64,000 nt of DNA from Planctomycetota bacterium (lineage in GTDB: Bacteria > Planctomycetota > Phycisphaerae > Phycisphaerales > UBA5793): positions 1 to 64,000 of the forward strand of contig CAUJHZ010000074.1 in assembly GCA_963205185.1 (NCBI GenBank), in the 5' to 3' direction. Below, piece after piece: positions 1-64,000 of this stretch. The stretch's first letter is position 1, and each line of letters opens with the position of its first letter. The translations under genes and the position numbers were made by a program. Below the pieces are notes generated by a model. The model was not told the origin of the DNA, ran no database searches, and worked only from the letters and a program-made list of their open reading frames with translations.

Positions 1-30
1 ACCGAGGTCGGGACGATCTGCCGACCGGCC

Positions 31-62
31 AACGACGCCCCGCCGCGCGGCGGGGCGTCGTT
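31..62. terminator. strong symmetric hairpin, terminator-like
   Basis: A perfect 15-bp inverted repeat (31-45 with 48-62) is centred on a CG dinucleotide. The 3' side is followed by TTGTC only, so there is no long U tract. It may terminate transcription from an unseen gene to the left or from tmk on the minus strand. Direction is not decidable from the sequence. Confidence 0.5.
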
Positions 63-314
63 GTCACTGGCACAGTCATACTCGAATCAGACCACAGAGG
101 AAAGATACAAGGTCGGGACAAGGCTCGGCGCAGGCCCGGCGCAGGCCCGGCGCTTGGGATGCGGCGCGCATGATGATCTGATCGCGCATCGCACCACACG
201 AGAACTCCTTCGGAGTTCGAAAACACCCGTACGCTTCCCGGGGGTGGCGCTCGAAGACTCGCTCCACCGCCCGGCTACTGACGCTCACGCCTTCGGCGTG
301 CAGCGGGCGCGTTG

Positions 315-411
315 GGCGAAGGCTGGAGTGTCGGCGAATACCGCTTCCTCACCCTTCGGTTCACTCAGGATCCTGCGGACAGGCGCGGCTCGTCTTGGCC
401 TGCGGCCTCGT
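315..411. repeat. dispersed intergenic repeat, copy A
   Basis: This segment matches 39801-39867 closely. Both start with GGCGAAGGCTGG, share TCGGCGAATAC and GCTTCCTCAC, and end with AGGCGCGGCTCGTC followed by CGGCCTCGT. Copy A carries about 25 extra bases in the middle that include a CTTCGG. Both copies lie just downstream of genes, as expected for a dispersed non-coding element. A related core is also found near 28895-28920. Confidence 0.65.
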
Positions 412-453
412 GTGCGCATCGCGTTTCGCCGGTGCGGGCGCCGCTTGGGCGCT

Positions 454-1116
454 CTACTTCACCGCGTAGCGCCGCGCCATCGCTTCGATGAGCGCGTTCC
501 ACACCGTATTCGCGTCGCCGTTGGCGTCGATGATGAGATACTGGCCCGGCTGCTCGCGCGCCTGCGCAAGATAGCCCTCGCGCACGCGTCTGTGGTACGC
601 CGCGCCCTTGGCTTCCATGCGATCGAGCAGCGGATTGAGGCGCGACGCCGCGGTCTCGGGCGTGACGTCGAAGATGACGATGAGATGCGGCGATACGGCG
701 CCGCAAGCAACGCGCGCCACGGCCCGGATGTCATCCAGGTCCATCCCGCCCGCGGCGCCCTGGTACGCCAGCGTCGAACTCACGAACCGGTCCGCGAGCA
801 CCATCTCGCCGCGGCCCAGCGCGGGGCCGATGCGCTCGGCGACGAGCTGGGCCCGGCTGGCCATGTAGAGGAGCATCTCGGCCCGCACATCGAGATCGAC
901 GTGGCGATGATCGAGCAGCACGTGGCGGATCTCCTCGCCGATCAGCGTGCCGCCCGGCTCGCGCACCTCGCACACCGTCAGCCCGCGGTTTGTCGCAAAG
1001 TCCGAAAACCGGTGAAACTGAGTCGATTTCCCTGATCCATCTGGCCCATCGAAGACAATAAACTGCCCCGCAAGGCGGTTGTGCCAGTCAGAGAGAGTCG
1101 GTGCGGCCGCGGACAC
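454..1116 (-). CDS. tmk: thymidylate kinase
   Basis: This enzyme phosphorylates dTMP to dTDP with ATP in the cytoplasm for DNA precursor synthesis. From the GTG at 1116 the protein is 220 aa, the usual family length. It shows the P-loop GPDGSGKS (24-31), the REPGGT segment (52-57), the DRFVSSTLAYQG dTMP-binding region (109-120) and a lid region near DRMEAKG. The frame continues upstream to another GTG at 1218, but that extension is arginine-rich, has no family similarity and runs up to the divergent gene. No clear ribosome binding site precedes the chosen start, so the start is less certain than the identity. Confidence 0.93.
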   Translation of the reverse strand: MSAAAPTLSDWHNRLAGQFIVFDGPDGSGKSTQFHRFSDFATNRGLTVCEVREPGGTLIGEEIRHVLLDHRHVDLDVRAEMLLYMASRAQLVAERIGPALGRGEMVLADRFVSSTLAYQGAAGGMDLDDIRAVARVACGAVSPHLIVIFDVTPETAASRLNPLLDRMEAKGAAYHRRVREGYLAQAREQPGQYLIIDANGDANTVWNALIEAMARRYAVK

Positions 1117-1230
1117 GGCACGATGATGCGCCCGCCGGCCGCTCAAGGCAAGTCGCGGGGCGAATAGAGCCCGACGGCGGTGGATCGACCGGTACAATGT
1201 CACGGGGCGCTCGCACACGGAGGAAGAATC

Positions 1231-2739
1231 ATGAACCTGATCGCCATTTCACTCGCACTTGCCGCGGCCGCCGGCCCGCCGTTTTCCAGCGTCCGCGACA
1301 CGCTGCCGCCGCGCTACGTCGAATCTTCCATCGGCCTCGGCTCGCCGCAGTGGGATGGCGGCCGCACCATGCTCCGCCTGGCCGATCTCAATCTCGACGG
1401 CCATCCCGACATCGTCACCGTCGGCGATCACGGCTCGCCTTTCGTCAACACCGACATGCACGGCATCACCGTGTGGTTCGGCGACGGCAGCGGGCAGTGG
1501 CAACCGTTCCAGAGCGGCAACTTCGGCTACGGCGGAGTCGCGGTCGGTGATGTGAACAACGACGGCCTGCCTGACGTGGGCTGGGGCGTGCACCACGACT
1601 ACGGCTCGGGCGGCTTTGGCGATCGCGTCATGGGCGTCGCACTGGGCGACGGCACGGGCATGAACTGGACGCCGTGGGACCAGGGCCTGGGCGTGAACGG
1701 CCAGACGTGGGGCATGTTCGGCACCGAGTTCGCCGACCTCAACGTCGATGGCCGGCTCGACATCGCCTCCGTCTCGTTCGGCTGCTGCGACGGCTTTCAC
1801 GCCTACCTCAACAACGGCGACGGCACGTGGACCCGCTCGTTCGGCTTCCTCGGCGGCAACTCGACGATGGATGTCGCGGCCGGCGACGTGAATAACGACG
1901 GCTACGCTGACTTCGCCGTCGCGCACCAGAACGGCACGATCTATCTCGGCGACGGGCAGGGCGGATTCACCAGCGGCGATGAGAACCTCCCCCCCGGCGG
2001 CAACGTGGGGCGGCGCGGCGTGGCGCTGGGCGATGTGAACGGCGATGCGTTCGATGATCTGGCACTGGTCAACAGCGCCGGCGGCGTCGAGGTCTACCTC
2101 CAGGCGCCCGGCTCCTCACAATGGGTCCTCTGGAGCGAGGGCCTGCCCGCGAGCGGCGAATGGGAAGCGACCAAGCTCGCCGACATGAACAGCGACGGCT
2201 GGACCGACGTGGTCGCCTTTGGCAGCGGTCGGCTCGCCGTGTGGCTCTTTGACGGCGATCGCACGTGGACGGGCGCTGCGACCTTCACCGTGCCCAACCC
2301 CGGCGACTACGCAGCGATGGTGGTCGGCGACGCGACCCACAACGGCCGGCCGGACATCGCCATCGTCAGCGACCAGGGCAGCCTCTTCAACTCGCGCAAC
2401 AAACTGCAGTTCTTCCGCGAGACGACCGAGCCGCGGGCTCTGCGCATCCGCGTGACGGGCCCGCCGAGATATCGCACCATCCGCGAAGGCGCGGTCCTCT
2501 TCATCGACTGGACGTGCGCTGTGCCCGGCAACGTGCCGGCCAGGGTGAAGCTCGAGTTGAGCGAAGCGGGGCGGTTCGGGCCGTGGGTGACCATCGGCGA
2601 GAACCTGCCCAACAGCGGGCGCTACCAGACGAGGGTCGATGTGACGCAGTACAACGCCGAAGCGTACCTCCGCGCGACAGTGACGACGGCCAGCGGCAGC
2701 GCTGTGGATGTCGCGGGGCCGTTTTCGATTCTGCCGTGA
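1231..2739 (+). CDS. secreted FG-GAP/VCBS repeat beta-propeller protein
   Basis: The 502-aa protein begins with a short signal peptide (MNLIAISLALAAAAG) and is probably exported. Seven Asp-rich calcium-binding-type repeats are seen, for example DLNLDGHPDIVTVG, DVNNDGLPDVGWG, DVNNDGYADFAVA, DMNSDGWTDVVAFG and DATHNGRPDIAIVS. Seven repeats fit a seven-bladed propeller. The C-terminal 120 residues look like a beta-sandwich domain. The start is fixed by GGAGGAA six bases upstream of ATG 1231; a TACAAT at 1193-1198 may be its -10 box. Such proteins are common in planctomycetes and usually have no assigned function. A second protein of the same design lies at 58983-60515. Confidence 0.85.
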   Translation: MNLIAISLALAAAAGPPFSSVRDTLPPRYVESSIGLGSPQWDGGRTMLRLADLNLDGHPDIVTVGDHGSPFVNTDMHGITVWFGDGSGQWQPFQSGNFGYGGVAVGDVNNDGLPDVGWGVHHDYGSGGFGDRVMGVALGDGTGMNWTPWDQGLGVNGQTWGMFGTEFADLNVDGRLDIASVSFGCCDGFHAYLNNGDGTWTRSFGFLGGNSTMDVAAGDVNNDGYADFAVAHQNGTIYLGDGQGGFTSGDENLPPGGNVGRRGVALGDVNGDAFDDLALVNSAGGVEVYLQAPGSSQWVLWSEGLPASGEWEATKLADMNSDGWTDVVAFGSGRLAVWLFDGDRTWTGAATFTVPNPGDYAAMVVGDATHNGRPDIAIVSDQGSLFNSRNKLQFFRETTEPRALRIRVTGPPRYRTIREGAVLFIDWTCAVPGNVPARVKLELSEAGRFGPWVTIGENLPNSGRYQTRVDVTQYNAEAYLRATVTTASGSAVDVAGPFSILP

Positions 2740-2773
2740 GCGTCATTTCCTCGAAGGAGGAATCGAGCACGGC

Positions 2774-4816
<2,043 letters not shown>

Positions 4817-4924
4817 GAGGTGTTGTTCCCACAGGCCCTGGCGACTCGGCCCTGTGCCGCGGCGCGACGCCCGTGTTCGTTTATCGGCTCCACCCGGCCG
4901 ACGGTTAATCCTACGCCCCAAGTC

Positions 4925-5470
4925 TCACCATTGATCGCGCATCGCCGCGACGATTTGCTCGGCCAGCCGCTGAGACACGCCGAATTCCGCGATTTCCGGC
5001 GTTTCGCCCACCGGACGCGAGGGCATGTACTCGTCGCCGACCGAAAAGTTCTGCCGCTGCACAATCATCTTCCCGGTCCGCACATCCCGCCATTGGAAAT
5101 CCACCGTCACGCTCAGGAGCATTTCGCGCACCAGCCCGCTGCCCCGGCTCCGGTTCAGACGCGTCTTTTCCACCCCCGTGATCGTGCCCGAAAGTTCCGT
5201 TTCCGCGGCGTCGTTGTTGTTGACCACGGCGTAGGGCGTCCGCTTCTGGATCTCCTTGATCAGCGCATCGGTGATCTCGCGCTCGACGCCGGTGTAGTAG
5301 GTCCGGTTGTCGAAAATCGGCACCGCGATGCTGTGGTACTTTTCGGGATACAGGCTCTGGGCCGTGTAGCCCGTGCGCTCTCCGGAGCCGTCGCTCGAGG
5401 CGCAGCCGGTGATGGTTGCAGCCGCGCTCAGCGCGGCGGTGGCAGCCGCGATTCGCATCAGCGATCTCAT
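4925..5470 (-). CDS. LptE-like outer-membrane LPS-assembly lipoprotein
   Basis: The 181-aa precursor has a lipoprotein signal ending in ITGC (Cys23). The mature part contains SIAVPIFDNRTYYTGVE and a two-strand/two-helix pattern like that of LptE, the plug protein of the LptD lipopolysaccharide translocon. LptE is poorly conserved, so the assignment rests on the IAVPxFxNxTxxxGVE pattern, the lipobox and the length. The start overlaps the stop of the BamD-like gene as ATGA (5467-5470), so the two are probably translationally coupled. The pair argues for a Gram-negative type outer membrane in this organism. Confidence 0.75.
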   Translation of the reverse strand: MRSLMRIAAATAALSAAATITGCASSDGSGERTGYTAQSLYPEKYHSIAVPIFDNRTYYTGVEREITDALIKEIQKRTPYAVVNNNDAAETELSGTITGVEKTRLNRSRGSGLVREMLLSVTVDFQWRDVRTGKMIVQRQNFSVGDEYMPSRPVGETPEIAEFGVSQRLAEQIVAAMRDQW

Positions 5471-6579
5471 GGCTGGTCCTCCACCGGCGGGCCGGCGGGC
5501 TGAGGCTCGGCCGATTCGGGTCCGGCTGCGGCCGGGGCTGCCGAATCGGGCGTCTGCGGCGCCTCGTCCTTGAGGAGTTCTTCGGGCACTTCGTCGCTCA
5601 CCCATCCTCGCTCCTTCATGGCCCGGTAGGCCCGCTGGGCCGCAAGGGTGGAGGAGTGCTTGTCAATGAGCCGCTTGAGTACGAACCTGGCCGAGACTTC
5701 ATCATCGCGCCGCAGGTAGAAATCGGCGTCCACGAGCATCTTTTCAGCCCGCGCCTCTTCGATGCGCTGCTGCAGCGCTTCGGCCCGCATCTGCTGCGCC
5801 TGGGCGGGGTAGCGGGTGCGCAGGATGTTCAGCCAGCCGTCCGCCTCCTCCAGACCGGAGACGTCGAAGGCCGGTCCCTTGAACGTCGCCAGGTGCGAAT
5901 AGACGAGGCGCTGCATGGCCTCGGCGTTGTCCGCGGCTTTGGGATTGTTCTCGATGTAGATGTCGTACATCGTCGCCGCGAGTTCCATGTTGCGGCGGTT
6001 GTAGTAGAAGTCGGCCAGGGCCCGTCCGGCGCGCTCGGCGAGTTTGCTGCCCGGCGCCCGCTCCTGGATGCGGATGAACAGTTCCTCCGCTTCGTCGTAG
6101 GCGCGAAACCATCGCATGCCCCACAACTTGCGCCGCAGGCCGCCGGCGAAGAGCTGCGCCACTTCAAACTCGCGCTCCAGAGCGATCATGAACGCTTCGC
6201 TGCCGGGGAACATGCGGCAGATCGCTTCGTAATCGAAGAGCGACTTGTAGTAGTCTTTGGCGAGGAAGAGCGAATCGGCGCGGATCAGGTACGCCTCGGG
6301 TTCGAGCGGATCGCCCTTGTGATTCTTGAGCCAGTTGTCCATGCGCCGCCGCGCATCGCCATAGCGCTTCTGCGCCAGCGCCTGGCGCGCAAGGTGCAGT
6401 TCGCCCGCGGGCGTGTCGAGTTGCGGCTCATCGACGACTTCCCACGTGCCGGCGGCGGTAAGGTCGCGCTCGACCTGCTGCGCCGGCGCCGGCGAAGAGG
6501 CCAGCACGAGCATCAAAGCGAAACCGGTTGCGGCAAGCGGCGGCGTGGATCGCGGTGCATTCATGGTCGCGGGCATCAT
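5467..6579 (-). CDS. BamD-like TPR outer-membrane assembly protein
   Basis: The 370-aa protein has an N-terminal signal (hydrophobic stretch, then SSPAPAQQ) followed by helical hairpin repeats of TPR type, such as ALAQKRYGDARRRMDNWL and ADSLFLAKDYYKSLFDYEAI. The pattern resembles BamD/YfiO, the outer-membrane protein assembly lipoprotein, and related periplasmic TPR proteins. No lipobox cysteine is visible, unlike classical BamD. The C-terminal 40 residues are rich in Pro, Ala and Glu and likely unstructured. Start is ATG 6579 or ATG 6564; neither has a strong ribosome binding site. The overlap with the LptE-like gene supports an envelope-biogenesis operon. Confidence 0.7.
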   Translation of the reverse strand: MMPATMNAPRSTPPLAATGFALMLVLASSPAPAQQVERDLTAAGTWEVVDEPQLDTPAGELHLARQALAQKRYGDARRRMDNWLKNHKGDPLEPEAYLIRADSLFLAKDYYKSLFDYEAICRMFPGSEAFMIALEREFEVAQLFAGGLRRKLWGMRWFRAYDEAEELFIRIQERAPGSKLAERAGRALADFYYNRRNMELAATMYDIYIENNPKAADNAEAMQRLVYSHLATFKGPAFDVSGLEEADGWLNILRTRYPAQAQQMRAEALQQRIEEARAEKMLVDADFYLRRDDEVSARFVLKRLIDKHSSTLAAQRAYRAMKERGWVSDEVPEELLKDEAPQTPDSAAPAAAGPESAEPQPAGPPVEDQP

Positions 6580-6624
6580 AGAGGCGGGCCCTCACGCGGC
6601 AAGGTTGGCGCCGTCATCGAGGAA

Positions 6625-6652
6625 GCGGGACGGGCCATCTGACCCGTCCCGC
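6625..6652 (-). terminator. hairpin downstream of the 588-aa exported protein gene
   Basis: A perfect 10-bp stem (6625-6634 with 6643-6652) with an 8-base loop lies 38 bases past the stop codon of the minus-strand gene ending at 6690. It is followed on that strand by TTCCTCG, a weak U tract. It separates that gene from the BamD-like operon. Confidence 0.65.
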
Positions 6653-6689
6653 GTAAAAAGCCATTATCGCATCGTCGAGCAGGTGCTGC

Positions 6690-8456
6690 TCAGAACAGCG
6701 GCGGCTCCTCTTCATCCATGCCGTTTCCGCCCATCGGCCCGGCCTGCTGAGCGATGCTCATGATCGACTTGATCACCGGTGCGGGAACGACGAACGAGCC
6801 GGCGAAACCGCCGCTCTTGACCGTCGCGCCCATGCCCACGGGCGGCAGGGCCGCGAGTTCCTGGAAATCGACGCCGGGCGCAAAGCCGGCCGCAAGCGGC
6901 GCGGCCATCTTCGCGATCGCGCCCATCCCGATGTAGAAGCGCAGCGACGGGTTGGGCGGGAGCATCTTGTCTACTGCCGCCAGCGTCTTGTTGTCGCCCA
7001 GGCTCGGCGCTTCGCCCTTCATCGCGGCGATCGATTTCTCGATCACTTCTGCGTTGCGGCTCGTGGTCTGGATCACGCCGCCCTCGACGGGCACGATGTA
7101 GCCCTGCATCCCGCCCGGGCCGTAGAGCATCGAGATCATCTGCTGCATCTGCATCATCTCGGGAGGCGCGGTCATCTTGACGGCGTAGGTGTCGGCCTGG
7201 ATGCCGGCGATCTCCTTGCCGCCCTGCTGGTACTCGGTGGTGATTTTCATTCCGCCGGGCGCTTCGGTCTGGCCCATGCCGCCGATCGTCTCGCGCAGCG
7301 TGGCGAGGATCTGCTCCTGGTTGCCGGTCATGCGGGTGACGCTGCGGCTGAGCAGGCCGGCGAACATGCCGCCCGGCGGCGGGTAGATCGCCATGCCCAC
7401 GCCGTCGGTGTGGCGCAGCAGTTCCATGTTGTTCATCATGTTCGGAGCGCCGCCTGCGGCAGGCTGCATGCCGAGGCGAGCCTTGATCTCATCGAGAAGC
7501 GGGCCGACCTTGACGGCGTTGTAATCCATCGACATGGCCATCAGGAACGGCGCATCTTCAAAGCCCTTGAGCAGGTTGCGCGACTCGCCAGCGCCCGGAA
7601 GCAGGGCGCGCATCTTGCTGCCTTCGCGCGTCTGTACGGCGAGATCGAGCGCGAAGCCGCGCTCGCCGTAGTGCAGGCCGGCGACGACGCCGCTGCACTC
7701 GTCGATCATCATGCCGATGAACGCTTCGTTCATCCTTGCGATGTCTTCGCCCATGGGCATGCCCATGCCCATCGCGCCCGCCTGGGCGACCTGCTGCGAA
7801 ACCGCCTCGCTGAACCACTCGATGACTTCCTGGCGGCGCTGGGCCAGTCCGTCGAAATCGACGATGGCAAAGGCCTGGGATCGCTCGATCACGCCGGCGC
7901 CGACTTCGCCGATGCGATCCTTGAAATGACCGACGGCATTGTCCTGCGCGACATAGCCTTCGGCGAGTTCCTTGCGCGGGCTGAGCACGGCGTACTTGCC
8001 GGCGGAGCGGACATAGGCGGTCTCGCCCATCGCCATCGTCACCTCGGCCACGCCGTCGGCGCTGATGTCGGGACCGAAGTTTGAGACCCACTTGGCGTAA
8101 TCGGCCACGGGCAGCAGCATGATCATGGGCGGCTCATCGCCCTCCATGTCGTAGTCCATCATCGCCACGCCCAGTGAGCCCGAGAGATCGAGCGAAGAGG
8201 CGCTGATGCCAAGCTGGCTGAGCATCGACGAGGGCGTGAACTGACCCACAGCGTCCTGCTCGATGGCGACCATCAGCTGCTTCCACTGCTTGTCCATTTC
8301 GCTCAGCTTGGTGGTGCCAATGAAGATCTTGGTGTTCTTGGGAGCCGCGGCGAGCACGTCGGGCAGATCGGCCTTGGCCAGCGGGGCCGTGAACATCAGG
8401 CCCGAAGCGAGACAGAGTCCCGCGAGGCTGGCGGTCGAGATCGATCGGAAGTTCAT
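6690..8456 (-). CDS. large exported protein of unknown function (DUF3352-like)
   Basis: The 588-aa protein starts with a clear signal peptide (MNFRSISTASLAGLCLASG ending near PLAKA). The mature part opens with DLPDVLAAAPKNTKIFIGTTKL, the kind of start seen in exported planctomycete proteins of the DUF3352 type. Met- and Gly-rich stretches (AGAMGMGMPMGED and PPEMMQMQQMISM) are notable. No catalytic motif was recognised. ATG 8456 is preceded by TGGAGA at good spacing. The frame extends upstream to 8636 but without a binding site, and that part does not look like protein. It stands alone between hairpin 6625-6652 and the divergent hutH. Confidence 0.7.
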   Translation of the reverse strand: MNFRSISTASLAGLCLASGLMFTAPLAKADLPDVLAAAPKNTKIFIGTTKLSEMDKQWKQLMVAIEQDAVGQFTPSSMLSQLGISASSLDLSGSLGVAMMDYDMEGDEPPMIMLLPVADYAKWVSNFGPDISADGVAEVTMAMGETAYVRSAGKYAVLSPRKELAEGYVAQDNAVGHFKDRIGEVGAGVIERSQAFAIVDFDGLAQRRQEVIEWFSEAVSQQVAQAGAMGMGMPMGEDIARMNEAFIGMMIDECSGVVAGLHYGERGFALDLAVQTREGSKMRALLPGAGESRNLLKGFEDAPFLMAMSMDYNAVKVGPLLDEIKARLGMQPAAGGAPNMMNNMELLRHTDGVGMAIYPPPGGMFAGLLSRSVTRMTGNQEQILATLRETIGGMGQTEAPGGMKITTEYQQGGKEIAGIQADTYAVKMTAPPEMMQMQQMISMLYGPGGMQGYIVPVEGGVIQTTSRNAEVIEKSIAAMKGEAPSLGDNKTLAAVDKMLPPNPSLRFYIGMGAIAKMAAPLAAGFAPGVDFQELAALPPVGMGATVKSGGFAGSFVVPAPVIKSIMSIAQQAGPMGGNGMDEEEPPLF

Positions 8457-8746
8457 TTTGGTCTCCAGGGTGGTTTGGTTGACGGTTGTCAGGTTGATGT
8501 GCGGGCGGGTGCGAAGAACTTCATCCACCGGCCCTCCGCAAGGCGCTGCTGGCCGGCAGACGACAAAGACAAGCCTCGCCGGCGCGCATTCCGTTGATGG
8601 TAGCCCCGCCGGACGGCCCGACCGACCGGCGCGCACCGCCTCCGGCGGTGACCGCGTCCCTTATAGGGAACCGCCGCCGCCGCGTTCCAAAAAAGGCGCC
8701 TCGCGCCGTTTTCGGCGCGGGGGGCTCGACGCCTATGCTCTCGCCC

Positions 8747-10270
8747 ATGAGCCAGCCGCTGGTGCTCGACGGGCAGGGACTCACGACGGCCGACGTCGCC
8801 GCGGTGGCGCGTGGCGGGCGGCAGGTGCGACTCGGTTCCGCCGGCCGCGCCGCGCTCGAGCGCAGCCGCGCCGTCGTTGAACGCGCCCTGAGCACCGGCG
8901 AGGCGATCTACGGCGTGAATACCGGCTTTGGCAGCCTCGCCCGCCAGCGCATCGCGCCCGACCAGGTCCGCCAGGTACAGCAGAATCTCATCCGCTCGCA
9001 TTCGGCAGGCATTGGCGAGCCCCTCAGCGAAAGCGTCGTGCGCTCCATGCTGCTGCTGCTGGCCGCCAGCCTCTGCCGCGGCTGCTCGGGCGTGCGGCCC
9101 GTCGTGGTCGAGCGGCTCGTGGACCTGCTCAATCATCGCGTCGTTCCCGTGGTGCCCTCGCGCGGCTCAGTGGGCGCTTCGGGCGATCTCGCGCCGCTGG
9201 CCCACTGCGCGCTGACGCTCATCGGCGAAGGCCACGCCATGCACGAGGGCGCTTACAAGCCCGCAGGCAAGGCGCTCGCCGACGCCGGCGTCAAGCCCAT
9301 CACGCTCGAAGCCAAAGAAGGCCTGGCGCTCATCAACGGCACGCATCTCATGGCGGCGCTCGCGGCCCTGGCGCTGGACGATCTCGGCCGCCTCATCGAC
9401 GCGGCCGTGGTCGCTGCCGCCATGTCCATCGACGCCTGCCTCGCCACCGACGCGTTTCTCGATGACCGGCTCCACGCAGCGCGGCATCAAGTCGGTCAGC
9501 GCCACATCGCCCAGCGGCTGCGCGCGTGCCTCGACGGCAGCCAGATCATCCCGTCGCACAAGATCGACGATCCGCGCGTGCAGGACCCCTACTCGCTGCG
9601 CTGCTGCCCGCAGGTGCTCGGCGCGGCGGTGGACACCATCGAACACGTCCGCACGATCGTCGAGCGCGAGCTGCAGGGCGTGTCCGACAACCCGCTCGTC
9701 TTTGCGGGCCAGGACGGCCGGGCCGATGCGATCATCAGCGGGGGCAACTTCCACGGCCTGCCGCTGGCGCTGGCGATGGATGCGGCCGCCATCGCCGTGG
9801 CCCACATCGCCGGCATCAGCGAACGGCGCATCTACTACCTGCTGGCTGCCAGCGACAGCGAGAACCCGCTCAATCCCTACCTCTCGCCGCAGCCCGGCCT
9901 GCATTCGGGTCTGATGATCGTGCAGTACACCGCCGCGGCGTGTTGCAACGAAATCCAGACGCTCTGCGCGCCGGCCAGCGTGGCGAACATCCCCACTTCG
10001 GCCGGACAGGAAGATTACAACTCCTTCGGGCCCAACTCGGGCTACAAACTTCGCCGGGCCGTCGAACTGGCCACGAACGTGATTGCCATCGAACTGCTGT
10101 GCTCGGCGGAGGCGATCGAGTATCACCGGCCGCTGCGCAGCGGCGCGGTGGTAGAGTCGGCGCACGAAGCGGTGCGCAGCGTCGTGCCGCGACTGATTGC
10201 CGATCGCCCCATGACGGCCGACATCGAAGCGATTACCAAAATGATTCGCGCCGGCCGAATCGGCGTCTAG
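8747..10270 (+). CDS. hutH: histidine ammonia-lyase
   Basis: The enzyme removes ammonia from L-histidine to give urocanate, the first step of histidine breakdown. The 507-aa product has the family length. It shows the catalytic Tyr in YGVNTGFG (55-62), the SHSAG segment (84-88) that fits histidine rather than phenylalanine or tyrosine specificity, and the MIO-forming Ala-Ser-Gly at 144-146 within GSVGASGDLAPLAH. Start ATG 8747 aligns with family N-termini; ATG 8735 is an alternative. No hutU, hutI or other hut gene is in the window, so it is either isolated or part of a scattered pathway. An aromatic amino-acid lyase role is less likely but not excluded. Confidence 0.93.
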   Translation: MSQPLVLDGQGLTTADVAAVARGGRQVRLGSAGRAALERSRAVVERALSTGEAIYGVNTGFGSLARQRIAPDQVRQVQQNLIRSHSAGIGEPLSESVVRSMLLLLAASLCRGCSGVRPVVVERLVDLLNHRVVPVVPSRGSVGASGDLAPLAHCALTLIGEGHAMHEGAYKPAGKALADAGVKPITLEAKEGLALINGTHLMAALAALALDDLGRLIDAAVVAAAMSIDACLATDAFLDDRLHAARHQVGQRHIAQRLRACLDGSQIIPSHKIDDPRVQDPYSLRCCPQVLGAAVDTIEHVRTIVERELQGVSDNPLVFAGQDGRADAIISGGNFHGLPLALAMDAAAIAVAHIAGISERRIYYLLAASDSENPLNPYLSPQPGLHSGLMIVQYTAAACCNEIQTLCAPASVANIPTSAGQEDYNSFGPNSGYKLRRAVELATNVIAIELLCSAEAIEYHRPLRSGAVVESAHEAVRSVVPRLIADRPMTADIEAITKMIRAGRIGV

Positions 10271-10331
10271 CCGTCCTTCGACCACGTGCCTCAGGGTTGC
10301 AGGCGACGCAAAGGCCTCGCGCAGCGCTGTT

Positions 10332-10898
10332 CTACAGTATCGGCATGCCCGTGATGCGCGACTCGAAGGCGATCTGGCCGTCCACGAGCCCCTGCGTGTC
10401 GCAGACGAATCGCTTGATGTGGAATTTCACCTGCTGCGCGAGGATGATGAGCGTATCGCCAGGCACGACTTTCCTGCGGAACTTCGTGTCTTCAATGCGG
10501 GTGAAGCCGACGAATTCGTACTCGATGATCTTGCGGGACTGGAACATCCACGAGGTGAGTTGGGCGGCGGCCTCGACCATCATCACTGCGGGCATGACGG
10601 GATAGCCGGGAATGTGCCCGGCGCACCACCACTCATCGCCGCGCACGTAGCGGGTGGCGATGGCCTGGGCGAAACCTTCGCCGACCCAGACGATGCGGTC
10701 GATCTGTTGGGCTTCGCCGCGGTGCTTGTTGATGGCCTGAATGCCATCGAGATCGACCGCAGTGCCTTCAAGGTCGATTCCCTCAATGTCAAAGAGGAGC
10801 GGCGGCGCTGCGGGTCGCAGCGGGCTGAACGGGATTCGGTCTTCTTCGGACCCCACGAAAACGGCCCTCGGCTTCGGGACGACAGCCGGTATATTCAC
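10332..10898 (-). CDS. FabZ-like 3-hydroxyacyl-ACP dehydratase
   Basis: The 188-aa protein has a hotdog-fold signature GHIPGYPVMPAVMMVEAAAQ (94-113). His95 and Glu109 match the catalytic pair of FabZ/FabA dehydratases, which remove water from 3-hydroxyacyl carriers in fatty-acid elongation. The usual PG-V in the motif is PA-V here. The N-terminal 60 residues are an extension compared with FabZ (about 150 aa). GTG 10898 is preferred because GAGG lies at good spacing and it avoids overlap with the upstream histone-like gene; longer frames reach 11027. Substrate could be fatty acyl or another acyl carrier thioester. Confidence 0.8.
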   Translation of the reverse strand: MNIPAVVPKPRAVFVGSEEDRIPFSPLRPAAPPLLFDIEGIDLEGTAVDLDGIQAINKHRGEAQQIDRIVWVGEGFAQAIATRYVRGDEWWCAGHIPGYPVMPAVMMVEAAAQLTSWMFQSRKIIEYEFVGFTRIEDTKFRRKVVPGDTLIILAQQVKFHIKRFVCDTQGLVDGQIAFESRITGMPIL

Positions 10899-10963
10899 GC
10901 TGGCCTCACTCGGAAATGCGCCGACCGTGCGACGTGGCACGGTCGGCAGGTGTGATCGACCTG

Positions 10964-11152
10964 TTACGACCCCGGTGTCGAAGGCTGGTCGCGCATGGAC
11001 AGAATGGCGTTTCTGACTTCCTGGCACGCGGCCTTGATATCCTGCATCGTCTTGCGAGCCCTGGTTCCAGCAGCTTTGTTGCCGCCTTCAGCCTTGCGGA
11101 TGTCTTCTTCCGCGTCAGCCACGAGCCGCTTGAGGTTCTCATATGCTTCCAT
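10964..11152 (-). CDS. small histone H1-like (Hc1 family) DNA-binding protein
   Basis: The 62-aa protein reads like the conserved N-terminal helix pair of the Hc1 family: DAEEDIRKAEGGNKAAGTRARK, with the KAE-GNKAA-R-R core. Chlamydial HctA has the same core followed by a long lysine-rich tail; that tail is absent here. It probably binds DNA as a nucleoid-associated factor. ATG 11152 follows a strong AAGGAGA, so it is likely well translated. It lies just upstream of the FabZ-like gene on the same strand. Acidic residues balance the basic ones, so DNA affinity may be lower than for full Hc1. Confidence 0.75.
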   Translation of the reverse strand: MEAYENLKRLVADAEEDIRKAEGGNKAAGTRARKTMQDIKAACQEVRNAILSMRDQPSTPGS

Positions 11153-11262
11153 GGTTCTCCTTACCCACTTTCAACGAGGTGTATGGTTTCCCTGGGGCGA
11201 CCTGGCGGCCGCATCACAATATAGCACCGCTCAGGCGGGTGCGGACGACCCCAGGGGCCCAA

Positions 11263-11291
11263 AAATCCGCGCTACGGGGCCATGCGGATTT
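11263..11291 (-). terminator. intrinsic terminator overlapping the isochorismatase stop codon
   Basis: On the minus strand AAATCCGC (11291-11284) pairs with GCGGATTT (11270-11263) around a 13-base loop and runs into TTTTTGGG. The stop codon at 11272-11274 lies inside the loop next to the 3' arm, so the last codons of the gene form part of the terminator. The U tract makes it one of the more canonical terminators here. Confidence 0.7.
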
Positions 11292-11841
11292 CCTTCACCA
11301 GGCTGAGGCACTGGCGAAATCGAGGGTCGGCGGCGTCGCGCAACAATTCGTAAGTCGCTGACACACAACCTGTTACGACGGCACCTGCCCGCTCCAGGCG
11401 CCGAATCGCCGGAGCGATCTGATCCGCCTCCCCGGCCGAAATCGCATCGGAAACCGCGAAAACGAGTTTCCCCAAATGCAGCAGATCCAGCCCCGTTTGC
11501 AGCACGCAGACGTGGGCCTCAATGCCGCAGATCAGCACATTTGCCCGGCCAGTCGCCTGCAGCCAGTCCCGCACCGGCTCCACGCATGCGCTGAATCGGG
11601 TCTTCTCAAAAACCGGGGTTTCAGGCGGCACGGCCTCAGCGATGGGCTTCACCGTGTGTCCGAGGCCTTTGACATACTGCTCGGTCACCGCGACCGGAAT
11701 GCCCAGAACGCCGGCGCAGCGGGCCAGAAATCGGCACCGTTCGATGAGGCGCGGCGACTCGAGCATGTCACCGATGAGTCGCTCCTGCACATCGATGATC
11801 AGCAGGCAGGTCGTTTCGGGTTTGAGTCGCGCCAGAGGCAT
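11272..11841 (-). CDS. isochorismatase-family cysteine hydrolase
   Basis: The 189-aa protein has the isochorismatase/nicotinamidase fold. The likely catalytic triad is Asp17 in LLIIDVQE, Lys80 in VFEKTRFSA and Cys112 in GIEAHVCVLQTG. Family members cleave amide, imine or vinyl-ether bonds; this one resembles the YcaC-like/isochorismatase-domain group and its substrate cannot be read from sequence. ATG 11841 is chosen because the similarity begins there; the frame opens upstream to 11937. It is divergent from the lysine-tailed SnoaL gene with 120 bp between starts. Confidence 0.87.
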   Translation of the reverse strand: MPLARLKPETTCLLIIDVQERLIGDMLESPRLIERCRFLARCAGVLGIPVAVTEQYVKGLGHTVKPIAEAVPPETPVFEKTRFSACVEPVRDWLQATGRANVLICGIEAHVCVLQTGLDLLHLGKLVFAVSDAISAGEADQIAPAIRRLERAGAVVTGCVSATYELLRDAADPRFRQCLSLVKEIRMAP

Positions 11842-11961
11842 GTGGGTCCGCCCATTTGTGATCCGCAGTCGCACCTCACCGGATGCGTCGCGGTCGATAC
11901 CATTGTGCCGTCGGCCGAGCGACCGACGCCCAATCATCTTACCAGGAAAGCGACTTCAGCG

Positions 11962-12510
11962 ATGGCCAGCAAGAAGAAGCAAACGAGCAGCAGCAAGCGC
12001 CCGACTCGAAAGAAGACCGCAGCCAAATCCAGCCGCACGACCACGGCGAAGAAAAAGCAGAAGAAGACAGCCAGCCGCAGGAGCAAGACCAAACCCAAGC
12101 GCGATCCGCTCGCGCCGCGCCCGGTTACAACCGGCAAGGGGCCGAGTCCGGCCGAGATTGGCGATTCGCTTGTGGACATGTTCAATCGGGGTCTGTTGCA
12201 CGAGATCGAAGAGAGGTGGTGGTCGCCGAAAATCACGTCGATCGAAGGCATGGGCCAGGCGTGGGACGGCCGGCCCGCCGTGGACGGCAAGAACCAGTGG
12301 TGGTCGCAAACCAACCGCATGGTTGCGGGCAGCGCCGAGGGCCCGTACGTCGGCGCGACCGGCTTTGCGGTGAAATTCCATCTCGAAGTCGAAGAAGTCG
12401 CGACCGGCCGGCGCACCATCATGGATGAGGTCGGCGTGTACACCGTCAAGGACGGCAAGATCGTGCAGGAAGAGTTCATGTACGGCGCGCCGCCGGCGCC
12501 GTCAGCCTGA
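11962..12510 (+). CDS. SnoaL-like domain protein with a lysine-rich histone-like N-terminal tail
   Basis: The 182-aa protein has two parts. Residues 1-54 are almost only Lys, Arg, Ser, Thr and Ala, with runs such as KKTAAKSS and AKKKQKKTA, like the tails of bacterial H1-like proteins (AlgP or Hc2 type). Residues about 62-175 form an NTF2/SnoaL-like domain with WWSPKITSIEGMG, EVGVYTVKDGKIVQEEFMYG. The tail could bind nucleic acid or an acidic surface and bring the domain there. AGGAAAG lies 11 bases before ATG 11962. The 3' end overlaps the convergent methyltransferase gene by 9 bp. Function is unknown; the domain architecture is unusual. Confidence 0.75.
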   Translation: MASKKKQTSSSKRPTRKKTAAKSSRTTTAKKKQKKTASRRSKTKPKRDPLAPRPVTTGKGPSPAEIGDSLVDMFNRGLLHEIEERWWSPKITSIEGMGQAWDGRPAVDGKNQWWSQTNRMVAGSAEGPYVGATGFAVKFHLEVEEVATGRRTIMDEVGVYTVKDGKIVQEEFMYGAPPAPSA

Positions 12511-13254
12511 TTCGCCCCCGCGATCAAACCAGATGAGATGATGCGGCTCATCGATGCGCGGCGCCCGCAGCCCCGCCCGCTGAGCCAGCGCCGCCAGTTC
12601 CTCCACGCGCCACAGGCGATGCAGCGTGTCGCTGTCCTTGAACTGCTCGCATGCTTCGTCGATCTCCTGCCCGCAGCGCAACGCGATGAGGCCGCGCTGC
12701 GCATCCAGGATCATCTGGCATGAGCCGTCTTCGCCCAGGCCCGTCTGCCAGTCGCCGGATTCGACCAGCGACCACAATTCGCCGGGGAAGTTGTCGATGA
12801 CCAGCGCTCCGCCGCGTTCGAGTATGCCGTGCATGCGACTGAGCACGTCGAAGGCTGTGTCGTCGTCGATGACGAGCATCCACGTGTGGCCGAGGCAGAG
12901 GATGAGGTCAAATCGGCCGGCGATGCGCGATGCCTGCCGGGAATCGGTGAAGTCGGCGTCAATGATCTGCACGCGCGGCCCGTCGGATACGCGCCCGCGG
13001 GCTGGGCGCGACGATTTGCTCAGCCGCTGCCTGGCTTCTTTGCGGGCTCGCGGGTCGAGATCGACGCCGACGAGCCGCGTGCTGACGGGCGCGAGTTGTT
13101 CGAGGACCGACCCGTCGCCGCAGCCGAGGTCGAGCACCTGCCGCGCGGCGGTGGGCCGGCCCTGGAGCCATCGGCGCAGCGCGGAAATCTGCGATTGCCG
13201 TAGCACGGGCTCAAGGGGAGTCCAATCATCGAGAGGGGCGTCGGATGCGTTCAT
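12502..13254 (-). CDS. class I SAM-dependent methyltransferase
   Basis: The 250-aa protein shows the SAM-binding motif I LDLGCGDG (41-48), an acidic motif II end VGVDLDP, a motif near IIDADFTD and the LILCLGHTW strand. The substrate is not evident. The last 40 residues, with [19 protein letters not shown], resemble the C-terminus of small-molecule methyltransferases. ATG 13254 follows GGTGGG. Its start is only 23 bp from that of the divergent DUF255 gene, so the two promoters must overlap the opposite genes or share the same few bases. Confidence 0.85.
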
Positions 13255-13277
13255 CCCACCAATGTACGGGGTTCGCA

Positions 13278-15758
<2,481 letters not shown>

Positions 15759-15763
15759 GGCGC

Positions 15764-16474
15764 CTACTGCGCCGCGCGGGCCATTATCCGCCGTCGCAGC
15801 GGGATCAGCCCAAGCAACCCGATGCCGCCGAGCAGCACGGGCGCCGGCAGGGGGATCATCTGCGGACTGCCTTCCAGTACCCATGCAAGATTCTGAACGT
15901 CTTCCAGATTGCGCCGAAGCGTCCAGCCGCTCTCGTTGAATCTCTTGAAGGCCCAACCGTCTCCGCCATCCACCAAGCCTTGCCATTCCCACAGACCACT
16001 ACCGTTGGGATTCTCCGCCTCAGCCATAATTGCCATCCAGTACGAGCCGGGACCGAAGCTCCAACTGGGCAGCGAAGCCTGGTATCTCCAGACTGTGGCG
16101 TTCGTGTTGCCAGGCGGCTGATCAGCAACCACACCGATGTCCTGCACTGCGATCGACGTGGAAAATAACTCTGTTCCGGGCCGACCACCGACACCGCTTG
16201 CGTCCAGGATCGATATCAGAAACGAACTGATACCGTTCGTGGCGCTTCGGTCTACTCCGCCGCCCCACCACTGAATGCTGGACAGGCCCCACGAACTCGA
16301 TGAACTGAAATCGTCCGCCGAGATAACCTCGCTGGAGTCATCGGAAATCGCGCCACCTCTAGATTCTGCGCCTGCGGCACCCCCGAGCTGGCTCCAGACG
16401 ATGTCTGCACTTGCGGGTTGCGTCAGAGGTACGATGAGTATCGCACATGCCCAGCAGCAAATGATGTGACGCAT
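15764..16474 (-). CDS. exported protein with VPLPA-CTERM-like sorting tail
   Basis: The 236-aa protein has a signal peptide (MRHIICCWACAILIVPLTQP) and ends in a sorting tail: IPLPAPVLLGG, a hydrophobic helix, then PLRRRIMARAAQ. Known VPLPA/PEP-CTERM proteins are sorted by an exosortase; none is in the window. The body is rich in Gly, Ser and Trp (WGLSSIQWWGGG) with no enzyme motif. ATG 16474 follows GGAGGACT. A promoter is seen at 16573-16602. The gene ends 5 bp from the convergent DUF255 gene and sits between two direct 108-bp repeats. Confidence 0.8.
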   Translation of the reverse strand: MRHIICCWACAILIVPLTQPASADIVWSQLGGAAGAESRGGAISDDSSEVISADDFSSSSSWGLSSIQWWGGGVDRSATNGISSFLISILDASGVGGRPGTELFSTSIAVQDIGVVADQPPGNTNATVWRYQASLPSWSFGPGSYWMAIMAEAENPNGSGLWEWQGLVDGGDGWAFKRFNESGWTLRRNLEDVQNLAWVLEGSPQMIPLPAPVLLGGIGLLGLIPLRRRIMARAAQ

Positions 16475-16572
16475 CTAAAGTCCTCCAGGGTCTTGGATTC
16501 TCGGTGCTTGCTCCACAGCCGCCTCGGGAGCTCCGACCACCTACGCCCTACTCCCGAAGCCTGCTCGTGTGC

Positions 16573-16602
16573 AGATTACCAGATTCCGACACTGCTCGTC
16601 AA
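16573..16602 (-). promoter_or_regulatory. sigma-70-type promoter for the first VPLPA-CTERM gene
   Basis: On the minus strand TTGACG (16602-16597) is followed after 18 bases by TAATCT (16578-16573). The flanks GGG before the -35 box and GCAC after the -10 box are repeated at the promoter of the third gene in this cluster. Predicted transcription start is about 90 bases before ATG 16474. Confidence 0.6.
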
Positions 16603-16676
16603 CCCGCAAGCGGGTAAAACTGCACTTTCTTTACGTCTTTCTGCGATCATGGCCGTGGGCCCATTGCGTCGCAGGT

Positions 16677-16784
16677 GAACTCACCGGCGAGCCCGTGCTG
16701 CTGGTCACCTACCAGGCGTGCAACGACACCTCCTGCCTCGCGCCGGTAACGGAAGAGGTGCCGGTGAAATTGAAAGTGCGCTGA
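16677..16784 (+). pseudogene. orphan 3' fragment of a DUF255 gene (direct repeat copy 2)
   Basis: This stretch encodes the last 35 residues of the DUF255 protein plus its stop, with no upstream domain: [19 protein letters not shown] and so on. The frame does open at 16569, but that part is not protein-like. The differences from copy 1 are nearly all synonymous, which suggests they arose while the sequence was still part of a translated gene. It is probably the remnant of a diverged second DUF255 copy. Confidence 0.75.
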
Positions 16785-16825
16785 ACCGCCTGATTCCCTC
16801 GGGCTCGCCCGGGGCAGAAAAGCGA

Positions 16826-16856
16826 TGCGAGCCGTCGCCTCATGCGACGGCTCGCA
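16826..16856 (-). terminator. intrinsic terminator of the 181-aa VPLPA-CTERM gene
   Basis: A perfect 13-bp stem (16826-16838 with 16844-16856) with loop CTCAT lies 13 bases after the stop at 16870. On the minus strand it is followed by TCGCTTTTCTGCC, giving a short U tract. Confidence 0.8.
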
Positions 16857-16869
16857 GGACATGACCGGA

Positions 16870-17415
16870 TCAGAAGCGCCGTTTGCGATACGCCAGTCCA
16901 ACGGCGGCCATCCCCACCACTGCCAGAGCCATTGGTGTCGGCAATGGGATCGAGGTGAGTTCTCCCCGGGTGGGGTTCCAGCTCGACGATGCCTGGATAG
17001 ACCAGGCCGATCCACTCCAACTCGCCCTCGCTTCTTCGAGTTTGACGTCCCCGTTGAACGCCACGAAGTCGAAGACGATCGGCGTCGCCTTGAGCGTGTC
17101 GAACCAGATCGCCCACGTCAGGTTGGAAGTGGCCGGCCCGAACGCGGTCGCGCGGTACGGCGAAGCGCCTCCCCACTCCAGCCCGTTGCTCCAGCCTCCG
17201 AGGCTGAAACTCCGGTGCGTGGGCGATTCGAAGGAGCCGCCCGACACCATCTGCACGGCGACCAGGTCGAACGGACCGACGCCGGTCTCGTTGAAGGCCT
17301 GCCCCCAGCTGTTTCCTTCCAGCGGTTCGCCGGTGGGGACAAGATCGCCCCGGGCGCCGGCCGCGACAAGTGCGACCGTCAGTCCGAAGCAGCAGGCCAC
17401 GTGACGTTTCCACAT
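16870..17415 (-). CDS. exported protein with VPLPA-CTERM-like sorting tail (paralogue 1)
   Basis: The 181-aa protein has a signal peptide (HVACCFGLTVALVAAGARG) and a tail of IPLPTPMALAVVGMAAVGLAYRKRRF type: sorting motif, membrane helix, basic end. The body aligns along its length with the protein at 17693-18244: GEPLEGNSWGQ, VSGGSFESP, a GGW segment, EWGGASP, then WDFIGF/FDFVAF and SSWNPTRGEL. The two are tandem paralogues. The shared body is Trp- and Gly-rich with no enzyme motif and may be a beta-sandwich surface domain. ATG 17415 follows AGAGGAGGAA. Confidence 0.8.
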   Translation of the reverse strand: MWKRHVACCFGLTVALVAAGARGDLVPTGEPLEGNSWGQAFNETGVGPFDLVAVQMVSGGSFESPTHRSFSLGGWSNGLEWGGASPYRATAFGPATSNLTWAIWFDTLKATPIVFDFVAFNGDVKLEEARASWSGSAWSIQASSSWNPTRGELTSIPLPTPMALAVVGMAAVGLAYRKRRF

Positions 17416-17549
17416 GGGATTCCTCCTCTCTTCGCACGGCGTGCGAACAGCGACGCATGGAAGTGCTGCGTGCGGCGCGCGTCGTTCGTCGCCAGCAGAT
17501 GTGATCGGAGTCAGTCCAGCCGTTGTCCCTGCACCCCCGAATGAGGCTA

Positions 17550-17578
17550 TTGGTACCAGATCGAGAATTGGATGTCAA
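17550..17578 (-). promoter_or_regulatory. possible promoter for the 181-aa VPLPA-CTERM gene
   Basis: On the minus strand a perfect TTGACA (17578-17573) is followed after 17 bases by TACCAA (17555-17550). The -10 box is weak. The 5' leader would be about 130 bases. The surrounding 17540-17640 is AT-rich for this genome. Confidence 0.4.
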
Positions 17579-17692
17579 TATCCTGAATCAAAAAGTGACG
17601 AAATTCCCGCAGAAAAACAAAGGCGGAACACGCTCACCTGAATTCATGCTTTGCGCCCGTCGTGCGATCGGGCGCGCCAGAGGAGCAGCGCA

Positions 17693-18244
17693 TCAACCGG
17701 CGCGGCCGAGCGCCCGCCGTCGCAGCGGGATCATTCCGACCAAGCCAAGTGCGCCAAGCAGCACAGGCGCGGGAAGAGGGATGTTCGTGAGCAGCTGCTC
17801 CCGCGTCGGGTTCCACGTCGTCGCCGCGACACTCCACGAGACGCCGTTCCACATATAGCTGGCGCTGGCAATCTTCGATTCACCGCTGAAGCCGATAAAG
17901 TCCCACGTCAGGCTGTCGGTCATGTCGCCTTCGAACCACATGTCCCAGACGAGGTAGCCCGCCGTCGGGCCGACCGCGGTGGCCTGCGTGGGGGACGCGC
18001 CGCCTTGCTCGTTGTCCAGCGTCCAGCCCGCAACGTTGAAGTCGCGCAGCGCCGGCGACTCGAACGGCCCGCCCGAAACGATGCGCGCGGCGAACAGATC
18101 TGCGCCGCCGGAGTTCCAGCCCCACAACTGATGCCAGCTGTTGCCCTCCAGCGGCTCGCCGATGGGAACGGGGTTACCCCGCGCCGCGCTCGGCGCAAAC
18201 AGCATCGAAGCCATCACAAAACCGGCAATCGTTCGCGCCCTCAC
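17693..18244 (-). CDS. exported protein with VPLPA-CTERM-like sorting tail (paralogue 2)
   Basis: The 183-aa protein starts at GTG 18244 after an excellent GAGGAGGAG. It has a signal peptide (TIAGFVMASMLFAPSAARG) and a tail IPLPAPVLLGALGLVGM then PLRRR, nearly the same as the tail of the 15764-16474 protein. The body is a paralogue of the neighbouring 16870-17415 protein. So the tail is shared with one neighbour and the body with the other, which suggests mixing of body and tail modules. It is likely processed and surface-sorted by an exosortase encoded elsewhere. Confidence 0.8.
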   Translation of the reverse strand: MRARTIAGFVMASMLFAPSAARGNPVPIGEPLEGNSWHQLWGWNSGGADLFAARIVSGGPFESPALRDFNVAGWTLDNEQGGASPTQATAVGPTAGYLVWDMWFEGDMTDSLTWDFIGFSGESKIASASYMWNGVSWSVAATTWNPTREQLLTNIPLPAPVLLGALGLVGMIPLRRRALGRAG

Positions 18245-18279
18245 CTGATCTCCTCCTCACCGGACCCTCCGGCTCGTGC

Positions 18280-18309
18280 AGAATACTCGAAAAGCGACCG
18301 CCGCGTCAA
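18280..18309 (-). promoter_or_regulatory. sigma-70-type promoter for the third VPLPA-CTERM gene
   Basis: On the minus strand TTGACG (18309-18304) is followed after 18 bases by TATTCT (18285-18280). GGG precedes the -35 box and GCAC follows the -10 box, as in 16573-16602. The predicted start is about 40 bases before GTG 18244. Confidence 0.6.
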
Positions 18310-18470
18310 CCCCCGCGCGGAAAAAAGCAGTTGCCAGCTGAGTCTTCCGACAATCGAAGCGGTCGTCCCGGTGGCCGCCCGGTCACCATCGTGCTCCCCA
18401 ACCGACCACCAGAGCGAGGACTCGCGGCTGCGCTTGCCCCCGATCGCGACTTAACGCCGAAATATGTCGC

Positions 18471-19904
18471 ATGAACCGTTACCCCCTTCACCCGAAACCC
18501 CAGCGGTGGGAAGCCCGCCTCAATCCGACGGTCATTCGGCTGTTTCGCTCGCTGCGGCGGCGCAAGGCGGCGCGCGAGCAGCGGCTTGTCGAAGTCAATG
18601 TGCGCGGCGTCGATGTCGTGCGCGAGGCGGTCGAGCGCGGGGCGGGCGTGCTGATCACGCCGAATCACCCGGGCCACGCGGATGCGTACGCGATGTTCGA
18701 GGCGGCCGATGCGGCGGGCGTGCCGTTCTATTACATGTCGGCGTGGCAGGTGTTCGAGATGCAGGGAGCCATCGGGCGCTGGCTGCTCACGCGGCACGGC
18801 TGTTTCAGCGTCGATCGCGAGGGGGCGGACAAAGAGGCGTTTCGCGCTGCCGTGGAAGTGGTGCGCGAGAAGCGCGAGCCGCTGGTCGTCTTCCCCGAGG
18901 GCGAGGTGTACCACCAGAATGATCGCGTGACGCCGTTTCGCGACGGGGCCGCGGCGATCGCGCTCAGCTCGGCCAGAAAAGCGGAGCGGTCGATCGTAGC
19001 GATCCCGTGCGCGATCAAGTATGCGTACCTCGAGGATCCGATGCCGGCGCTGGTTGAACTGATGGGTCGATTGGAAGAAAAGGTGCTGTGGCGGCCGCGG
19101 CCTGACCTGCCGCTGGCCCAACGGGTATACCGCTTTGCCGAGGGTCTGCTCGCGCTCAAGGAGATCGAGTACCTCGGCGAAACGATGCAAGGGACGATCG
19201 CCACGCGGCGGCTGGTGCTGGCGGATCACATTCTCAGCGGGATCGAGCAGCGCTACGGCGTGCGGGCAGAGAGAACGGAGAGTCGTAAGAGGAGCCCAGA
19301 CCAGGCCGCGGAGAGATCGGGTCGGGACGCCGGCGACGACGAAGGGCACCCCCACTCCGGACCTCCCTCGCAGAGCCGGGGGAGGGAGAGATCGGAACCG
19401 GGCGCGAGCAACGAAGCACACCCCCACCCCGGCCCTCCCCCGCAGAGCCGGGGGAGGGAGAGAATGGGCGACGACGCTGGCGCGATCCCGGTGCGGGTGA
19501 AAGAGGCGCGGGCGGCATGTCTCAAGGCGCTGACGGCGCTGCGCGACAGAGCAGAGAGTGGACAGGAGAAAAGTGAGGAAGAGCAGGTTGCGACGGATCT
19601 GGATGATCTGTTCCTGGTGGTGCAGGCGTTCAGTTACCCGGGCGACTACGTGGATGAGCGGCCCAGCACCGAGCGGCTGGCCGAGACGCTCGACAAGTTT
19701 GAGGAGGATGTGCTCGGGGCTGCGACGGCCACGGTGCGAGCCCGGCGGCGGGTGGTCGTGCAGTTCGGCGAGGCGATCGAGGTTGGCGCGGGTGAGAGAG
19801 AGCCCGGCGAAGCCGCAGGCGGCGAGGGCGGGAAGTTGACGGCGGGCGAACTGACGGGCAGGCTCGAACAGCGGGTGCAGGCGCTGCTGGATGGGATCGG
19901 CTGA
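18471..19904 (+). CDS. PlsC-like acyltransferase with in-frame palindromic repeat insertion
   Basis: The 477-aa protein has the acyltransferase motif NHPGHAD (65-71, an NHX4D form) and FPEGE (141-145), as in 1-acyl-glycerol-3-phosphate acyltransferases that build phosphatidic acid. No membrane helix is obvious. Residues about 281-332 are low-complexity, encoded by two tandem copies of a palindromic repeat (19346-19390 and 19416-19462), with GPPSQSRGRER and GPPPQSRGRER. The C-terminal 140 residues are helical and resume a protein-like pattern (ATDLDDLFLVVQAFSYPGDY). The insertion lies between the two domains and keeps the frame. Substrate is unknown. No strong ribosome binding site precedes ATG 18471. 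Confidence 0.75.
   Translation: MNRYPLHPKPQRWEARLNPTVIRLFRSLRRRKAAREQRLVEVNVRGVDVVREAVERGAGVLITPNHPGHADAYAMFEAADAAGVPFYYMSAWQVFEMQGAIGRWLLTRHGCFSVDREGADKEAFRAAVEVVREKREPLVVFPEGEVYHQNDRVTPFRDGAAAIALSSARKAERSIVAIPCAIKYAYLEDPMPALVELMGRLEEKVLWRPRPDLPLAQRVYRFAEGLLALKEIEYLGETMQGTIATRRLVLADHILSGIEQRYGVRAERTESRKRSPDQAAERSGRDAGDDEGHPHSGPPSQSRGRERSEPGASNEAHPHPGPPPQSRGRERMGDDAGAIPVRVKEARAACLKALTALRDRAESGQEKSEEEQVATDLDDLFLVVQAFSYPGDYVDERPSTERLAETLDKFEEDVLGAATATVRARRRVVVQFGEAIEVGAGEREPGEAAGGEGGKLTAGELTGRLEQRVQALLDGIG
19346..19390. repeat. palindromic repeat element, copy 1, inside the acyltransferase gene
   Basis: The element has the stem CCTCCCTCG / CGGGGGAGG (one mismatch) around the loop CAGAGC. It is read in frame by the host gene. 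A second copy lies 70 bp further on and a related copy in the SDR gene at 61146-61189. Confidence 0.75.
19416..19462. repeat. palindromic repeat element, copy 2, inside the acyltransferase gene
   Basis: The stem is a perfect 10-bp CCCTCCCCCG / CGGGGGAGGG around CAGAGC. On the minus strand the element would read PSPGSAGEGRGG, a pattern often produced by translated dispersed repeats in bacterial genomes. In the host gene it is read in the opposite direction and adds about 23 residues. Confidence 0.75.
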
Positions 19905-19954
19905 GCCCGGGACAGGCTGGGGCGCAAAAAACAGCGAATCGCCGCAATTTCCGG

Positions 19955-19982
19955 TTGCGAATGGCGACTGATCTGGTATGCT
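19955..19982 (+). promoter_or_regulatory. possible promoter of the H-X9-DG pseudopilin gene
   Basis: TTGCGA (19955-19960) and TATGCT (19977-19982) are spaced by 16 bases. The leader to GTG 20101 would be about 110 bases and contains a GCGGCCG-GCT-CGGCCGC hairpin near 20050-20080. Confidence 0.45.
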
Positions 19983-20100
19983 CCGTAGGGCTGAAACCCG
20001 AGGCCGGGCGGGGCGGATTGTTTCCCGGGCCTGATGGACGTGGGATGTCCGCAGCGGCCGGCTCGGCCGCGCTGAGTTCAAGCGAAGAAGGAGAAGCCGC

Positions 20101-20949
20101 GTGGGACGCACATCGGGCCGAGGTTTTACGCTCATCGAGCTGCTGGTGGTGATCTCCATTATCGCGCTGCTCATCGCGCTGCTGCTGCCGGGTCTGGCGA
20201 CGGCGCGCGATGCGAGCCGGCGAGCCCAGTGCCTGTCGCAATTCCGGCAGATCGGGCATGCGATGATGATCTACGCGTCGGATGAGAATGATTTTGTGCC
20301 GCGCGAAGGCAACGAGGTTTACTGGCAGGAACGAGGTTCGATTCCGCCTAACCCTCCGCTCTACAACACATCGCACGTGACGTGGGCAATGGCATTTCGA
20401 AAGTACTTGGCGCCGCGCTCGGAGTACCTCGGGAACTATCACAACCCGACTCGTGAAAAGTGCGACAAGTTCGTAAATGCCACAAAGGTCTATCAGTGCC
20501 CTTCGCATCCGAACAAGGGACACAACATCTCGTACATCATCAATGGTTTGCGCTTTGATCGCGCCGGCGTCGTGAACGAGGGGAGCCAAGGGCATGGGAA
20601 CGGTCGATACGCCCACACGATCGAGCGAGTCGGGCTCGCGAGTTCGATGGTTTATATCACTGAATTCGAAGATGATGAGAGCAATTACTTCGTCAACCAA
20701 CTGTACAACGTCTCCTGGAATGCCAACGGCGATCGCGGCCCGGCGGGCTGGCTCGACACATGGCGGGCCGTCCACGTGACGGGGCAGTACCAGGGCACGG
20801 GCGGACGGCGCATCAACAACAAGCGCCACAAGACCGGGTCCAACGTGCTCTACCTCGACGGCCACGCCGAGTATCGCACCGACGACTACATCCTCGACCT
20901 GAAAAACTGGGACGATCGGCTGTATCACTTCCAGCGCGATGCCGGTTGA
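20101..20949 (+). CDS. pseudopilin-like protein with H-X9-DG motif
   Basis: The 282-aa protein starts at GTG 20101 after AAGGAGAAG. It has a type IV prepilin leader: cleavage is expected between Gly8 and Phe9 in [19 protein letters not shown], followed by a long hydrophobic helix. The body contains a cysteine pair region ([18 protein letters not shown]). Near the C-terminus, [16 protein letters not shown] is the H-X9-DG motif typical of the large planctomycete DUF1559-type pseudopilin families. It is probably secreted through a type II/type IV-like system. No secretion machinery lies nearby. Confidence 0.85.
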
Positions 20950-21130
20950 GGCGAGGCTCGCTGGAGGCTCGCCGATAATGAGACGACGCTCCGCGGGCGC
21001 CGGTCTCGCGCGCTCGCCGCGCTCGCTCGGGTCACACCGCGTCCTGACGGGCTCGCGCATCGCCCAGGGGTCGCGAGCCTGATCGCGCTGGGGCTGCTTG
21101 ACCTTGCCGCCGCGACGACGATCATCGTGC

Positions 21131-21619
21131 ATGGCAAAGAAGACCAGCGGCGGCAGGCGGTGTTGGCTCGTCAAGGCCGAGCCGGACTGCTATTCGATTG
21201 ACGACCTCAAGCGCGATCGCAGGACGTTCTGGGACGGCGTGCGCAATTACCAGGCCCGCAACTTCATGCGCGATGACATGAAAGTCGGCGACGGCGTGCT
21301 CTACTACCACAGCGGTGCTGAGCCGCCCGGCGTCGTGGGCGTGGCCCGCGTGTGCAAGGCCGGCTATCCCGACCACACCGCCCTGGACCCCAGGCAGCAG
21401 CACTACGACCCCAAGGCGAGCACGGACAATCCCATCTGGATGATGGTCGATGTCGAGTTTGTCGAGAAGTTCCCGCGCGTGGTGTCGCTCAAGGAGATGA
21501 AGGAGCGCGCGGACCTTGAGGGCATGTCAGTCCTGCAGCGCGGCCAGCGACTATCCGTCATGCCGATCGAACCGAAGCAGTTCGAGATCGTGTGCGCGAT
21601 GGGGCGGGGGAAGAAGTAA
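21131..21619 (+). CDS. EVE domain protein
   Basis: The 162-aa protein has the EVE fold signature: WLVKAEPDCYSIDDL, TFWDGVRNYQARNFMRDDM, VLYYHSGAEPPGVVGVARV and AYPDHTALD-like KAGYPDHTALDP. EVE domains are related to PUA and YTH domains and bind modified bases in DNA or RNA; human THYN1 is a homologue. It overlaps the convergent Ada gene by 62 bp. The partner deals with alkylated DNA, so a link to modified-base handling is possible but not shown. Confidence 0.9.
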   Translation: MAKKTSGGRRCWLVKAEPDCYSIDDLKRDRRTFWDGVRNYQARNFMRDDMKVGDGVLYYHSGAEPPGVVGVARVCKAGYPDHTALDPRQQHYDPKASTDNPIWMMVDVEFVEKFPRVVSLKEMKERADLEGMSVLQRGQRLSVMPIEPKQFEIVCAMGRGKK

Positions 21620-22664
21620 CACTCGCTTCGTGATTGAGCAGCCACTGTTTGCGCCAGACTTTGCCGCCGTAGCCGCCGAGGGCGCCGTCGGAGGCGATGA
21701 TGCGGTGGCAGGGAATGACCAGCGCGATGCGGTTGTCGCCGTTGGCGCGGCCGACGGCGCGGTGGGCCCCCGGCCGCCCCACCGCCTTGGCGAGCTGCGC
21801 GTAGGTGCGGGTTTCGCCGGGTTTGATGCGGCGCAGTTCATTCCAGACGAGTTGTTGAAAGTCGCTGCCGGGCGCGACGATCGGCGTGCGAAACGCCAGC
21901 GACCTGCCGTCGAAGTACGCCTTGAGTTCTTCGCGAATCCGCGACAGGTGCGCATTGCTCCCGGGCACCACCGTTGCATTCACGCGGCGGCGCAACGTCG
22001 TGATCTGCTTCTCGATGCCGCGGCGATCGACGTACTCGAGCAGGCACAGACCGTCATCAGATGCAATGGCAAGCATGGCGCCCAGCGGCGTGTCGATCCA
22101 GTCGGCCAGCAGCACGTTGATCTCGCAGCCGCGGCCGACGGGTTGCCCGAACACGCGCGCGAACGCATCGCGAAAGCCGCTGAGCGATTCATAACCCGTG
22201 GTCGCGCCGACGCGATCAGGCGACTTGCCGTTGCGGATCTCGCGCAGGGCCAGACCGAGGCGGCGGGCGCGGGCGTAGGCGTGAAACGTCATGCCGTAGT
22301 GCTGCTTGAAGTAGGCGCGGGCGCGGGTGGGCATGACGCCCAGGGCGCGCAGATCGCTATCGGCGAGGCGTGCAGTCGGATCAGCGTCGAGTCGAGCGTG
22401 AAGCTGCCGCACCCACTGCGGCGGCGCGTGGCCGTGATCGAGCGGGCTGCAGCGTTTGCAGGGCCGGTAGCCCGCGTGCAGCGCATCGGAAGCGCGCTGG
22501 AAGAACTCGACGTTTTCGCGCCGCGGCTTGCGGGCGCTGCACGTGGGGCGGCAGAAGATGCCGGTGGTCTTGACGCCGACGAAGAAGACGCCTTCGCTGC
22601 GCGAGTCGCGCTGCACGAGGGCGTTGTACATGGCCGATTCGCTGGGGAGCAGTTCGTTGATCAT
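21558..22664 (-). CDS. ada: Ada: methylphosphotriester/O6-methylguanine repair protein and regulator
   Basis: The 368-aa protein keeps the full Ada layout. The N-terminal zinc domain has Cys38, Cys42, Cys69 and Cys72 at the same positions as in E. coli Ada; Cys38 accepts methyl groups from phosphotriesters. An AraC-type helix-turn-helix follows (about 100-180). The C-terminal O6-alkylguanine transferase has PCHRI (318-322) with acceptor Cys319. When methylated it would activate adaptive-response genes. A 20-residue Ser/Arg-rich tail overlaps the EVE gene. No alkB or alkA is next to it. Confidence 0.93.
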   Translation of the reverse strand: MINELLPSESAMYNALVQRDSRSEGVFFVGVKTTGIFCRPTCSARKPRRENVEFFQRASDALHAGYRPCKRCSPLDHGHAPPQWVRQLHARLDADPTARLADSDLRALGVMPTRARAYFKQHYGMTFHAYARARRLGLALREIRNGKSPDRVGATTGYESLSGFRDAFARVFGQPVGRGCEINVLLADWIDTPLGAMLAIASDDGLCLLEYVDRRGIEKQITTLRRRVNATVVPGSNAHLSRIREELKAYFDGRSLAFRTPIVAPGSDFQQLVWNELRRIKPGETRTYAQLAKAVGRPGAHRAVGRANGDNRIALVIPCHRIIASDGALGGYGGKVWRKQWLLNHEASVTSSPAPSRTRSRTASVRSA

Positions 22665-22751
22665 GGCGATGTTGTAAGGGTAGCGATGCGCGATCGCTAC
22701 CGCGAAATGAGCGCGGAATTCGGATTGTGGTCGCGAAGCACAAGCGACTGA

Positions 22752-25700
22752 TCAGGGCTGCTCGATCGTGATGCGGAACTGGCCGGGGCCGATCTCGTAG
22801 TCGTTCCTGCTGCCGTCGGGCCAGCGGACCTGGAACTGGAGCGAGCCCGTGGGCGGCAAGCCCAGGCCGAAGTAAACCTGCGCCGCGGACTGCGAGAGAT
22901 AGCCCGAGCCCGCAGTGATCTCAGCGCTCTGGCTGCTGACGTTGCCGGCGCCGTGGAGCAGAATGCGCGAGCCCACCGCCGCAGGATTGCCCGGCTTGCC
23001 CTTGAGTGTGATGACGAGCATTTTTCCCGCGACGCCAAGCGCGGCCGAGTTGTTGATAAAGGCGCGGATCGGACCACCGTTCTGCGTGATCGCTATGTCC
23101 GGCTGGCCGTCGTGATTGATGTCGCAGACCGTCGCGGCGCGCCCGTCGCCGGGCAGGCCGAGGCCGCGGTCGTCGGCGGGACTGGCCGAGAAGTGGCCGT
23201 CGCCTTGGCCCAGCATGAACTGGCCGATGCCGCCATTCCATCGGCCGGTCTCGGGTTCGCGATGACTGAAGTTCTGCACGAAGTAGACGTCGGGCCCGCC
23301 GTCGCCGCCGAAGTCGGCCACCACGGCGCCGTAGCCCGGCGACGCCTGCGCGATGCGCGGCAGCGTCTCGAACTTGAACCCCGGCGCGCCATCATCCGCC
23401 GCGCCGCCGTTGATGAGCACGCCGCTGGCGAGCGTGTTGGCGCGTAGAACATGCGCCTGCTCGAGCGAATCGGGCGTATAGATCTGTTCGAGCGTGGCGC
23501 CGGCAAAGTCGTGGTAGGTCGGCATGCGCTGCTTGACGAGCGGCATCGCGTCGCTCGAACAACTCAGCCCGCGCACGGGCAGCAGCACGTGGTCGCTGCC
23601 GCTCTTGGCTTCGACGATGTCGTAGCGGCCGTTGCCGTCGAAGTCGGCGTAGTAGATCATCGCCGGCTTGTCGGTCGTGGGGGCTTTGTACTTCGTATTG
23701 AGGCCGGCGTTGAGAACGAGATAGTCCATGTCGCCATCGCCGTCGAAGTCGCCGGGCGTGACGGAGTTCCACCAGCCGGTGAGTTCGGCCAGGCCGGCGT
23801 CGTTTGTGCGCTCGACGAGTCGGCCACCCGTGTTCCGCCAGTAGTGAATCGGACCATACTCGCAGGCGATGAGCAGATCGATAAAGCCGTCGTCGTTGGC
23901 GTCGGACCACACGGCCGAGGTCACCATGCCAGAGTCTGCAAGACCCGGCGCATCGGTCTGGGTCACGTCGGTGAATGTGCCGCCGTCGTTGCGCAGCAGG
24001 CGGCTGGGCGGCGCGAGGGGATACTGATCGGGCACGGTGCGGCCGCCGACGAAGAGATCGAGATCGCCATCGCGATCGTAATCGGCGGCGACGATGCAGG
24101 AGGTACTGGTGGCTCCCTCGGGCAAGGCGCCGGCAGGCGCGTGCGTGAAGCGCCCGCCGCCGTCGTTGAGATAGAGTCGATCGCGCAGCGCTGCATCGCC
24201 CTGCGGCCGCTCGACGCTGCCGCTGGCGACGATGAGATCGAGATCGCTATCCGAATCTACATCGACCCAGAGCACACCCATGTCTTCGGACTCGCGGTCG
24301 TCGGCCCAGGGCCCATCGGGCGCCTTGGTGAAGTGCCCGTTGCCGTTGTCGAGGAGGAGTTGCCCAACCTGGCCTGCCGGGGCGCCGACGAAGCAGTCAT
24401 CATCGCCGTCGCCGTCCGCATCGCCCCACGCCATGCCGGGCGCGTTGTGCGAGAGCAGAGCCGGCAGCAGCGGCTGGGCTGTGTACTCATCGAACTCGCG
24501 CTCAGGCGCCGCGTCGGTGGTGAAGCCGGAAGATGGATCGAGCGCGATGAACTGCGCGGGAGTCTCGGGTTCAGCGGCGACGGGGGCGGGCTCATCAGCC
24601 TGCGTGATGGTGTACCAGCGGTCCGCCTGCAGACGGTCGAACGTCTGCTCCGTACCGTCGGGCCAGGTGACGGTGAGTGTGCTGACCAGGGCGCCGTCGC
24701 CAAGGCCGAATTGCGCGATGGGCTCGGTCGCGGACTGGAAGCCGTGCGCGGGAAAGATCTGGCGAACCTGGTGGAACCTGGGCCCGTCGATGGTGATGCG
24801 GGCGCCCACGCCCAGTCGATTGTCGCGCGTGCCGCGCAGGCTGACGAGGATGCGGCGACCGTTCGCCGTGTCGTTGCGGTAGACACCGACCGGCTCATCG
24901 ACATTGCACACGACGAGATCGAGATCGCCATCGCGATCGAAGTCGGCCATGGCGGCGCCGTAGCTGAGCGTTTCCTGGTTGAGCCCCCACTGCTCGCCGA
25001 CGTCGGTGAAGTGGTATTCCCGGTCGTTGCGGAACGCCGCGTTGCGCTCGCGGATCGGCGGCACTTTGCGATACACATTCCACTGCGCTTCCCAGCGCTG
25101 CACGGGGTCGCGCACGCCGAGTTTGTCCATCTCGGCTTCGAGCGACTGGAGTTTGCGCGTGAGATCGGGATCGAACGACTGGTTCGTCGTGCCGTTGGTG
25201 GCGAAAAAGTCGACGGCGCCGTCGTTGTCGAGGTCATTGAACAGCACGGACCACGTCCAGTCGGTGCTGGCCAGGCCGGCAAGGTAGCCGATCTCCCTGA
25301 AGCGAGGCGCGCCCGTATTGAGATAGAGCATGTTGCGCATGTACTGGCGCGGCTCGGCGCTGAGCAGGAACCAGCGCGAATCGCCCATGTCGCCCATCCA
25401 CAGTTTGGACATGTAGTGCGTGCGGGCGCTCATGTCGGCGGCAAGGAAGTCCATGCGACCGTCGCCGTCGATGTCGCCGAAGTCGGCGCCCATCGAGAAC
25501 CACGGCGTGTACGGCACGGCCTGATCGATGATGTCGGTAAAGGTGCCGTCGCCGTTGTTGCGGTACCAGCGGTCAGCGTCCCAGAAGTCGTTGCCGACGT
25601 AGAGGTCGCTGTCGCCGTCGTTGTCGTAATCCCACCACGTCGCGCTCAGGCCCGGGTGGTTGCCGGTGATGCCGGCCTGCTCGCCGACTTCGGTAAACGT

Positions 25701-26495
25701 GCCGTCCCCGTTGTTGTGATAGAGACGGTCGCGTTGGCCGGCCTTGATGACGTAGCGCTCGTCGCGACCATTGATGCGGCGCGTCTGCTCGGCAAACATC
25801 TCTTCCTGGCCCGGAGCGAGCGTCGAATGGCCCGGTGCGTCGCGCTGCATGCGCGGCTGGTCGGCAGCCGCGCCGGGATACATGCGATTGGTCAACAGGT
25901 AGATGTCAACAAAGCCGTCGCGGTCGTAGTCGGCGACCGCCGCCATGACCGAAGCGCCGCGGAAATCGAGCCCGGCCTTCTTTGCCGACTCGACGAACGT
26001 GCCGTTTCCCTGGTTGACGTAGAGCAGGTTGGGCGCATCGTAGTTGCACACGTAGAGATCGAGATCGCCGTCGTTGTCGATGTCGAGGAACGTCGCGCCC
26101 GTGCCCCACGCCGCGCCGAGGTTGGCGCCTGCCTTGTCGGTGACGTCTTCGAAGACCATCTCGCCTGTCTGGCGGTAGAGTCGGTCGCTGCCGATCTGGC
26201 TGGTGAGGTACAGATCGGGTCGGCCGTCGTTGTCGTAGTCACCGATGCACACGCCGCCGCCGGCGTAACTGTGCATGTAGAGGTGCTTGCGGGCGTTGTC
26301 CCAGTCGATGCGGTTCTCGAAGTCGATGCCGCTCTGCGCGGCGTCGAGACGCGTAAACATCGTCGGACCGGGCGCGGCCTCCGCCGGCTTGAGTGGAACG
26401 GAAGTGATGCCGTCGCTCTGGCCCAAGGCGCCTGCAGCAGTCAAGGTCAAGGCAATCAACGCGCACGCGACGTGGCGGAGATGGGTGTGTTTCAT
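22752..26495 (-). CDS. large exported FG-GAP/ASPIC (CRTAC1-type) repeat protein
   Basis: The 1247-aa protein has a signal peptide (ACALIALTLTAAGALGQ). Many calcium-loop FG-GAP repeats follow (GDYDNDGRPDLYLTS, DIDNDGDLDLYVCNYD, DFDRDGDLDLVVCNVD, DVDSDSDLDLIVASGS and others). There are two ASPIC/UnbV domains: one in the middle (GRRILVSLRGTRDNRLGVG to WPDGTEQTF) and one at the C-terminus (GKMLVITLKGKPGNPAAVG to VRWPDGSRNDYEI). The repeat array is therefore two propeller-plus-ASPIC modules in tandem. Function is unknown; family members are cell-surface or secreted. The start lacks a clear ribosome binding site. Confidence 0.88.
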   Translation of the reverse strand: MKHTHLRHVACALIALTLTAAGALGQSDGITSVPLKPAEAAPGPTMFTRLDAAQSGIDFENRIDWDNARKHLYMHSYAGGGVCIGDYDNDGRPDLYLTSQIGSDRLYRQTGEMVFEDVTDKAGANLGAAWGTGATFLDIDNDGDLDLYVCNYDAPNLLYVNQGNGTFVESAKKAGLDFRGASVMAAVADYDRDGFVDIYLLTNRMYPGAAADQPRMQRDAPGHSTLAPGQEEMFAEQTRRINGRDERYVIKAGQRDRLYHNNGDGTFTEVGEQAGITGNHPGLSATWWDYDNDGDSDLYVGNDFWDADRWYRNNGDGTFTDIIDQAVPYTPWFSMGADFGDIDGDGRMDFLAADMSARTHYMSKLWMGDMGDSRWFLLSAEPRQYMRNMLYLNTGAPRFREIGYLAGLASTDWTWSVLFNDLDNDGAVDFFATNGTTNQSFDPDLTRKLQSLEAEMDKLGVRDPVQRWEAQWNVYRKVPPIRERNAAFRNDREYHFTDVGEQWGLNQETLSYGAAMADFDRDGDLDLVVCNVDEPVGVYRNDTANGRRILVSLRGTRDNRLGVGARITIDGPRFHQVRQIFPAHGFQSATEPIAQFGLGDGALVSTLTVTWPDGTEQTFDRLQADRWYTITQADEPAPVAAEPETPAQFIALDPSSGFTTDAAPEREFDEYTAQPLLPALLSHNAPGMAWGDADGDGDDDCFVGAPAGQVGQLLLDNGNGHFTKAPDGPWADDRESEDMGVLWVDVDSDSDLDLIVASGSVERPQGDAALRDRLYLNDGGGRFTHAPAGALPEGATSTSCIVAADYDRDGDLDLFVGGRTVPDQYPLAPPSRLLRNDGGTFTDVTQTDAPGLADSGMVTSAVWSDANDDGFIDLLIACEYGPIHYWRNTGGRLVERTNDAGLAELTGWWNSVTPGDFDGDGDMDYLVLNAGLNTKYKAPTTDKPAMIYYADFDGNGRYDIVEAKSGSDHVLLPVRGLSCSSDAMPLVKQRMPTYHDFAGATLEQIYTPDSLEQAHVLRANTLASGVLINGGAADDGAPGFKFETLPRIAQASPGYGAVVADFGGDGGPDVYFVQNFSHREPETGRWNGGIGQFMLGQGDGHFSASPADDRGLGLPGDGRAATVCDINHDGQPDIAITQNGGPIRAFINNSAALGVAGKMLVITLKGKPGNPAAVGSRILLHGAGNVSSQSAEITAGSGYLSQSAAQVYFGLGLPPTGSLQFQVRWPDGSRNDYEIGPGQFRITIEQP

Positions 26496-26552
26496 CCGTG
26501 AGGATATGCGCCACCCGGAGTACGGCGTACCGGCGCCGCCGCGCCGCCCGGA

Positions 26553-27959
26553 TCAATGCTCGACGCGGTGGCCGAGCATGGGGGCGATCTCGTTGACCAT
26601 CCTGTCGCGGATCACCTCATTGCGCGCCTCAAGGTTGAGCCGCAGCACCGGCTCGGTGTTGGACTGGCGGACGTTGCACCACCAGCCTTCCTTGCGGAAG
26701 CAGTCGATCGTCAGGCCGTCGAGGTGGTTGATTTCGGCGACGTTCTTGAAATGCTCTTCGAGCGCCTCGAGCGCGAGGTCCTTTTCTTCATTCGTGAAGT
26801 TGATTTCGCCGGACTGCGAGTAACGGGCGATGGGCTTGATGAGCGCGCCCAACGGCTTCTTGCTCTCGGCGAGCAGGCTGAGCACCTGCGCGAAGATGAT
26901 GGCGCCGCTGTCGGCGTAGAAGTTGTCGCGGAAATAGAAGTGGCCCGACAGTTCGCCGCCGAACACCGCGTGCTTCTCGCGCAGGATCTTCTTCATGAAC
27001 ACGTGCCCCACGCGCGACTGGATCGGCTTGCCGCCCGCGGCGCGGATCTCCTCCTCGACGGCGCGGCTGGAGCGCAGGTCGTAGATGATCCCGGCCCCAG
27101 GATGGCTCTTGAGAAAGTGGGTCGCCATGAGCGCGGTCAGGTGGTCGCAGCCGATGATCTCAGCCTTGTCATCGACGAAGATACCGCGATCGGCATCGCC
27201 GTCGAAGCAGATACCGCAGTGCGCGCCCGTCTCGAGCACCTTCTGGCGCACGTCGGCGAGGTTGGCTGCAATGAGCGGGTTGGGATCGTGCGAGAACTTG
27301 CCCGTCGTGTTGCGAAAGTGCAGTTCGATGACTTCGAGGTTCGGCACGCCCTTGAAGACCTTCTTGAACATCGTCGCGGCCATGCCGTTGCTCGCGTCCA
27401 CCACGACCTTCATCGGCCGATCCTTCAGATCGAGGAACGAGAGCACGTGCTCGCGGTAGCCGTCCCAGAAGTCGCGCTCTTCAACCCGGCCGGTCGGCTC
27501 GGGTCCGGGCGCGATCTTTTCGAAGTCGGCCATGGCGGCGTACTTGCTGATCTCGTCAAGGCCGGTCGTCTGGCCGATGGGCAGGGCCTGGCGGCCGCTG
27601 ATCTTGAAGCCGTTGTATTCGATGGGATTGTGGCTGGCAGTCACCATCACCCCGCCCGCACAGTCGAGGTAGTTGATCGCAAAGTAGATGAACGGCGTAT
27701 CGACCATGCCCACGTCGATGACGTGCGCGCCGTACGTGCGGATGCCTTCCATGAGGGCCTTGGACAGCGCGGGAGAACTCGGCCGCATGTCGCGCCCGAC
27801 GACGATGTGGCGCATCATCGGGTCGGTGTCGCCCGAGGCGCTCGCCTGCTCGAGCAGGTACCGGGCCGTGCCGTAACCGATCTTCCACGCCGTCTGCTCG
27901 TTGAGCGGGTTCGGATAGGTGGCACGAACGTCATAGGCCTTGAAGACTTTTCCGAGCAT
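26553..27959 (-). CDS. phosphomannomutase/phosphoglucomutase
   Basis: The 468-aa enzyme belongs to the alpha-D-phosphohexomutase family and interconverts hexose 1- and 6-phosphates for sugar-nucleotide and surface polysaccharide synthesis. It shows the phosphoserine loop VTASHNP (Ser109), the metal loop DGDADR (253-258), a sugar-binding GGELSGH loop and the phosphate-binding RQSNTEPVLRL near the end. GELSGH and the length fit the dual mannose/glucose group (AlgC/ManB-like). ATG 27959 follows GAGGAG at good spacing. It is transcribed alone in the direction of the FG-GAP gene. Confidence 0.93.
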   Translation of the reverse strand: MLGKVFKAYDVRATYPNPLNEQTAWKIGYGTARYLLEQASASGDTDPMMRHIVVGRDMRPSSPALSKALMEGIRTYGAHVIDVGMVDTPFIYFAINYLDCAGGVMVTASHNPIEYNGFKISGRQALPIGQTTGLDEISKYAAMADFEKIAPGPEPTGRVEERDFWDGYREHVLSFLDLKDRPMKVVVDASNGMAATMFKKVFKGVPNLEVIELHFRNTTGKFSHDPNPLIAANLADVRQKVLETGAHCGICFDGDADRGIFVDDKAEIIGCDHLTALMATHFLKSHPGAGIIYDLRSSRAVEEEIRAAGGKPIQSRVGHVFMKKILREKHAVFGGELSGHFYFRDNFYADSGAIIFAQVLSLLAESKKPLGALIKPIARYSQSGEINFTNEEKDLALEALEEHFKNVAEINHLDGLTIDCFRKEGWWCNVRQSNTEPVLRLNLEARNEVIRDRMVNEIAPMLGHRVEH

Positions 27960-28081
27960 TCAGCTGGGCTCCTCGGAGAACGGCAAAAACACGCAAGCAA
28001 TGGAACCTCAATGATAGGAATGCGGATGCAAACTGTCAGTGAGGGCATGGCCCGAGATGGGGAAAATCAGCGGTGGCGCGG

Positions 28082-28483
28082 TCAAAAAGGTCGATTTTCG
28101 TCGTCCCCGACCGGCGGCTGAGGCGCCAGTGACGCGTCGATTTCCAGGCGCACCCGGCGCAGAATGGCCCGGCGCCCGGCGAGGCGCAACTGCTGCTCCA
28201 GGCCCGACTTGAGCAGCCGATCAGCCGCGTACAGCGTCGCCGAGCCGTCCACCTGAATCGTCAGCACGCCCCGGCTGAAGGCGCTCAGCCGCGAACGTTC
28301 GACAATCTCGGGTGGCATGATCGCGGCCCAGGTTTCAATGAACTCGGCGAGCCGATCGAAGGGCTTGCGGTGCTCTCGCTCGAACTGCTGCGGCAGGAAC
28401 TCGCCCAGCGCCTGAACCCGGTCAGGCCGGATGGATCGCCCTCGTCGAATGGCGTCGATTCGGCGCTGCAGGGGCGAGGACAT
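28082..28483 (-). CDS. DUF721/DciA-like protein
   Basis: The 133-aa protein shows the DUF721 pattern: WAAIMPPEIVERSRLSAFSRGVLTIQVDGSATLYAADRLLK, where a helix with a Trp is followed by two strands and a further helix (LEQQLRL). DciA members load the replicative helicase DnaB in bacteria that lack DnaC. ATG 28483 is preferred; the frame extends to 28546 without a binding site. No replication gene is adjacent in this window. Confidence 0.7.
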   Translation of the reverse strand: MSSPLQRRIDAIRRGRSIRPDRVQALGEFLPQQFEREHRKPFDRLAEFIETWAAIMPPEIVERSRLSAFSRGVLTIQVDGSATLYAADRLLKSGLEQQLRLAGRRAILRRVRLEIDASLAPQPPVGDDENRPF

Positions 28484-28580
28484 GGCGGATGGTAGGCGAG
28501 TTCGCTGCGCGGCCTGCGACCGGCGCCGCTGCGCGTTTCGACGCAATGGACAATGAGGGCGATGATCGAAACCGCCCCAT

Positions 28581-28970
28581 GCGTCAACACGGTCGTTGGA
28601 CGTACGGTGCGGATTGGATGAACGTCATCGCGAAGACCTGCGGTCGGCGAAGACCCTCCCTCACGGTCGGGGCTCGGTTCATCGCAAGATGATGACGCGA
28701 AACCGAGCCCCACGCGTCAGCACGGGCGTTGGACATACGGTGCGGAATGCATGAACGTCAACGCGAAGGCCGTCGGTCGGCGAAGACCCTCCCTCACGGT
28801 CGGGGCTCGGTTCATCGCAAGGCGATGATGCGAAACCGAGCCCCTCGCGTCAGCACGGGCGTTGGCCGTACGGTGCGGATTGCATGAACGTCAACGCGAA
28901 GGCCGTCGGTCGGCGAATACCGTCGGCAGGTGAAGACCCTCCCTCACGGTCGGGGCTCGGTTCATCGCGG
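28581..28970. repeat. 133-bp tandem repeat with internal inverted repeats
   Basis: Three units begin with GCGTCA at 28581, 28714 and 28847. The first two are exactly 133 bp; the third has a 17-bp insertion near 28918-28934 and lacks its end. The end of a further degenerate unit is visible near 28561-28580. Each complete unit contains GGGGCTCGGTT paired with AACCGAGCCCC (28669-28679 with 28701-28711; 28802-28812 with 28834-28844), with an inner CATCGC/GCGATG stem in the second. The array fills most of the 512-bp gap between the DciA-like gene and the ABC ATPase. The last unit runs into the ATPase leader. Confidence 0.85.
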
Positions 28971-28995
28971 CGTGTGGGGCTACGATGCCGATCCC

Positions 28996-30066
28996 ATGAC
29001 GGCGATCACTCTGGATGGCGTTCGCAAGACCTTTGGCTCAACCGTAGCGGTCGATTCGGTATCGCTGCGCATCGCCGATGGGCACCTGTTCTTCCTCCTC
29101 GGACCCTCGGGCTGCGGCAAGACGACGCTGCTGCGCATGATCGCGGGGTTCATCGAGCCCGGCCGGGGCACGATCCGCTTTGACGATCAGGACGTGACGC
29201 GCCTGCCGCCCGAGAAACGCCAGACGGGCATGGTGTTTCAGAACTACGCCCTCTGGCCGCACATGACGGTCGTCGAAAACGTCGCTTTCGGCCTCAAGGT
29301 GCGCAAAGTCAGCGGCGCTGAGCGCGACGATCGGGTTGCCGCGGCGCTCAAGGCCGTGCGCATGCAGGACTACGGCAGGCGCACGCCCAATCAACTCTCG
29401 GGCGGTCAGCAGCAGCGCGTGGCCCTGGCGCGGGCCCTGGTGATCGAGCCGAAGGTGCTGCTGCTCGATGAGCCGCTTTCGAATCTTGACGCCCGGCTGC
29501 GCAGCGAGATGCGCCGCGAGATCCGCCGGCTGTGCAGCGAGACGGGAATCACGACGGTGTACGTCACGCACGACCAGGTCGAAGCGCTTTCGATGGCCGA
29601 TGAACTGGCGGTGCTGCGCGACGGCCGGGTGATGCAGGTCGGCAAGCCGCGCGACGTGTACCAGCGGCCGGACAACCGGTTCGTGGCCGACTTTCTCGGC
29701 GACACGAATTTCATCAGTGCCGAGGTCGTAGGGGCCGAGGCGGGCGAACTCATCCTGCACGCGCCGATGGGCAACGTGCGGGCGCGGGGCCTGCACGAAG
29801 ACACGCCGCGCAGCGGCAATCTCACCTGCTCGATCCGGCCCGAGGCGTGGCGGCTGGGCGCGGCGGCGGGCAATGGCGCCGCGGGCAACCACTGGCCCGG
29901 CACCATTGTGGACAGCATGTATCACGGCGAAGCGGCGCGGCACGAGATCGAACTCGCCGGCGACGTGACGATCCACGCGCTCGAACTCAATCCGCAGCAG
30001 CGTCCGCCCGGCGCGAACGTGGAAGTCAACGTCGATCCCGCCGACGTGGTCGTGCTGGCGGATTGA
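28996..30066 (+). CDS. ABC transporter ATP-binding protein (MalK/PotA/FbpC type)
   Basis: The 356-aa ATPase has Walker A GPSGCGKT (36-43), a Q-loop FQNYALWPHMT, the signature LSGGQQQRVALARAL, Walker B VLLLDEP, LSNLDARLR and the switch His in VYVTHDQVEA. A C-terminal TOBE-like regulatory domain follows (about 240-356). The layout is that of importers for sugars, polyamines or ferric iron. No permease or binding protein is beside it, so the substrate is open. ATG 28996 is chosen; the frame continues upstream into the tandem repeat, which is not protein-like. Confidence 0.9.
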   Translation: MTAITLDGVRKTFGSTVAVDSVSLRIADGHLFFLLGPSGCGKTTLLRMIAGFIEPGRGTIRFDDQDVTRLPPEKRQTGMVFQNYALWPHMTVVENVAFGLKVRKVSGAERDDRVAAALKAVRMQDYGRRTPNQLSGGQQQRVALARALVIEPKVLLLDEPLSNLDARLRSEMRREIRRLCSETGITTVYVTHDQVEALSMADELAVLRDGRVMQVGKPRDVYQRPDNRFVADFLGDTNFISAEVVGAEAGELILHAPMGNVRARGLHEDTPRSGNLTCSIRPEAWRLGAAAGNGAAGNHWPGTIVDSMYHGEAARHEIELAGDVTIHALELNPQQRPPGANVEVNVDPADVVVLAD

Positions 30067-30132
30067 TGGATGGCGCGCGCTCCCTTGACCCGCGGCTACG
30101 CATGAAGAGGCCTTCGGCCCCGACGCGGTCTT

Positions 30133-33100
30133 CTACTTCGCGACGGGCTGTGGCTGGGCTTCGCGCGCGGGAGCGGTTTCGTCTTCATCGGATTCGATGT
30201 TTGGCTCAGCGGCATGGTGCGGCTGCGGCGCGGCGACGTGGAGCGTCGGCCGGCCCCATGACCCCCCCGCCGCGGCGAGCCAGTTGGTCAGCCACAGCCG
30301 CGCATCGATCACGAGGCTGAACAGCATCGGCACGAGCACCAGCGTAAACAGCGTGCTCATGATCAGGCCGCCGAGCATCACGCTGCCCAGGCCGCGGTAC
30401 AACTCGCTGCCCGAGCCGGGCATCACGACCAGCGGAATCGTCCCGCCCACGGTCGTCATCGCCGTCATCATGATCGGGCGCAGGCGGGTGCGGACGGATT
30501 CGGCGATGGCCTTGCGCGGCGAGAGCTTCTCGACGATGTCCTGCTCGCTTTCGCCGTAACCCTTCATGAAATTCAGCGCCTGGTAGACGATGAGAATGGC
30601 GTTGTTGACGACGGTGCCCAGGAGCATGACAAAGCCCAGCATCGTGAGGATGTCGAGGTTCTGCGTGGGCATGTAAGGATCACCGGCGGTCCAGTTGTGC
30701 ACGATGCGCAAGCCGAGGAATCCGCCGAAGGTCGCCAGCGGCACGCTGAAGAGAATGACCAGCGGGTAGAGGAACGACTCGAAGAGCACGCACATGAGCA
30801 GGTAGTTGATGAGCAGCGCGAGGAAAAAGCGGCTCGAGAGCAGACCGATGAGCGTGCCGTCGCCGAGCAAGGCTTTGCGCACCGAGGTGAGTTTGTCGGC
30901 CGAGCCGGCGAGTTCGGTGTTCACGGTTTCGGGGATCTGCCCCTGCTGGCGCAGGTTCTCGACAATTGCGGTGATCTTGTCCATCGCCTCGCCCAGCGGA
31001 ATGTCCTTGTCGGGCGTGACTTCGAGCGACACGGCCCGCTGGCGCTCGACGTGGTTGATCTGCTGGGGCGCGGTGGTGCGAACGAGCCGGGCCACCGACG
31101 CGAGCGGCACGTTCTGCCCCGTGGCGGTGGCAATGGGCGTGTCCGAGAGCGCGCTGATGTCGCGGCGGGCCCAGCGGCCGTCTTCGATCGCGTCGCGGTC
31201 GAGCACCTTCAGATCGATCGACTCGCCGCCAATGCGGAACTCGCCGACGTTGGCGCCCTCGCCCAGGGCGCGCACCGCCAGGCCGATGTCGCGCGTGGAC
31301 AGGCCCAGTTCGGCCGCGCGAAGGCGATCGACGACGACGTTGACCTGCGGCGCTGCGATCTGGAAGTTGCCCGGCTGGCTCTGCACCTTGCCGTAGCCGA
31401 ATTCCTGGTTGAAGATGTTGAACGCAGCGCCCGCGGCAGCATTGACCTGGTCAATGTCTTCGCCCGAGAACTCGACGTCGATCGACGATCCGCTCGAACC
31501 CGAAAGGCGGAACAGCGGCGCCTGGAACGCAAAGCCGGTGACGCCGGGGAGATTCTCGGTGCGCGTGGCGTGGTTGAAGAGCGTGGCGATATCGACGACG
31601 CGCTTGCCGTCATCGCTCACGCCGCCATGGAACATGAAGCCGTTGAATGCAACGAAGAAGTAATTCTGCAGCGACGGCGGATGGACCGGCGGACCGGGCT
31701 GGCCGGTGGTCCAGTCGAACGTCGGGATCGGCGGCAATTGTTCGAGCGCTTTTTTGTGGGCCTGCGGATCGTCCTTGAGTTCGCCCGCCTCCCAGAAGGG
31801 GCGGATCTCGGCCTCAACGCGCGCGCCCAGTTCGGCCTGCATGTCGAGGTTGTAGCCCGGCGGGGGCACGAGCATGCCGAACACGAGATTGCGATTGCCC
31901 TTGGGCAGGTAATCGGTCGGAGGCATGAGCGCGATGCTGCCCCAGATCGAGCCGACGGCGAAGAAGACCACGATGGCGACGCGCGCGATGATGCTGCCGC
32001 ACAGCGCATAAACGAGCCGCCCAAGCGCGCCGCTGATGCCGCGCGGCTCGTCGGCGGCGGGCTTGGTCGATGCGGTGTTGCGGCGGCTGGCCATGCCCGA
32101 ACCGAGCGAAAGCCAGATCGCCGCGGCGCAGGGCACGACCGTGATCGAGACGACCAGGCTCAACGCCACGGCCGAGCAGATCGCCAGCACGATGTCGCGG
32201 AACAGTTGCCCCGCGTCCTCCTTGATGAAAAGCACGGGGATGAACACCACGATGGTGGTGAGCGTCGAAGCGAGCACCGCCCCCCACACCTCGCGCGGCG
32301 CGCGGTAGGCGGCATGGCGCGGCGTGGCGCCCAACTCGATGTGTCGGTAGATGTTCTCCAGCACGACAATCGAGTTGTCCACCACCATGCCCACGGCAAA
32401 CGCGAGGCCGGCGAGACTGATGACGTTGAGATTGCGGCCCATGGCAACCATCGCCACGAACGTCCCGATGACCGAAATGGGAATCGCCAACGCGATGATG
32501 CCGACCGACCGGATCGAGCGCAGGAACAGCAGCAGCGTGATGACGGCGATGGCGCCGCCGATATAGATGTTGCTCGTCACCAGCCCGATCGCCTGGTCGA
32601 TGTAGACGGTCTGGTCGTAGACCTGGCGGAGCTGCAGCGGGCTGCTCAGGCCCAGCTTGCGCGACTGCACATCGAGCAGTCCGCCGGGCTGGTTGAGTTG
32701 CGCGATCGACTGCTGCAAGCCATCCATCACTTCGATGACGTTCGAGCCGACCTCGCGCTGGGCGTTGATCGCGATAACGACGTTGCCCTTGGAGTGCACG
32801 AACGAGGACGGCTTCTTGTAGGTCATGACGACGTCGGCCACGTCGCGGACGTAGATCGGCCCGCCGGCGTCGCGCGCGATGACCGTCTGCTCGACGTCTT
32901 CGACGGTGCGGTATCGGCCGACGGTGCGGAGCGTAATGCTCGCCTTGCCCTCCTCCATCGAGCCGGCGGAGAGATCGACGTTCTCACGGCGCAGCGCATC
33001 GAACAGGTCGCCGTACGTCAGCGCGTGCTGGGCGAGGCGCACCGGATCCGAGCGCACCTGCACTTCGCGCTCCAAACCGCCGAGCACGTTGACCGTGGAC

Positions 33101-33618
33101 ATGCCCGGCACGCGCTCAAAGGCGGTCTTGATGTTGTCTTCGGCAAAGTCCTGAAGCGTGCGGATATTGAAGTTCGGATCGTCCGTCTCGAAGATGATCC
33201 ACGCGATGTAGTCGCGGTTCATCGGATCGGAGGCTTCGATGACCGGCTCATCGACGCCCTCGGGATAACTCGACACTTCGCGCAGCTTGTCCGACGCCTC
33301 GCGCAGCGCCGCGTCCTTGTCGGTCCCGACTTCGAATTCGAGCGTGATCTGGCCGTTGCTGTCCCGGCTCTGGCTGGTCATCTTGCGCAGGCCGGCGAGA
33401 CCCTTGAGCTTGTCTTCCTGCTTCTCGATGATGTCCTGTTCGATCTCCTGCGGGCTGGCGCCTTCCCAGAAAGTGGAGATCGTAACCACCGTCGAATCGA
33501 CGTTGGGCGTCAACTGGATCGGGATCGTGTTCAGCGCGAGCACGCCGAACAGGAGAATGAGCAGCACGCCGACCACGACGGCGACGGGCTTTTCGATGCT
33601 GGCTCGAATGAGGTCCAT
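30133..33618 (-). CDS. RND (HAE1-type) efflux pump inner-membrane transporter
   Basis: The 1161-aa protein begins with the typical MDLIRASIEKPVAVVVGVLLI helix. It has the RND periplasmic porter pattern (TPNVDSTVVTISTFWEGASPQEIEQ) and the transmembrane motif GMVVDNSIVVLENIYRHIE. The second half repeats the first, as expected for 12 helices. It is longer than AcrB (about 1050 aa), mainly through an insertion after the sixth helix group near residues 610-690 (PPPGYNLDMQAELG to PPSLQNYFF). It is a proton-driven exporter of drugs, lipids or other amphiphiles. The adaptor gene lies just upstream; no outer-membrane TolC homologue is present. Confidence 0.92.
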   Translation of the reverse strand: MDLIRASIEKPVAVVVGVLLILLFGVLALNTIPIQLTPNVDSTVVTISTFWEGASPQEIEQDIIEKQEDKLKGLAGLRKMTSQSRDSNGQITLEFEVGTDKDAALREASDKLREVSSYPEGVDEPVIEASDPMNRDYIAWIIFETDDPNFNIRTLQDFAEDNIKTAFERVPGMSTVNVLGGLEREVQVRSDPVRLAQHALTYGDLFDALRRENVDLSAGSMEEGKASITLRTVGRYRTVEDVEQTVIARDAGGPIYVRDVADVVMTYKKPSSFVHSKGNVVIAINAQREVGSNVIEVMDGLQQSIAQLNQPGGLLDVQSRKLGLSSPLQLRQVYDQTVYIDQAIGLVTSNIYIGGAIAVITLLLFLRSIRSVGIIALAIPISVIGTFVAMVAMGRNLNVISLAGLAFAVGMVVDNSIVVLENIYRHIELGATPRHAAYRAPREVWGAVLASTLTTIVVFIPVLFIKEDAGQLFRDIVLAICSAVALSLVVSITVVPCAAAIWLSLGSGMASRRNTASTKPAADEPRGISGALGRLVYALCGSIIARVAIVVFFAVGSIWGSIALMPPTDYLPKGNRNLVFGMLVPPPGYNLDMQAELGARVEAEIRPFWEAGELKDDPQAHKKALEQLPPIPTFDWTTGQPGPPVHPPSLQNYFFVAFNGFMFHGGVSDDGKRVVDIATLFNHATRTENLPGVTGFAFQAPLFRLSGSSGSSIDVEFSGEDIDQVNAAAGAAFNIFNQEFGYGKVQSQPGNFQIAAPQVNVVVDRLRAAELGLSTRDIGLAVRALGEGANVGEFRIGGESIDLKVLDRDAIEDGRWARRDISALSDTPIATATGQNVPLASVARLVRTTAPQQINHVERQRAVSLEVTPDKDIPLGEAMDKITAIVENLRQQGQIPETVNTELAGSADKLTSVRKALLGDGTLIGLLSSRFFLALLINYLLMCVLFESFLYPLVILFSVPLATFGGFLGLRIVHNWTAGDPYMPTQNLDILTMLGFVMLLGTVVNNAILIVYQALNFMKGYGESEQDIVEKLSPRKAIAESVRTRLRPIMMTAMTTVGGTIPLVVMPGSGSELYRGLGSVMLGGLIMSTLFTLVLVPMLFSLVIDARLWLTNWLAAAGGSWGRPTLHVAAPQPHHAAEPNIESDEDETAPAREAQPQPVAK

Positions 33619-33677
33619 ACGTGTTCCGTTGTTCCTGCGCACGCGCTGCCGGCGCGGCGGCGGTAGCGTTCCTGCTC

Positions 33678-34853
33678 TCAGTTCGAAGGGGCGGAGGGCG
33701 CTGCGGTTGCACCCGCGGCCTCGGCCTCATTGCGCACAATTGTCACCTTGGCCGTGGGATAGAGCTTTTCATTGCCCTCGGTGACGAGCAGCACACCCTC
33801 ATCGAGCGGGGCGCTCACCACGTAGCGCCCGATTCCCGCGCTCGCGAGGATGTCGATGTTCACCGGATACGCAGCGCCATCGCGCACGGCGTAGACATAG
33901 GGCCCCGTCGGCGACATGAGCACCGCATCGCGCGAAACCGTCAGCGCTTCGTCGAACTCCTTGGACGGCACCCAGCCCTTGACGGCCATGCCCGGTTTGA
34001 AGCGGCCGTCTTCATTCTCGAGCGCAACTTTGACGGGGTACGTCCGGGCTCGCGGATCGCCGATGGGCACGATCGCGCGGATCGAGCCGATCACCGTGTC
34101 TTCGAACGCTGCGGGAAGGATCTCAAGGCTCATGCCCACGCTCACCTGCGAGACGAGCGACTCGGGCACATCGAGCACCGCATCGACCTGGCCGAGTTCG
34201 ACGAGTTCGGCGATGTCGCCGCCGATGCCCACCCACTGCCCGACCTCAGCGCGCTTGATGATGATCACGCCGTCGAAGGGCGCGAGAATGGTCTTGTTCT
34301 TGAGGCGCTGCTTGATCAGATCGATCCGCGCCTGCGCGAGACGAACGCTCTCCTGCGCCTGGCGCAGGGCGGCTCGCTCGGCGAGGGCTTCGCTGCGTTT
34401 GTCGGAGATTTCCTTCGGCTGGGCGGCGCCGCGGGCCTGCAGTTCTTCGAGCGACTTGAGATCGGCATCGGCCCACTCGCTGCGGGCTCGGTGTTCATCG
34501 ACGCTCGCCTGGGCTTCGGCCAGTTCGGCCTCCTGCTCGCGCAGGTTGAGTTCGAGAATCGCCGAATCGAGTTCGGCGAGCACTTCGCCGGCCTTCACGG
34601 CCTCGCCCGCCTCAAAGGGCACGCGAAGCACGATGCCCGATTCTTCAGACGCAACCGACGAGCGGCGGCGGGCGGCGATCTCGCCGGTGATACGGTGCAT
34701 CCGCGTGACCGACTCGCGGCGGACGGGGTCGACCGCCACGGGCGAAGCGGGCTGGGCCAGCGCCGCCGGAGCCAGCAGGGCTGCGGCAAGAAGCGCAAAC
34801 AAAAGCCTGGGAAGCGTCCGCGGGCCTGCCGCGGGCGTCGGGTCATACTGCAT
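33678..34853 (-). CDS. RND pump periplasmic adaptor (membrane fusion protein)
   Basis: The 391-aa protein has a signal peptide (LLFALLAAALLAPAALAQ), a lipoyl-like half motif (SGIVLRVPFEAGEAVKAGEVLAELD), a long coiled-coil hairpin (REQEAELAEAQASVDEHRARS to QESVRLAQARIDLIKQRL), the second lipoyl half (ILAPFDGVIIIKRAEVGQWV) and a beta-barrel domain. This is the HlyD/AcrA type adaptor that links the inner-membrane pump to an outer-membrane channel. GGAGG lies at good spacing before ATG 34853. It is followed after 59 bp by the pump gene, so the two form an operon. Confidence 0.93.
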   Translation of the reverse strand: MQYDPTPAAGPRTLPRLLFALLAAALLAPAALAQPASPVAVDPVRRESVTRMHRITGEIAARRRSSVASEESGIVLRVPFEAGEAVKAGEVLAELDSAILELNLREQEAELAEAQASVDEHRARSEWADADLKSLEELQARGAAQPKEISDKRSEALAERAALRQAQESVRLAQARIDLIKQRLKNKTILAPFDGVIIIKRAEVGQWVGIGGDIAELVELGQVDAVLDVPESLVSQVSVGMSLEILPAAFEDTVIGSIRAIVPIGDPRARTYPVKVALENEDGRFKPGMAVKGWVPSKEFDEALTVSRDAVLMSPTGPYVYAVRDGAAYPVNIDILASAGIGRYVVSAPLDEGVLLVTEGNEKLYPTAKVTIVRNEAEAAGATAAPSAPSN

Positions 34854-34947
34854 CCGGATGTCCTCCGCTGCCGATCAGGCAGTCGCTGCATTGGCCCAAT
34901 CATATGGAGACCGCCACGGGCCCATCCGCCGAGCCGGTCAAAAGCCA

Positions 34948-34972
34948 CAACCCGCCCGAGGGCGGCGGGTTG
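34948..34972 (-). terminator. intrinsic terminator of the SBBP propeller gene
   Basis: A 9-bp stem (34948-34956 with 34964-34972) with a 7-base loop is followed on the minus strand by TGGCTTTTGACC. It lies 70 bases after the stop at 35043 and isolates that gene from the RND operon. Confidence 0.7.
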
Positions 34973-35042
34973 GGAAGGCTCTGAGGTGACCCAGGTGGCG
35001 GGATGGGGGCGGCGATACCCGGGCTGAGGCGTCCTGTGTGCG

Positions 35043-36749
35043 CTACTGCACCTGCGTCGCCACGACGTTGCTCGCCTGGTTGTACTGCGCGGCCTGGAAC
35101 CACACGCTGGCGCCCTGGGCGTTGCCCGGGATGCGCAGCGTCCACGTCGCCGTGCCGCCGGCGTCGCTCACGGCGATGCCGCCCGCCTGCTGCGGACTCT
35201 GCAGCGAGAGCGTGATGTTGAGGAACGGCACGAAGAGATTGCCGGGTCCGACCGTGCTGTAGCCGAGATAGCAATTGCAATAGGGCTCGACGTTGCTCAA
35301 CGTAAAGGTCGCGTCCTGCCCCGCGATGAGCGGGTCGGGACCGATCGTCAGTTCGGCGGGCGGCGCGGTGGTGTACTTGGCGACGTGCGAATCAACGCTC
35401 GTATTCAGGCCGACAGACGGACCTGCGACGACGACGCGACCGGCGGCGTCGAGTTCGAGGGCGAACCAGACGTCGTCCGCGTGCGCCGGGCCGTCGTAGA
35501 CCTGTTCATCGAGCAGATTGCCGGCGGGCGAGTACTTGAGCAGATAGGCGTCGTCGCCGCGCCCGTAGCCTTGCCAGCCGAAACCGGCGACGAGGATGTT
35601 GCCATCGGCGTCGACGGCGATGTCGTTGGCCCAATCGTCGCCGAACCACGCGCTGCGGTAGCGCTGGGCCCACGCTGTGTTGCCGTTGGCGTCGAATCGA
35701 ACGGTGGCGAGGTCATACTCGCCGCCCGTGGTCATTGAGGCGCCGGTCACGTAGGCGCCGCCGCTTCCGTCAGGACGCACAAGCCAGCCGTAGTGGAAGC
35801 CTGTCGTGCCGCCGTAGCGGCCTTCCCACTGGAACGTTCCGGCGGCGTCGTACTTGACGGTGCAGTACTCGAAGTCGGAGTCTTGGGTATCGGAATCGGA
35901 AATACCCGAGGCATAGAGGTTGCCGGCCGCGTCGATCGAGATCGCGTAGAGCGATTCGCCGCGGTGGATCTGGCTGTCGAAGGAGCGGCTCCAGAGCAGG
36001 TTGCCGGCGGAGTCATACTTGAGAAGGCCGTAGTCCGAATTGCCGCTCGCGTTGGCGACGTCGCCGCCGACGTAGACATCGCCGGCGGGGCTGACCTCGA
36101 TCACCCAGCCGAAGGAATGGCCGGTGGCGCCACGGTGTGTGCGCAGCCACATCCGCGTGCCGTCTGGCGCGTACTTGATGGTGACGTACTCCCAGACGCC
36201 GTCTGCGGCATACTGGTAGCCGCAGACATAGACGTTGCCGGATGCATCGGCGCCGACGGCCTCGATGCCGAAGGTTTCGTCGTCGCCGTGTCCCGGGCCG
36301 TCGTATCGGCGCGACCAGACGAGAGTTCCGCTGGAGTCGTACTTGAGAGTGACGATGTCGCGGTCGCCGTTGGCGTTGGGCGAGGTGCCGCAGGTGATGA
36401 TGTTGTCGTTGCCGTCGATCACGTGCGAGCCGAACGTCTCTTCTCCGTGCCCGGTCCCGTCGTAGGTGTTCGTCCAGAGCAGGCGGCCGGTGCGATCGTA
36501 CTTGCGCATCAGCATGTCGTAACCGGTGGACAGGTCGTAGACCCAGCCGACGGTGATTGCGTTGCCCTCGCTGTCGATCTTGAGGTTGAAGTCGACTTCT
36601 TCCTGCCCGGCGCCACTGTCGGTCCGGGTCTGCCAGACCGTTCGCCACTGCGCCAGCGAAGCCGACGCGGCGGCAAGGACGGCTCCAGCTGCGAGCGCGC
36701 ATATGAACCACCTTCCCGCAAGGGGATGCCTCTTCTCTCTCCTGAACAT
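35043..36749 (-). CDS. exported SBBP-repeat beta-propeller protein
   Basis: The 568-aa protein has a signal peptide (FICALAAGAVLAAASASLAQ) and about eight SBBP-type repeats in which DASGNVYVCGY or DADGNILVAGF is followed by D-LLKYSPAGNLLDEQVYDG. These form propeller blades. The last 110 residues (LTIGPDPLIAGQDATFTL to WTLRIPGNAQGASVWFQ) are a beta-sandwich module also suggested in other secreted proteins of this window (compare RITIPPDAPAGTATVQ at 58983-60515). AGGAAAC precedes ATG 36749. It probably acts outside the cell; its ligand is unknown. Confidence 0.82.
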   Translation of the reverse strand: MFRREKRHPLAGRWFICALAAGAVLAAASASLAQWRTVWQTRTDSGAGQEEVDFNLKIDSEGNAITVGWVYDLSTGYDMLMRKYDRTGRLLWTNTYDGTGHGEETFGSHVIDGNDNIITCGTSPNANGDRDIVTLKYDSSGTLVWSRRYDGPGHGDDETFGIEAVGADASGNVYVCGYQYAADGVWEYVTIKYAPDGTRMWLRTHRGATGHSFGWVIEVSPAGDVYVGGDVANASGNSDYGLLKYDSAGNLLWSRSFDSQIHRGESLYAISIDAAGNLYASGISDSDTQDSDFEYCTVKYDAAGTFQWEGRYGGTTGFHYGWLVRPDGSGGAYVTGASMTTGGEYDLATVRFDANGNTAWAQRYRSAWFGDDWANDIAVDADGNILVAGFGWQGYGRGDDAYLLKYSPAGNLLDEQVYDGPAHADDVWFALELDAAGRVVVAGPSVGLNTSVDSHVAKYTTAPPAELTIGPDPLIAGQDATFTLSNVEPYCNCYLGYSTVGPGNLFVPFLNITLSLQSPQQAGGIAVSDAGGTATWTLRIPGNAQGASVWFQAAQYNQASNVVATQVQ

Positions 36750-36910
36750 GGCTTTGTTTCCTGATTGTTCGGGGCGCGGCCGGCCGGTGGTCGAGCGCGC
36801 TCCTCAGCCACACATCCAAACTCTCGCCGCGTTCGCGCGGCGAGACACACGACGCATGAAGGTACGTCGGCGATCGCTTCAAGACAACGTCCGGGCGTGT
36901 GAGAAACGGA

Positions 36911-36937
36911 CGAGGCGGCCGACGTGCGGCCGCCTCG
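36911..36937 (-). terminator. intrinsic terminator of clpX
   Basis: A perfect 11-bp stem (36911-36921 with 36927-36937) with loop ACGTG lies 29 bases after the clpX stop. On the minus strand it is followed by TCCGTTTCTCAC, a short U-rich stretch. Confidence 0.75.
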
Positions 36938-36966
36938 GGTGTGGCAAGTGTGGATTCGGTCGCGGC

Positions 36967-38310
<1,344 letters not shown>

Positions 38311-38439
38311 TGATCCACGTTCCCCTTGTCTGTAACTGCAACCGATCGCGTTATTTGCCGCAAGGCGCAGAGCCTGAGAGTTTATCGTCGAGCCGGGCCC
38401 TTCTCTTCAACGCTCGCCACAGAGCATCAGGGCCGGCAT

Positions 38440-38760
38440 TCATTTCTTCCCCTTGCGGCCGGTGTCCGATAGCCCGCGGGAACCAGCATCGGCTGAACTC
38501 GGTCCGGCTCGCTGCGCCGCGTCCCCGAGAGCAATGGCCCGCGCCGCCTGGTACTCCTCCTCCGTGAGATCGCCGCGCGACCGCATCGCGCGGAGATCCT
38601 GAAGCGTAAAAGCCGGCGCCCCTTGGTCTTCAGCGGCCCGCACGGCCCTCCGCACCATCACTACGACGACCGCGGCGGCGAGGATCAACCCCGCAAGCAA
38701 ACCAAGCCACAACGCCAGGCCGGGCCAGTCGATGTGCGGATCCGGCTGGAGTGTCGCCAT
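38440..38760 (-). CDS. small SHOCT-like membrane protein
   Basis: The 106-aa protein has one membrane helix (about 14-36, ALWLGLLAGLILAAAVVVVM), a short basic segment and a SHOCT-like helix pair FTLQDLRAMRSRGDLTEEEYQAARA. SHOCT motifs occur at the ends of small membrane or secreted proteins and may mediate oligomerisation. ATG 38760 is chosen over a TTG at 38763. It lies upstream of clpX on the same strand with 129 bp between. Confidence 0.7.
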   Translation of the reverse strand: MATLQPDPHIDWPGLALWLGLLAGLILAAAVVVVMVRRAVRAAEDQGAPAFTLQDLRAMRSRGDLTEEEYQAARAIALGDAAQRAGPSSADAGSRGLSDTGRKGKK

Positions 38761-38887
38761 CAACCAAGTCTAAACTGAAGCGGGCGACAAACAAGCGCCG
38801 TTATTGATGGAATCGCCCGCGGCGGCATTTTGTGCCCGTCACGATCGTTCGGGCATTGAACTGGCCGCGGCGGCGCAGGAGCAGGAC

Positions 38888-39769
38888 ATGTTTTCAAATC
38901 GTCGATTCGACCACCTTCATCGCGCGGGTATCGCGCTGACATTGGCGTGCCTGAGCGGCGCTGCATTCGCGCAGGACCAGCCCGCGACGCCGCCCGAAAC
39001 GCCCCCGGCCGAGAAGCCGACCGAACAGACCGAGCCGACCGAGCCGCCGCCGCAGCGCTCGATTGAGGAGATTCGCCGCGCACTCGAGCGGGACGATCCA
39101 ACGAACCCGACGACGCGCGTCGAAGCGCCGCGTGAGGCGGCGACGATCGAATTCGACCCCCTGCTGCCGCCGCGCGGCCGCCTGCTGCCCGAGGGTTCGT
39201 ATCTCATGTCGCGCACCGGCGTGCTGACGCGCACCGAGTCGCTGGGCGTGTTGCACTTTCTGCCCGATGCCGATCCGAATCGACCGCGCCAGCAGAACCA
39301 GGCGATGATGCTCATGCCCAGCCGGGTCACCGAGCGCATCGAGGCGAACCTGAATGAGGTCGCCACGAGCGGACCGGTCGAGATCTCGGGGCGGGTGTAC
39401 GTCTACGAAGGCCGCAACTACTTCATGCCCACGACCAATCCGTTTCGCACCGGCACGATGGTCACCACGAACCGCACGGACCTCGTGCGCGAGGGCGCGT
39501 TCATCGTTTCTCGCGCCGGGCGCATCAGCCGCTCGGACACCGGCGGCGAGTGGATGGTGACGTTTGACTCGGACAGCAGCGGGCTGATGGATCCGCCGAT
39601 GGTGCTGCTGCCCTGCCGATTGCTCGAGCGTCTGGTGCGCGTGGCGCAGTCGGAAGGTGATGCGGCGCGGATCATCATCTCCGGCCAGGTGTACGCGTAC
39701 CACAATGTGAACTACCTGCTGCCGACGGTAATGCTGCGGCCGGTGAGCAGCGAGAATCTCTCGCCGTAA
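38888..39769 (+). CDS. exported protein with an internal tandem duplication
   Basis: The 293-aa protein has a signal peptide (GIALTLACLSGAAFAQ) and a Pro/Glu-rich linker (31-57). Then come two similar halves, about 97-182 and 197-280. Both follow the same order: LPEGSYLMSRTGVLTR against VREGAFIVSRAGRISR, then MMLMPSRVTERIEANL against MVLLPCRLLERLVRVA, then ISGRVYVYEGRNYFMPT against ISGQVYAYHNVNYLLPT. The repeat unit is not one I recognise. It is likely periplasmic or envelope-bound. AGGAGCAGG precedes ATG 38888. Function unknown. Confidence 0.75.
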   Translation: MFSNRRFDHLHRAGIALTLACLSGAAFAQDQPATPPETPPAEKPTEQTEPTEPPPQRSIEEIRRALERDDPTNPTTRVEAPREAATIEFDPLLPPRGRLLPEGSYLMSRTGVLTRTESLGVLHFLPDADPNRPRQQNQAMMLMPSRVTERIEANLNEVATSGPVEISGRVYVYEGRNYFMPTTNPFRTGTMVTTNRTDLVREGAFIVSRAGRISRSDTGGEWMVTFDSDSSGLMDPPMVLLPCRLLERLVRVAQSEGDAARIIISGQVYAYHNVNYLLPTVMLRPVSSENLSP

Positions 39770-39800
39770 GTTCGCCGTGACACAGCGTCGCGATCACTTC

Positions 39801-39867
39801 GGCGAAGGCTGGTGATCGGCGAATACGCTTCCTCACAGGCGCGGCTCGTCTCGGCCTGCGGCCTCGT
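39801..39867. repeat. dispersed intergenic repeat, copy B
   Basis: This segment matches 315-411 but lacks its central 25 bases. It lies in the 111-bp gap between two convergent genes. Confidence 0.65.
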
Positions 39868-39880
39868 CCATCCAAATCCA

Positions 39881-42280
39881 TCACCCGAAGAGTCGGGCGC
39901 GGATGGCGGCGAGTTGCCGGGCCTGCGCCTCGCCGTCTTTGGCGCCGCCTTGCCGCCAGGCGCTGATGTGATGGTCAAAAGTGCCGCGACTGAGCAGCAG
40001 GCCCGCCGCGTTGATGCGGCCGCTGCGCACGGCAAGCGCGTCAAGCAGGCGGCGCTGGCGGCGGCTCAGGCCAAGCCCGGCCGCGACGGCGCGATACGCC
40101 GGCCCGTGCCGCCGGGCATCGCGAACGCTCCAGCGCAGGGCGGCGAAAGTCGCGCCGACGACGCCGGCGCCGAGCAGCGCCACGCCCAAGGCGCTCCACG
40201 ACAACCACGGCCAGTCCGATTCGCGTCCGACAAACGATCGCGAGATGTCGTTGAGGCGCGCCGACTGCGCCACGGACAGCGGCATGAGCGGCACTGCGGC
40301 CAGGCGCGAAAGGGGCCCGGCCGCCGCCGGCGCGGCTGACTTTGCGGGATGAAGTGCGGAGACTTCGCGCGGCGTCACCGCGCGCGCCGCGAGCCCGGCG
40401 TCCGCGCCTGACGGCGGCAGCGCGGGTCGATGCGCCGTCATCGCGGCCAGCAGACGACGGGCGGTGCGACGCGCGCGCTCGCGCACCGGTCGGCTCGCAT
40501 CGCGCCGGGCCAGTTCGGCCACGCGCGTGGCGCAGGGCGTCAGCGCCGACACCTCCGCAGCCCACAGCGCGCTGAGGCGGTGCAGCGGCCGCGGATCGCC
40601 GAGCATCTGCTCGAGCCGCGCTGCCGCCGCGTCGCGGTCGATGCGGGCGATCGCGGCGATCGCATTGGCGCGCGGCCGATTGTCCGGCCCTTCGCAGAGT
40701 TGCTCGAGCGCGTCGCGGCAGGTTTCGATCAGCGGCGGAGCCAGAACTTCGATCGCATTGGCGCGAGTTCGCACGTCGGCGTGGCGCAGGCCGGCAAGCA
40801 CGGCCTGGCGCGACGAGTCGCTGTCGATGGCGCCCAGCGCTTTGACCGCCGTGGCGCAGAGCCGCACATCCGCGCCGCGCGTGAGCGCGAGCAGTTCAAG
40901 TTCGACCTCGGCGAGGATCTGCAGATCGCCGGCCAGGCGGATGGCGCGGAGACACGTTTCGCGCTGTCGGGCGCTGAGGCGGCGGCGGATTTCGCTGATG
41001 ATCGCCTCGGGCTGTTCGCGCATGAGCAGGCGCGCCGCGAGGCGGTGCTCGACGCGCGGCCCGCTGCCGGACCAGTGCGACCACATCGATTCGAAGTCGG
41101 CTCGGTTGGAGTGGGCCGCGGCGATGGCGCGCACGCCGCGATGCGGGCTGCGGAGCAGCTGGCGCAGCGTGTCGGCCAGCCCCGCTGCGCGCCGCCGGAT
41201 GCAGTGGCGCACCGCAAGCGTCGCGAGGCGCTCGTCTTCATCGAAGCAGAATCGCATTGCGACGGCGTCGGCGCGCTCATCGCGCAGAATTGTCAGAGCG
41301 CGGAATGCTGCAAGTCGGGCGCGCGGCGAACGAAATGCGAGGCCGTCGGACAGCCGCATGATCCGCTGCTCGTCGGGCATGGGCACGGTCATGATCCACT
41401 CGGGAAGCGCCACCTGCGCCGCCGCGTCGAGTTCGAGTGCGACCGCCGAGGGCGGCGCCGCCGGGCGGCGCGGATCGAGCCGACGCAGCCGCGCCTGCTG
41501 TTGCGGCAGGTGAAGCAGGTGGGCGCGATCGGCAATCATCGCGGCGAAGTGAGGCGTCGGAGCGAGGCGAGCGATGTGTTCCAGCGCCTGCGAGCCGAGC
41601 GAGTCGATTCCCAGCCACGTCAGCAGATGTGGCGCGAGCTGCTCATCGGGCAGGCGCTTCATGAAGCCGCGCATCGCCATGTGGGTTGGATGATCGCGAT
41701 CAGCCATCCAGCGGCGCAGCGCCGGCCCCGGTGTGGCGATGAAGCGTGCCGCCGCGACGAGCACCGCCGTCTGCCGATGCTTCGGGTAGGAGTCGAGCGC
41801 CTCGGCCAGAGCCTCGTCGAGCCGCTGGGCTTCCGCCCTGCGGGCCCGCTCGTCGGACCCTCGGCCGAGGTGGGCCAGCGTGAGGCGGTCGATCGCCTCG
41901 GCCGCCGCCCGGCCCACGAGCGGGTCATGGTGCGAGAGGTTCTTTACCGCCTCGTCGAGTCCGCGAATCTGACCTGCTCGTCCGATCAACATTAATGCAT
42001 TTCGACGCTGGACCGGCTCGGAGGCCTCGGCGGCGGCGGCGATGGCGGCCGGCGCGCCCCCGGCCAGGTCGGCGGTGCGGCGGCGCAGGTCATCATCCAG
42101 GTCGTGCCAGCGCCGGATGAGCACCCCCACGGCCTCGCCGCACGGCCGCTGCAGCAGCGCGTCTGCAAGTGCCGGACATTCGTCCACTTCCGCGTGCTCG
42201 AGCGCATCGACCAGCGCGGCGACGGCGGCGGCATCGCTCAGGCGGTTCACGTGGCGCAGGCGGTGCTCGAGAGGCGGCAT
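39881..42280 (-). CDS. HEAT-repeat membrane protein
   Basis: The 799-aa protein is mostly alpha-helical repeats of HEAT type (AVRHCIRRRAAGLADTLRQLL, ATAVKALGAIDSDSSRQAVLAGL, ANAIAAIARIDRDAAAARLEQML). It has one membrane helix near 695-718 (WSALGVALLGAGVVGATFAAL) and a C-terminal helical domain with GLGLSRRQRRLLDALAVRSG. HEAT arrays are scaffolds for protein contacts. The C-terminal domain is probably cytoplasmic. No enzyme motif is seen. The start is ATG 42280, and the gene is divergent from the DUF2617-like gene. Confidence 0.75.
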   Translation of the reverse strand: MPPLEHRLRHVNRLSDAAAVAALVDALEHAEVDECPALADALLQRPCGEAVGVLIRRWHDLDDDLRRRTADLAGGAPAAIAAAAEASEPVQRRNALMLIGRAGQIRGLDEAVKNLSHHDPLVGRAAAEAIDRLTLAHLGRGSDERARRAEAQRLDEALAEALDSYPKHRQTAVLVAAARFIATPGPALRRWMADRDHPTHMAMRGFMKRLPDEQLAPHLLTWLGIDSLGSQALEHIARLAPTPHFAAMIADRAHLLHLPQQQARLRRLDPRRPAAPPSAVALELDAAAQVALPEWIMTVPMPDEQRIMRLSDGLAFRSPRARLAAFRALTILRDERADAVAMRFCFDEDERLATLAVRHCIRRRAAGLADTLRQLLRSPHRGVRAIAAAHSNRADFESMWSHWSGSGPRVEHRLAARLLMREQPEAIISEIRRRLSARQRETCLRAIRLAGDLQILAEVELELLALTRGADVRLCATAVKALGAIDSDSSRQAVLAGLRHADVRTRANAIEVLAPPLIETCRDALEQLCEGPDNRPRANAIAAIARIDRDAAAARLEQMLGDPRPLHRLSALWAAEVSALTPCATRVAELARRDASRPVRERARRTARRLLAAMTAHRPALPPSGADAGLAARAVTPREVSALHPAKSAAPAAAGPLSRLAAVPLMPLSVAQSARLNDISRSFVGRESDWPWLSWSALGVALLGAGVVGATFAALRWSVRDARRHGPAYRAVAAGLGLSRRQRRLLDALAVRSGRINAAGLLLSRGTFDHHISAWRQGGAKDGEAQARQLAAIRARLFG

Positions 42281-42523
42281 GCTGCTTTCCGTCTGGTGAA
42301 TGTTCCGGTTCGGGCGGGATCGATTCGACCCGAATCATCCCGCGCCGATCAGTCGTCCATCGGCCAGTCGCGTGCAACCTCTGCAAGACTTGACGGTTGT
42401 CCTGTGCAGATCGACGACGTACGACTGATCCGTGAAATCAATTGCCGGGAAGTGAAAGGCCGGAGGGGAAAAGCGGGAATCAGATTGGGGGGAAGGGGAT
42501 TTCCTCTGTTGGAAGGAGCCGAG

Positions 42524-43090
42524 ATGAGCACACTGTCTCCGCGGGCGCTGGCGTCGCTGCAGGCCTACCGGCTCATGCTCTTCTCCCGCGCCGTGCATCC
42601 GGAGTTCTTTGAGATCCGCAAGCGCCGCGCCAGCCGCTCTCACCAGTATGAACTCGACACCTGGCTGGCGCGGGGCGCGCACGTCATCACCTTCACGCAC
42701 GGCGGCGAGCACATCGTCGAAGTACTCACGCCCAACGAGCCCGCCGTGCCCCGGCGCGGCGTGGTCGAGTCGCTGCCCTGCGCGGGCGAGCGCGAGCACG
42801 AATCGCGCTTCGGCGGGCGGCTGAACTACATCACCAGCGTGCAGACCGAGATCGTGTCCGAGAACCTCTATCGCGCGACGCTGCGCGAGATGCACGAGCA
42901 CGCGGTGGAGAACAAGTCGCTCATGCACCGCTGGCGCGAGGACGACAGCCGCACCGACAGTCTCTCCGTGCTTGACGTGCAGTGCTACCCGTGGGAGGTG
43001 CACGCCCAGGCCTGGCACCTCGACGCCGGCTGCGGCCTGGTCCTGCGCTCGCAGGCGATCTTCGAGGTGCTGGCCCAGACGGACGAGTGA
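42524..43090 (+). CDS. DUF2617-like protein
   Basis: The 188-aa protein contains YRLMLFSRAVHPEFFEI and HVITFTHGGEHIVEVLT, then VVESLPCAGEREHE. This order (HPE-FE, then a T-GGH strand, then a charged ERE segment) resembles the DUF2617 family, found mainly in planctomycetes and of unknown role. ATG 42524 follows AAGGAG at good spacing, so the start is secure; the long upstream frame is not protein-like. It precedes the ileS leader on the same strand. Read-through into ileS is possible because no terminator separates them before the attenuator. Confidence 0.7.
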   Translation: MSTLSPRALASLQAYRLMLFSRAVHPEFFEIRKRRASRSHQYELDTWLARGAHVITFTHGGEHIVEVLTPNEPAVPRRGVVESLPCAGEREHESRFGGRLNYITSVQTEIVSENLYRATLREMHEHAVENKSLMHRWREDDSRTDSLSVLDVQCYPWEVHAQAWHLDAGCGLVLRSQAIFEVLAQTDE

Positions 43091-43117
43091 GCCAGAGACT
43101 CGGACGCCGCTGGAGAC

Positions 43118-43145
43118 TTGATCCTCTTGCGCCGATGAGTACACT
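43118..43145 (+). promoter_or_regulatory. possible promoter for the ileS leader transcript
   Basis: TTGATC (43118-43123) and TACACT (43140-43145) are spaced by 16 bases. The predicted start falls near 43152, only a few bases before the leader ATG at 43155. The leader peptide would then be translated from a leaderless or nearly leaderless mRNA, which fits the absence of a Shine-Dalgarno sequence there. Confidence 0.5.
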
Positions 43146-43154
43146 CGATCGACC

Positions 43155-43211
43155 ATGAAGCCCCTGACCGCCGCCATCTCGATTCGCATCAGCATTACCA
43201 AGCCCCACTGA
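43155..43211 (+). CDS. Ile-rich leader peptide upstream of ileS
   Basis: The 18-codon frame encodes MKPLTAAISIRISITKPH. Four isoleucine codons (43176 ATC, 43182 ATT, 43188 ATC, 43194 ATT) occupy every second position. That is four in 18 codons, in front of the gene for the enzyme that charges tRNA-Ile. It is too short to be a functional protein and sits in an otherwise gene-free 266-bp gap. The stop codon (43209-43211) directly abuts the second strand of the regulatory RNA. Read with the downstream stems it is best explained as an attenuator control peptide: slow decoding of Ile codons would change RNA folding. Confidence 0.75.
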   Translation: MKPLTAAISIRISITKPH

Positions 43212-43286
43212 GGCGGCGGGGAATCGGCGCGGCTCTGGCGAGCACCAGCAACAACCGATTTCAGGCCCCGCCTCCGGTGGGGCCTG
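43168..43286 (+). promoter_or_regulatory. candidate isoleucine attenuator of ileS (competing RNA stems)
   Basis: Segment 1 is CCGCCGCC (43168-43175), just before the Ile codons. Segment 2 is GGCGGCGG (43212-43219), just after the leader stop, and pairs perfectly with segment 1. An overlapping part of segment 2 (43215-43227) pairs over 13 bp with segment 3 (43255-43260 plus 43266-43272, one 5-base bulge). Segment 3 also forms the left arm of the hairpin 43262-43286 with segment 4. So 1:2 and 3:4 can coexist, while 2:3 excludes both. A ribosome stalled on Ile codons covers segment 1 and allows 2:3, giving read-through into ileS. A ribosome at the stop codon covers segment 2 and allows 3:4, giving termination. 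Confidence 0.72.
43262..43286 (+). terminator. attenuator terminator hairpin of the ileS leader
   Basis: An 11-bp stem (43262-43272 with 43276-43286, one G-U pair) closes a 3-base loop TCC. It is followed by TTGCGTTGG, a weak U tract. It lies 70 bases before ATG 43357. Confidence 0.65.
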
Positions 43287-43356
43287 TTGCGTTGGTCCGG
43301 TAGACTTGCACCCACGAGTTGACCGCCTGCGGTCGCTTTTTCGAGAGAATCCAGCC

Positions 43357-46320
43357 ATGAGCAGCGAATCGTCCAGTCCCGCTTCCACCCAGGCCCAGGG
43401 CGACAAACCGTCCTACAAGCAGACGCTCAATCTGCCTAAGACGGCATTTCCGATGCGGGCCAACCTGGTCCAGAACGAACCCGCCAGCATGAAGCGGTGG
43501 GACGGCATGCGCCTCTACGACACCCTGCGGCAGTTGTCCGCAGACGAAAGGCGCGACCTCTGGTCCTTCCACGACGGCCCGCCGTACGCCAACGGCTCGA
43601 TCCACCTCGGCCACCTGCTCAACAAGGTGCTCAAGGACTTCGTCGTTCGCACCCGCACGATGCAGGGGCTCGACGTGCCGTACGTGCCCGGCTGGGACTG
43701 CCACGGCCTGCCCATCGAGCACAAGGTGATGACCGAACTCGTCGAGTCGGGCAAGGCCGCCAAACTCGACACGCTCAGCGATGATGATCGGCGCATGGCG
43801 GTGCGGCGCGAGTGCCGCAAGTACGCCGAGAAGTTCATCAAACTGCAGACGGGGCAGATGAGGCAGCTTCTGACCGTTGCGGACTATGACCATCCGTATC
43901 TGACCATGCAGCCCGAGTATGAGGCGGCGACGCTCGAAGTGTTTGCGAACCTCGTCGAGCACGGCCTGGTGTACCGGGCGCTCAAGCCGGTGCACTGGTC
44001 GATCGCGAACCAGACGGCGCTGGCCGAGGCTGAACTGGAGTATTACGACCGGCAGGACCTGTCGGTGTACGTGTGGTTCGAGGTTGAAGATGTGGCGGCC
44101 CTGCTCAAGGCGTTCGGGCTGGCCGGCAAGGATCCGAAGGAGTTCGCCGACCTCAAGCCGTCGCTGATGATCTGGACCACGACGCCGTGGACGCTGCCGG
44201 CGAATCTCGCAGTGGCGGTGCATCCGCGTTACGAATACGTGCTGGCGATGATGGGCGGCCGGCCGACGGTGATCGCGGCGGAGTTGTACGCAAAAGTGAA
44301 ATCGCTGCGCGAGAAGAGCAGCGCGCACGGCGCCGCTGAACTGGGCCGCTGCAAGGGCGCGGACCTGCTCGGCCTCACGTATCGCCATCCGTTCTGCAAT
44401 CGCGTTTCGCCGGTGGTTTCCGCCGAATACGTCACGCTCGAAGACGGCACGGGCCTGGTGCACACGGCGCCAGGACACGGAGCCGAGGACTTCCAGACGG
44501 GTCACGCCAACGGGCTCGACATCTACTGCCCCGTGCGCGCTGACGGCACCTACGACGACACCGTGCCGGATTGGCTCCGCGGCATGGACATCTGGAAAGC
44601 GAACGAGGTGATCGCGAAACGGCTTGAAGACGATGGCGCGATGTACTTCTCGCACACGTTCACCCACTCTTATCCGCACGACTGGCGCGGCAAGACGCCG
44701 GTGATCTTCCGCGCGACGGAGCAGTGGTTTGCGGCCGTTGATAAGCCCCGCGCCGGCGATCTCGATCTGCGCACGCTGGCGCTGGATCAGACGCGCGATG
44801 ATGTGAAGTTCTACCCGGAGTGGGGCCGCAACCGTATGCGCGGCATGCTCGAAAGCCGGCCGGACTGGTGCCTGAGCCGCCAGCGCGCGTGGGGTCTGCC
44901 GATCCCGGCTTTCTTCGACGCCGACGGCAATTACCTGCTGACCAGGCGCACCGTCATGTGCGTGGCCGAGAAAGTGCGAGTCAAGGGCAGCGATGCGTGG
45001 TTCACAATGAGCCCGGCGCAGTTGCTCGAAGGCTACGACGCCGCGAGCGATCCCGATGCGCCTGATTCCTTCAAAGCCCAGGCTTGGCAAAGCGTGGGCC
45101 CTGAGAGTCTGCGCAAGAGCAGCGACATCTTCGACGTGTGGTTCGAATCCGGCTGCTCCTGGCACGCAGTCATGGACCAGCGCGGCCAGGCGGATCTCGC
45201 GAACGGCAAACCCGTCGAACTCTACCTCGAAGGCTCTGACCAGCACCGCGGCTGGTTCCAGGTGTCGCTGCTCACCGCTCTGGGCGCCACGGGGCGCGCG
45301 CCCTTCAAAGCCCTGCTCACGCACGGCTTCACCGTTGACAAAGACGGCAAAAAGATGAGCAAGAGCCTGGGCAACACGATCGAAGTCGAAGACCTGCTCA
45401 AGAAGTACGGCGCCGACGTGTGCCGCTGGTGGGTGGCGTCGATCAACTTCGAGGGCGACATCAAGGTCGATTACTCGCTCTTTGACGTGGCCGGCGAGTC
45501 GTACCGCAAGGTGCGCAATACGCTGCGCTTCCTGCTGAGCAATCTCGACGACTACACGCCCCTTGACCAGCGCGAGACGATGCCCGGCGCCAGTCTCGAT
45601 GCGTGGGTGCTCGGTGAGTACAACCGCGTGTCGCAAGAGGTGCGCGCTGCATACGACCGCTACGACTTCCGCGCGGCTCACAGCACTCTGTACGACTTCT
45701 GCAATGACACGCTCAGCGCCGTCTATCTCGCCGCGACCAAGGATCGGCTCTATTGCGACCGGCCCGACAGCATGCGCCGGCGGCGAACGCAGCGGGCGAT
45801 GTGGGAACTGTGCGACGGGTTGTGCAGGCTGCTGGCGCCGATCCTGCCGCACACGGCTGACGAGGCGTACCGCTCGCTGTGGAAAGTGGATGCAAAGGAC
45901 ACATCGCGCTGCGTGCAGTTGACGACGTACCTCGATGCGATTGACGTTTCGGCGGACGCGGCGTGGACGAAGGTCATGGCTGCGCGCGAGGCGTCGCAGC
46001 AGACGCTCGAAGCGGCGCGGGCGGCGCAGGTGATCGAGAACCCGCTCGACGCCGAGGTGCATGTGCAAGACGCAGACGGCGCCCTGGCGGCGTTCGCCAC
46101 CCGCTTTGCCGACGCGACGGGCGACTCCTTCGAGGCTGAATTCGCGGACCTGCTGGGCGTGAGCCGCGTGAAGTTCGTGGGTCCGGGCGCCGCGCGCGTC
46201 GTCGCGCTCGCCGACGAGCCTCGCTGCGAGCGCAGCTGGAAGCGCGATGGAACCGTGAAGCAGCGAAGCGACGGCGGCTGGCTGACGGACCGCGACGCCC
46301 AGGCCGTTGGCGTGGCGTAG
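43357..46320 (+). CDS. ileS: isoleucyl-tRNA synthetase
   Basis: IleRS charges tRNA-Ile and edits valine. The 987-aa protein has the class I signatures GPPYANGSIHLGH (HLGH at 83-86) and KMSKS (666-670), an editing domain with WTTTPWTLPANLA, and an anticodon-binding domain with GWFQVS before it. At the C-terminus, where bacterial IleRS often has a four-cysteine zinc finger, only CERSWKRDG remains, with Arg and Ser replacing most cysteines; the finger is degenerate. ATG 43357 is chosen because the upstream frame has no family match; GAGAGA precedes it. Expression is probably set by the leader at 43155-43286. Confidence 0.97.
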   Translation: MSSESSSPASTQAQGDKPSYKQTLNLPKTAFPMRANLVQNEPASMKRWDGMRLYDTLRQLSADERRDLWSFHDGPPYANGSIHLGHLLNKVLKDFVVRTRTMQGLDVPYVPGWDCHGLPIEHKVMTELVESGKAAKLDTLSDDDRRMAVRRECRKYAEKFIKLQTGQMRQLLTVADYDHPYLTMQPEYEAATLEVFANLVEHGLVYRALKPVHWSIANQTALAEAELEYYDRQDLSVYVWFEVEDVAALLKAFGLAGKDPKEFADLKPSLMIWTTTPWTLPANLAVAVHPRYEYVLAMMGGRPTVIAAELYAKVKSLREKSSAHGAAELGRCKGADLLGLTYRHPFCNRVSPVVSAEYVTLEDGTGLVHTAPGHGAEDFQTGHANGLDIYCPVRADGTYDDTVPDWLRGMDIWKANEVIAKRLEDDGAMYFSHTFTHSYPHDWRGKTPVIFRATEQWFAAVDKPRAGDLDLRTLALDQTRDDVKFYPEWGRNRMRGMLESRPDWCLSRQRAWGLPIPAFFDADGNYLLTRRTVMCVAEKVRVKGSDAWFTMSPAQLLEGYDAASDPDAPDSFKAQAWQSVGPESLRKSSDIFDVWFESGCSWHAVMDQRGQADLANGKPVELYLEGSDQHRGWFQVSLLTALGATGRAPFKALLTHGFTVDKDGKKMSKSLGNTIEVEDLLKKYGADVCRWWVASINFEGDIKVDYSLFDVAGESYRKVRNTLRFLLSNLDDYTPLDQRETMPGASLDAWVLGEYNRVSQEVRAAYDRYDFRAAHSTLYDFCNDTLSAVYLAATKDRLYCDRPDSMRRRRTQRAMWELCDGLCRLLAPILPHTADEAYRSLWKVDAKDTSRCVQLTTYLDAIDVSADAAWTKVMAAREASQQTLEAARAAQVIENPLDAEVHVQDADGALAAFATRFADATGDSFEAEFADLLGVSRVKFVGPGAARVVALADEPRCERSWKRDGTVKQRSDGGWLTDRDAQAVGVA

Positions 46321-46381
46321 AGGCGCGGCGTGCAGACGATGCGCTCGCCCGCGCGGCGACCGGTCTCGTCCAGAGGCCGAT

Positions 46382-47332
46382 TCACTTCACGTGCGGCACG
46401 AAGATGAGCACGAAGCGCGTGTCGCCGTCGGGGCTGACCAGCGCTTCTTCACCGGCGGTGCGGATCCGCGGGCTGGCGGGACCGGCGGGCTGCGGCTGGG
46501 CGCCGACCGGCGCGAGCCCGGCTCCTGGTTCTCCGGCGGGCTTGCCTGGCTCAGCTTCCGGCTCGAGCTGCGGCGGCGCCACCTCCTTCTCGTCGGCCGG
46601 CTTGTCTGCGGACGGGGCGGCCGCGACGCCGGCGGGCGCGATGGCCGTCACCAGCACCGCCCACTCTCCATCGAGATCCATGCGCAGCGCCGACGTCGGA
46701 ACGTAGACCCCCATGCGTGCTTCGCGCACCGGATCGGGCGCAAGCGGGTCGCGGCGCGGCTGGTGAAACTGCACAACCGTCTCGAGCCTCAACATCGGCG
46801 CCAGTGAATCGATCAGCGGATAGTCGCGCATCAGCATGCGGAAGCGGCCGTCGGTGAACTCGCCGATCTCCCCGCCCACGCGCACGAGTCGCGGGGTGTC
46901 GAGGCGCGGCGCCGTCACCACCGCTCTCCACTCGGGCACGAAGCCCAAGTGAATACGTTCGACGATCGGCTCACCCGTGAGCGCCACGAGGAACTCAGTC
47001 GACTTCTTCCGATCAGCGAGCAATTCGACGGGAATGGCGACGACGATCAGCCCCTCGCTGCGAAGGCGGTCCAGTTGCTCGGCGCTGAGCCCCAGCGGCT
47101 CGGCGGAGTATGGCGCCAGAACGTCTTCGAGTTTTTGCTTGTGCCGATACGGCCGGTTGAGGAGGCGATACACCTCCATGCCCTGCTGCATCGAATCCAG
47201 AAGCGATGGACCGGGGCCCGAAGCCTGGGCCGAAGGTTCGACCGCCTCCGACGGCGCCCGGCAGCCGTGGCTCAGGACCAGTGCGGCGGCGGCCAGCAGC
47301 ACCGCGGCGATACGTCTCACGGAATTGCTCAT
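46382..47332 (-). CDS. lipoprotein of unknown function
   Basis: The 316-aa precursor has a lipoprotein signal ending in LSHGC (Cys24). The mature part holds an N-terminal helical region, beta-rich segments (LIVVAIPVELLADRKKSTEFLVAL, ARMGVYVPTSALRMDL) and a Pro/Glu-rich disordered stretch (about 232-285). It closes with TRFVLIFVPHVK. No family was recognised. It is anchored in a membrane and is convergent with ileS, with 61 bp between the stops. Confidence 0.65.
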   Translation of the reverse strand: MSNSVRRIAAVLLAAAALVLSHGCRAPSEAVEPSAQASGPGPSLLDSMQQGMEVYRLLNRPYRHKQKLEDVLAPYSAEPLGLSAEQLDRLRSEGLIVVAIPVELLADRKKSTEFLVALTGEPIVERIHLGFVPEWRAVVTAPRLDTPRLVRVGGEIGEFTDGRFRMLMRDYPLIDSLAPMLRLETVVQFHQPRRDPLAPDPVREARMGVYVPTSALRMDLDGEWAVLVTAIAPAGVAAAPSADKPADEKEVAPPQLEPEAEPGKPAGEPGAGLAPVGAQPQPAGPASPRIRTAGEEALVSPDGDTRFVLIFVPHVK

Positions 47333-47409
47333 TGGGGTTCCGTTCGTTTCCTCGCTCGACTCGCCCGCCCGACCTCCAATGATACCGGATGCCCCAGGCG
47401 TCTCACGCC

Positions 47410-47961
47410 ATGCATGATGATGTCGATCGGGTGCTGTTCAGCCGGGACGCAATCGCCGCGCGCGTGGCCGAACTGGGCCAGGCGATTGCCGACGACCTCG
47501 ATGCGCTGGCGGACCATCCGACGGAGGTCATGCTCGTGCCGGTGCTGACGGGCTCGATGGTGTTCGTGGCCGATCTGATTCGCCACCTGCCGCACAAACT
47601 GCGCATCGGGGTGATGAGCGTGAGCAGCTATCCGGGCCGATCAATCGAGAGCAAGGGAGCGCTCATCCGCGGCGGGCTGCCTGACGACCTCGCCGGCAAG
47701 CATGTGCTCATCGTCGATGACATCCTCGACACGGGGCAGACGCTCACGCTGGTGCGCGACATCATCGCCGAGCAGCGCCCGGCCGAGGTGCGCACGTGCG
47801 TGCTGCTGCGCAAGGACCGGGAGCAGGCACGCTCCTTTCCCGTCGATTACGTAGGCTTTGACATTCCCGACGAGTTTGTCGTCGGTTACGGGCTCGATTA
47901 CAACGACTATTACCGCAACCTGCCCGACATCGTGACCCTGCGAACCGAGGCGCTGCGATGA
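47410..47961 (+). CDS. hpt: hypoxanthine phosphoribosyltransferase
   Basis: The enzyme salvages hypoxanthine or guanine with PRPP to give IMP or GMP. The 183-aa protein has the family length, the PRPP loop VLIVDDILDTGQTL (99-112), VPVLTGSMVFVADLIR near the N-terminus, the flexible loop SSYPGRS and the base-binding VDYVGFDIPDEFVVGYGLDYN. ATG 47410 aligns best; ATG/GTG codons upstream extend the frame by seven residues. Its stop overlaps the start of the PH-domain gene as ATGA. Confidence 0.95.
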   Translation: MHDDVDRVLFSRDAIAARVAELGQAIADDLDALADHPTEVMLVPVLTGSMVFVADLIRHLPHKLRIGVMSVSSYPGRSIESKGALIRGGLPDDLAGKHVLIVDDILDTGQTLTLVRDIIAEQRPAEVRTCVLLRKDREQARSFPVDYVGFDIPDEFVVGYGLDYNDYYRNLPDIVTLRTEALR

Positions 47962-48614
47962 CGTCCCGGCACCATGACGAAATCGACCGCGCGCGGCGCG
48001 GCGGACAAACCGGGGCGAAGCGCGGCGGCGGCGCTGCGGCGGCGCCGACCGCCTATGCCGCAGGCGGCGAGGCCGTCGATGGCATCACGCGGCCGGTGGA
48101 CCAGGCGCGCGCGGCGCTGCCGGCTGACCTGCTCGGCGACGATGAGATCATCATCATGTGGCTCAAGCCCAGCCCGCTGTACATCATCCTCGCTTCGCTG
48201 GGCAGCCTGGTGCTCATTGCCGCGATCACGCTGCTGCTGGCGTACCTCGCCACGATCTCCCTGCCCAATGCTGCGTGGTCGGATGGCGATGCATTTCTGT
48301 TCGGCGCGACGGTCGCGCTCATCCGTCTCGGCTGGCAGGCGGCGGAGTGGTGGAGCCAGACCTACGTCCTGACCGACCGGCGCATCATCGCCGTGTATGG
48401 CGTGCTCCGTCGGGCTTACTTCCACGCGCCGCTCCAGCAGATCCAGCACATCGCGGTCATTCAGACCATCCGCGAGCGCGTCTTCGGCCTGGGGACCCTG
48501 GCCTTTGCCACCGCGGGCAGCGATCGCTACGACGCGGCGTGGCTGAGCCTGGCCGGTCCGTTTGGCGTGTACAAGCAGGTGAACCGGACGATCGACCGGT
48601 ACGTGCGGCGCTGA
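47958..48614 (+). CDS. bacterial PH-domain (DUF304-like) membrane protein
   Basis: The 218-aa protein has a basic, Gly/Ala-rich N-terminus (1-50), two close membrane helices (about 70-115, LYIILASLGSLVLIAAITLLL and a second one) and a bacterial PH-like domain. The domain shows TYVLTDRRIIAVYGVLRRAYFHAPLQQIQHIAVIQTIRERVFGLGTLAFATAG, the classic order of the YdbT/bPH2 family: a Tyr-x-L-T-R-R start, Q-I and G-L-G-T-L. It follows hpt with overlapping start and stop, so the two are co-translated. Its role is unknown; related proteins are stress- or envelope-linked. Confidence 0.82.
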   Translation: MTSRHHDEIDRARRGGQTGAKRGGGAAAAPTAYAAGGEAVDGITRPVDQARAALPADLLGDDEIIIMWLKPSPLYIILASLGSLVLIAAITLLLAYLATISLPNAAWSDGDAFLFGATVALIRLGWQAAEWWSQTYVLTDRRIIAVYGVLRRAYFHAPLQQIQHIAVIQTIRERVFGLGTLAFATAGSDRYDAAWLSLAGPFGVYKQVNRTIDRYVRR

Positions 48615-48620
48615 GCAATG

Positions 48621-48659
48621 AAAAAGCCGTCGGCGTCCGCCGACGGCCATAGGCTTTTT
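48621..48659. terminator. bidirectional terminator between the hpt operon and a pseudopilin gene
   Basis: The stem GCCGTCGG / CCGACGGC (48626-48633 with 48640-48647, loop CGTCCG) is flanked by AAAAAGCC and GGCTTTTT, which also pair. Both strands therefore end in a run of U. It serves both convergent genes. Confidence 0.88.
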
Positions 48660-48675
48660 ACTCGATGCCTGCTCC

Positions 48676-49701
48676 TCACGACCCGCCGTACTGGACGATG
48701 TCATCGAAGCGCTTGAGATCGACGTCGCTCCAGCGGCCATTCTGTTGGGGGCTTTCGACCTGCTGCTTGTCGAAGTAGATGTTGTCCTTGCCGGCTGACA
48801 TGATGACGTAGCCGCCGCGCGGCGTGGAGTCGAGCGTGGGGTGACCGGCGATTGCCTGGCAGAGTTCACGGGTCGGTCCCCCGCCGATGGATGACGCCGA
48901 CTCGGCGAGATAACTGCGGTCGCGCTGGTTCACGGGCGTGCCGCCGCTGCGGCCAACGACCAGTGCCGGGGCGCTGGTGTAGCTCTGGAACGACGAGTAG
49001 TAGTACGGGGCGGCCTGGCTGGTGTTTCCCGCCTGAGCCTTGAAGGCGACGACCGCGGGCCGGCCGCCGATGTCACGCAGGCCCTTGGGTTTGGAGCCGC
49101 TGTTGGCCCAAAGGATGATCGGCGCGCCGAAGGCGTCGATGAGATCGGGAAGAGCCCGGTCGCCGTCCTGCGGCAGGTTGTTGGTCACGTCTTCCTGCCC
49201 GCCCGAGCCGGCCGTCTGACCGTTGACGTAGTACAGGTCGCGCGGGTTGGGTTTGAAGTAAGAATCATACTTCGTGCCGCCGATCGTGGGCCCGAGGCCG
49301 ATGTCATCGCGCCAGATGTCGATGCCGGCGAGTTGGAAGGTGTCGCCGCCGTTGGGGTTCAGCCCGCCCATGAGTTCGAGCATGGCGTTTTCGGTGCCGC
49401 TCAGTTCGCTGTAATTGTTGTTGTCGCTGGAAAGTTCGCGCTCACTCAAAGCGCCGGGCTGGCGGTTGTGGGTGAGGACGAAACTGTCCACCGCGTCGCC
49501 GAGGTTCTTCATCAGGGCCCGGGTCTGCGTCACCTTGCCCTGCAGGCGCACCGCCGCCAGCGCGGGCAGCAGCAGGCCGACGAGCAGGGCGATGATGCCG
49601 ATGACCACCAGCAGTTCGATGAGCGTAAAGCCGCTGCGCGCAGGCGCGATGGATCGGCGGCTTCGGGCCGGGATGCGGCGGGAGGGGTTGGAGGTGAACA
49701 T
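48676..49701 (-). CDS. pseudopilin-like protein (type II secretion family)
   Basis: The 341-aa protein has a prepilin leader rich in Arg and Ser (about 1-23), the motif [24 protein letters not shown] and a long hydrophobic helix, then a globular region. The body contains SNNNYSELSGTENAMLELMGG and later DIGGRPAVVAFKAQAGNT, with Asn/Gly-rich loops, and closes with MSAGKDNIYFDKQQV. It does not carry the H-X9-DG motif of the 20101-20949 protein. GGAAAGGA precedes ATG 49701; the GTG at 49707 is less likely. Leader cleavage by a prepilin peptidase is expected. Confidence 0.83.
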   Translation of the reverse strand: MFTSNPSRRIPARSRRSIAPARSGFTLIELLVVIGIIALLVGLLLPALAAVRLQGKVTQTRALMKNLGDAVDSFVLTHNRQPGALSERELSSDNNNYSELSGTENAMLELMGGLNPNGGDTFQLAGIDIWRDDIGLGPTIGGTKYDSYFKPNPRDLYYVNGQTAGSGGQEDVTNNLPQDGDRALPDLIDAFGAPIILWANSGSKPKGLRDIGGRPAVVAFKAQAGNTSQAAPYYYSSFQSYTSAPALVVGRSGGTPVNQRDRSYLAESASSIGGGPTRELCQAIAGHPTLDSTPRGGYVIMSAGKDNIYFDKQQVESPQQNGRWSDVDLKRFDDIVQYGGS

Positions 49702-49929
49702 GATCACGGTCCTTTCCGCGGGTGCGTAACAACAGCCTGTCTGAACCGGAGATCGATACGATCACCGGCGCGGCCGCGGCCCGGACCATTGAATGGGTGC
49801 TCCGGAGCGGCGGCCATGATCAGCGCGCACGCCGCCCGCTCATCCGTACCCATAATTTACCACAGGAAGCGGGTGGCGGCACGGGAAAAGTTGCAAAATC
49901 GCACAAAATCGCCCCCGGCGCGGCGTGAC

Positions 49930-50274
49930 TCACCCGCCCGGGCGCTTCCAGCTGGTGTCCGGGTCCTTCTCCATCGCCCCGGCAGCCATCTCGATGCAGC
50001 GGCGGCAGATGCGCACCGTCCCGTCCAGCGGGCTCTCCCACTGCGGCTCATCGCGCTCCTCCAGGCACATGCGACATTTAAGCCCGGCCAGTTCCTCCGC
50101 CCCGCCCCCGCCAAGCACCACCTCGGCGAAGGCCACCGAAACGCACCGGCCGCAGATCACGCTGCCCTGGTGCCCCTCGACCAGCGGCAGGTCCTCGGTC
50201 CACGATGCATGGCAGAAGTCGCACAGCACATCGGACATCTGCACGTTCTGAGGATCGGTGCCGGGTCGGTACAT
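49930..50274 (-). CDS. small protein made of two ClpX-type zinc-binding domains
   Basis: The 114-aa protein has eight cysteines in two identical patterns: Cys18/Cys21 with Cys41/Cys44 and Cys67/Cys70 with Cys90/Cys93. In each, the two CxxC pairs are separated by 19 residues. The ClpX zinc-binding domain in this same window has exactly the same spacing (Cys37/40, Cys60/63), and its [12 protein letters not shown] resembles PLVEGHQGSVIC here. The first half is the closer match. ClpX zinc domains dimerise and bind adaptors or substrates, so this protein could imitate a dimer of them. It lacks any ATPase part. GAGG precedes ATG 50274. It follows the OppF-like gene with 13 bp between. Confidence 0.72.
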   Translation of the reverse strand: MYRPGTDPQNVQMSDVLCDFCHASWTEDLPLVEGHQGSVICGRCVSVAFAEVVLGGGGAEELAGLKCRMCLEERDEPQWESPLDGTVRICRRCIEMAAGAMEKDPDTSWKRPGG

Positions 50275-50287
50275 CAGGTGCCTCGAT

Positions 50288-51157
50288 TCAGGCGCTGGCC
50301 GGCGCCGTCGCCGACTCATCCTCGGGCACGTACGGCGCGTGCCGGCGTCGGCGGCGCGGCGTGGGCTCGGGCACGGCGGCGAGCAGGGTCTGCGTGTAAG
50401 CGTGCTGCGGGTTGGAGTAGATCGCGTCGCGGCCGCTCATCTCGACGATGCGGCCGCGGAACATCACCGCCACACGATCGCAGATATGCTGCACGACGGC
50501 CATGTCGTGGCTGATGAACAGATACGACAGGCCAAGGTCGCGCTGGAGGTCTTTGAGCAGGTTGAGGATCTGGCTCTGGATGGAGACGTCCAGGGCCGAA
50601 GTCGGTTCGTCGCAGATGATGAGTTTGGGATGCAGCGCCAGGGCCCGCGCGATGCCGATGCGCTGCCGCTGGCCGCCGGAGAACTCGTGCGGGTAGCGGT
50701 CGGCGGCGCTGCTCGGCAGGCCGACGCGTTCGAGCAGCTGCTCGACCTGCTTGCGCAGTTCGGCGCCGCGGGCCAGGCCGTGCACTTCGATGGGTTCGCC
50801 GACGATGCGGCCGGCGCGCAGCCGCGCGTTGAGCGAACCGGCCGGATCCTGGAAGATGATCTGCATCTCGCGCCGCAGCGGCTGCATCTCGCGGCGGCTG
50901 AGTTTGAGCACGTCGCGGTCCTTGTAGAGGACCTGGCCGCTGGTGGCAGGAATGAGGCGGAGGATGGTCCGGCCGACGGTGGTCTTGCCGCAGCCGGACT
51001 CGCCCACCAGTCCCAGCGTCTCGCCCGGCGCGATGGTAAAGGAGACGCCGTCCACGGCTTTGACCCAGCCGGTCGTGCGCTGCAGCACGCCGCTGTGCAC
51101 GGGGAAGTGCGTGTGCAGGTCGCGGACATCGAGAAGAGCCGGCGTGTCGGCGGACAT
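50288..51157 (-). CDS. oligopeptide ABC transporter ATP-binding protein (OppF/DppF type)
   Basis: The 289-aa ATPase has Walker [10 protein letters not shown]-loop [12 protein letters not shown], signature [14 protein letters not shown], Walker [16 protein letters not shown] and the switch His in [10 protein letters not shown]. After it comes the OppF-type C-terminal [16 protein letters not shown]. It energises peptide or related uptake, normally beside OppD and two permeases, none of which is here. A short tail rich in Arg ([13 protein letters not shown]) follows. It is placed before the zinc-finger gene, with 13 bp between, and may be its operon partner. Confidence 0.9.
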
Positions 51158-51247
51158 CGGTGAAGGTTAGGCGGCGCCGGCGGCACTGGACGCCGGCCGC
51201 ACCGCCCGCAATCGATTGCCGGTTGCCATGCCGCGACATTCAGATGC

Positions 51248-51256
51248 TGTTACACT
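51248..51256 (+). promoter_or_regulatory. extended -10 element of a likely leaderless gene
   Basis: TGTTACACT at 51248-51256 matches an extended -10 (TGnTACACT). ATG 51265 begins only 8 bases after it, so the transcript should start at or next to the start codon. No ribosome binding site is visible. A -35 at proper spacing is not clear. Confidence 0.45.
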
Positions 51257-51264
51257 TTCCGCTC

Positions 51265-52446
51265 ATGATTGACGCTCGAACTCGGCGGCAGCATCTTCGG
51301 TGGGCTCTCCAACTCACCAGCATTCCCACGGCGGCGGCGCGCGAGCATCGCGTCATCGACTGGATCAACGACTGGCTCAGCCATCGGCCCAATCTCACGC
51401 TGCGCCGCGACAAGGCCGGCAACATGCTCATCAGCCGCAAGGGCGCCCGGCGCGGCGGGCGGCCGCTGCTGATCACCGCCCATCTCGATCACCCCGCGTT
51501 TGTCATCAAGAAAGTGCGCGACAGCCGCACGCTGCAAGCCGAGTTTCGCGGCGGCGTGCGGCCGCCGTATTTCCGCAAGGCCAAGGTGCGCGTCTACGAC
51601 GCGAGCGACAAGGCCCATCGCGGCACGGTGATTGAACACGGCAAAGGCAAGGTCTTCGACGAAGTCGTCATCCGCCTGAACGAGGCGACCGATGCCGTGC
51701 AGGTCGATGACCTCGCCACGTGGGATCTCAAACCTGCGCGAGTGCGCAAGGGGCTCATCGAAGCGCCGGCGTGCGACGATCTGATGGGCGTGGCGGCGGC
51801 GCTCTCGGTCATGGATGTGCTGCGCACGAGTCGCGGCGGCGGCGATGTGCGCGTGCTGCTGACTCGATCAGAGGAGATCGGGTTCATCGGCGCGATCGCG
51901 GCGTCGCAGAGCGGGCTCATTCCAAAGCGCGCCAAGGTCATCGCGCTGGAGAACTCTCGGAGTTTCGCCGAGAGCCCCATCGGCGGTGGGCCGATCCTGC
52001 GCGTGGGGGATCGGATCAGCATCTTTCACCACGGCCTGGCGTTCGAGACGGCGCGGGTGGCCATGGCCATGGAGGCTCGCCGCGGCGGCTTCAAGTGGCA
52101 GCGCAAACTCATGCCCGGCGGCGCTTGTGAGGCGACGACCTTTCAGGCCTACGGATACGAGGCCATCTGCCTGTGCCTGCCGCTGGGCAACTACCACAAC
52201 ATGGCCAACCTGGCCGAGGTGATCGAGGGGAAAAAGAACGCCAGAGCCCTGATTGCGGCAGAGTTTGTGAGTCAGGCGGATTATCATGGGCTGATCGACT
52301 GGCTCGTGGAGTGCGGCCGGGTGCTCACCAGGCCGGCCCGCCGCGGCCGGACGGACGCCGACGGGGCAACGGCAATTCGGCAGATGATGGAAAAGATTGA
52401 GCGTACCAAGGGTTATGTGCTCAGCGAGAGAGCGGCCCTGATCTAG
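51265..52446 (+). CDS. M42-like (aminopeptidase) metallohydrolase
   Basis: The 393-aa protein follows the M42/M20 peptidase plan. HLDH in LLITAHLDHPAF provides the first metal ligands, ACDDLMG the bridging Asp, SEEIGFIGA the general base and next ligand, and ALENSRSF a further acidic position where M42 usually has Asp. HHG and LGNYHNM supply the final histidine. Family members are cobalt- or zinc-activated aminopeptidases in large cytoplasmic complexes. The C-terminal 60 residues include a basic stretch. The start looks leaderless (see 51248-51256). Confidence 0.82.
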   Translation: MIDARTRRQHLRWALQLTSIPTAAAREHRVIDWINDWLSHRPNLTLRRDKAGNMLISRKGARRGGRPLLITAHLDHPAFVIKKVRDSRTLQAEFRGGVRPPYFRKAKVRVYDASDKAHRGTVIEHGKGKVFDEVVIRLNEATDAVQVDDLATWDLKPARVRKGLIEAPACDDLMGVAAALSVMDVLRTSRGGGDVRVLLTRSEEIGFIGAIAASQSGLIPKRAKVIALENSRSFAESPIGGGPILRVGDRISIFHHGLAFETARVAMAMEARRGGFKWQRKLMPGGACEATTFQAYGYEAICLCLPLGNYHNMANLAEVIEGKKNARALIAAEFVSQADYHGLIDWLVECGRVLTRPARRGRTDADGATAIRQMMEKIERTKGYVLSERAALI

Positions 52447-52590
52447 ATTGAGGCAGTATGCTGGAACCGCCGCCGACGGCTGCGGCGTATAGAACCCCGT
52501 GGGTTGCGTGGACCGGACGCGCCCGATTGCCGATGTTTTGCCCGTTGAGGGTCCGCGTCGATCCTCGATTCCCGCCCGGCAAAGCGGGCC

Positions 52591-53907
52591 ATGCAGTTGA
52601 GCGACCGGATGAGCCAGAGTCAGACCCAACCATCGATGACCGATAAAGATCCCAGCGCGGCAAGTAATGTCGATACGCTGCTGGGGCGCATCGTCGTCGA
52701 GCAGGGCCTGGCCACCAGCCAGGAGGTCGCCCACTGCTTCGAGGTGCAGCGCCAGCAGCCCGACGCCAAGGAAGCCTCGCTGGCCGACCTGCTCCTTCAG
52801 AACAACTACGTCACGCCGCGACAGCTCGACCGCCTCCGCCGCGAGGTCGAAGCGCAGAAGTCCACCCAGCAGATCCCCGGCTACTCGATCAAGAAGAAGC
52901 TGGGCGCGGGGGCCATGGCCAGCGTCTACCTCGCGAGGCAGATCAGCCTCGATCGGATGGTGGCCATCAAGGTCCTGCCAAAGAAGTACAACAGCAACGT
53001 CAATTTCATCGACCGCTTCTACAAGGAAGGCCGCGCCGCCGCCAAGCTGAACCACCCGAACATCGTGCAGGCGTACGACGTGGGCAAGGCCGGCGAGTTC
53101 CACTACTTCGTCATGGAGTACGTCGAGGGCGGCACGGTCTACGACATCCTCACCAAGAAGGGCCGCATCCCCGAGAAGGACGCGATCGACATCATCCTCC
53201 AGATCGCCGATGCGCTCAACCACGCGCACGAAAAGGGCTTCGTGCACCGCGACGTCAAGCCCAAGAACATCATGTTCACCAAAGAGGGCGTGGCGAAACT
53301 CGCTGACATGGGCCTGGCCCGCGCGGTGTCGGACATCGAAGCGGCCAAGGAAGAAGAGGGCCGCGCGTTCGGCACGCCGTACTACATCAGCCCCGAGCAG
53401 ATTCGCGGCGAAGTGAACATCGGCGCACAGGCCGACATCTACTCACTGGGCGCGATGTTCTACCACATGGTCACCGGGCAGGTGCCCTTCGACGGCGAGA
53501 ACCCCACCGCCGTGATGCACAAGCACCTCAAGGCCGATCTCACCCCGCCCGATCACGTCAATCCCAAACTCTCCGCGGGCGTGTCGGAGGTCATCGAAAT
53601 GATGATGGCCAAGAGCCGGCGCGAGCGGTATCACAACTGCCGCGACCTCATCGAAGATCTGCGGCTGGTCGCAGCGGGCGCCAAGCCGCGCCTCGCGCAC
53701 AAAGAGATGGATCTCTCGGGCCTCACGGGCGGGACGATGATTCCGCCGGATCAGCTCGAGGACACAGGCGTGATGGCTGCGCCGCAGCCGATGCCAGCCA
53801 GCGGCGCTTCGCCCTTCAACCACCCCGCGGTCATGCTGCTGCTGATCCTGCTGGGCGTGAGTCTTCTGGGCAACGTGATCATGCTGGTCGTAAGCATGAC
53901 GCGCTAG
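52591..53907 (+). CDS. membrane-anchored serine/threonine protein kinase
   Basis: The 438-aa protein has an N-terminal domain (25-90) with GRIVVEQGLATSQEVAHCF and LLLQNNYVTPRQLDRLRREV. This pattern resembles the small N-terminal module of type II/IV secretion ATPases (GspE/PilB). The kinase domain follows (about 97-360): Gly-rich loop GAGAMASV (105-112), Lys127, Glu147, catalytic HRDVKPKN (219-226), and DMG (239-241) in place of DFG, with the metal-binding Asp kept. A single membrane helix ends the protein (about 413-436). The kinase is likely active and cytoplasmic. Starts 52591, 52609 and 52636 are all possible. Confidence 0.9.
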   Translation: MQLSDRMSQSQTQPSMTDKDPSAASNVDTLLGRIVVEQGLATSQEVAHCFEVQRQQPDAKEASLADLLLQNNYVTPRQLDRLRREVEAQKSTQQIPGYSIKKKLGAGAMASVYLARQISLDRMVAIKVLPKKYNSNVNFIDRFYKEGRAAAKLNHPNIVQAYDVGKAGEFHYFVMEYVEGGTVYDILTKKGRIPEKDAIDIILQIADALNHAHEKGFVHRDVKPKNIMFTKEGVAKLADMGLARAVSDIEAAKEEEGRAFGTPYYISPEQIRGEVNIGAQADIYSLGAMFYHMVTGQVPFDGENPTAVMHKHLKADLTPPDHVNPKLSAGVSEVIEMMMAKSRRERYHNCRDLIEDLRLVAAGAKPRLAHKEMDLSGLTGGTMIPPDQLEDTGVMAAPQPMPASGASPFNHPAVMLLLILLGVSLLGNVIMLVVSMTR

Positions 53908-54046
53908 CACCCGATCAGGGCGACAACCGGTGGTGCATTGCGGGGCCGGGGCCTACACTCGGGGCTGTCGCCATTGTAATTTCGCCTGATTCACCCAGCC
54001 GCCCGCTGATGCGCAGCGTGGCGGCCTGTCGTACGCGGCCAGTTTC

Positions 54047-55579
54047 ATGAATTCAGTCTCGAGCCAATCTGACGCAGCACCGCTGTCGGCCCCGCCGGTC
54101 TCGCCGCTGCGCGAACTGTTCGCGCTCGCGTGGCCGACCGTGCTGACGATGGCCAGTTACACGACGATGCAGTTCATCGACGCGGCGATGGTCAGCCGGC
54201 TGGGCCCGCTCGAACTGGCGGCGCAGGGCAACGGCGGGTTGATCACCTTTGTGCCGCTCTCGTTTCTGATGGGCGTGCTCACGATGGTGAACACCTACGT
54301 GAGCCAGAATCTCGGCGCCGAGCGGCCGCGCGAAGCGCCGCGCTACGCCTGGGCAGCGATGTGGATGAGCCTCGTCGCCTGGCTGCTGCTGCTGCCCTAC
54401 GGCCTGTCGCTGCCGGCCATCTTCGCGAAGATGGACCACTCGCCTGAACTCATCGCGCTCGAATCCGGCTATGGCCAGATCATGGTCTACGGCTGCTTCG
54501 TCATGCTCATGAGCCGCGGGCTGAGCCACTTCTTCTATGGCCTGCACCGGCCCAAGGTCATCTTCGTCGCCACCGTGATCGGCAACGCGACCAACATCTT
54601 CGGCAACTGGGTGCTCATCTTCGGCCATCTCGGCGCGCCGAAGCTGGGCGTCAACGGCGCAGCCCTGGCCACCGTGCTCGGAACGGCGATCGAACTGCTC
54701 ATTCCGCTGGCGCTGTTCCTGGGCCCGAAGCTGAACGCCGAACTCGGCACGCGCGGCGCCTGGCGGCCCAACCTTCAGACCATGCGCGAATTGTGGCGCG
54801 TCGGCTGGCCGCGCAGCCTCACGTTCGGCAACGAGATGCTCTGCTGGGCGGTGTTCATGACGTACCTCATCGGCACGTTCGGCGAAGCGCACAACACGGC
54901 CGGGTGGATCGTGCTGCGCTACATGCACCTGAGTTTCATGCCCGCCGTAGGCATCTCGGTCGCGGTGACGGCGCTGGTCGGGCGCTACATCGGCGCCGGC
55001 AAGCCCGACATCGCCAACGAGCGCGCCTGGCTGGGTGTGCGCATGGCAGTGGTCTACATGGGCCTGTGCGCGCTGGCGTTTGTCATCTTCCGCCACCCGC
55101 TGGCGAACTTCCTCATCAAGCAGGACGCTCCGGCGGCGGAGCAGATCCTGGCGATCGCCTCGCAGCTGCTCATCTGCGCCGCGGTGTTCCAGGTTTTCGA
55201 CGCCATGGCCATCTCGCTCTCGGGCGCTCTGAGCGGCGCGGGCGACACCGTCTGGACCGGCATCGTCACGATGATCACGTCGTGGACGCTCATCGTCGGC
55301 GGCGGGTTCGCCATGGTGCTCTGGGCGCCGCAACTGAAATCGCTCGGCCCGTGGCTGGGCGCCTCGGCGTACATCATCCTGCTCGGACTCGCGTTCGTGT
55401 GGCGATGGCGCACCGGCTACTGGCGGACGATCAAGCTCATCGACCGCGCCCCGGCCGATGCGCTGGCGGAGATCGACCCCGCGAGCGGCCCGCTCGCCGA
55501 TCGCGTCATGGCTTCGGCCGCGCCGACGGCGGGCGGCGAGCAGGAGCAGCCGGAGCCGGCGCCGGCCGCGGTGCGATGA
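54047..55579 (+). CDS. MATE-family multidrug/toxin efflux transporter
   Basis: The 510-aa protein has about 12 membrane helices in two similar bundles. It carries typical MATE features: the opening LFALAWPTVLTMASYTTMQFIDAAMVSRLG, NTYVSQNLGAERPREA, IFGNWVLIFGHLGAPKLGVNGAALATV and the second half FMPAVGISVAVTALVGRYIGAG. It exchanges Na+ or H+ for cationic compounds. The last 50 residues are Ala/Pro/Glu-rich and probably cytoplasmic. The stop overlaps mutY as ATGA (55576-55579). A TACACT at 53954 may be its -10 box. Confidence 0.92.
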   Translation: MNSVSSQSDAAPLSAPPVSPLRELFALAWPTVLTMASYTTMQFIDAAMVSRLGPLELAAQGNGGLITFVPLSFLMGVLTMVNTYVSQNLGAERPREAPRYAWAAMWMSLVAWLLLLPYGLSLPAIFAKMDHSPELIALESGYGQIMVYGCFVMLMSRGLSHFFYGLHRPKVIFVATVIGNATNIFGNWVLIFGHLGAPKLGVNGAALATVLGTAIELLIPLALFLGPKLNAELGTRGAWRPNLQTMRELWRVGWPRSLTFGNEMLCWAVFMTYLIGTFGEAHNTAGWIVLRYMHLSFMPAVGISVAVTALVGRYIGAGKPDIANERAWLGVRMAVVYMGLCALAFVIFRHPLANFLIKQDAPAAEQILAIASQLLICAAVFQVFDAMAISLSGALSGAGDTVWTGIVTMITSWTLIVGGGFAMVLWAPQLKSLGPWLGASAYIILLGLAFVWRWRTGYWRTIKLIDRAPADALAEIDPASGPLADRVMASAAPTAGGEQEQPEPAPAAVR

Positions 55580-56655
55580 ACGGCATCAGCGCGCGGCAGG
55601 CCAGGCGCATCGCGGCCGCGCTCGAAAAGTGGTTCGCAGCGGATCAGCGCGATCTGCCCTGGCGACGGCGCACGCGCGGCATTCAGCAGCGCGCCTATCG
55701 GTGCCTCGTCGCCGAGTACATGCTCCACCAGACGCAGGTGGCGCGCGTGCTCGAGTACTTCGACCGCTTCATCGCGCGGTTTCCGGATGTGCACTCGCTC
55801 GCAGCCGCGCCCGAGCAGGAAGTGCTCGCGCTGTGGCAGGGGCTGGGCTATTACCGTCGGGCGCGGAACCTGCAGGCCGCGGCGCGGCTGATCGTCGATG
55901 AGTTCGGCGGCCGCGTGCCGCGCGACCTCGATTCGTTGCTGCGACTGCCCGGCGTGGGGCGATACACGGCCGGGGCGATCGCGTCGATCGCGTTCGGCGA
56001 GCCGGCGCCGATCGTTGATGGCAACGTGCAGCGGGTGGTGGCCCGCTGGCTGGAACTCGGCGATGCTCTCACCCCGCGCGAACTTGAAAGCCGGGTCTGG
56101 AGCGCCGCCGAAACGCTCGTGCGCGCTGCGGACCAGCCCGGCGATTTCAACCAGGCGCTGATGGAACTCGGCTCGACGATCTGCCTGCCGCGCGGGGCGC
56201 GCTGCGGCGCGTGCCCGGCCGCCAAGTGGTGCGGAGCGCGGGCCAGCGGCCGCATGGACCTGTATCCGCCGGTGAAGCAGCGCAGCGAAGTCCGCACCAT
56301 TCACGCCGCATCGGTCATCATCGCACGCAGCGGCAGAGTGCTGCTGAACCGGCGGCCGGCGACGGGCCTGTGGGCGAACATGTGGCAGTGCCCCACGCTT
56401 GAGTCCGAGCAGATGATCGGGGCGGGCACGATCGCGGCCCACCTTCGCCAGGAGCACGGGTTGAGCGCAGTGCTCGACGGCCCCGCCGGTGCGTTTGCGC
56501 ATCAGACCAGCCATCGGCGCGTGGTGTTCGAAGTCTGGATCGCCCGCAGCGCGCGCGGCCGCATGCGCGCGGCGCAGTGGGTCGCGTTGGAAGAGATCGC
56601 CGCGTTTCCGCTGTCCAATGCGCAGAAGCGCGTACTTGAGATGGCGCGAGCGTAA
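55576..56655 (+). CDS. mutY: A/G-specific adenine glycosylase MutY
   Basis: MutY removes adenine mispaired with 8-oxoguanine. The 359-aa protein has catalytic Glu47 in AEYMLHQTQV, the helix-hairpin-helix LPGVGRYTAGAIASIAFG, catalytic Asp148 in PIVDGNVQRV, the 4Fe-4S cysteines 203, 210, 213 and 219 (C-x6-C-x2-C-x5-C), and a C-terminal NUDIX-like MutT-related domain (RPATGLWANMWQCPTLE) that recognises 8-oxoG. ATG 55576 overlaps the end of the MATE gene, so the pair is translationally coupled. Confidence 0.96.
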   Translation: MNGISARQARRIAAALEKWFAADQRDLPWRRRTRGIQQRAYRCLVAEYMLHQTQVARVLEYFDRFIARFPDVHSLAAAPEQEVLALWQGLGYYRRARNLQAAARLIVDEFGGRVPRDLDSLLRLPGVGRYTAGAIASIAFGEPAPIVDGNVQRVVARWLELGDALTPRELESRVWSAAETLVRAADQPGDFNQALMELGSTICLPRGARCGACPAAKWCGARASGRMDLYPPVKQRSEVRTIHAASVIIARSGRVLLNRRPATGLWANMWQCPTLESEQMIGAGTIAAHLRQEHGLSAVLDGPAGAFAHQTSHRRVVFEVWIARSARGRMRAAQWVALEEIAAFPLSNAQKRVLEMARA

Positions 56656-56665
56656 GCGCCGGCGG

Positions 56666-57136
56666 TTATTCCGCCTTGCCGCCGCTGAGGTCGTAGACCC
56701 ACGGCTCGACGGCGCGCTTCCAGTCGTGCACTTCGCCGGCGCCGAAGAAGAGTGCCAGTTCGCGCTCGGCGGCCTCGGGGCTGTCCGAGCCGTGAATGAG
56801 ATTGAACGAATTGGACACGCCGTAGTCGCCGCGGATGGTGCCCGGCTCGGCCTTGGAGCCAAAGGTGGCGCCCATCAGCTTCCGGCACATGGCGATGGCG
56901 CCCACGCCGCGCACCGCGAGCACGAGCACGGGCGAGGAAGTCATGAATCGCACCAGCCCGTCGTAGAATCCCTTGCCGACGTGGTCCTTGTAGTGCTGGG
57001 CGGCTAGTTCAGGCGAGATCTTCATCAGGCGGGCGCCGACGATCTGCAGGCCCTTGTCTTCAAAGCGGGCGATGATGCGCCCCATCAGCCCGCGCTGGAC
57101 GGCGTCGGGCTTGAGGATGATCAATGACGTTTCCAT
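56666..57136 (-). CDS. ndk: nucleoside diphosphate kinase
   Basis: Ndk transfers the gamma phosphate of ATP to nucleoside diphosphates through a phosphohistidine. The 156-aa protein opens with METSLIILKPDAVQRGLMG and has the active-site His115 in NLIHGSDSPEAAERE. It is about 10 residues longer than most family members at the C-terminus (VEPWVYDLSGGKAE). ATG 57136 is the family start; the longer frame to 57211 is not protein-like. It is convergent with mutY. Confidence 0.96.
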   Translation of the reverse strand: METSLIILKPDAVQRGLMGRIIARFEDKGLQIVGARLMKISPELAAQHYKDHVGKGFYDGLVRFMTSSPVLVLAVRGVGAIAMCRKLMGATFGSKAEPGTIRGDYGVSNSFNLIHGSDSPEAAERELALFFGAGEVHDWKRAVEPWVYDLSGGKAE

Positions 57137-57387
57137 GGTGGCTCTCACTCGGTTTGGTGTGACTGGCAGCGCGGCGTCGTGGCCCCCGCGCGCCGCCGCT
57201 GGGCTCACCATAGTCGCCCCTGCACCCCCCTGCCACTACGCGTTTTCCCGCATTGGACCGCCCGGATTCGACCGCGTTTTGCCGCGCCGCTCCAGCGCAA
57301 GGCATTTTCCCCTGTGTGCGCGCGGCCCGGGAGCGACTATCGTTCATGTGGTCGACTTCCAATCGGCAAACGAATGCGAGGAGACTC

Positions 57388-58302
57388 ATGAAAAAGTGGA
57401 TCATTACCATTGCAGCGGTCGTGGTGCTGGTGCTCGTGGCGGCGGTTGCGGGGACGCTCATCTACATCGACGCCATTGCGAAACAGGGCGTCGAGCGCGG
57501 CTCGTCGTACGCGCTGGGCGTGCCGACGTCACTGGACAGCGCCGACGTCGGAGTTCTCAGCGGCGAATTCTCGCTGGCAGGATTCGAAGTAGACAACCCG
57601 CAGGGAGATTACACCACCGACGATTTCCTCAAACTCGCTGATGGCAACGTCGCCGTCACACTCGGAACGCTCATGAAAGACACCGTCGAGATCCCCACGC
57701 TCACGCTCGACGGCCTCTCGATGAATCTCGAGCGCAAGGGAGCAAAGGCGAACTACCAGGTCATCCTCGACAACCTCAAGCGCTTCGAAACCGGCGAGAA
57801 GCCGGCCGACCCGGAACAGCCGGCCAAGAAGTTCGTCATCCGCACGCTGCAGATCCGCAACGTCAACGTGCACGTCGATCTCGTGCCCGTCGGCGGCACG
57901 CTGACGCAGGTCGATGTTCCCATCGACGAGATCAAGCTGCAGGATGTCGGCACGGGCGGCAAGCCGGTCAAACTCAGCGATCTCACCGGCGTGATCCTCA
58001 AGGCGGTCATGAATGCCGCGGTCCAGAAGGGCGGCGATCTCATCCCCGATGACATCGCGGGCGAGCTGACCGCCGGCCTGTCGCAACTGCAGGATCTGGG
58101 CGACCAGGGCATCGAGGTGCTGCTGGGCGACGGCGGGGTCGTCAAGACCGTCGGCAAGACCGCCGAAGAACTCGGTCAGAAGGCGGATGAAGCCGCCAGG
58201 CAGATCGGCGAGGGCGCCGAAAAGATCGGCGACGAGGCCAAGAAGATCGGCGAGGGCATCGGCGACATCTTCAAGAAGGACAAGAAAGACGATGACAATT
58301 GA
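57388..58302 (+). CDS. AsmA-like envelope protein
   Basis: The 304-aa protein starts with an uncleaved-type N-terminal helix (MKKWIITIAAVVVLVLVAAVAG). It then has a beta-rich region whose pattern (VEIPTLTLDGLSMNLERKGAKANYQVILDNLKRFE, then RTLQIRNVNVHVDL) resembles AsmA/DUF748-type proteins linked to outer-membrane lipid transport. The last 60 residues (TAEELGQKADEAARQIGEGAEKIGDEAKKIG) are a charged amphipathic coil. It probably faces the periplasm with the helix in the inner membrane. GAGGAG stands just before ATG 57388. Confidence 0.65.
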   Translation: MKKWIITIAAVVVLVLVAAVAGTLIYIDAIAKQGVERGSSYALGVPTSLDSADVGVLSGEFSLAGFEVDNPQGDYTTDDFLKLADGNVAVTLGTLMKDTVEIPTLTLDGLSMNLERKGAKANYQVILDNLKRFETGEKPADPEQPAKKFVIRTLQIRNVNVHVDLVPVGGTLTQVDVPIDEIKLQDVGTGGKPVKLSDLTGVILKAVMNAAVQKGGDLIPDDIAGELTAGLSQLQDLGDQGIEVLLGDGGVVKTVGKTAEELGQKADEAARQIGEGAEKIGDEAKKIGEGIGDIFKKDKKDDDN

Positions 58303-58337
58303 GCCTCGCTCTCAAACGCGCTGTTTGGGCCGCTGAG

Positions 58338-58823
58338 ATGCGCTGTCGCGGCAAGGATGCGCGGCGGGTCGCCTCGCTGCTGCTCATGGCGACGTGTGGC
58401 GGGGCGCTGCTGGGCGCGCTGAGCACCGTGCATTACGCATATGCATGGTGGATCGTGCAGCGCGGGGCGATCATTGGCTCCTCGATGGGCCTGCTCATCA
58501 GCCCCGCCACGATTCTCATCCTGTGGGACCGCCGGCTCAAGACAGCCGCGCCGCTGCTCTACGGCTCGTCGGCCGTCGTGGCGGTCTTGTGCAGCCTGTT
58601 TGACGATGTGCTCATCTCGCTGGGCGGCACGGCGTGGTTCTTTTTCGGCATGCAACTGCTCACGCGCTGGTTCACTCCTTCCACAACGCTCCCGCCGCAC
58701 CTCTGCCCCGTGTGCGAATACGACCTGAGCGGCCTCGATCACGACCGCTGCCCCGAGTGCGGCGTGGTGTGCGCGCGGGGACTGCACGCTGGGCGCGGCG
58801 AGCGTGTGTTCGGGAATGATTGA
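58338..58823 (+). CDS. membrane protein with C-terminal CPxC zinc ribbon
   Basis: The 161-aa protein has an N-terminal basic stretch, three to four membrane helices and a C-terminal zinc ribbon CPVCEYDLSGLDHDRCPECG. That pattern (CPxCxYDLxGL then CPECG) is very common at the ends of planctomycete membrane proteins; it probably structures a cytoplasmic domain. ATG 58338 is chosen; a TTG at 58299 overlaps the preceding gene by 4 bp and would give 174 aa. It lies just downstream of the AsmA-like gene and may share its mRNA. No function can be assigned. Confidence 0.65.
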   Translation: MRCRGKDARRVASLLLMATCGGALLGALSTVHYAYAWWIVQRGAIIGSSMGLLISPATILILWDRRLKTAAPLLYGSSAVVAVLCSLFDDVLISLGGTAWFFFGMQLLTRWFTPSTTLPPHLCPVCEYDLSGLDHDRCPECGVVCARGLHAGRGERVFGND

Positions 58824-58982
58824 CCGATCAGACTTGTTAATGGGAGAGATGGCTTGTACGGGAAGGGATCACATAGAAGGAGTCGAGTCGTCCAGTGGAT
58901 TCTCGACAGGATTTGAGCCATAACCGGCGTCAGTAGTACTTGAAATCATCCAACCCGGTGTCCGCGTTCAGGAGGTGTGTTC

Positions 58983-60515
58983 ATGACCAGCGCAAGAAGT
59001 GGCGCCATCACGACTGCCGTTCCGCTGTTGCTCCTGACTTCGCTGCTTACAACGGGGAAGGTCGGCGCGCAGATCGAGTTCGGCCCCGGACGACGGGTCG
59101 ACGGTCGCATGAACTACCGCTCAGTTTCAGTCGTTGACATGAACGCCGACGGGCTCAACGACCTGCTCGTCGGAACGCGAACAGGCGTTTCGACATTCCT
59201 GAACGCGGGTGGCGGAGTCTTCAATGCGGGCCAACCGGCGTTTACAGTGTCGCGCGGCACTGATGGCCTGGCCCATGGTCACTTGGATCAGGACTTGGAG
59301 CCCGATCTCGTCTGGGTATCGGAGGCTCATGAGCCGCAATATCACTACTTTCGGTGGAGATTGAGTTCGACGGGCCACATCAGCAGTCTGGACTACCTGT
59401 CCGACAAACTGGCAACCGTTGACCTTGCCGACTTCGATCGCGATGGTGACCTCGACGCGGTGACGGTTGATCGCGCGCACTACCGTCACATCGCTTCGTA
59501 TGTGCGGTTGTTTGAGAACCAGGACGCCGAGTTTGTGCAAGTGAAGCAATACCGCCTTCCGTTCAATGCGTGCATGGACGCCTGCGTGCAGGACTTTAAC
59601 CGTGACGGCTGGCCCGACCTGGCGCTCTGCGGCATCCTGGCCGACCTCGACGAGTGGGGTTGGTCCATCTTCGGTGGCGGAGTCGTAATCTACCTGAACA
59701 ATCGCACCGGGGGCCTCAATCGCGTAGCTGAATATCCGCTCGTTCTGGAATTCCGGCACATCCCCGAACGCATCGCGGCAGGCGATCTCGACGGCGACGG
59801 GGATTTCGACATCGCGCTGGGCATTCTCTCAGAGAGTGGACTGCCCGGTCCGCGGCTCGCCTTATTCGCAAATGACGGTTCCGGCCGTCACTTCGAAGTG
59901 CGACCCGAGATTCAACTGCCTGGATACGGTGGCCAGATTCAGCTGGCCGATTTTGATACGGACGGCCTGCTCGACATCGTGATAGCACCTGAAGAGCTGC
60001 TGTTTCTCAGGAATCTTGGAGACTTAGAATTCGTTCCGGATTCACAGCAGGAGCCGTGGGAGTTCGGAGGTTATCTCGCCGTGGGTGACCTCACCGGAAA
60101 CGGGCAGATCGATCTCGCCACGGTCAACTCTGTGTATGGCGTGGGCTGGAACGAGAACATCACTGCGTACCCGAGTCCGCTGCTCCTTCTGTCGCCGCTC
60201 GTCCGAGGCGGTCCGGCGAGTTTCCGCGTCTTTGGCGCGCGTCCTGGAGAACTCGTCTATTTCCTGCTCTCTTTGGAAGGTGAAGGCAACAGTGCGGGGC
60301 AGACGCTGCTTGGCGGAATGACATTGGACCTGCTGCACCGGATCCAATTCGTCGGCAGCGCTCGCGCGGACGAGTCCGGACGTGCGACGTTACGCATCAC
60401 GATTCCTCCCGACGCCCCTGCAGGCACTGCCACTGTTCAAGCGGTCATCCGACGCGGCACGAGCGGAGATGCGTCGGTGAAGACCCCGTTTCAGACAGCG
60501 CCGGTGCTAGATTGA
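58983..60515 (+). CDS. secreted FG-GAP/VCBS repeat beta-propeller protein
   Basis: The 510-aa protein has a signal peptide (TTAVPLLLLTSLLTTGKVGAQ). It carries seven calcium-loop repeats: DMNADGLNDLLVG, HLDQDLEPDLVWV, DFDRDGDLDAVTV, DFNRDGWPDLALC, DLDGDGDFDIALG, DFDTDGLLDIVIA and DLTGNGQIDLATV. A C-terminal beta-sandwich module follows (GGPASFRVFGARPGELVYF to RITIPPDAPAGTATVQAV). AGGAGGTG before ATG 58983 is a near-perfect match to the anti-Shine-Dalgarno, so strong translation is expected. The GTG at 58977 overlaps that site and is unlikely as the start. Function is unknown. Confidence 0.83.
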   Translation: MTSARSGAITTAVPLLLLTSLLTTGKVGAQIEFGPGRRVDGRMNYRSVSVVDMNADGLNDLLVGTRTGVSTFLNAGGGVFNAGQPAFTVSRGTDGLAHGHLDQDLEPDLVWVSEAHEPQYHYFRWRLSSTGHISSLDYLSDKLATVDLADFDRDGDLDAVTVDRAHYRHIASYVRLFENQDAEFVQVKQYRLPFNACMDACVQDFNRDGWPDLALCGILADLDEWGWSIFGGGVVIYLNNRTGGLNRVAEYPLVLEFRHIPERIAAGDLDGDGDFDIALGILSESGLPGPRLALFANDGSGRHFEVRPEIQLPGYGGQIQLADFDTDGLLDIVIAPEELLFLRNLGDLEFVPDSQQEPWEFGGYLAVGDLTGNGQIDLATVNSVYGVGWNENITAYPSPLLLLSPLVRGGPASFRVFGARPGELVYFLLSLEGEGNSAGQTLLGGMTLDLLHRIQFVGSARADESGRATLRITIPPDAPAGTATVQAVIRRGTSGDASVKTPFQTAPVLD

Positions 60516-60527
60516 TCAGTGCATTCC

Positions 60528-61355
60528 TCACGGCTTGCCGTAGTGCGCTGCGAGCGGATCGAACAACCAGCCGGGCAGGCGCGCGATGACGTGGCGGAGC
60601 GGCCAGGTGAGGCGGCGAGGGAAGTGAACGATGCGCTTTCTCGCCTCGATGCCGCGCAGGATACGCGCTGCGCCGACTTCAGTCTCAAGCAGAAACGGCA
60701 TGCGCCTCGGGTCGTTGCCCGCCGTCATCTCGCTTTTCACATAGCCGGGGCAGACATCGACGACGTGCACACCACAGCCGCGCAGTTCGATGCGCGTCGA
60801 TTCGAGCATCGTCGAGAGCGCGGCCTTGCTGGCGCAATACGGCCCGGCGCCGGGAAAGCCGCGCCAACCGCCGGGGCTTGACACGCCGGCAATGACGCCG
60901 CCGCCCTGCGCGACCATGTCGGGGATGATCTGCTCGAGCCAGTGGCACACGCCGTGAAAGTTGACCGCGAACGTCGCCGCGTACGCGGACGCGTCGAACG
61001 CGCGGGCATCACCCGAGCCGCCGACGCCGGCGTTGAGAATCGCCAGATCGAGCCCGCCCCACTGCTCTCTGATCCGCGCGTAGTGCGCGGCGACGCACTG
61101 CAGATCATCCACACAGCCGGGCAGAGCGATGATCATTGGTTCGTCCCCAATCCGGCCCTCCCCCGCGGAGCCGCGGGAAGGAGCGTGAGCGCCGATATCA
61201 GATAACTCTGCCTCGAGTTCGCGCAGCAGTTGTTCGCGCCGGCCGGTGATGGCGATGCGGTTGCCGCGTCGAGCGAGTTGCACGGCCATAGCGCGGCCGA
61301 GCCCGGAGGTAGCGCCGGTGATGAGGCAGCGGCGAGTCAAAGCGGAATCGGGCAT
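60528..61355 (-). CDS. short-chain dehydrogenase/reductase with a repeat-derived insertion
   Basis: The 275-aa enzyme is a classical SDR: dinucleotide motif TGATSGLG (13-20), LAILNAGVG (105-113) and catalytic Tyr173/Lys177 in YCASK. SDRs reduce or oxidise alcohols and ketones with NAD(P)H; the substrate is not evident. Residues about 55-72 (GAHAPSRGSAGEGRIGDE) are an insertion between beta-strands, encoded by a palindromic repeat at 61146-61189. ATG 61355 is preferred to a TTG at 61361. It is convergent with the VCBS gene with only 12 bp between. Confidence 0.85.
   Translation of the reverse strand: MPDSALTRRCLITGATSGLGRAMAVQLARRGNRIAITGRREQLLRELEAELSDIGAHAPSRGSAGEGRIGDEPMIIALPGCVDDLQCVAAHYARIREQWGGLDLAILNAGVGGSGDARAFDASAYAATFAVNFHGVCHWLEQIIPDMVAQGGGVIAGVSSPGGWRGFPGAGPYCASKAALSTMLESTRIELRGCGVHVVDVCPGYVKSEMTAGNDPRRMPFLLETEVGAARILRGIEARKRIVHFPRRLTWPLRHVIARLPGWLFDPLAAHYGKP
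61146..61189. repeat. palindromic repeat element inside the SDR gene
   Basis: The element has the stem CCTCCCCCGCGG / CCGCGGGAAGG (one mismatch) around AGC. It is related to the copies at 19346-19462: read in the minus direction, both give a GSAGEGR core. In the SDR this direction is the coding one. Confidence 0.65.
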
Positions 61356-61576
61356 GGGCAAAGTCTAACAAGGATGACCGGAGCGTGCCGAAATCCGGAG
61401 AGCCGGGCATGAGTCTGATCAAAGGCGGCCAGCGAGTGGCCCCGCGTTCGTGCAATGTCCGTCGGGTGTGTTCGCGATGGATCGCGCGCCCGCATGGCCG
61501 GCGCTCCCAGAGCATCGCTTCGACCATGGCACCCGAAGCCCGTTCGAGACGAAACCGGACTACGATCGAAACACGC

Positions 61577-62155
61577 ATGACCAGGTCCGACAGCATGCAG
61601 AAGCGGTACGATGCGCTCGTCGCGGAGATGAAGGCGGCGCATGGCTTTCGCGTGCGCCGCTGGCGAACGGCGATGACGGGCTGCGCGTGGATCGTGCGCT
61701 ACCACAACGGCGAGGAGAGCCGGCTCATCGAGGCGCCGTACCCGCGCGGGCCGATGAGCGCGGCGGTGTTCCTGCACGAAGTCGGGCACCACGCCATCGG
61801 CTTTCGCACCTACAGCCCGCGCTGCCTCGAGGAGTACCACGCTTGGCGCTGGTCGCTGGAGGCGATGCGGCAGCGCGGCCTGAACGTGACCGACGCCGTC
61901 GAGCAGCGCGTCGCCGAATCGCTGCACTACGCCGTAGACAAGGCGCGGCGGCGCGGGCTCAAGAAGATTCCCGCAGAGCTGCTGCCCTTCGTGGAGAGGC
62001 CGGCGCGAAAGCCAAAGTCGCGGGCAAGGGCGCCACGCGCGGCGCCGGCCGTTGCGGCCGGGTCGCAGAGGCCGCAAGCCTCGCCAGTGGTGCAGGGAGC
62101 GAGATCGGTGCGAGCAGCGATGAAGCAGTTGTGGCTGTTTCGCGGCGCGCGATGA
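61577..62155 (+). CDS. small putative zincin metallopeptidase
   Basis: The 192-aa protein carries HEVGHH (His67, Glu68, His71), the zinc-binding HExxH of zincin peptidases, in VFLHEVGHHAIGF. After it comes a long helix with CLEEYHAWRWSLEAM, where Glu85, Glu86 or His88 could be the third ligand. The basic Ala/Arg/Pro-rich C-terminus (about 140-192) looks disordered. Similar small proteins are sometimes annotated ImmA/IrrE-like, but no clear match to that family is seen. ATG 61577 is preferred; ATG 61595 is an alternative. It is divergent from the SDR gene. Confidence 0.6.
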   Translation: MTRSDSMQKRYDALVAEMKAAHGFRVRRWRTAMTGCAWIVRYHNGEESRLIEAPYPRGPMSAAVFLHEVGHHAIGFRTYSPRCLEEYHAWRWSLEAMRQRGLNVTDAVEQRVAESLHYAVDKARRRGLKKIPAELLPFVERPARKPKSRARAPRAAPAVAAGSQRPQASPVVQGARSVRAAMKQLWLFRGAR

Positions 62156-62191
62156 CACGCCCGGCCGGGGATCGTGGGTTTGCGCCTGCGG

Positions 62192-63700
62192 CTACCCGCC
62201 TGCTGCCACAGTCACGTGATGCCGGCGCATCGGCTGCATCTTCCAGTACGTCAGCGAGCGCCAGAGCCACTCGAACGGGCCGAAGCGGAAATAGTGCAGC
62301 CAGATCGGCGAGGCGATCATCTGGAAAGCGAACACCGCCGCGACGATGACGAGCAGTTCGACGCGATCGAGGCGGCCGAACTGGCCAAAGCCGAGCGCGC
62401 CGCGCCCGTTGAAGATCGTGGTGCAGACGATCGTGTGCATGAGATAGTTGGTGAACGCCATCCGGCCGACGGCGCCGAGCGACGCGATCAGCCACCTGGC
62501 CGCCAAAGTGCGGCAGAGCAGCATGATGAAGCCGACCCATCCCAGCGCCACGAACACGCTGCCAAAGTAGTTGTAGTGCGAGTTGTTGGATTGGGCGGCG
62601 ATGAAGTCGAAGTCGACTGCGACGTTGCGCTGGAAGCCGATCCAGATGAGAGGCAGACCGGCGGCGAACCCCGCGATGATCATGGCGAGGTACAGCCCAG
62701 TTGATCGCGCCGCGGAAAGCACGCCCCACTTAAACAGCGCCATGCCCAGCAGCATCATGCTCAGGGCGCGCCAGGAGTAGAAAGCGATCATGTAGAAGTG
62801 AAACACGGGCATCAGTTCGGCGCGGTGGTCGAGTTCTTCCAGATACGAGCCCCTCATCGCGGCGATCTCCGCGTCCAGCCGCTCGCGCGGCGGCGACCAC
62901 TGCTCGCGCATCTCCTTCAACTGAGCGCGGACATCTCCCACGGACATGCCCCAGAGAAGTTCCTGGGGCTCCGCGTCGATCTGCTCCTCGGTCGTCCCGC
63001 CGCTGATCGTCTCGGCCGGACCATCCTCGTCGTCGATCACTTCGCCGCCAGATGCATCCGTTTCCGCAATGTCGGGCCCTGGTGCACCGCCTGTCGGCTC
63101 CGCAGGCTCGACCATGGCCGGCGTGCGCGCGTCGTACGCATCAAGCTCCGTCTGGAGGCGCGAGAAGAAGAGGCCGAACATCGTCATGAACGCGGCCGTG
63201 ATCAGCAGCGAAACCACGCTCAACGGAATGAGCAGCCTCGGAGACAGTTTGCGGGCCAGGTAAAGGAGCATGCCGCAGAGGGAGTAAAGGACGAGGATGT
63301 CGCCGTACCAGAGCAGATAGCCGTGGATCAGGCCGATGAGCAGCAGCCAGCCCATGCGGCGGTAGTGCAGACCGGCGGCGCTGCGGCCCCTGGCTTCAAT
63401 GCGGCTGGTGAAGAGCACCACGCCCGCGCCGAACAGCATCGAAAAGATGCTCATGAACTTCAGATCCGCCAGCAGATGCTCGACAAGCCAGATCCAGTAG
63501 TCGGCGCCATCGAACTCGCCGTACACCGTCGGGTTCATGTAGGCCATCATGGGCAGGCCGAATGACTGGATGTTCATGATGAGAATGCCCAGCACCGCGA
63601 AGCCGCGCAGCACGTCGAGCGAGTCGATGCGCCGCGTCTCACTCACGGGCCCTGGTTCGAGCGTGCGAGCGGAGGGGTCGGGTGGGGCGAAGGTGGTCAT
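62192..63700 (-). CDS. DUF418-family membrane protein
   Basis: The 502-aa protein has RIDSLDVLRGFAVLGILIMNIQSFG, the hallmark start of DUF418 proteins, and about ten membrane helices. At the C-terminus are GRMAFTNYLMHTIVCTTIFNG and FGPFEWLWRSLTYWKMQPM, the standard DUF418 end. A charged insertion of about 100 residues (about 195-295, EPAEPTGGAPGPD to DAEIAAMRGSY) lies between helices. The family is uncharacterised; some members are linked to acyltransferase-3-like membrane enzymes. ATG 63700 is the start. Confidence 0.9.
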   Translation of the reverse strand: MTTFAPPDPSARTLEPGPVSETRRIDSLDVLRGFAVLGILIMNIQSFGLPMMAYMNPTVYGEFDGADYWIWLVEHLLADLKFMSIFSMLFGAGVVLFTSRIEARGRSAAGLHYRRMGWLLLIGLIHGYLLWYGDILVLYSLCGMLLYLARKLSPRLLIPLSVVSLLITAAFMTMFGLFFSRLQTELDAYDARTPAMVEPAEPTGGAPGPDIAETDASGGEVIDDEDGPAETISGGTTEEQIDAEPQELLWGMSVGDVRAQLKEMREQWSPPRERLDAEIAAMRGSYLEELDHRAELMPVFHFYMIAFYSWRALSMMLLGMALFKWGVLSAARSTGLYLAMIIAGFAAGLPLIWIGFQRNVAVDFDFIAAQSNNSHYNYFGSVFVALGWVGFIMLLCRTLAARWLIASLGAVGRMAFTNYLMHTIVCTTIFNGRGALGFGQFGRLDRVELLVIVAAVFAFQMIASPIWLHYFRFGPFEWLWRSLTYWKMQPMRRHHVTVAAGG

Positions 63701-63794
63701 GTGCAGCGCTCCATGAGGCGATTATCAACCGGAGGGTGGAAGGCCGACATCATTCTCTTGGGATCAGGCGTCAGGGCCTTGCAGCGACGCAGGA

Positions 63795-64000
63795 TCAGTC
63801 CGGCACGGGATCGTCGCCGCGGCCGCCCCACGGGTGGCAGCGCACCAGGCGGCGCAGCGTGAGCCATCCGCCGCGCCATGCGCCGTGGCGGGCGAGCGCT
63901 TCGATGGAATAGCGCGAGCACGGCGGGCAGAAGCGGCACTGTCCGCCGATGAGATGCCCGAGCGTCACCTGGTACAGCCGCACCACGGCAATGAGCGCGC
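63795..64000 (-). CDS. yidD: membrane protein insertion efficiency factor YidD (partial, 5' end off window)
   Basis: The visible C-terminal part reads VVRLYQVTLGHLIGGQCRFCPPCSRYSIEALARHGAWRGG and ends RCHPWGGRGDDPVPD. This is the YidD pattern: RxYQ, CRF-P-CS-Y, EA-xxHG and RCHP. YidD is a small membrane-bound protein that helps YidC insert proteins. The start lies beyond 64000. In many bacteria it sits between rnpA and yidC, so those genes may follow to the right. Confidence 0.92.
   Translation of the reverse strand, partial: ALIAVVRLYQVTLGHLIGGQCRFCPPCSRYSIEALARHGAWRGGWLTLRRLVRCHPWGGRGDDPVPD

Follow-up and report, generated by a model that had tools for sequence, protein, structure and literature searches.

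Candidate leaderless isoleucine-codon attenuator upstream of ileS in Phycisphaerae

In the trp, his, ilv and pheST attenuators of Proteobacteria, a leader peptide carries regulatory codons; a ribosome that stalls at these codons frees an antiterminator, and a ribosome that finishes the leader leads to formation of the terminator. T-box riboswitches bind tRNA directly, unlike leader-peptide attenuators. Among aminoacyl-tRNA synthetase genes, attenuators have been predicted for leuS and trpS in Streptomyces, T-boxes of ileS are found in Actinobacteria (PMC1262725), and leader peptides of hisS/hisZ are known from bacilli (PMC2965389). A small ORF upstream of ileS in Caulobacter, the 'ileS leader CDS' CCNA_03934, is mentioned as a negative control (PMC4117421). 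Leaders that are themselves leaderless have also been described: trpL of Sinorhizobium meliloti is leaderless, its attenuator RNA starting at the ATG (PMC7298713), and a title in the references of PMC10272879 (Morbach 2000) reports that the leader of Corynebacterium glutamicum ilvBNC is also leaderless.

Here we describe a locus, within a 64,000-nucleotide stretch of planctomycete DNA (the window), that by its anatomy belongs with the classical leader-peptide transcription attenuators and contains a short ORF with a run of codons cognate to the controlled gene. From its sequence and that of related loci, we consider it very likely that ileS is under ribosome-mediated transcription attenuation sensing charged tRNA-Ile. 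The ileS ORF (43357–46320, + strand, as are the other parts of the locus given below) encodes isoleucyl-tRNA synthetase, homologues of which were found in all 61 genomes of our order-level set. Its start lies 145 bases 3' of a leader ORF of 18 codons, predicted to be leaderless (43155–43211; MKPLTAAISIRISITKPH, then stop), in which 4 of the 18 codons specify isoleucine. These putative regulatory codons are numbers 8, 10, 12 and 14 (ATC, ATT, ATC and ATT; 43176–43196), and a letter-by-letter re-reading found the frame and its Ile positions to be exactly as given in the preliminary description of the locus. At least three Ile codons within eight occur in only 2 of 253 small ORFs of the window (ATG start, 10–40 codons, both strands), and 43155–43211 is the only one of those two that lies upstream of ileS.

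For comparison within the genus we used four congeneric genomes (G001–G004), which together with the window genome (G000) make up five congeners. All five share the hexamer TTGATC (43118–43123) and, after a 16-nt spacer, the hexamer TACACT (43140–43145), which ends 9 nt 5' of the leader ATG; we interpret them as a putative -35 and -10 element, respectively. Across a wider set of 24 leader loci, a good -10 hexamer was present 6–12 nt 5' of the ATG in 19 leaders, compared with 6 of 97 control ATGs taken from the same regions. A -10 box at this distance would place the transcription start at the ATG or within a few bases of it, and the leader is probably read as a leaderless mRNA. This conserved, apparently leaderless arrangement accounts for the lack of a ribosome binding site, which had earlier been named as a weak point with the remark that the leader may be leaderless. 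No conserved -35/-10 pair at proper spacing that could represent a second promoter was seen by eye within 43286–43357. The valS gene of the window genus (L189–L193) also seems to be leaderless: in the congeners, TACAAT precedes its ATG at a distance of about 8 nt. Leaderless mRNAs could therefore be frequent in the genus.

The leader and the RNA that follows it contain a set of competing pairing segments. Segment 1 (CCGCCGCC, 43168–43175) is the exact complement of 43212–43219, with which it is predicted to pair when no ribosome is present. Segment 2 (43210–43227), identified by folding and by its complementarity to the terminator arm, begins within the leader stop codon and forms the 5' strand of the antiterminator; segment 3 (43255–43274), identified by folding, forms its 3' strand and contains the 5' arm of the terminator. 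The predicted terminator hairpin 3:4 (CAGGCCCCGCC-TCC-GGTGGGGCCTG, 43262–43286, -22.6 kcal/mol) has an 11-bp stem, including one G-U pair, and a TCC loop. The complementarity of segment 1 and the coordinates of the hairpin had been described correctly. The 13 bp reported between 43215–43227 (GGCGGGGAATCGG) and 43255–43260 (CCGATT) plus 43266–43272 (CCCCGCC) are likewise present, except that what had been called one bulge is an interruption of 5 nt (43261–43265). The antiterminator also extends further than earlier described. It begins at 43210, and in the fold with the ribosome at Ile8 its outer part is formed by GCCCCAC at the end of the leader (43202–43208; invariant in the five congeners), which can take up the terminator 3' arm (43277–43283) as well. 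This pairing may explain why the last codons of the leader (-PH) are fixed. As a plain fold the RNA of 43152–43300 is not exceptional (z = -1.09), because GC-rich shuffles fold nearly as well, and the evidence is comparative.

The RNA ahead of the ribosome was folded for each ribosome position, with the front edge placed 12 nt beyond the A-site codon's start and folds taken at equilibrium. In the window, the probability of the terminator was about 0 with the ribosome at codons 3–13 and 0.92–0.99 from codon 14 to the stop, so that with this +12 edge the terminator is already allowed when the ribosome is at codon 14, the last one for Ile; the turning point moved by one or two codons for edges from +9 to +16. 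With no ribosome on the RNA the probability was 0.94, the terminator being kept because segment 1 then holds segment 2. Antiterminator and terminator are mutually exclusive in the computed folds and are chosen by ribosome position, in agreement with the earlier proposal that a stalled and a finished ribosome would select opposite folds (about 0 at codons 3–13, at least 0.9 at the stop). Over the 24 loci, the terminator had a median probability of 0.00 with the ribosome at the middle Ile codon and of 0.96 with the ribosome at the stop. The difference between the two exceeded 0.5 at 15 loci; shuffling the RNA between ribosome and terminator gave 0.6 such loci on average and never more than 4. 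The other nine showed no equilibrium switch above 0.5; several of them have terminators more stable than the antiterminator, and with such very stable terminators only a kinetic lead of the 2:3 pairing could work. These tests were run without L086 and L094, which have Ile leaders and terminators that were not confidently assigned, and without L037, which has an unusual leader end.

We propose that the transcript begins at the leader ATG or immediately beside it, and that a ribosome directly behind RNA polymerase translates this leaderless mRNA. With ample Ile-tRNA, the ribosome would reach the stop codon and cover segment 2 with its front edge, so that hairpin 3:4 would form and transcription would end before ileS. 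Under a shortage of Ile-tRNA, the ribosome would wait at Ile codons 8–12, segment 2 and the leader end would capture both terminator arms, and RNA polymerase would continue into ileS, yielding more synthetase. If the leader is not translated at all, segment 1 would hold segment 2 and the terminator would form.

Conservation within the genus follows the parts of this device. The leader peptides of G001–G004 are MKPLTAAISIRIGITMPH, MKPLTAAISIRIGITTPH, MSGRRSPISIQIIITSPH and MTSRRSPISISIIITAPH; length, start, stop and frame are as in the window in all four. Isoleucine is invariant at codons 8, 10, 12 and 14, with ATC/ATT swaps at several of the Ile codons, and codons 2–7, 11, 13 and 16 vary. TTGATC, TACACT, the terminator stem and the block GCCCCACTGAGGCG, which surrounds the stop codon, show little or no change. 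In the inner antiterminator both strands change and the pairing stays (GGAATCGG/CCGATTTC in the window, CTGGGATC/GATTCCAG in G002 and G004); segment 1 is only partly kept in these two genomes. As the five sequences are close, covariation within the genus is limited. The preliminary description had made its proposal depend on the Ile codons and the competing stems being preserved in close relatives, and the alignment shows both. This bears on the idea that the hairpin is merely the terminator of the upstream gene, which is encoded on the same strand and ends at 43090, 171 bases 5' of the hairpin, and that the Ile-rich frame is a chance ORF. We regard this as very improbable, given that the leader frame, its Ile codons and the competing stems persist in all congeners, that the switch is not reproduced by shuffles and that Ile leaders are again seen upstream of ileS in other families; the comparative data already contradict it.

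Candidate leaders were found well beyond the genus. G005, from another genus of the same family, carries the leader MRWRVATAWHWIIPIGITRPL, followed by a stop codon. Among 93 distant loci, 13 have a small ORF with an ATG start and at least three Ile codons within eight, no more than 350 nt upstream of ileS. The expectation was 2.1 ± 1.2 (maximum 6) in dinucleotide shuffles, and the reverse strand gave 3; when all 20 amino acids were tested alike, only Ile showed an enrichment of this kind before ileS. After further genomes were added, a reading of the list by eye gave about 27 convincing Ile leaders in 151 non-redundant related loci, among them MQRHRINIIGIIIIDPNRR, MTHAQPTIIAIIISDPDQR, MKPQILIIAEIIIISTA and MTTARQAIIIWIAKPR. 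The candidates in L018, L077 and L080 were judged likely to be due to chance. The leaders span several families of Phycisphaerae and three metagenome-assembled genomes (MAGs) deposited as Acidobacteriota. No leader could be detected before many related ileS genes, and its distribution over the IleS tree, though clustered, is patchy (9 changes vs 17.8 in shuffles).

Most of these loci have, directly 3' of the leader stop, a short G-rich segment that complements the 5' arm of a GC-rich hairpin, as in TGA-GGGCGAGG with CCTCGCCC or TAG-GGCAGG with CCTGCC; at many of them the hairpin runs into a U tract. The sequences of segment 2 and of the arm differ from family to family, but their complementarity stays. 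In 18 representatives, segment 2 paired with its own arm at a mean of -22.6 kcal/mol and with the arms of other species at -18.3 kcal/mol (permutation p = 5e-5, the lowest value this test can give). Compared with shuffled segment-2 sequences, the combined p was 5e-8 over the 24 loci, a set that includes the five congeners as non-independent members. The product of the small ORF could instead be functional in itself, as a small protein or as an arrest peptide whose amino-acid sequence does the sensing, and the conservation of the ORF in frame within the genus would fit such a role. However, the peptides differ freely between families except in their Ile-rich runs and in the GC-rich end that also serves the antiterminator, and we give this explanation hardly any weight compared with sensing at the Ile codons.

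The step at which the predicted switch acts deserves separate consideration. The hairpin of the window genus is followed by TTGCGTTGG, and the poor U tract noted earlier at this position is real. Shortly before ileS, a scan revealed a second small, terminator-like hairpin (43320–43335) followed by CTTTTT, with a stem largely kept in the congeners. The stretch between terminator and ileS that contains it (43296–43341; CCGGTAGACTTGC...GAGTTGACCG-N4-CGGTCGC-TTTTT) is nearly invariant in the five congeners. The same stalled-ribosome switch at Ile codons could thus have an output other than intrinsic termination at 43286, either through a pause or Rho-linked site or with the second hairpin setting translation, and both the poor U tract and this second conserved hairpin with its T tract, 22 nt before ileS, would be in line with it. 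Against this, the homologous hairpins of many loci in other families have proper U tracts, the first hairpin is 70 nt from the ileS start and so too far to hide the ileS ribosome binding site, and there is no competition between the second hairpin and the stems of the leader. We consider such an alternative output improbable, and intrinsic termination at the first hairpin remains our preferred reading.

We also looked at the supply of branched-chain amino acids. No ilvC or ilvD above the cut-off was detected in G000–G004 or G005, with 14 of 14 control genomes positive, and no ilvB above the cut-off in the five congeners, so the window genus looks unable to make branched-chain amino acids and dependent on their import. 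In addition, ilvC was missing from all sampled genomes of family f2. A link between the presence of the leader and the loss of isoleucine synthesis was rejected, because ilvC is retained in genomes of families f5 and f6 that bear the leader. No Val or Leu leaders were seen before valS and leuS in the window genus, which indicates that the device is not used there for every branched-chain synthetase.

Regarding the MAGs deposited as Acidobacteriota, the IleS proteins of four of them (L051, L059, L065 and L031), including the three with Ile leaders, form a supported clade inside the IleS of Phycisphaerae. This suggests either that ileS was transferred together with its attenuator or that the MAGs are misnamed. 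Separately, the congener G004 appears to be the public MAG titled 'Vicinamibacteraceae bacterium PLA1' (Acidobacteriota; L002, WYBR01000008.1), a title that looks wrong, as the other close relatives are Phycisphaerales. On balance we lean slightly towards the view that the leaderless Ile-codon attenuator is an old and widespread ileS control module in Phycisphaerae, which also passed into some Acidobacteriota along with a Phycisphaerae-type ileS. It would also reveal tight coupling of transcription and translation, because the attenuator needs a ribosome close behind RNA polymerase; if true, such coupling would hold for that part of Planctomycetota. In a lineage seemingly unable to make isoleucine, the leader would moreover provide a natural reporter of tRNA-Ile charging.

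How does this locus compare with the systems described so far? The mechanism is known. For its target gene and phylum, we found no description of an ileS attenuator in Planctomycetes in the open literature, the 2010 survey of aminoacyl-tRNA synthetase attenuators lying outside our coverage, and we do not claim priority. A T-box riboswitch, which would show a stem I with specifier codon and a T-box antiterminator, was rejected as a candidate: Rfam gave no match to a T-box or known attenuator in the window, nor in 20 related loci without a leader match. The ileS T-boxes of Firmicutes and Actinobacteria nevertheless serve the same gene and respond to the same signal, the charging of tRNA-Ile. The resemblance to Caulobacter CCNA_03934 lies in the mapped position of a small ORF upstream of ileS (PMC4117421). 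S. meliloti trpL and, going by its cited title, C. glutamicum ilvBNC share the lack of an upstream ribosome binding site and differ in amino acid and operon. The predicted leuS and trpS attenuators of Streptomyces and the hisS/hisZ leaders of bacilli are also cases of synthetase attenuation by the gene's own cognate codons, in other synthetases and other phyla. With the locus described here, leader-peptide attenuation would come to include Planctomycetota and ileS, a gene that is mostly treated as a T-box case. It resembles the trp, his, ilv and pheST attenuators in its regulatory-codon leader and in the opposite effects predicted for a stalled and a finished ribosome; unlike them, it combines ileS with Ile codons, has an apparently leaderless ORF, and carries a leader end that can also capture the terminator 3' arm.
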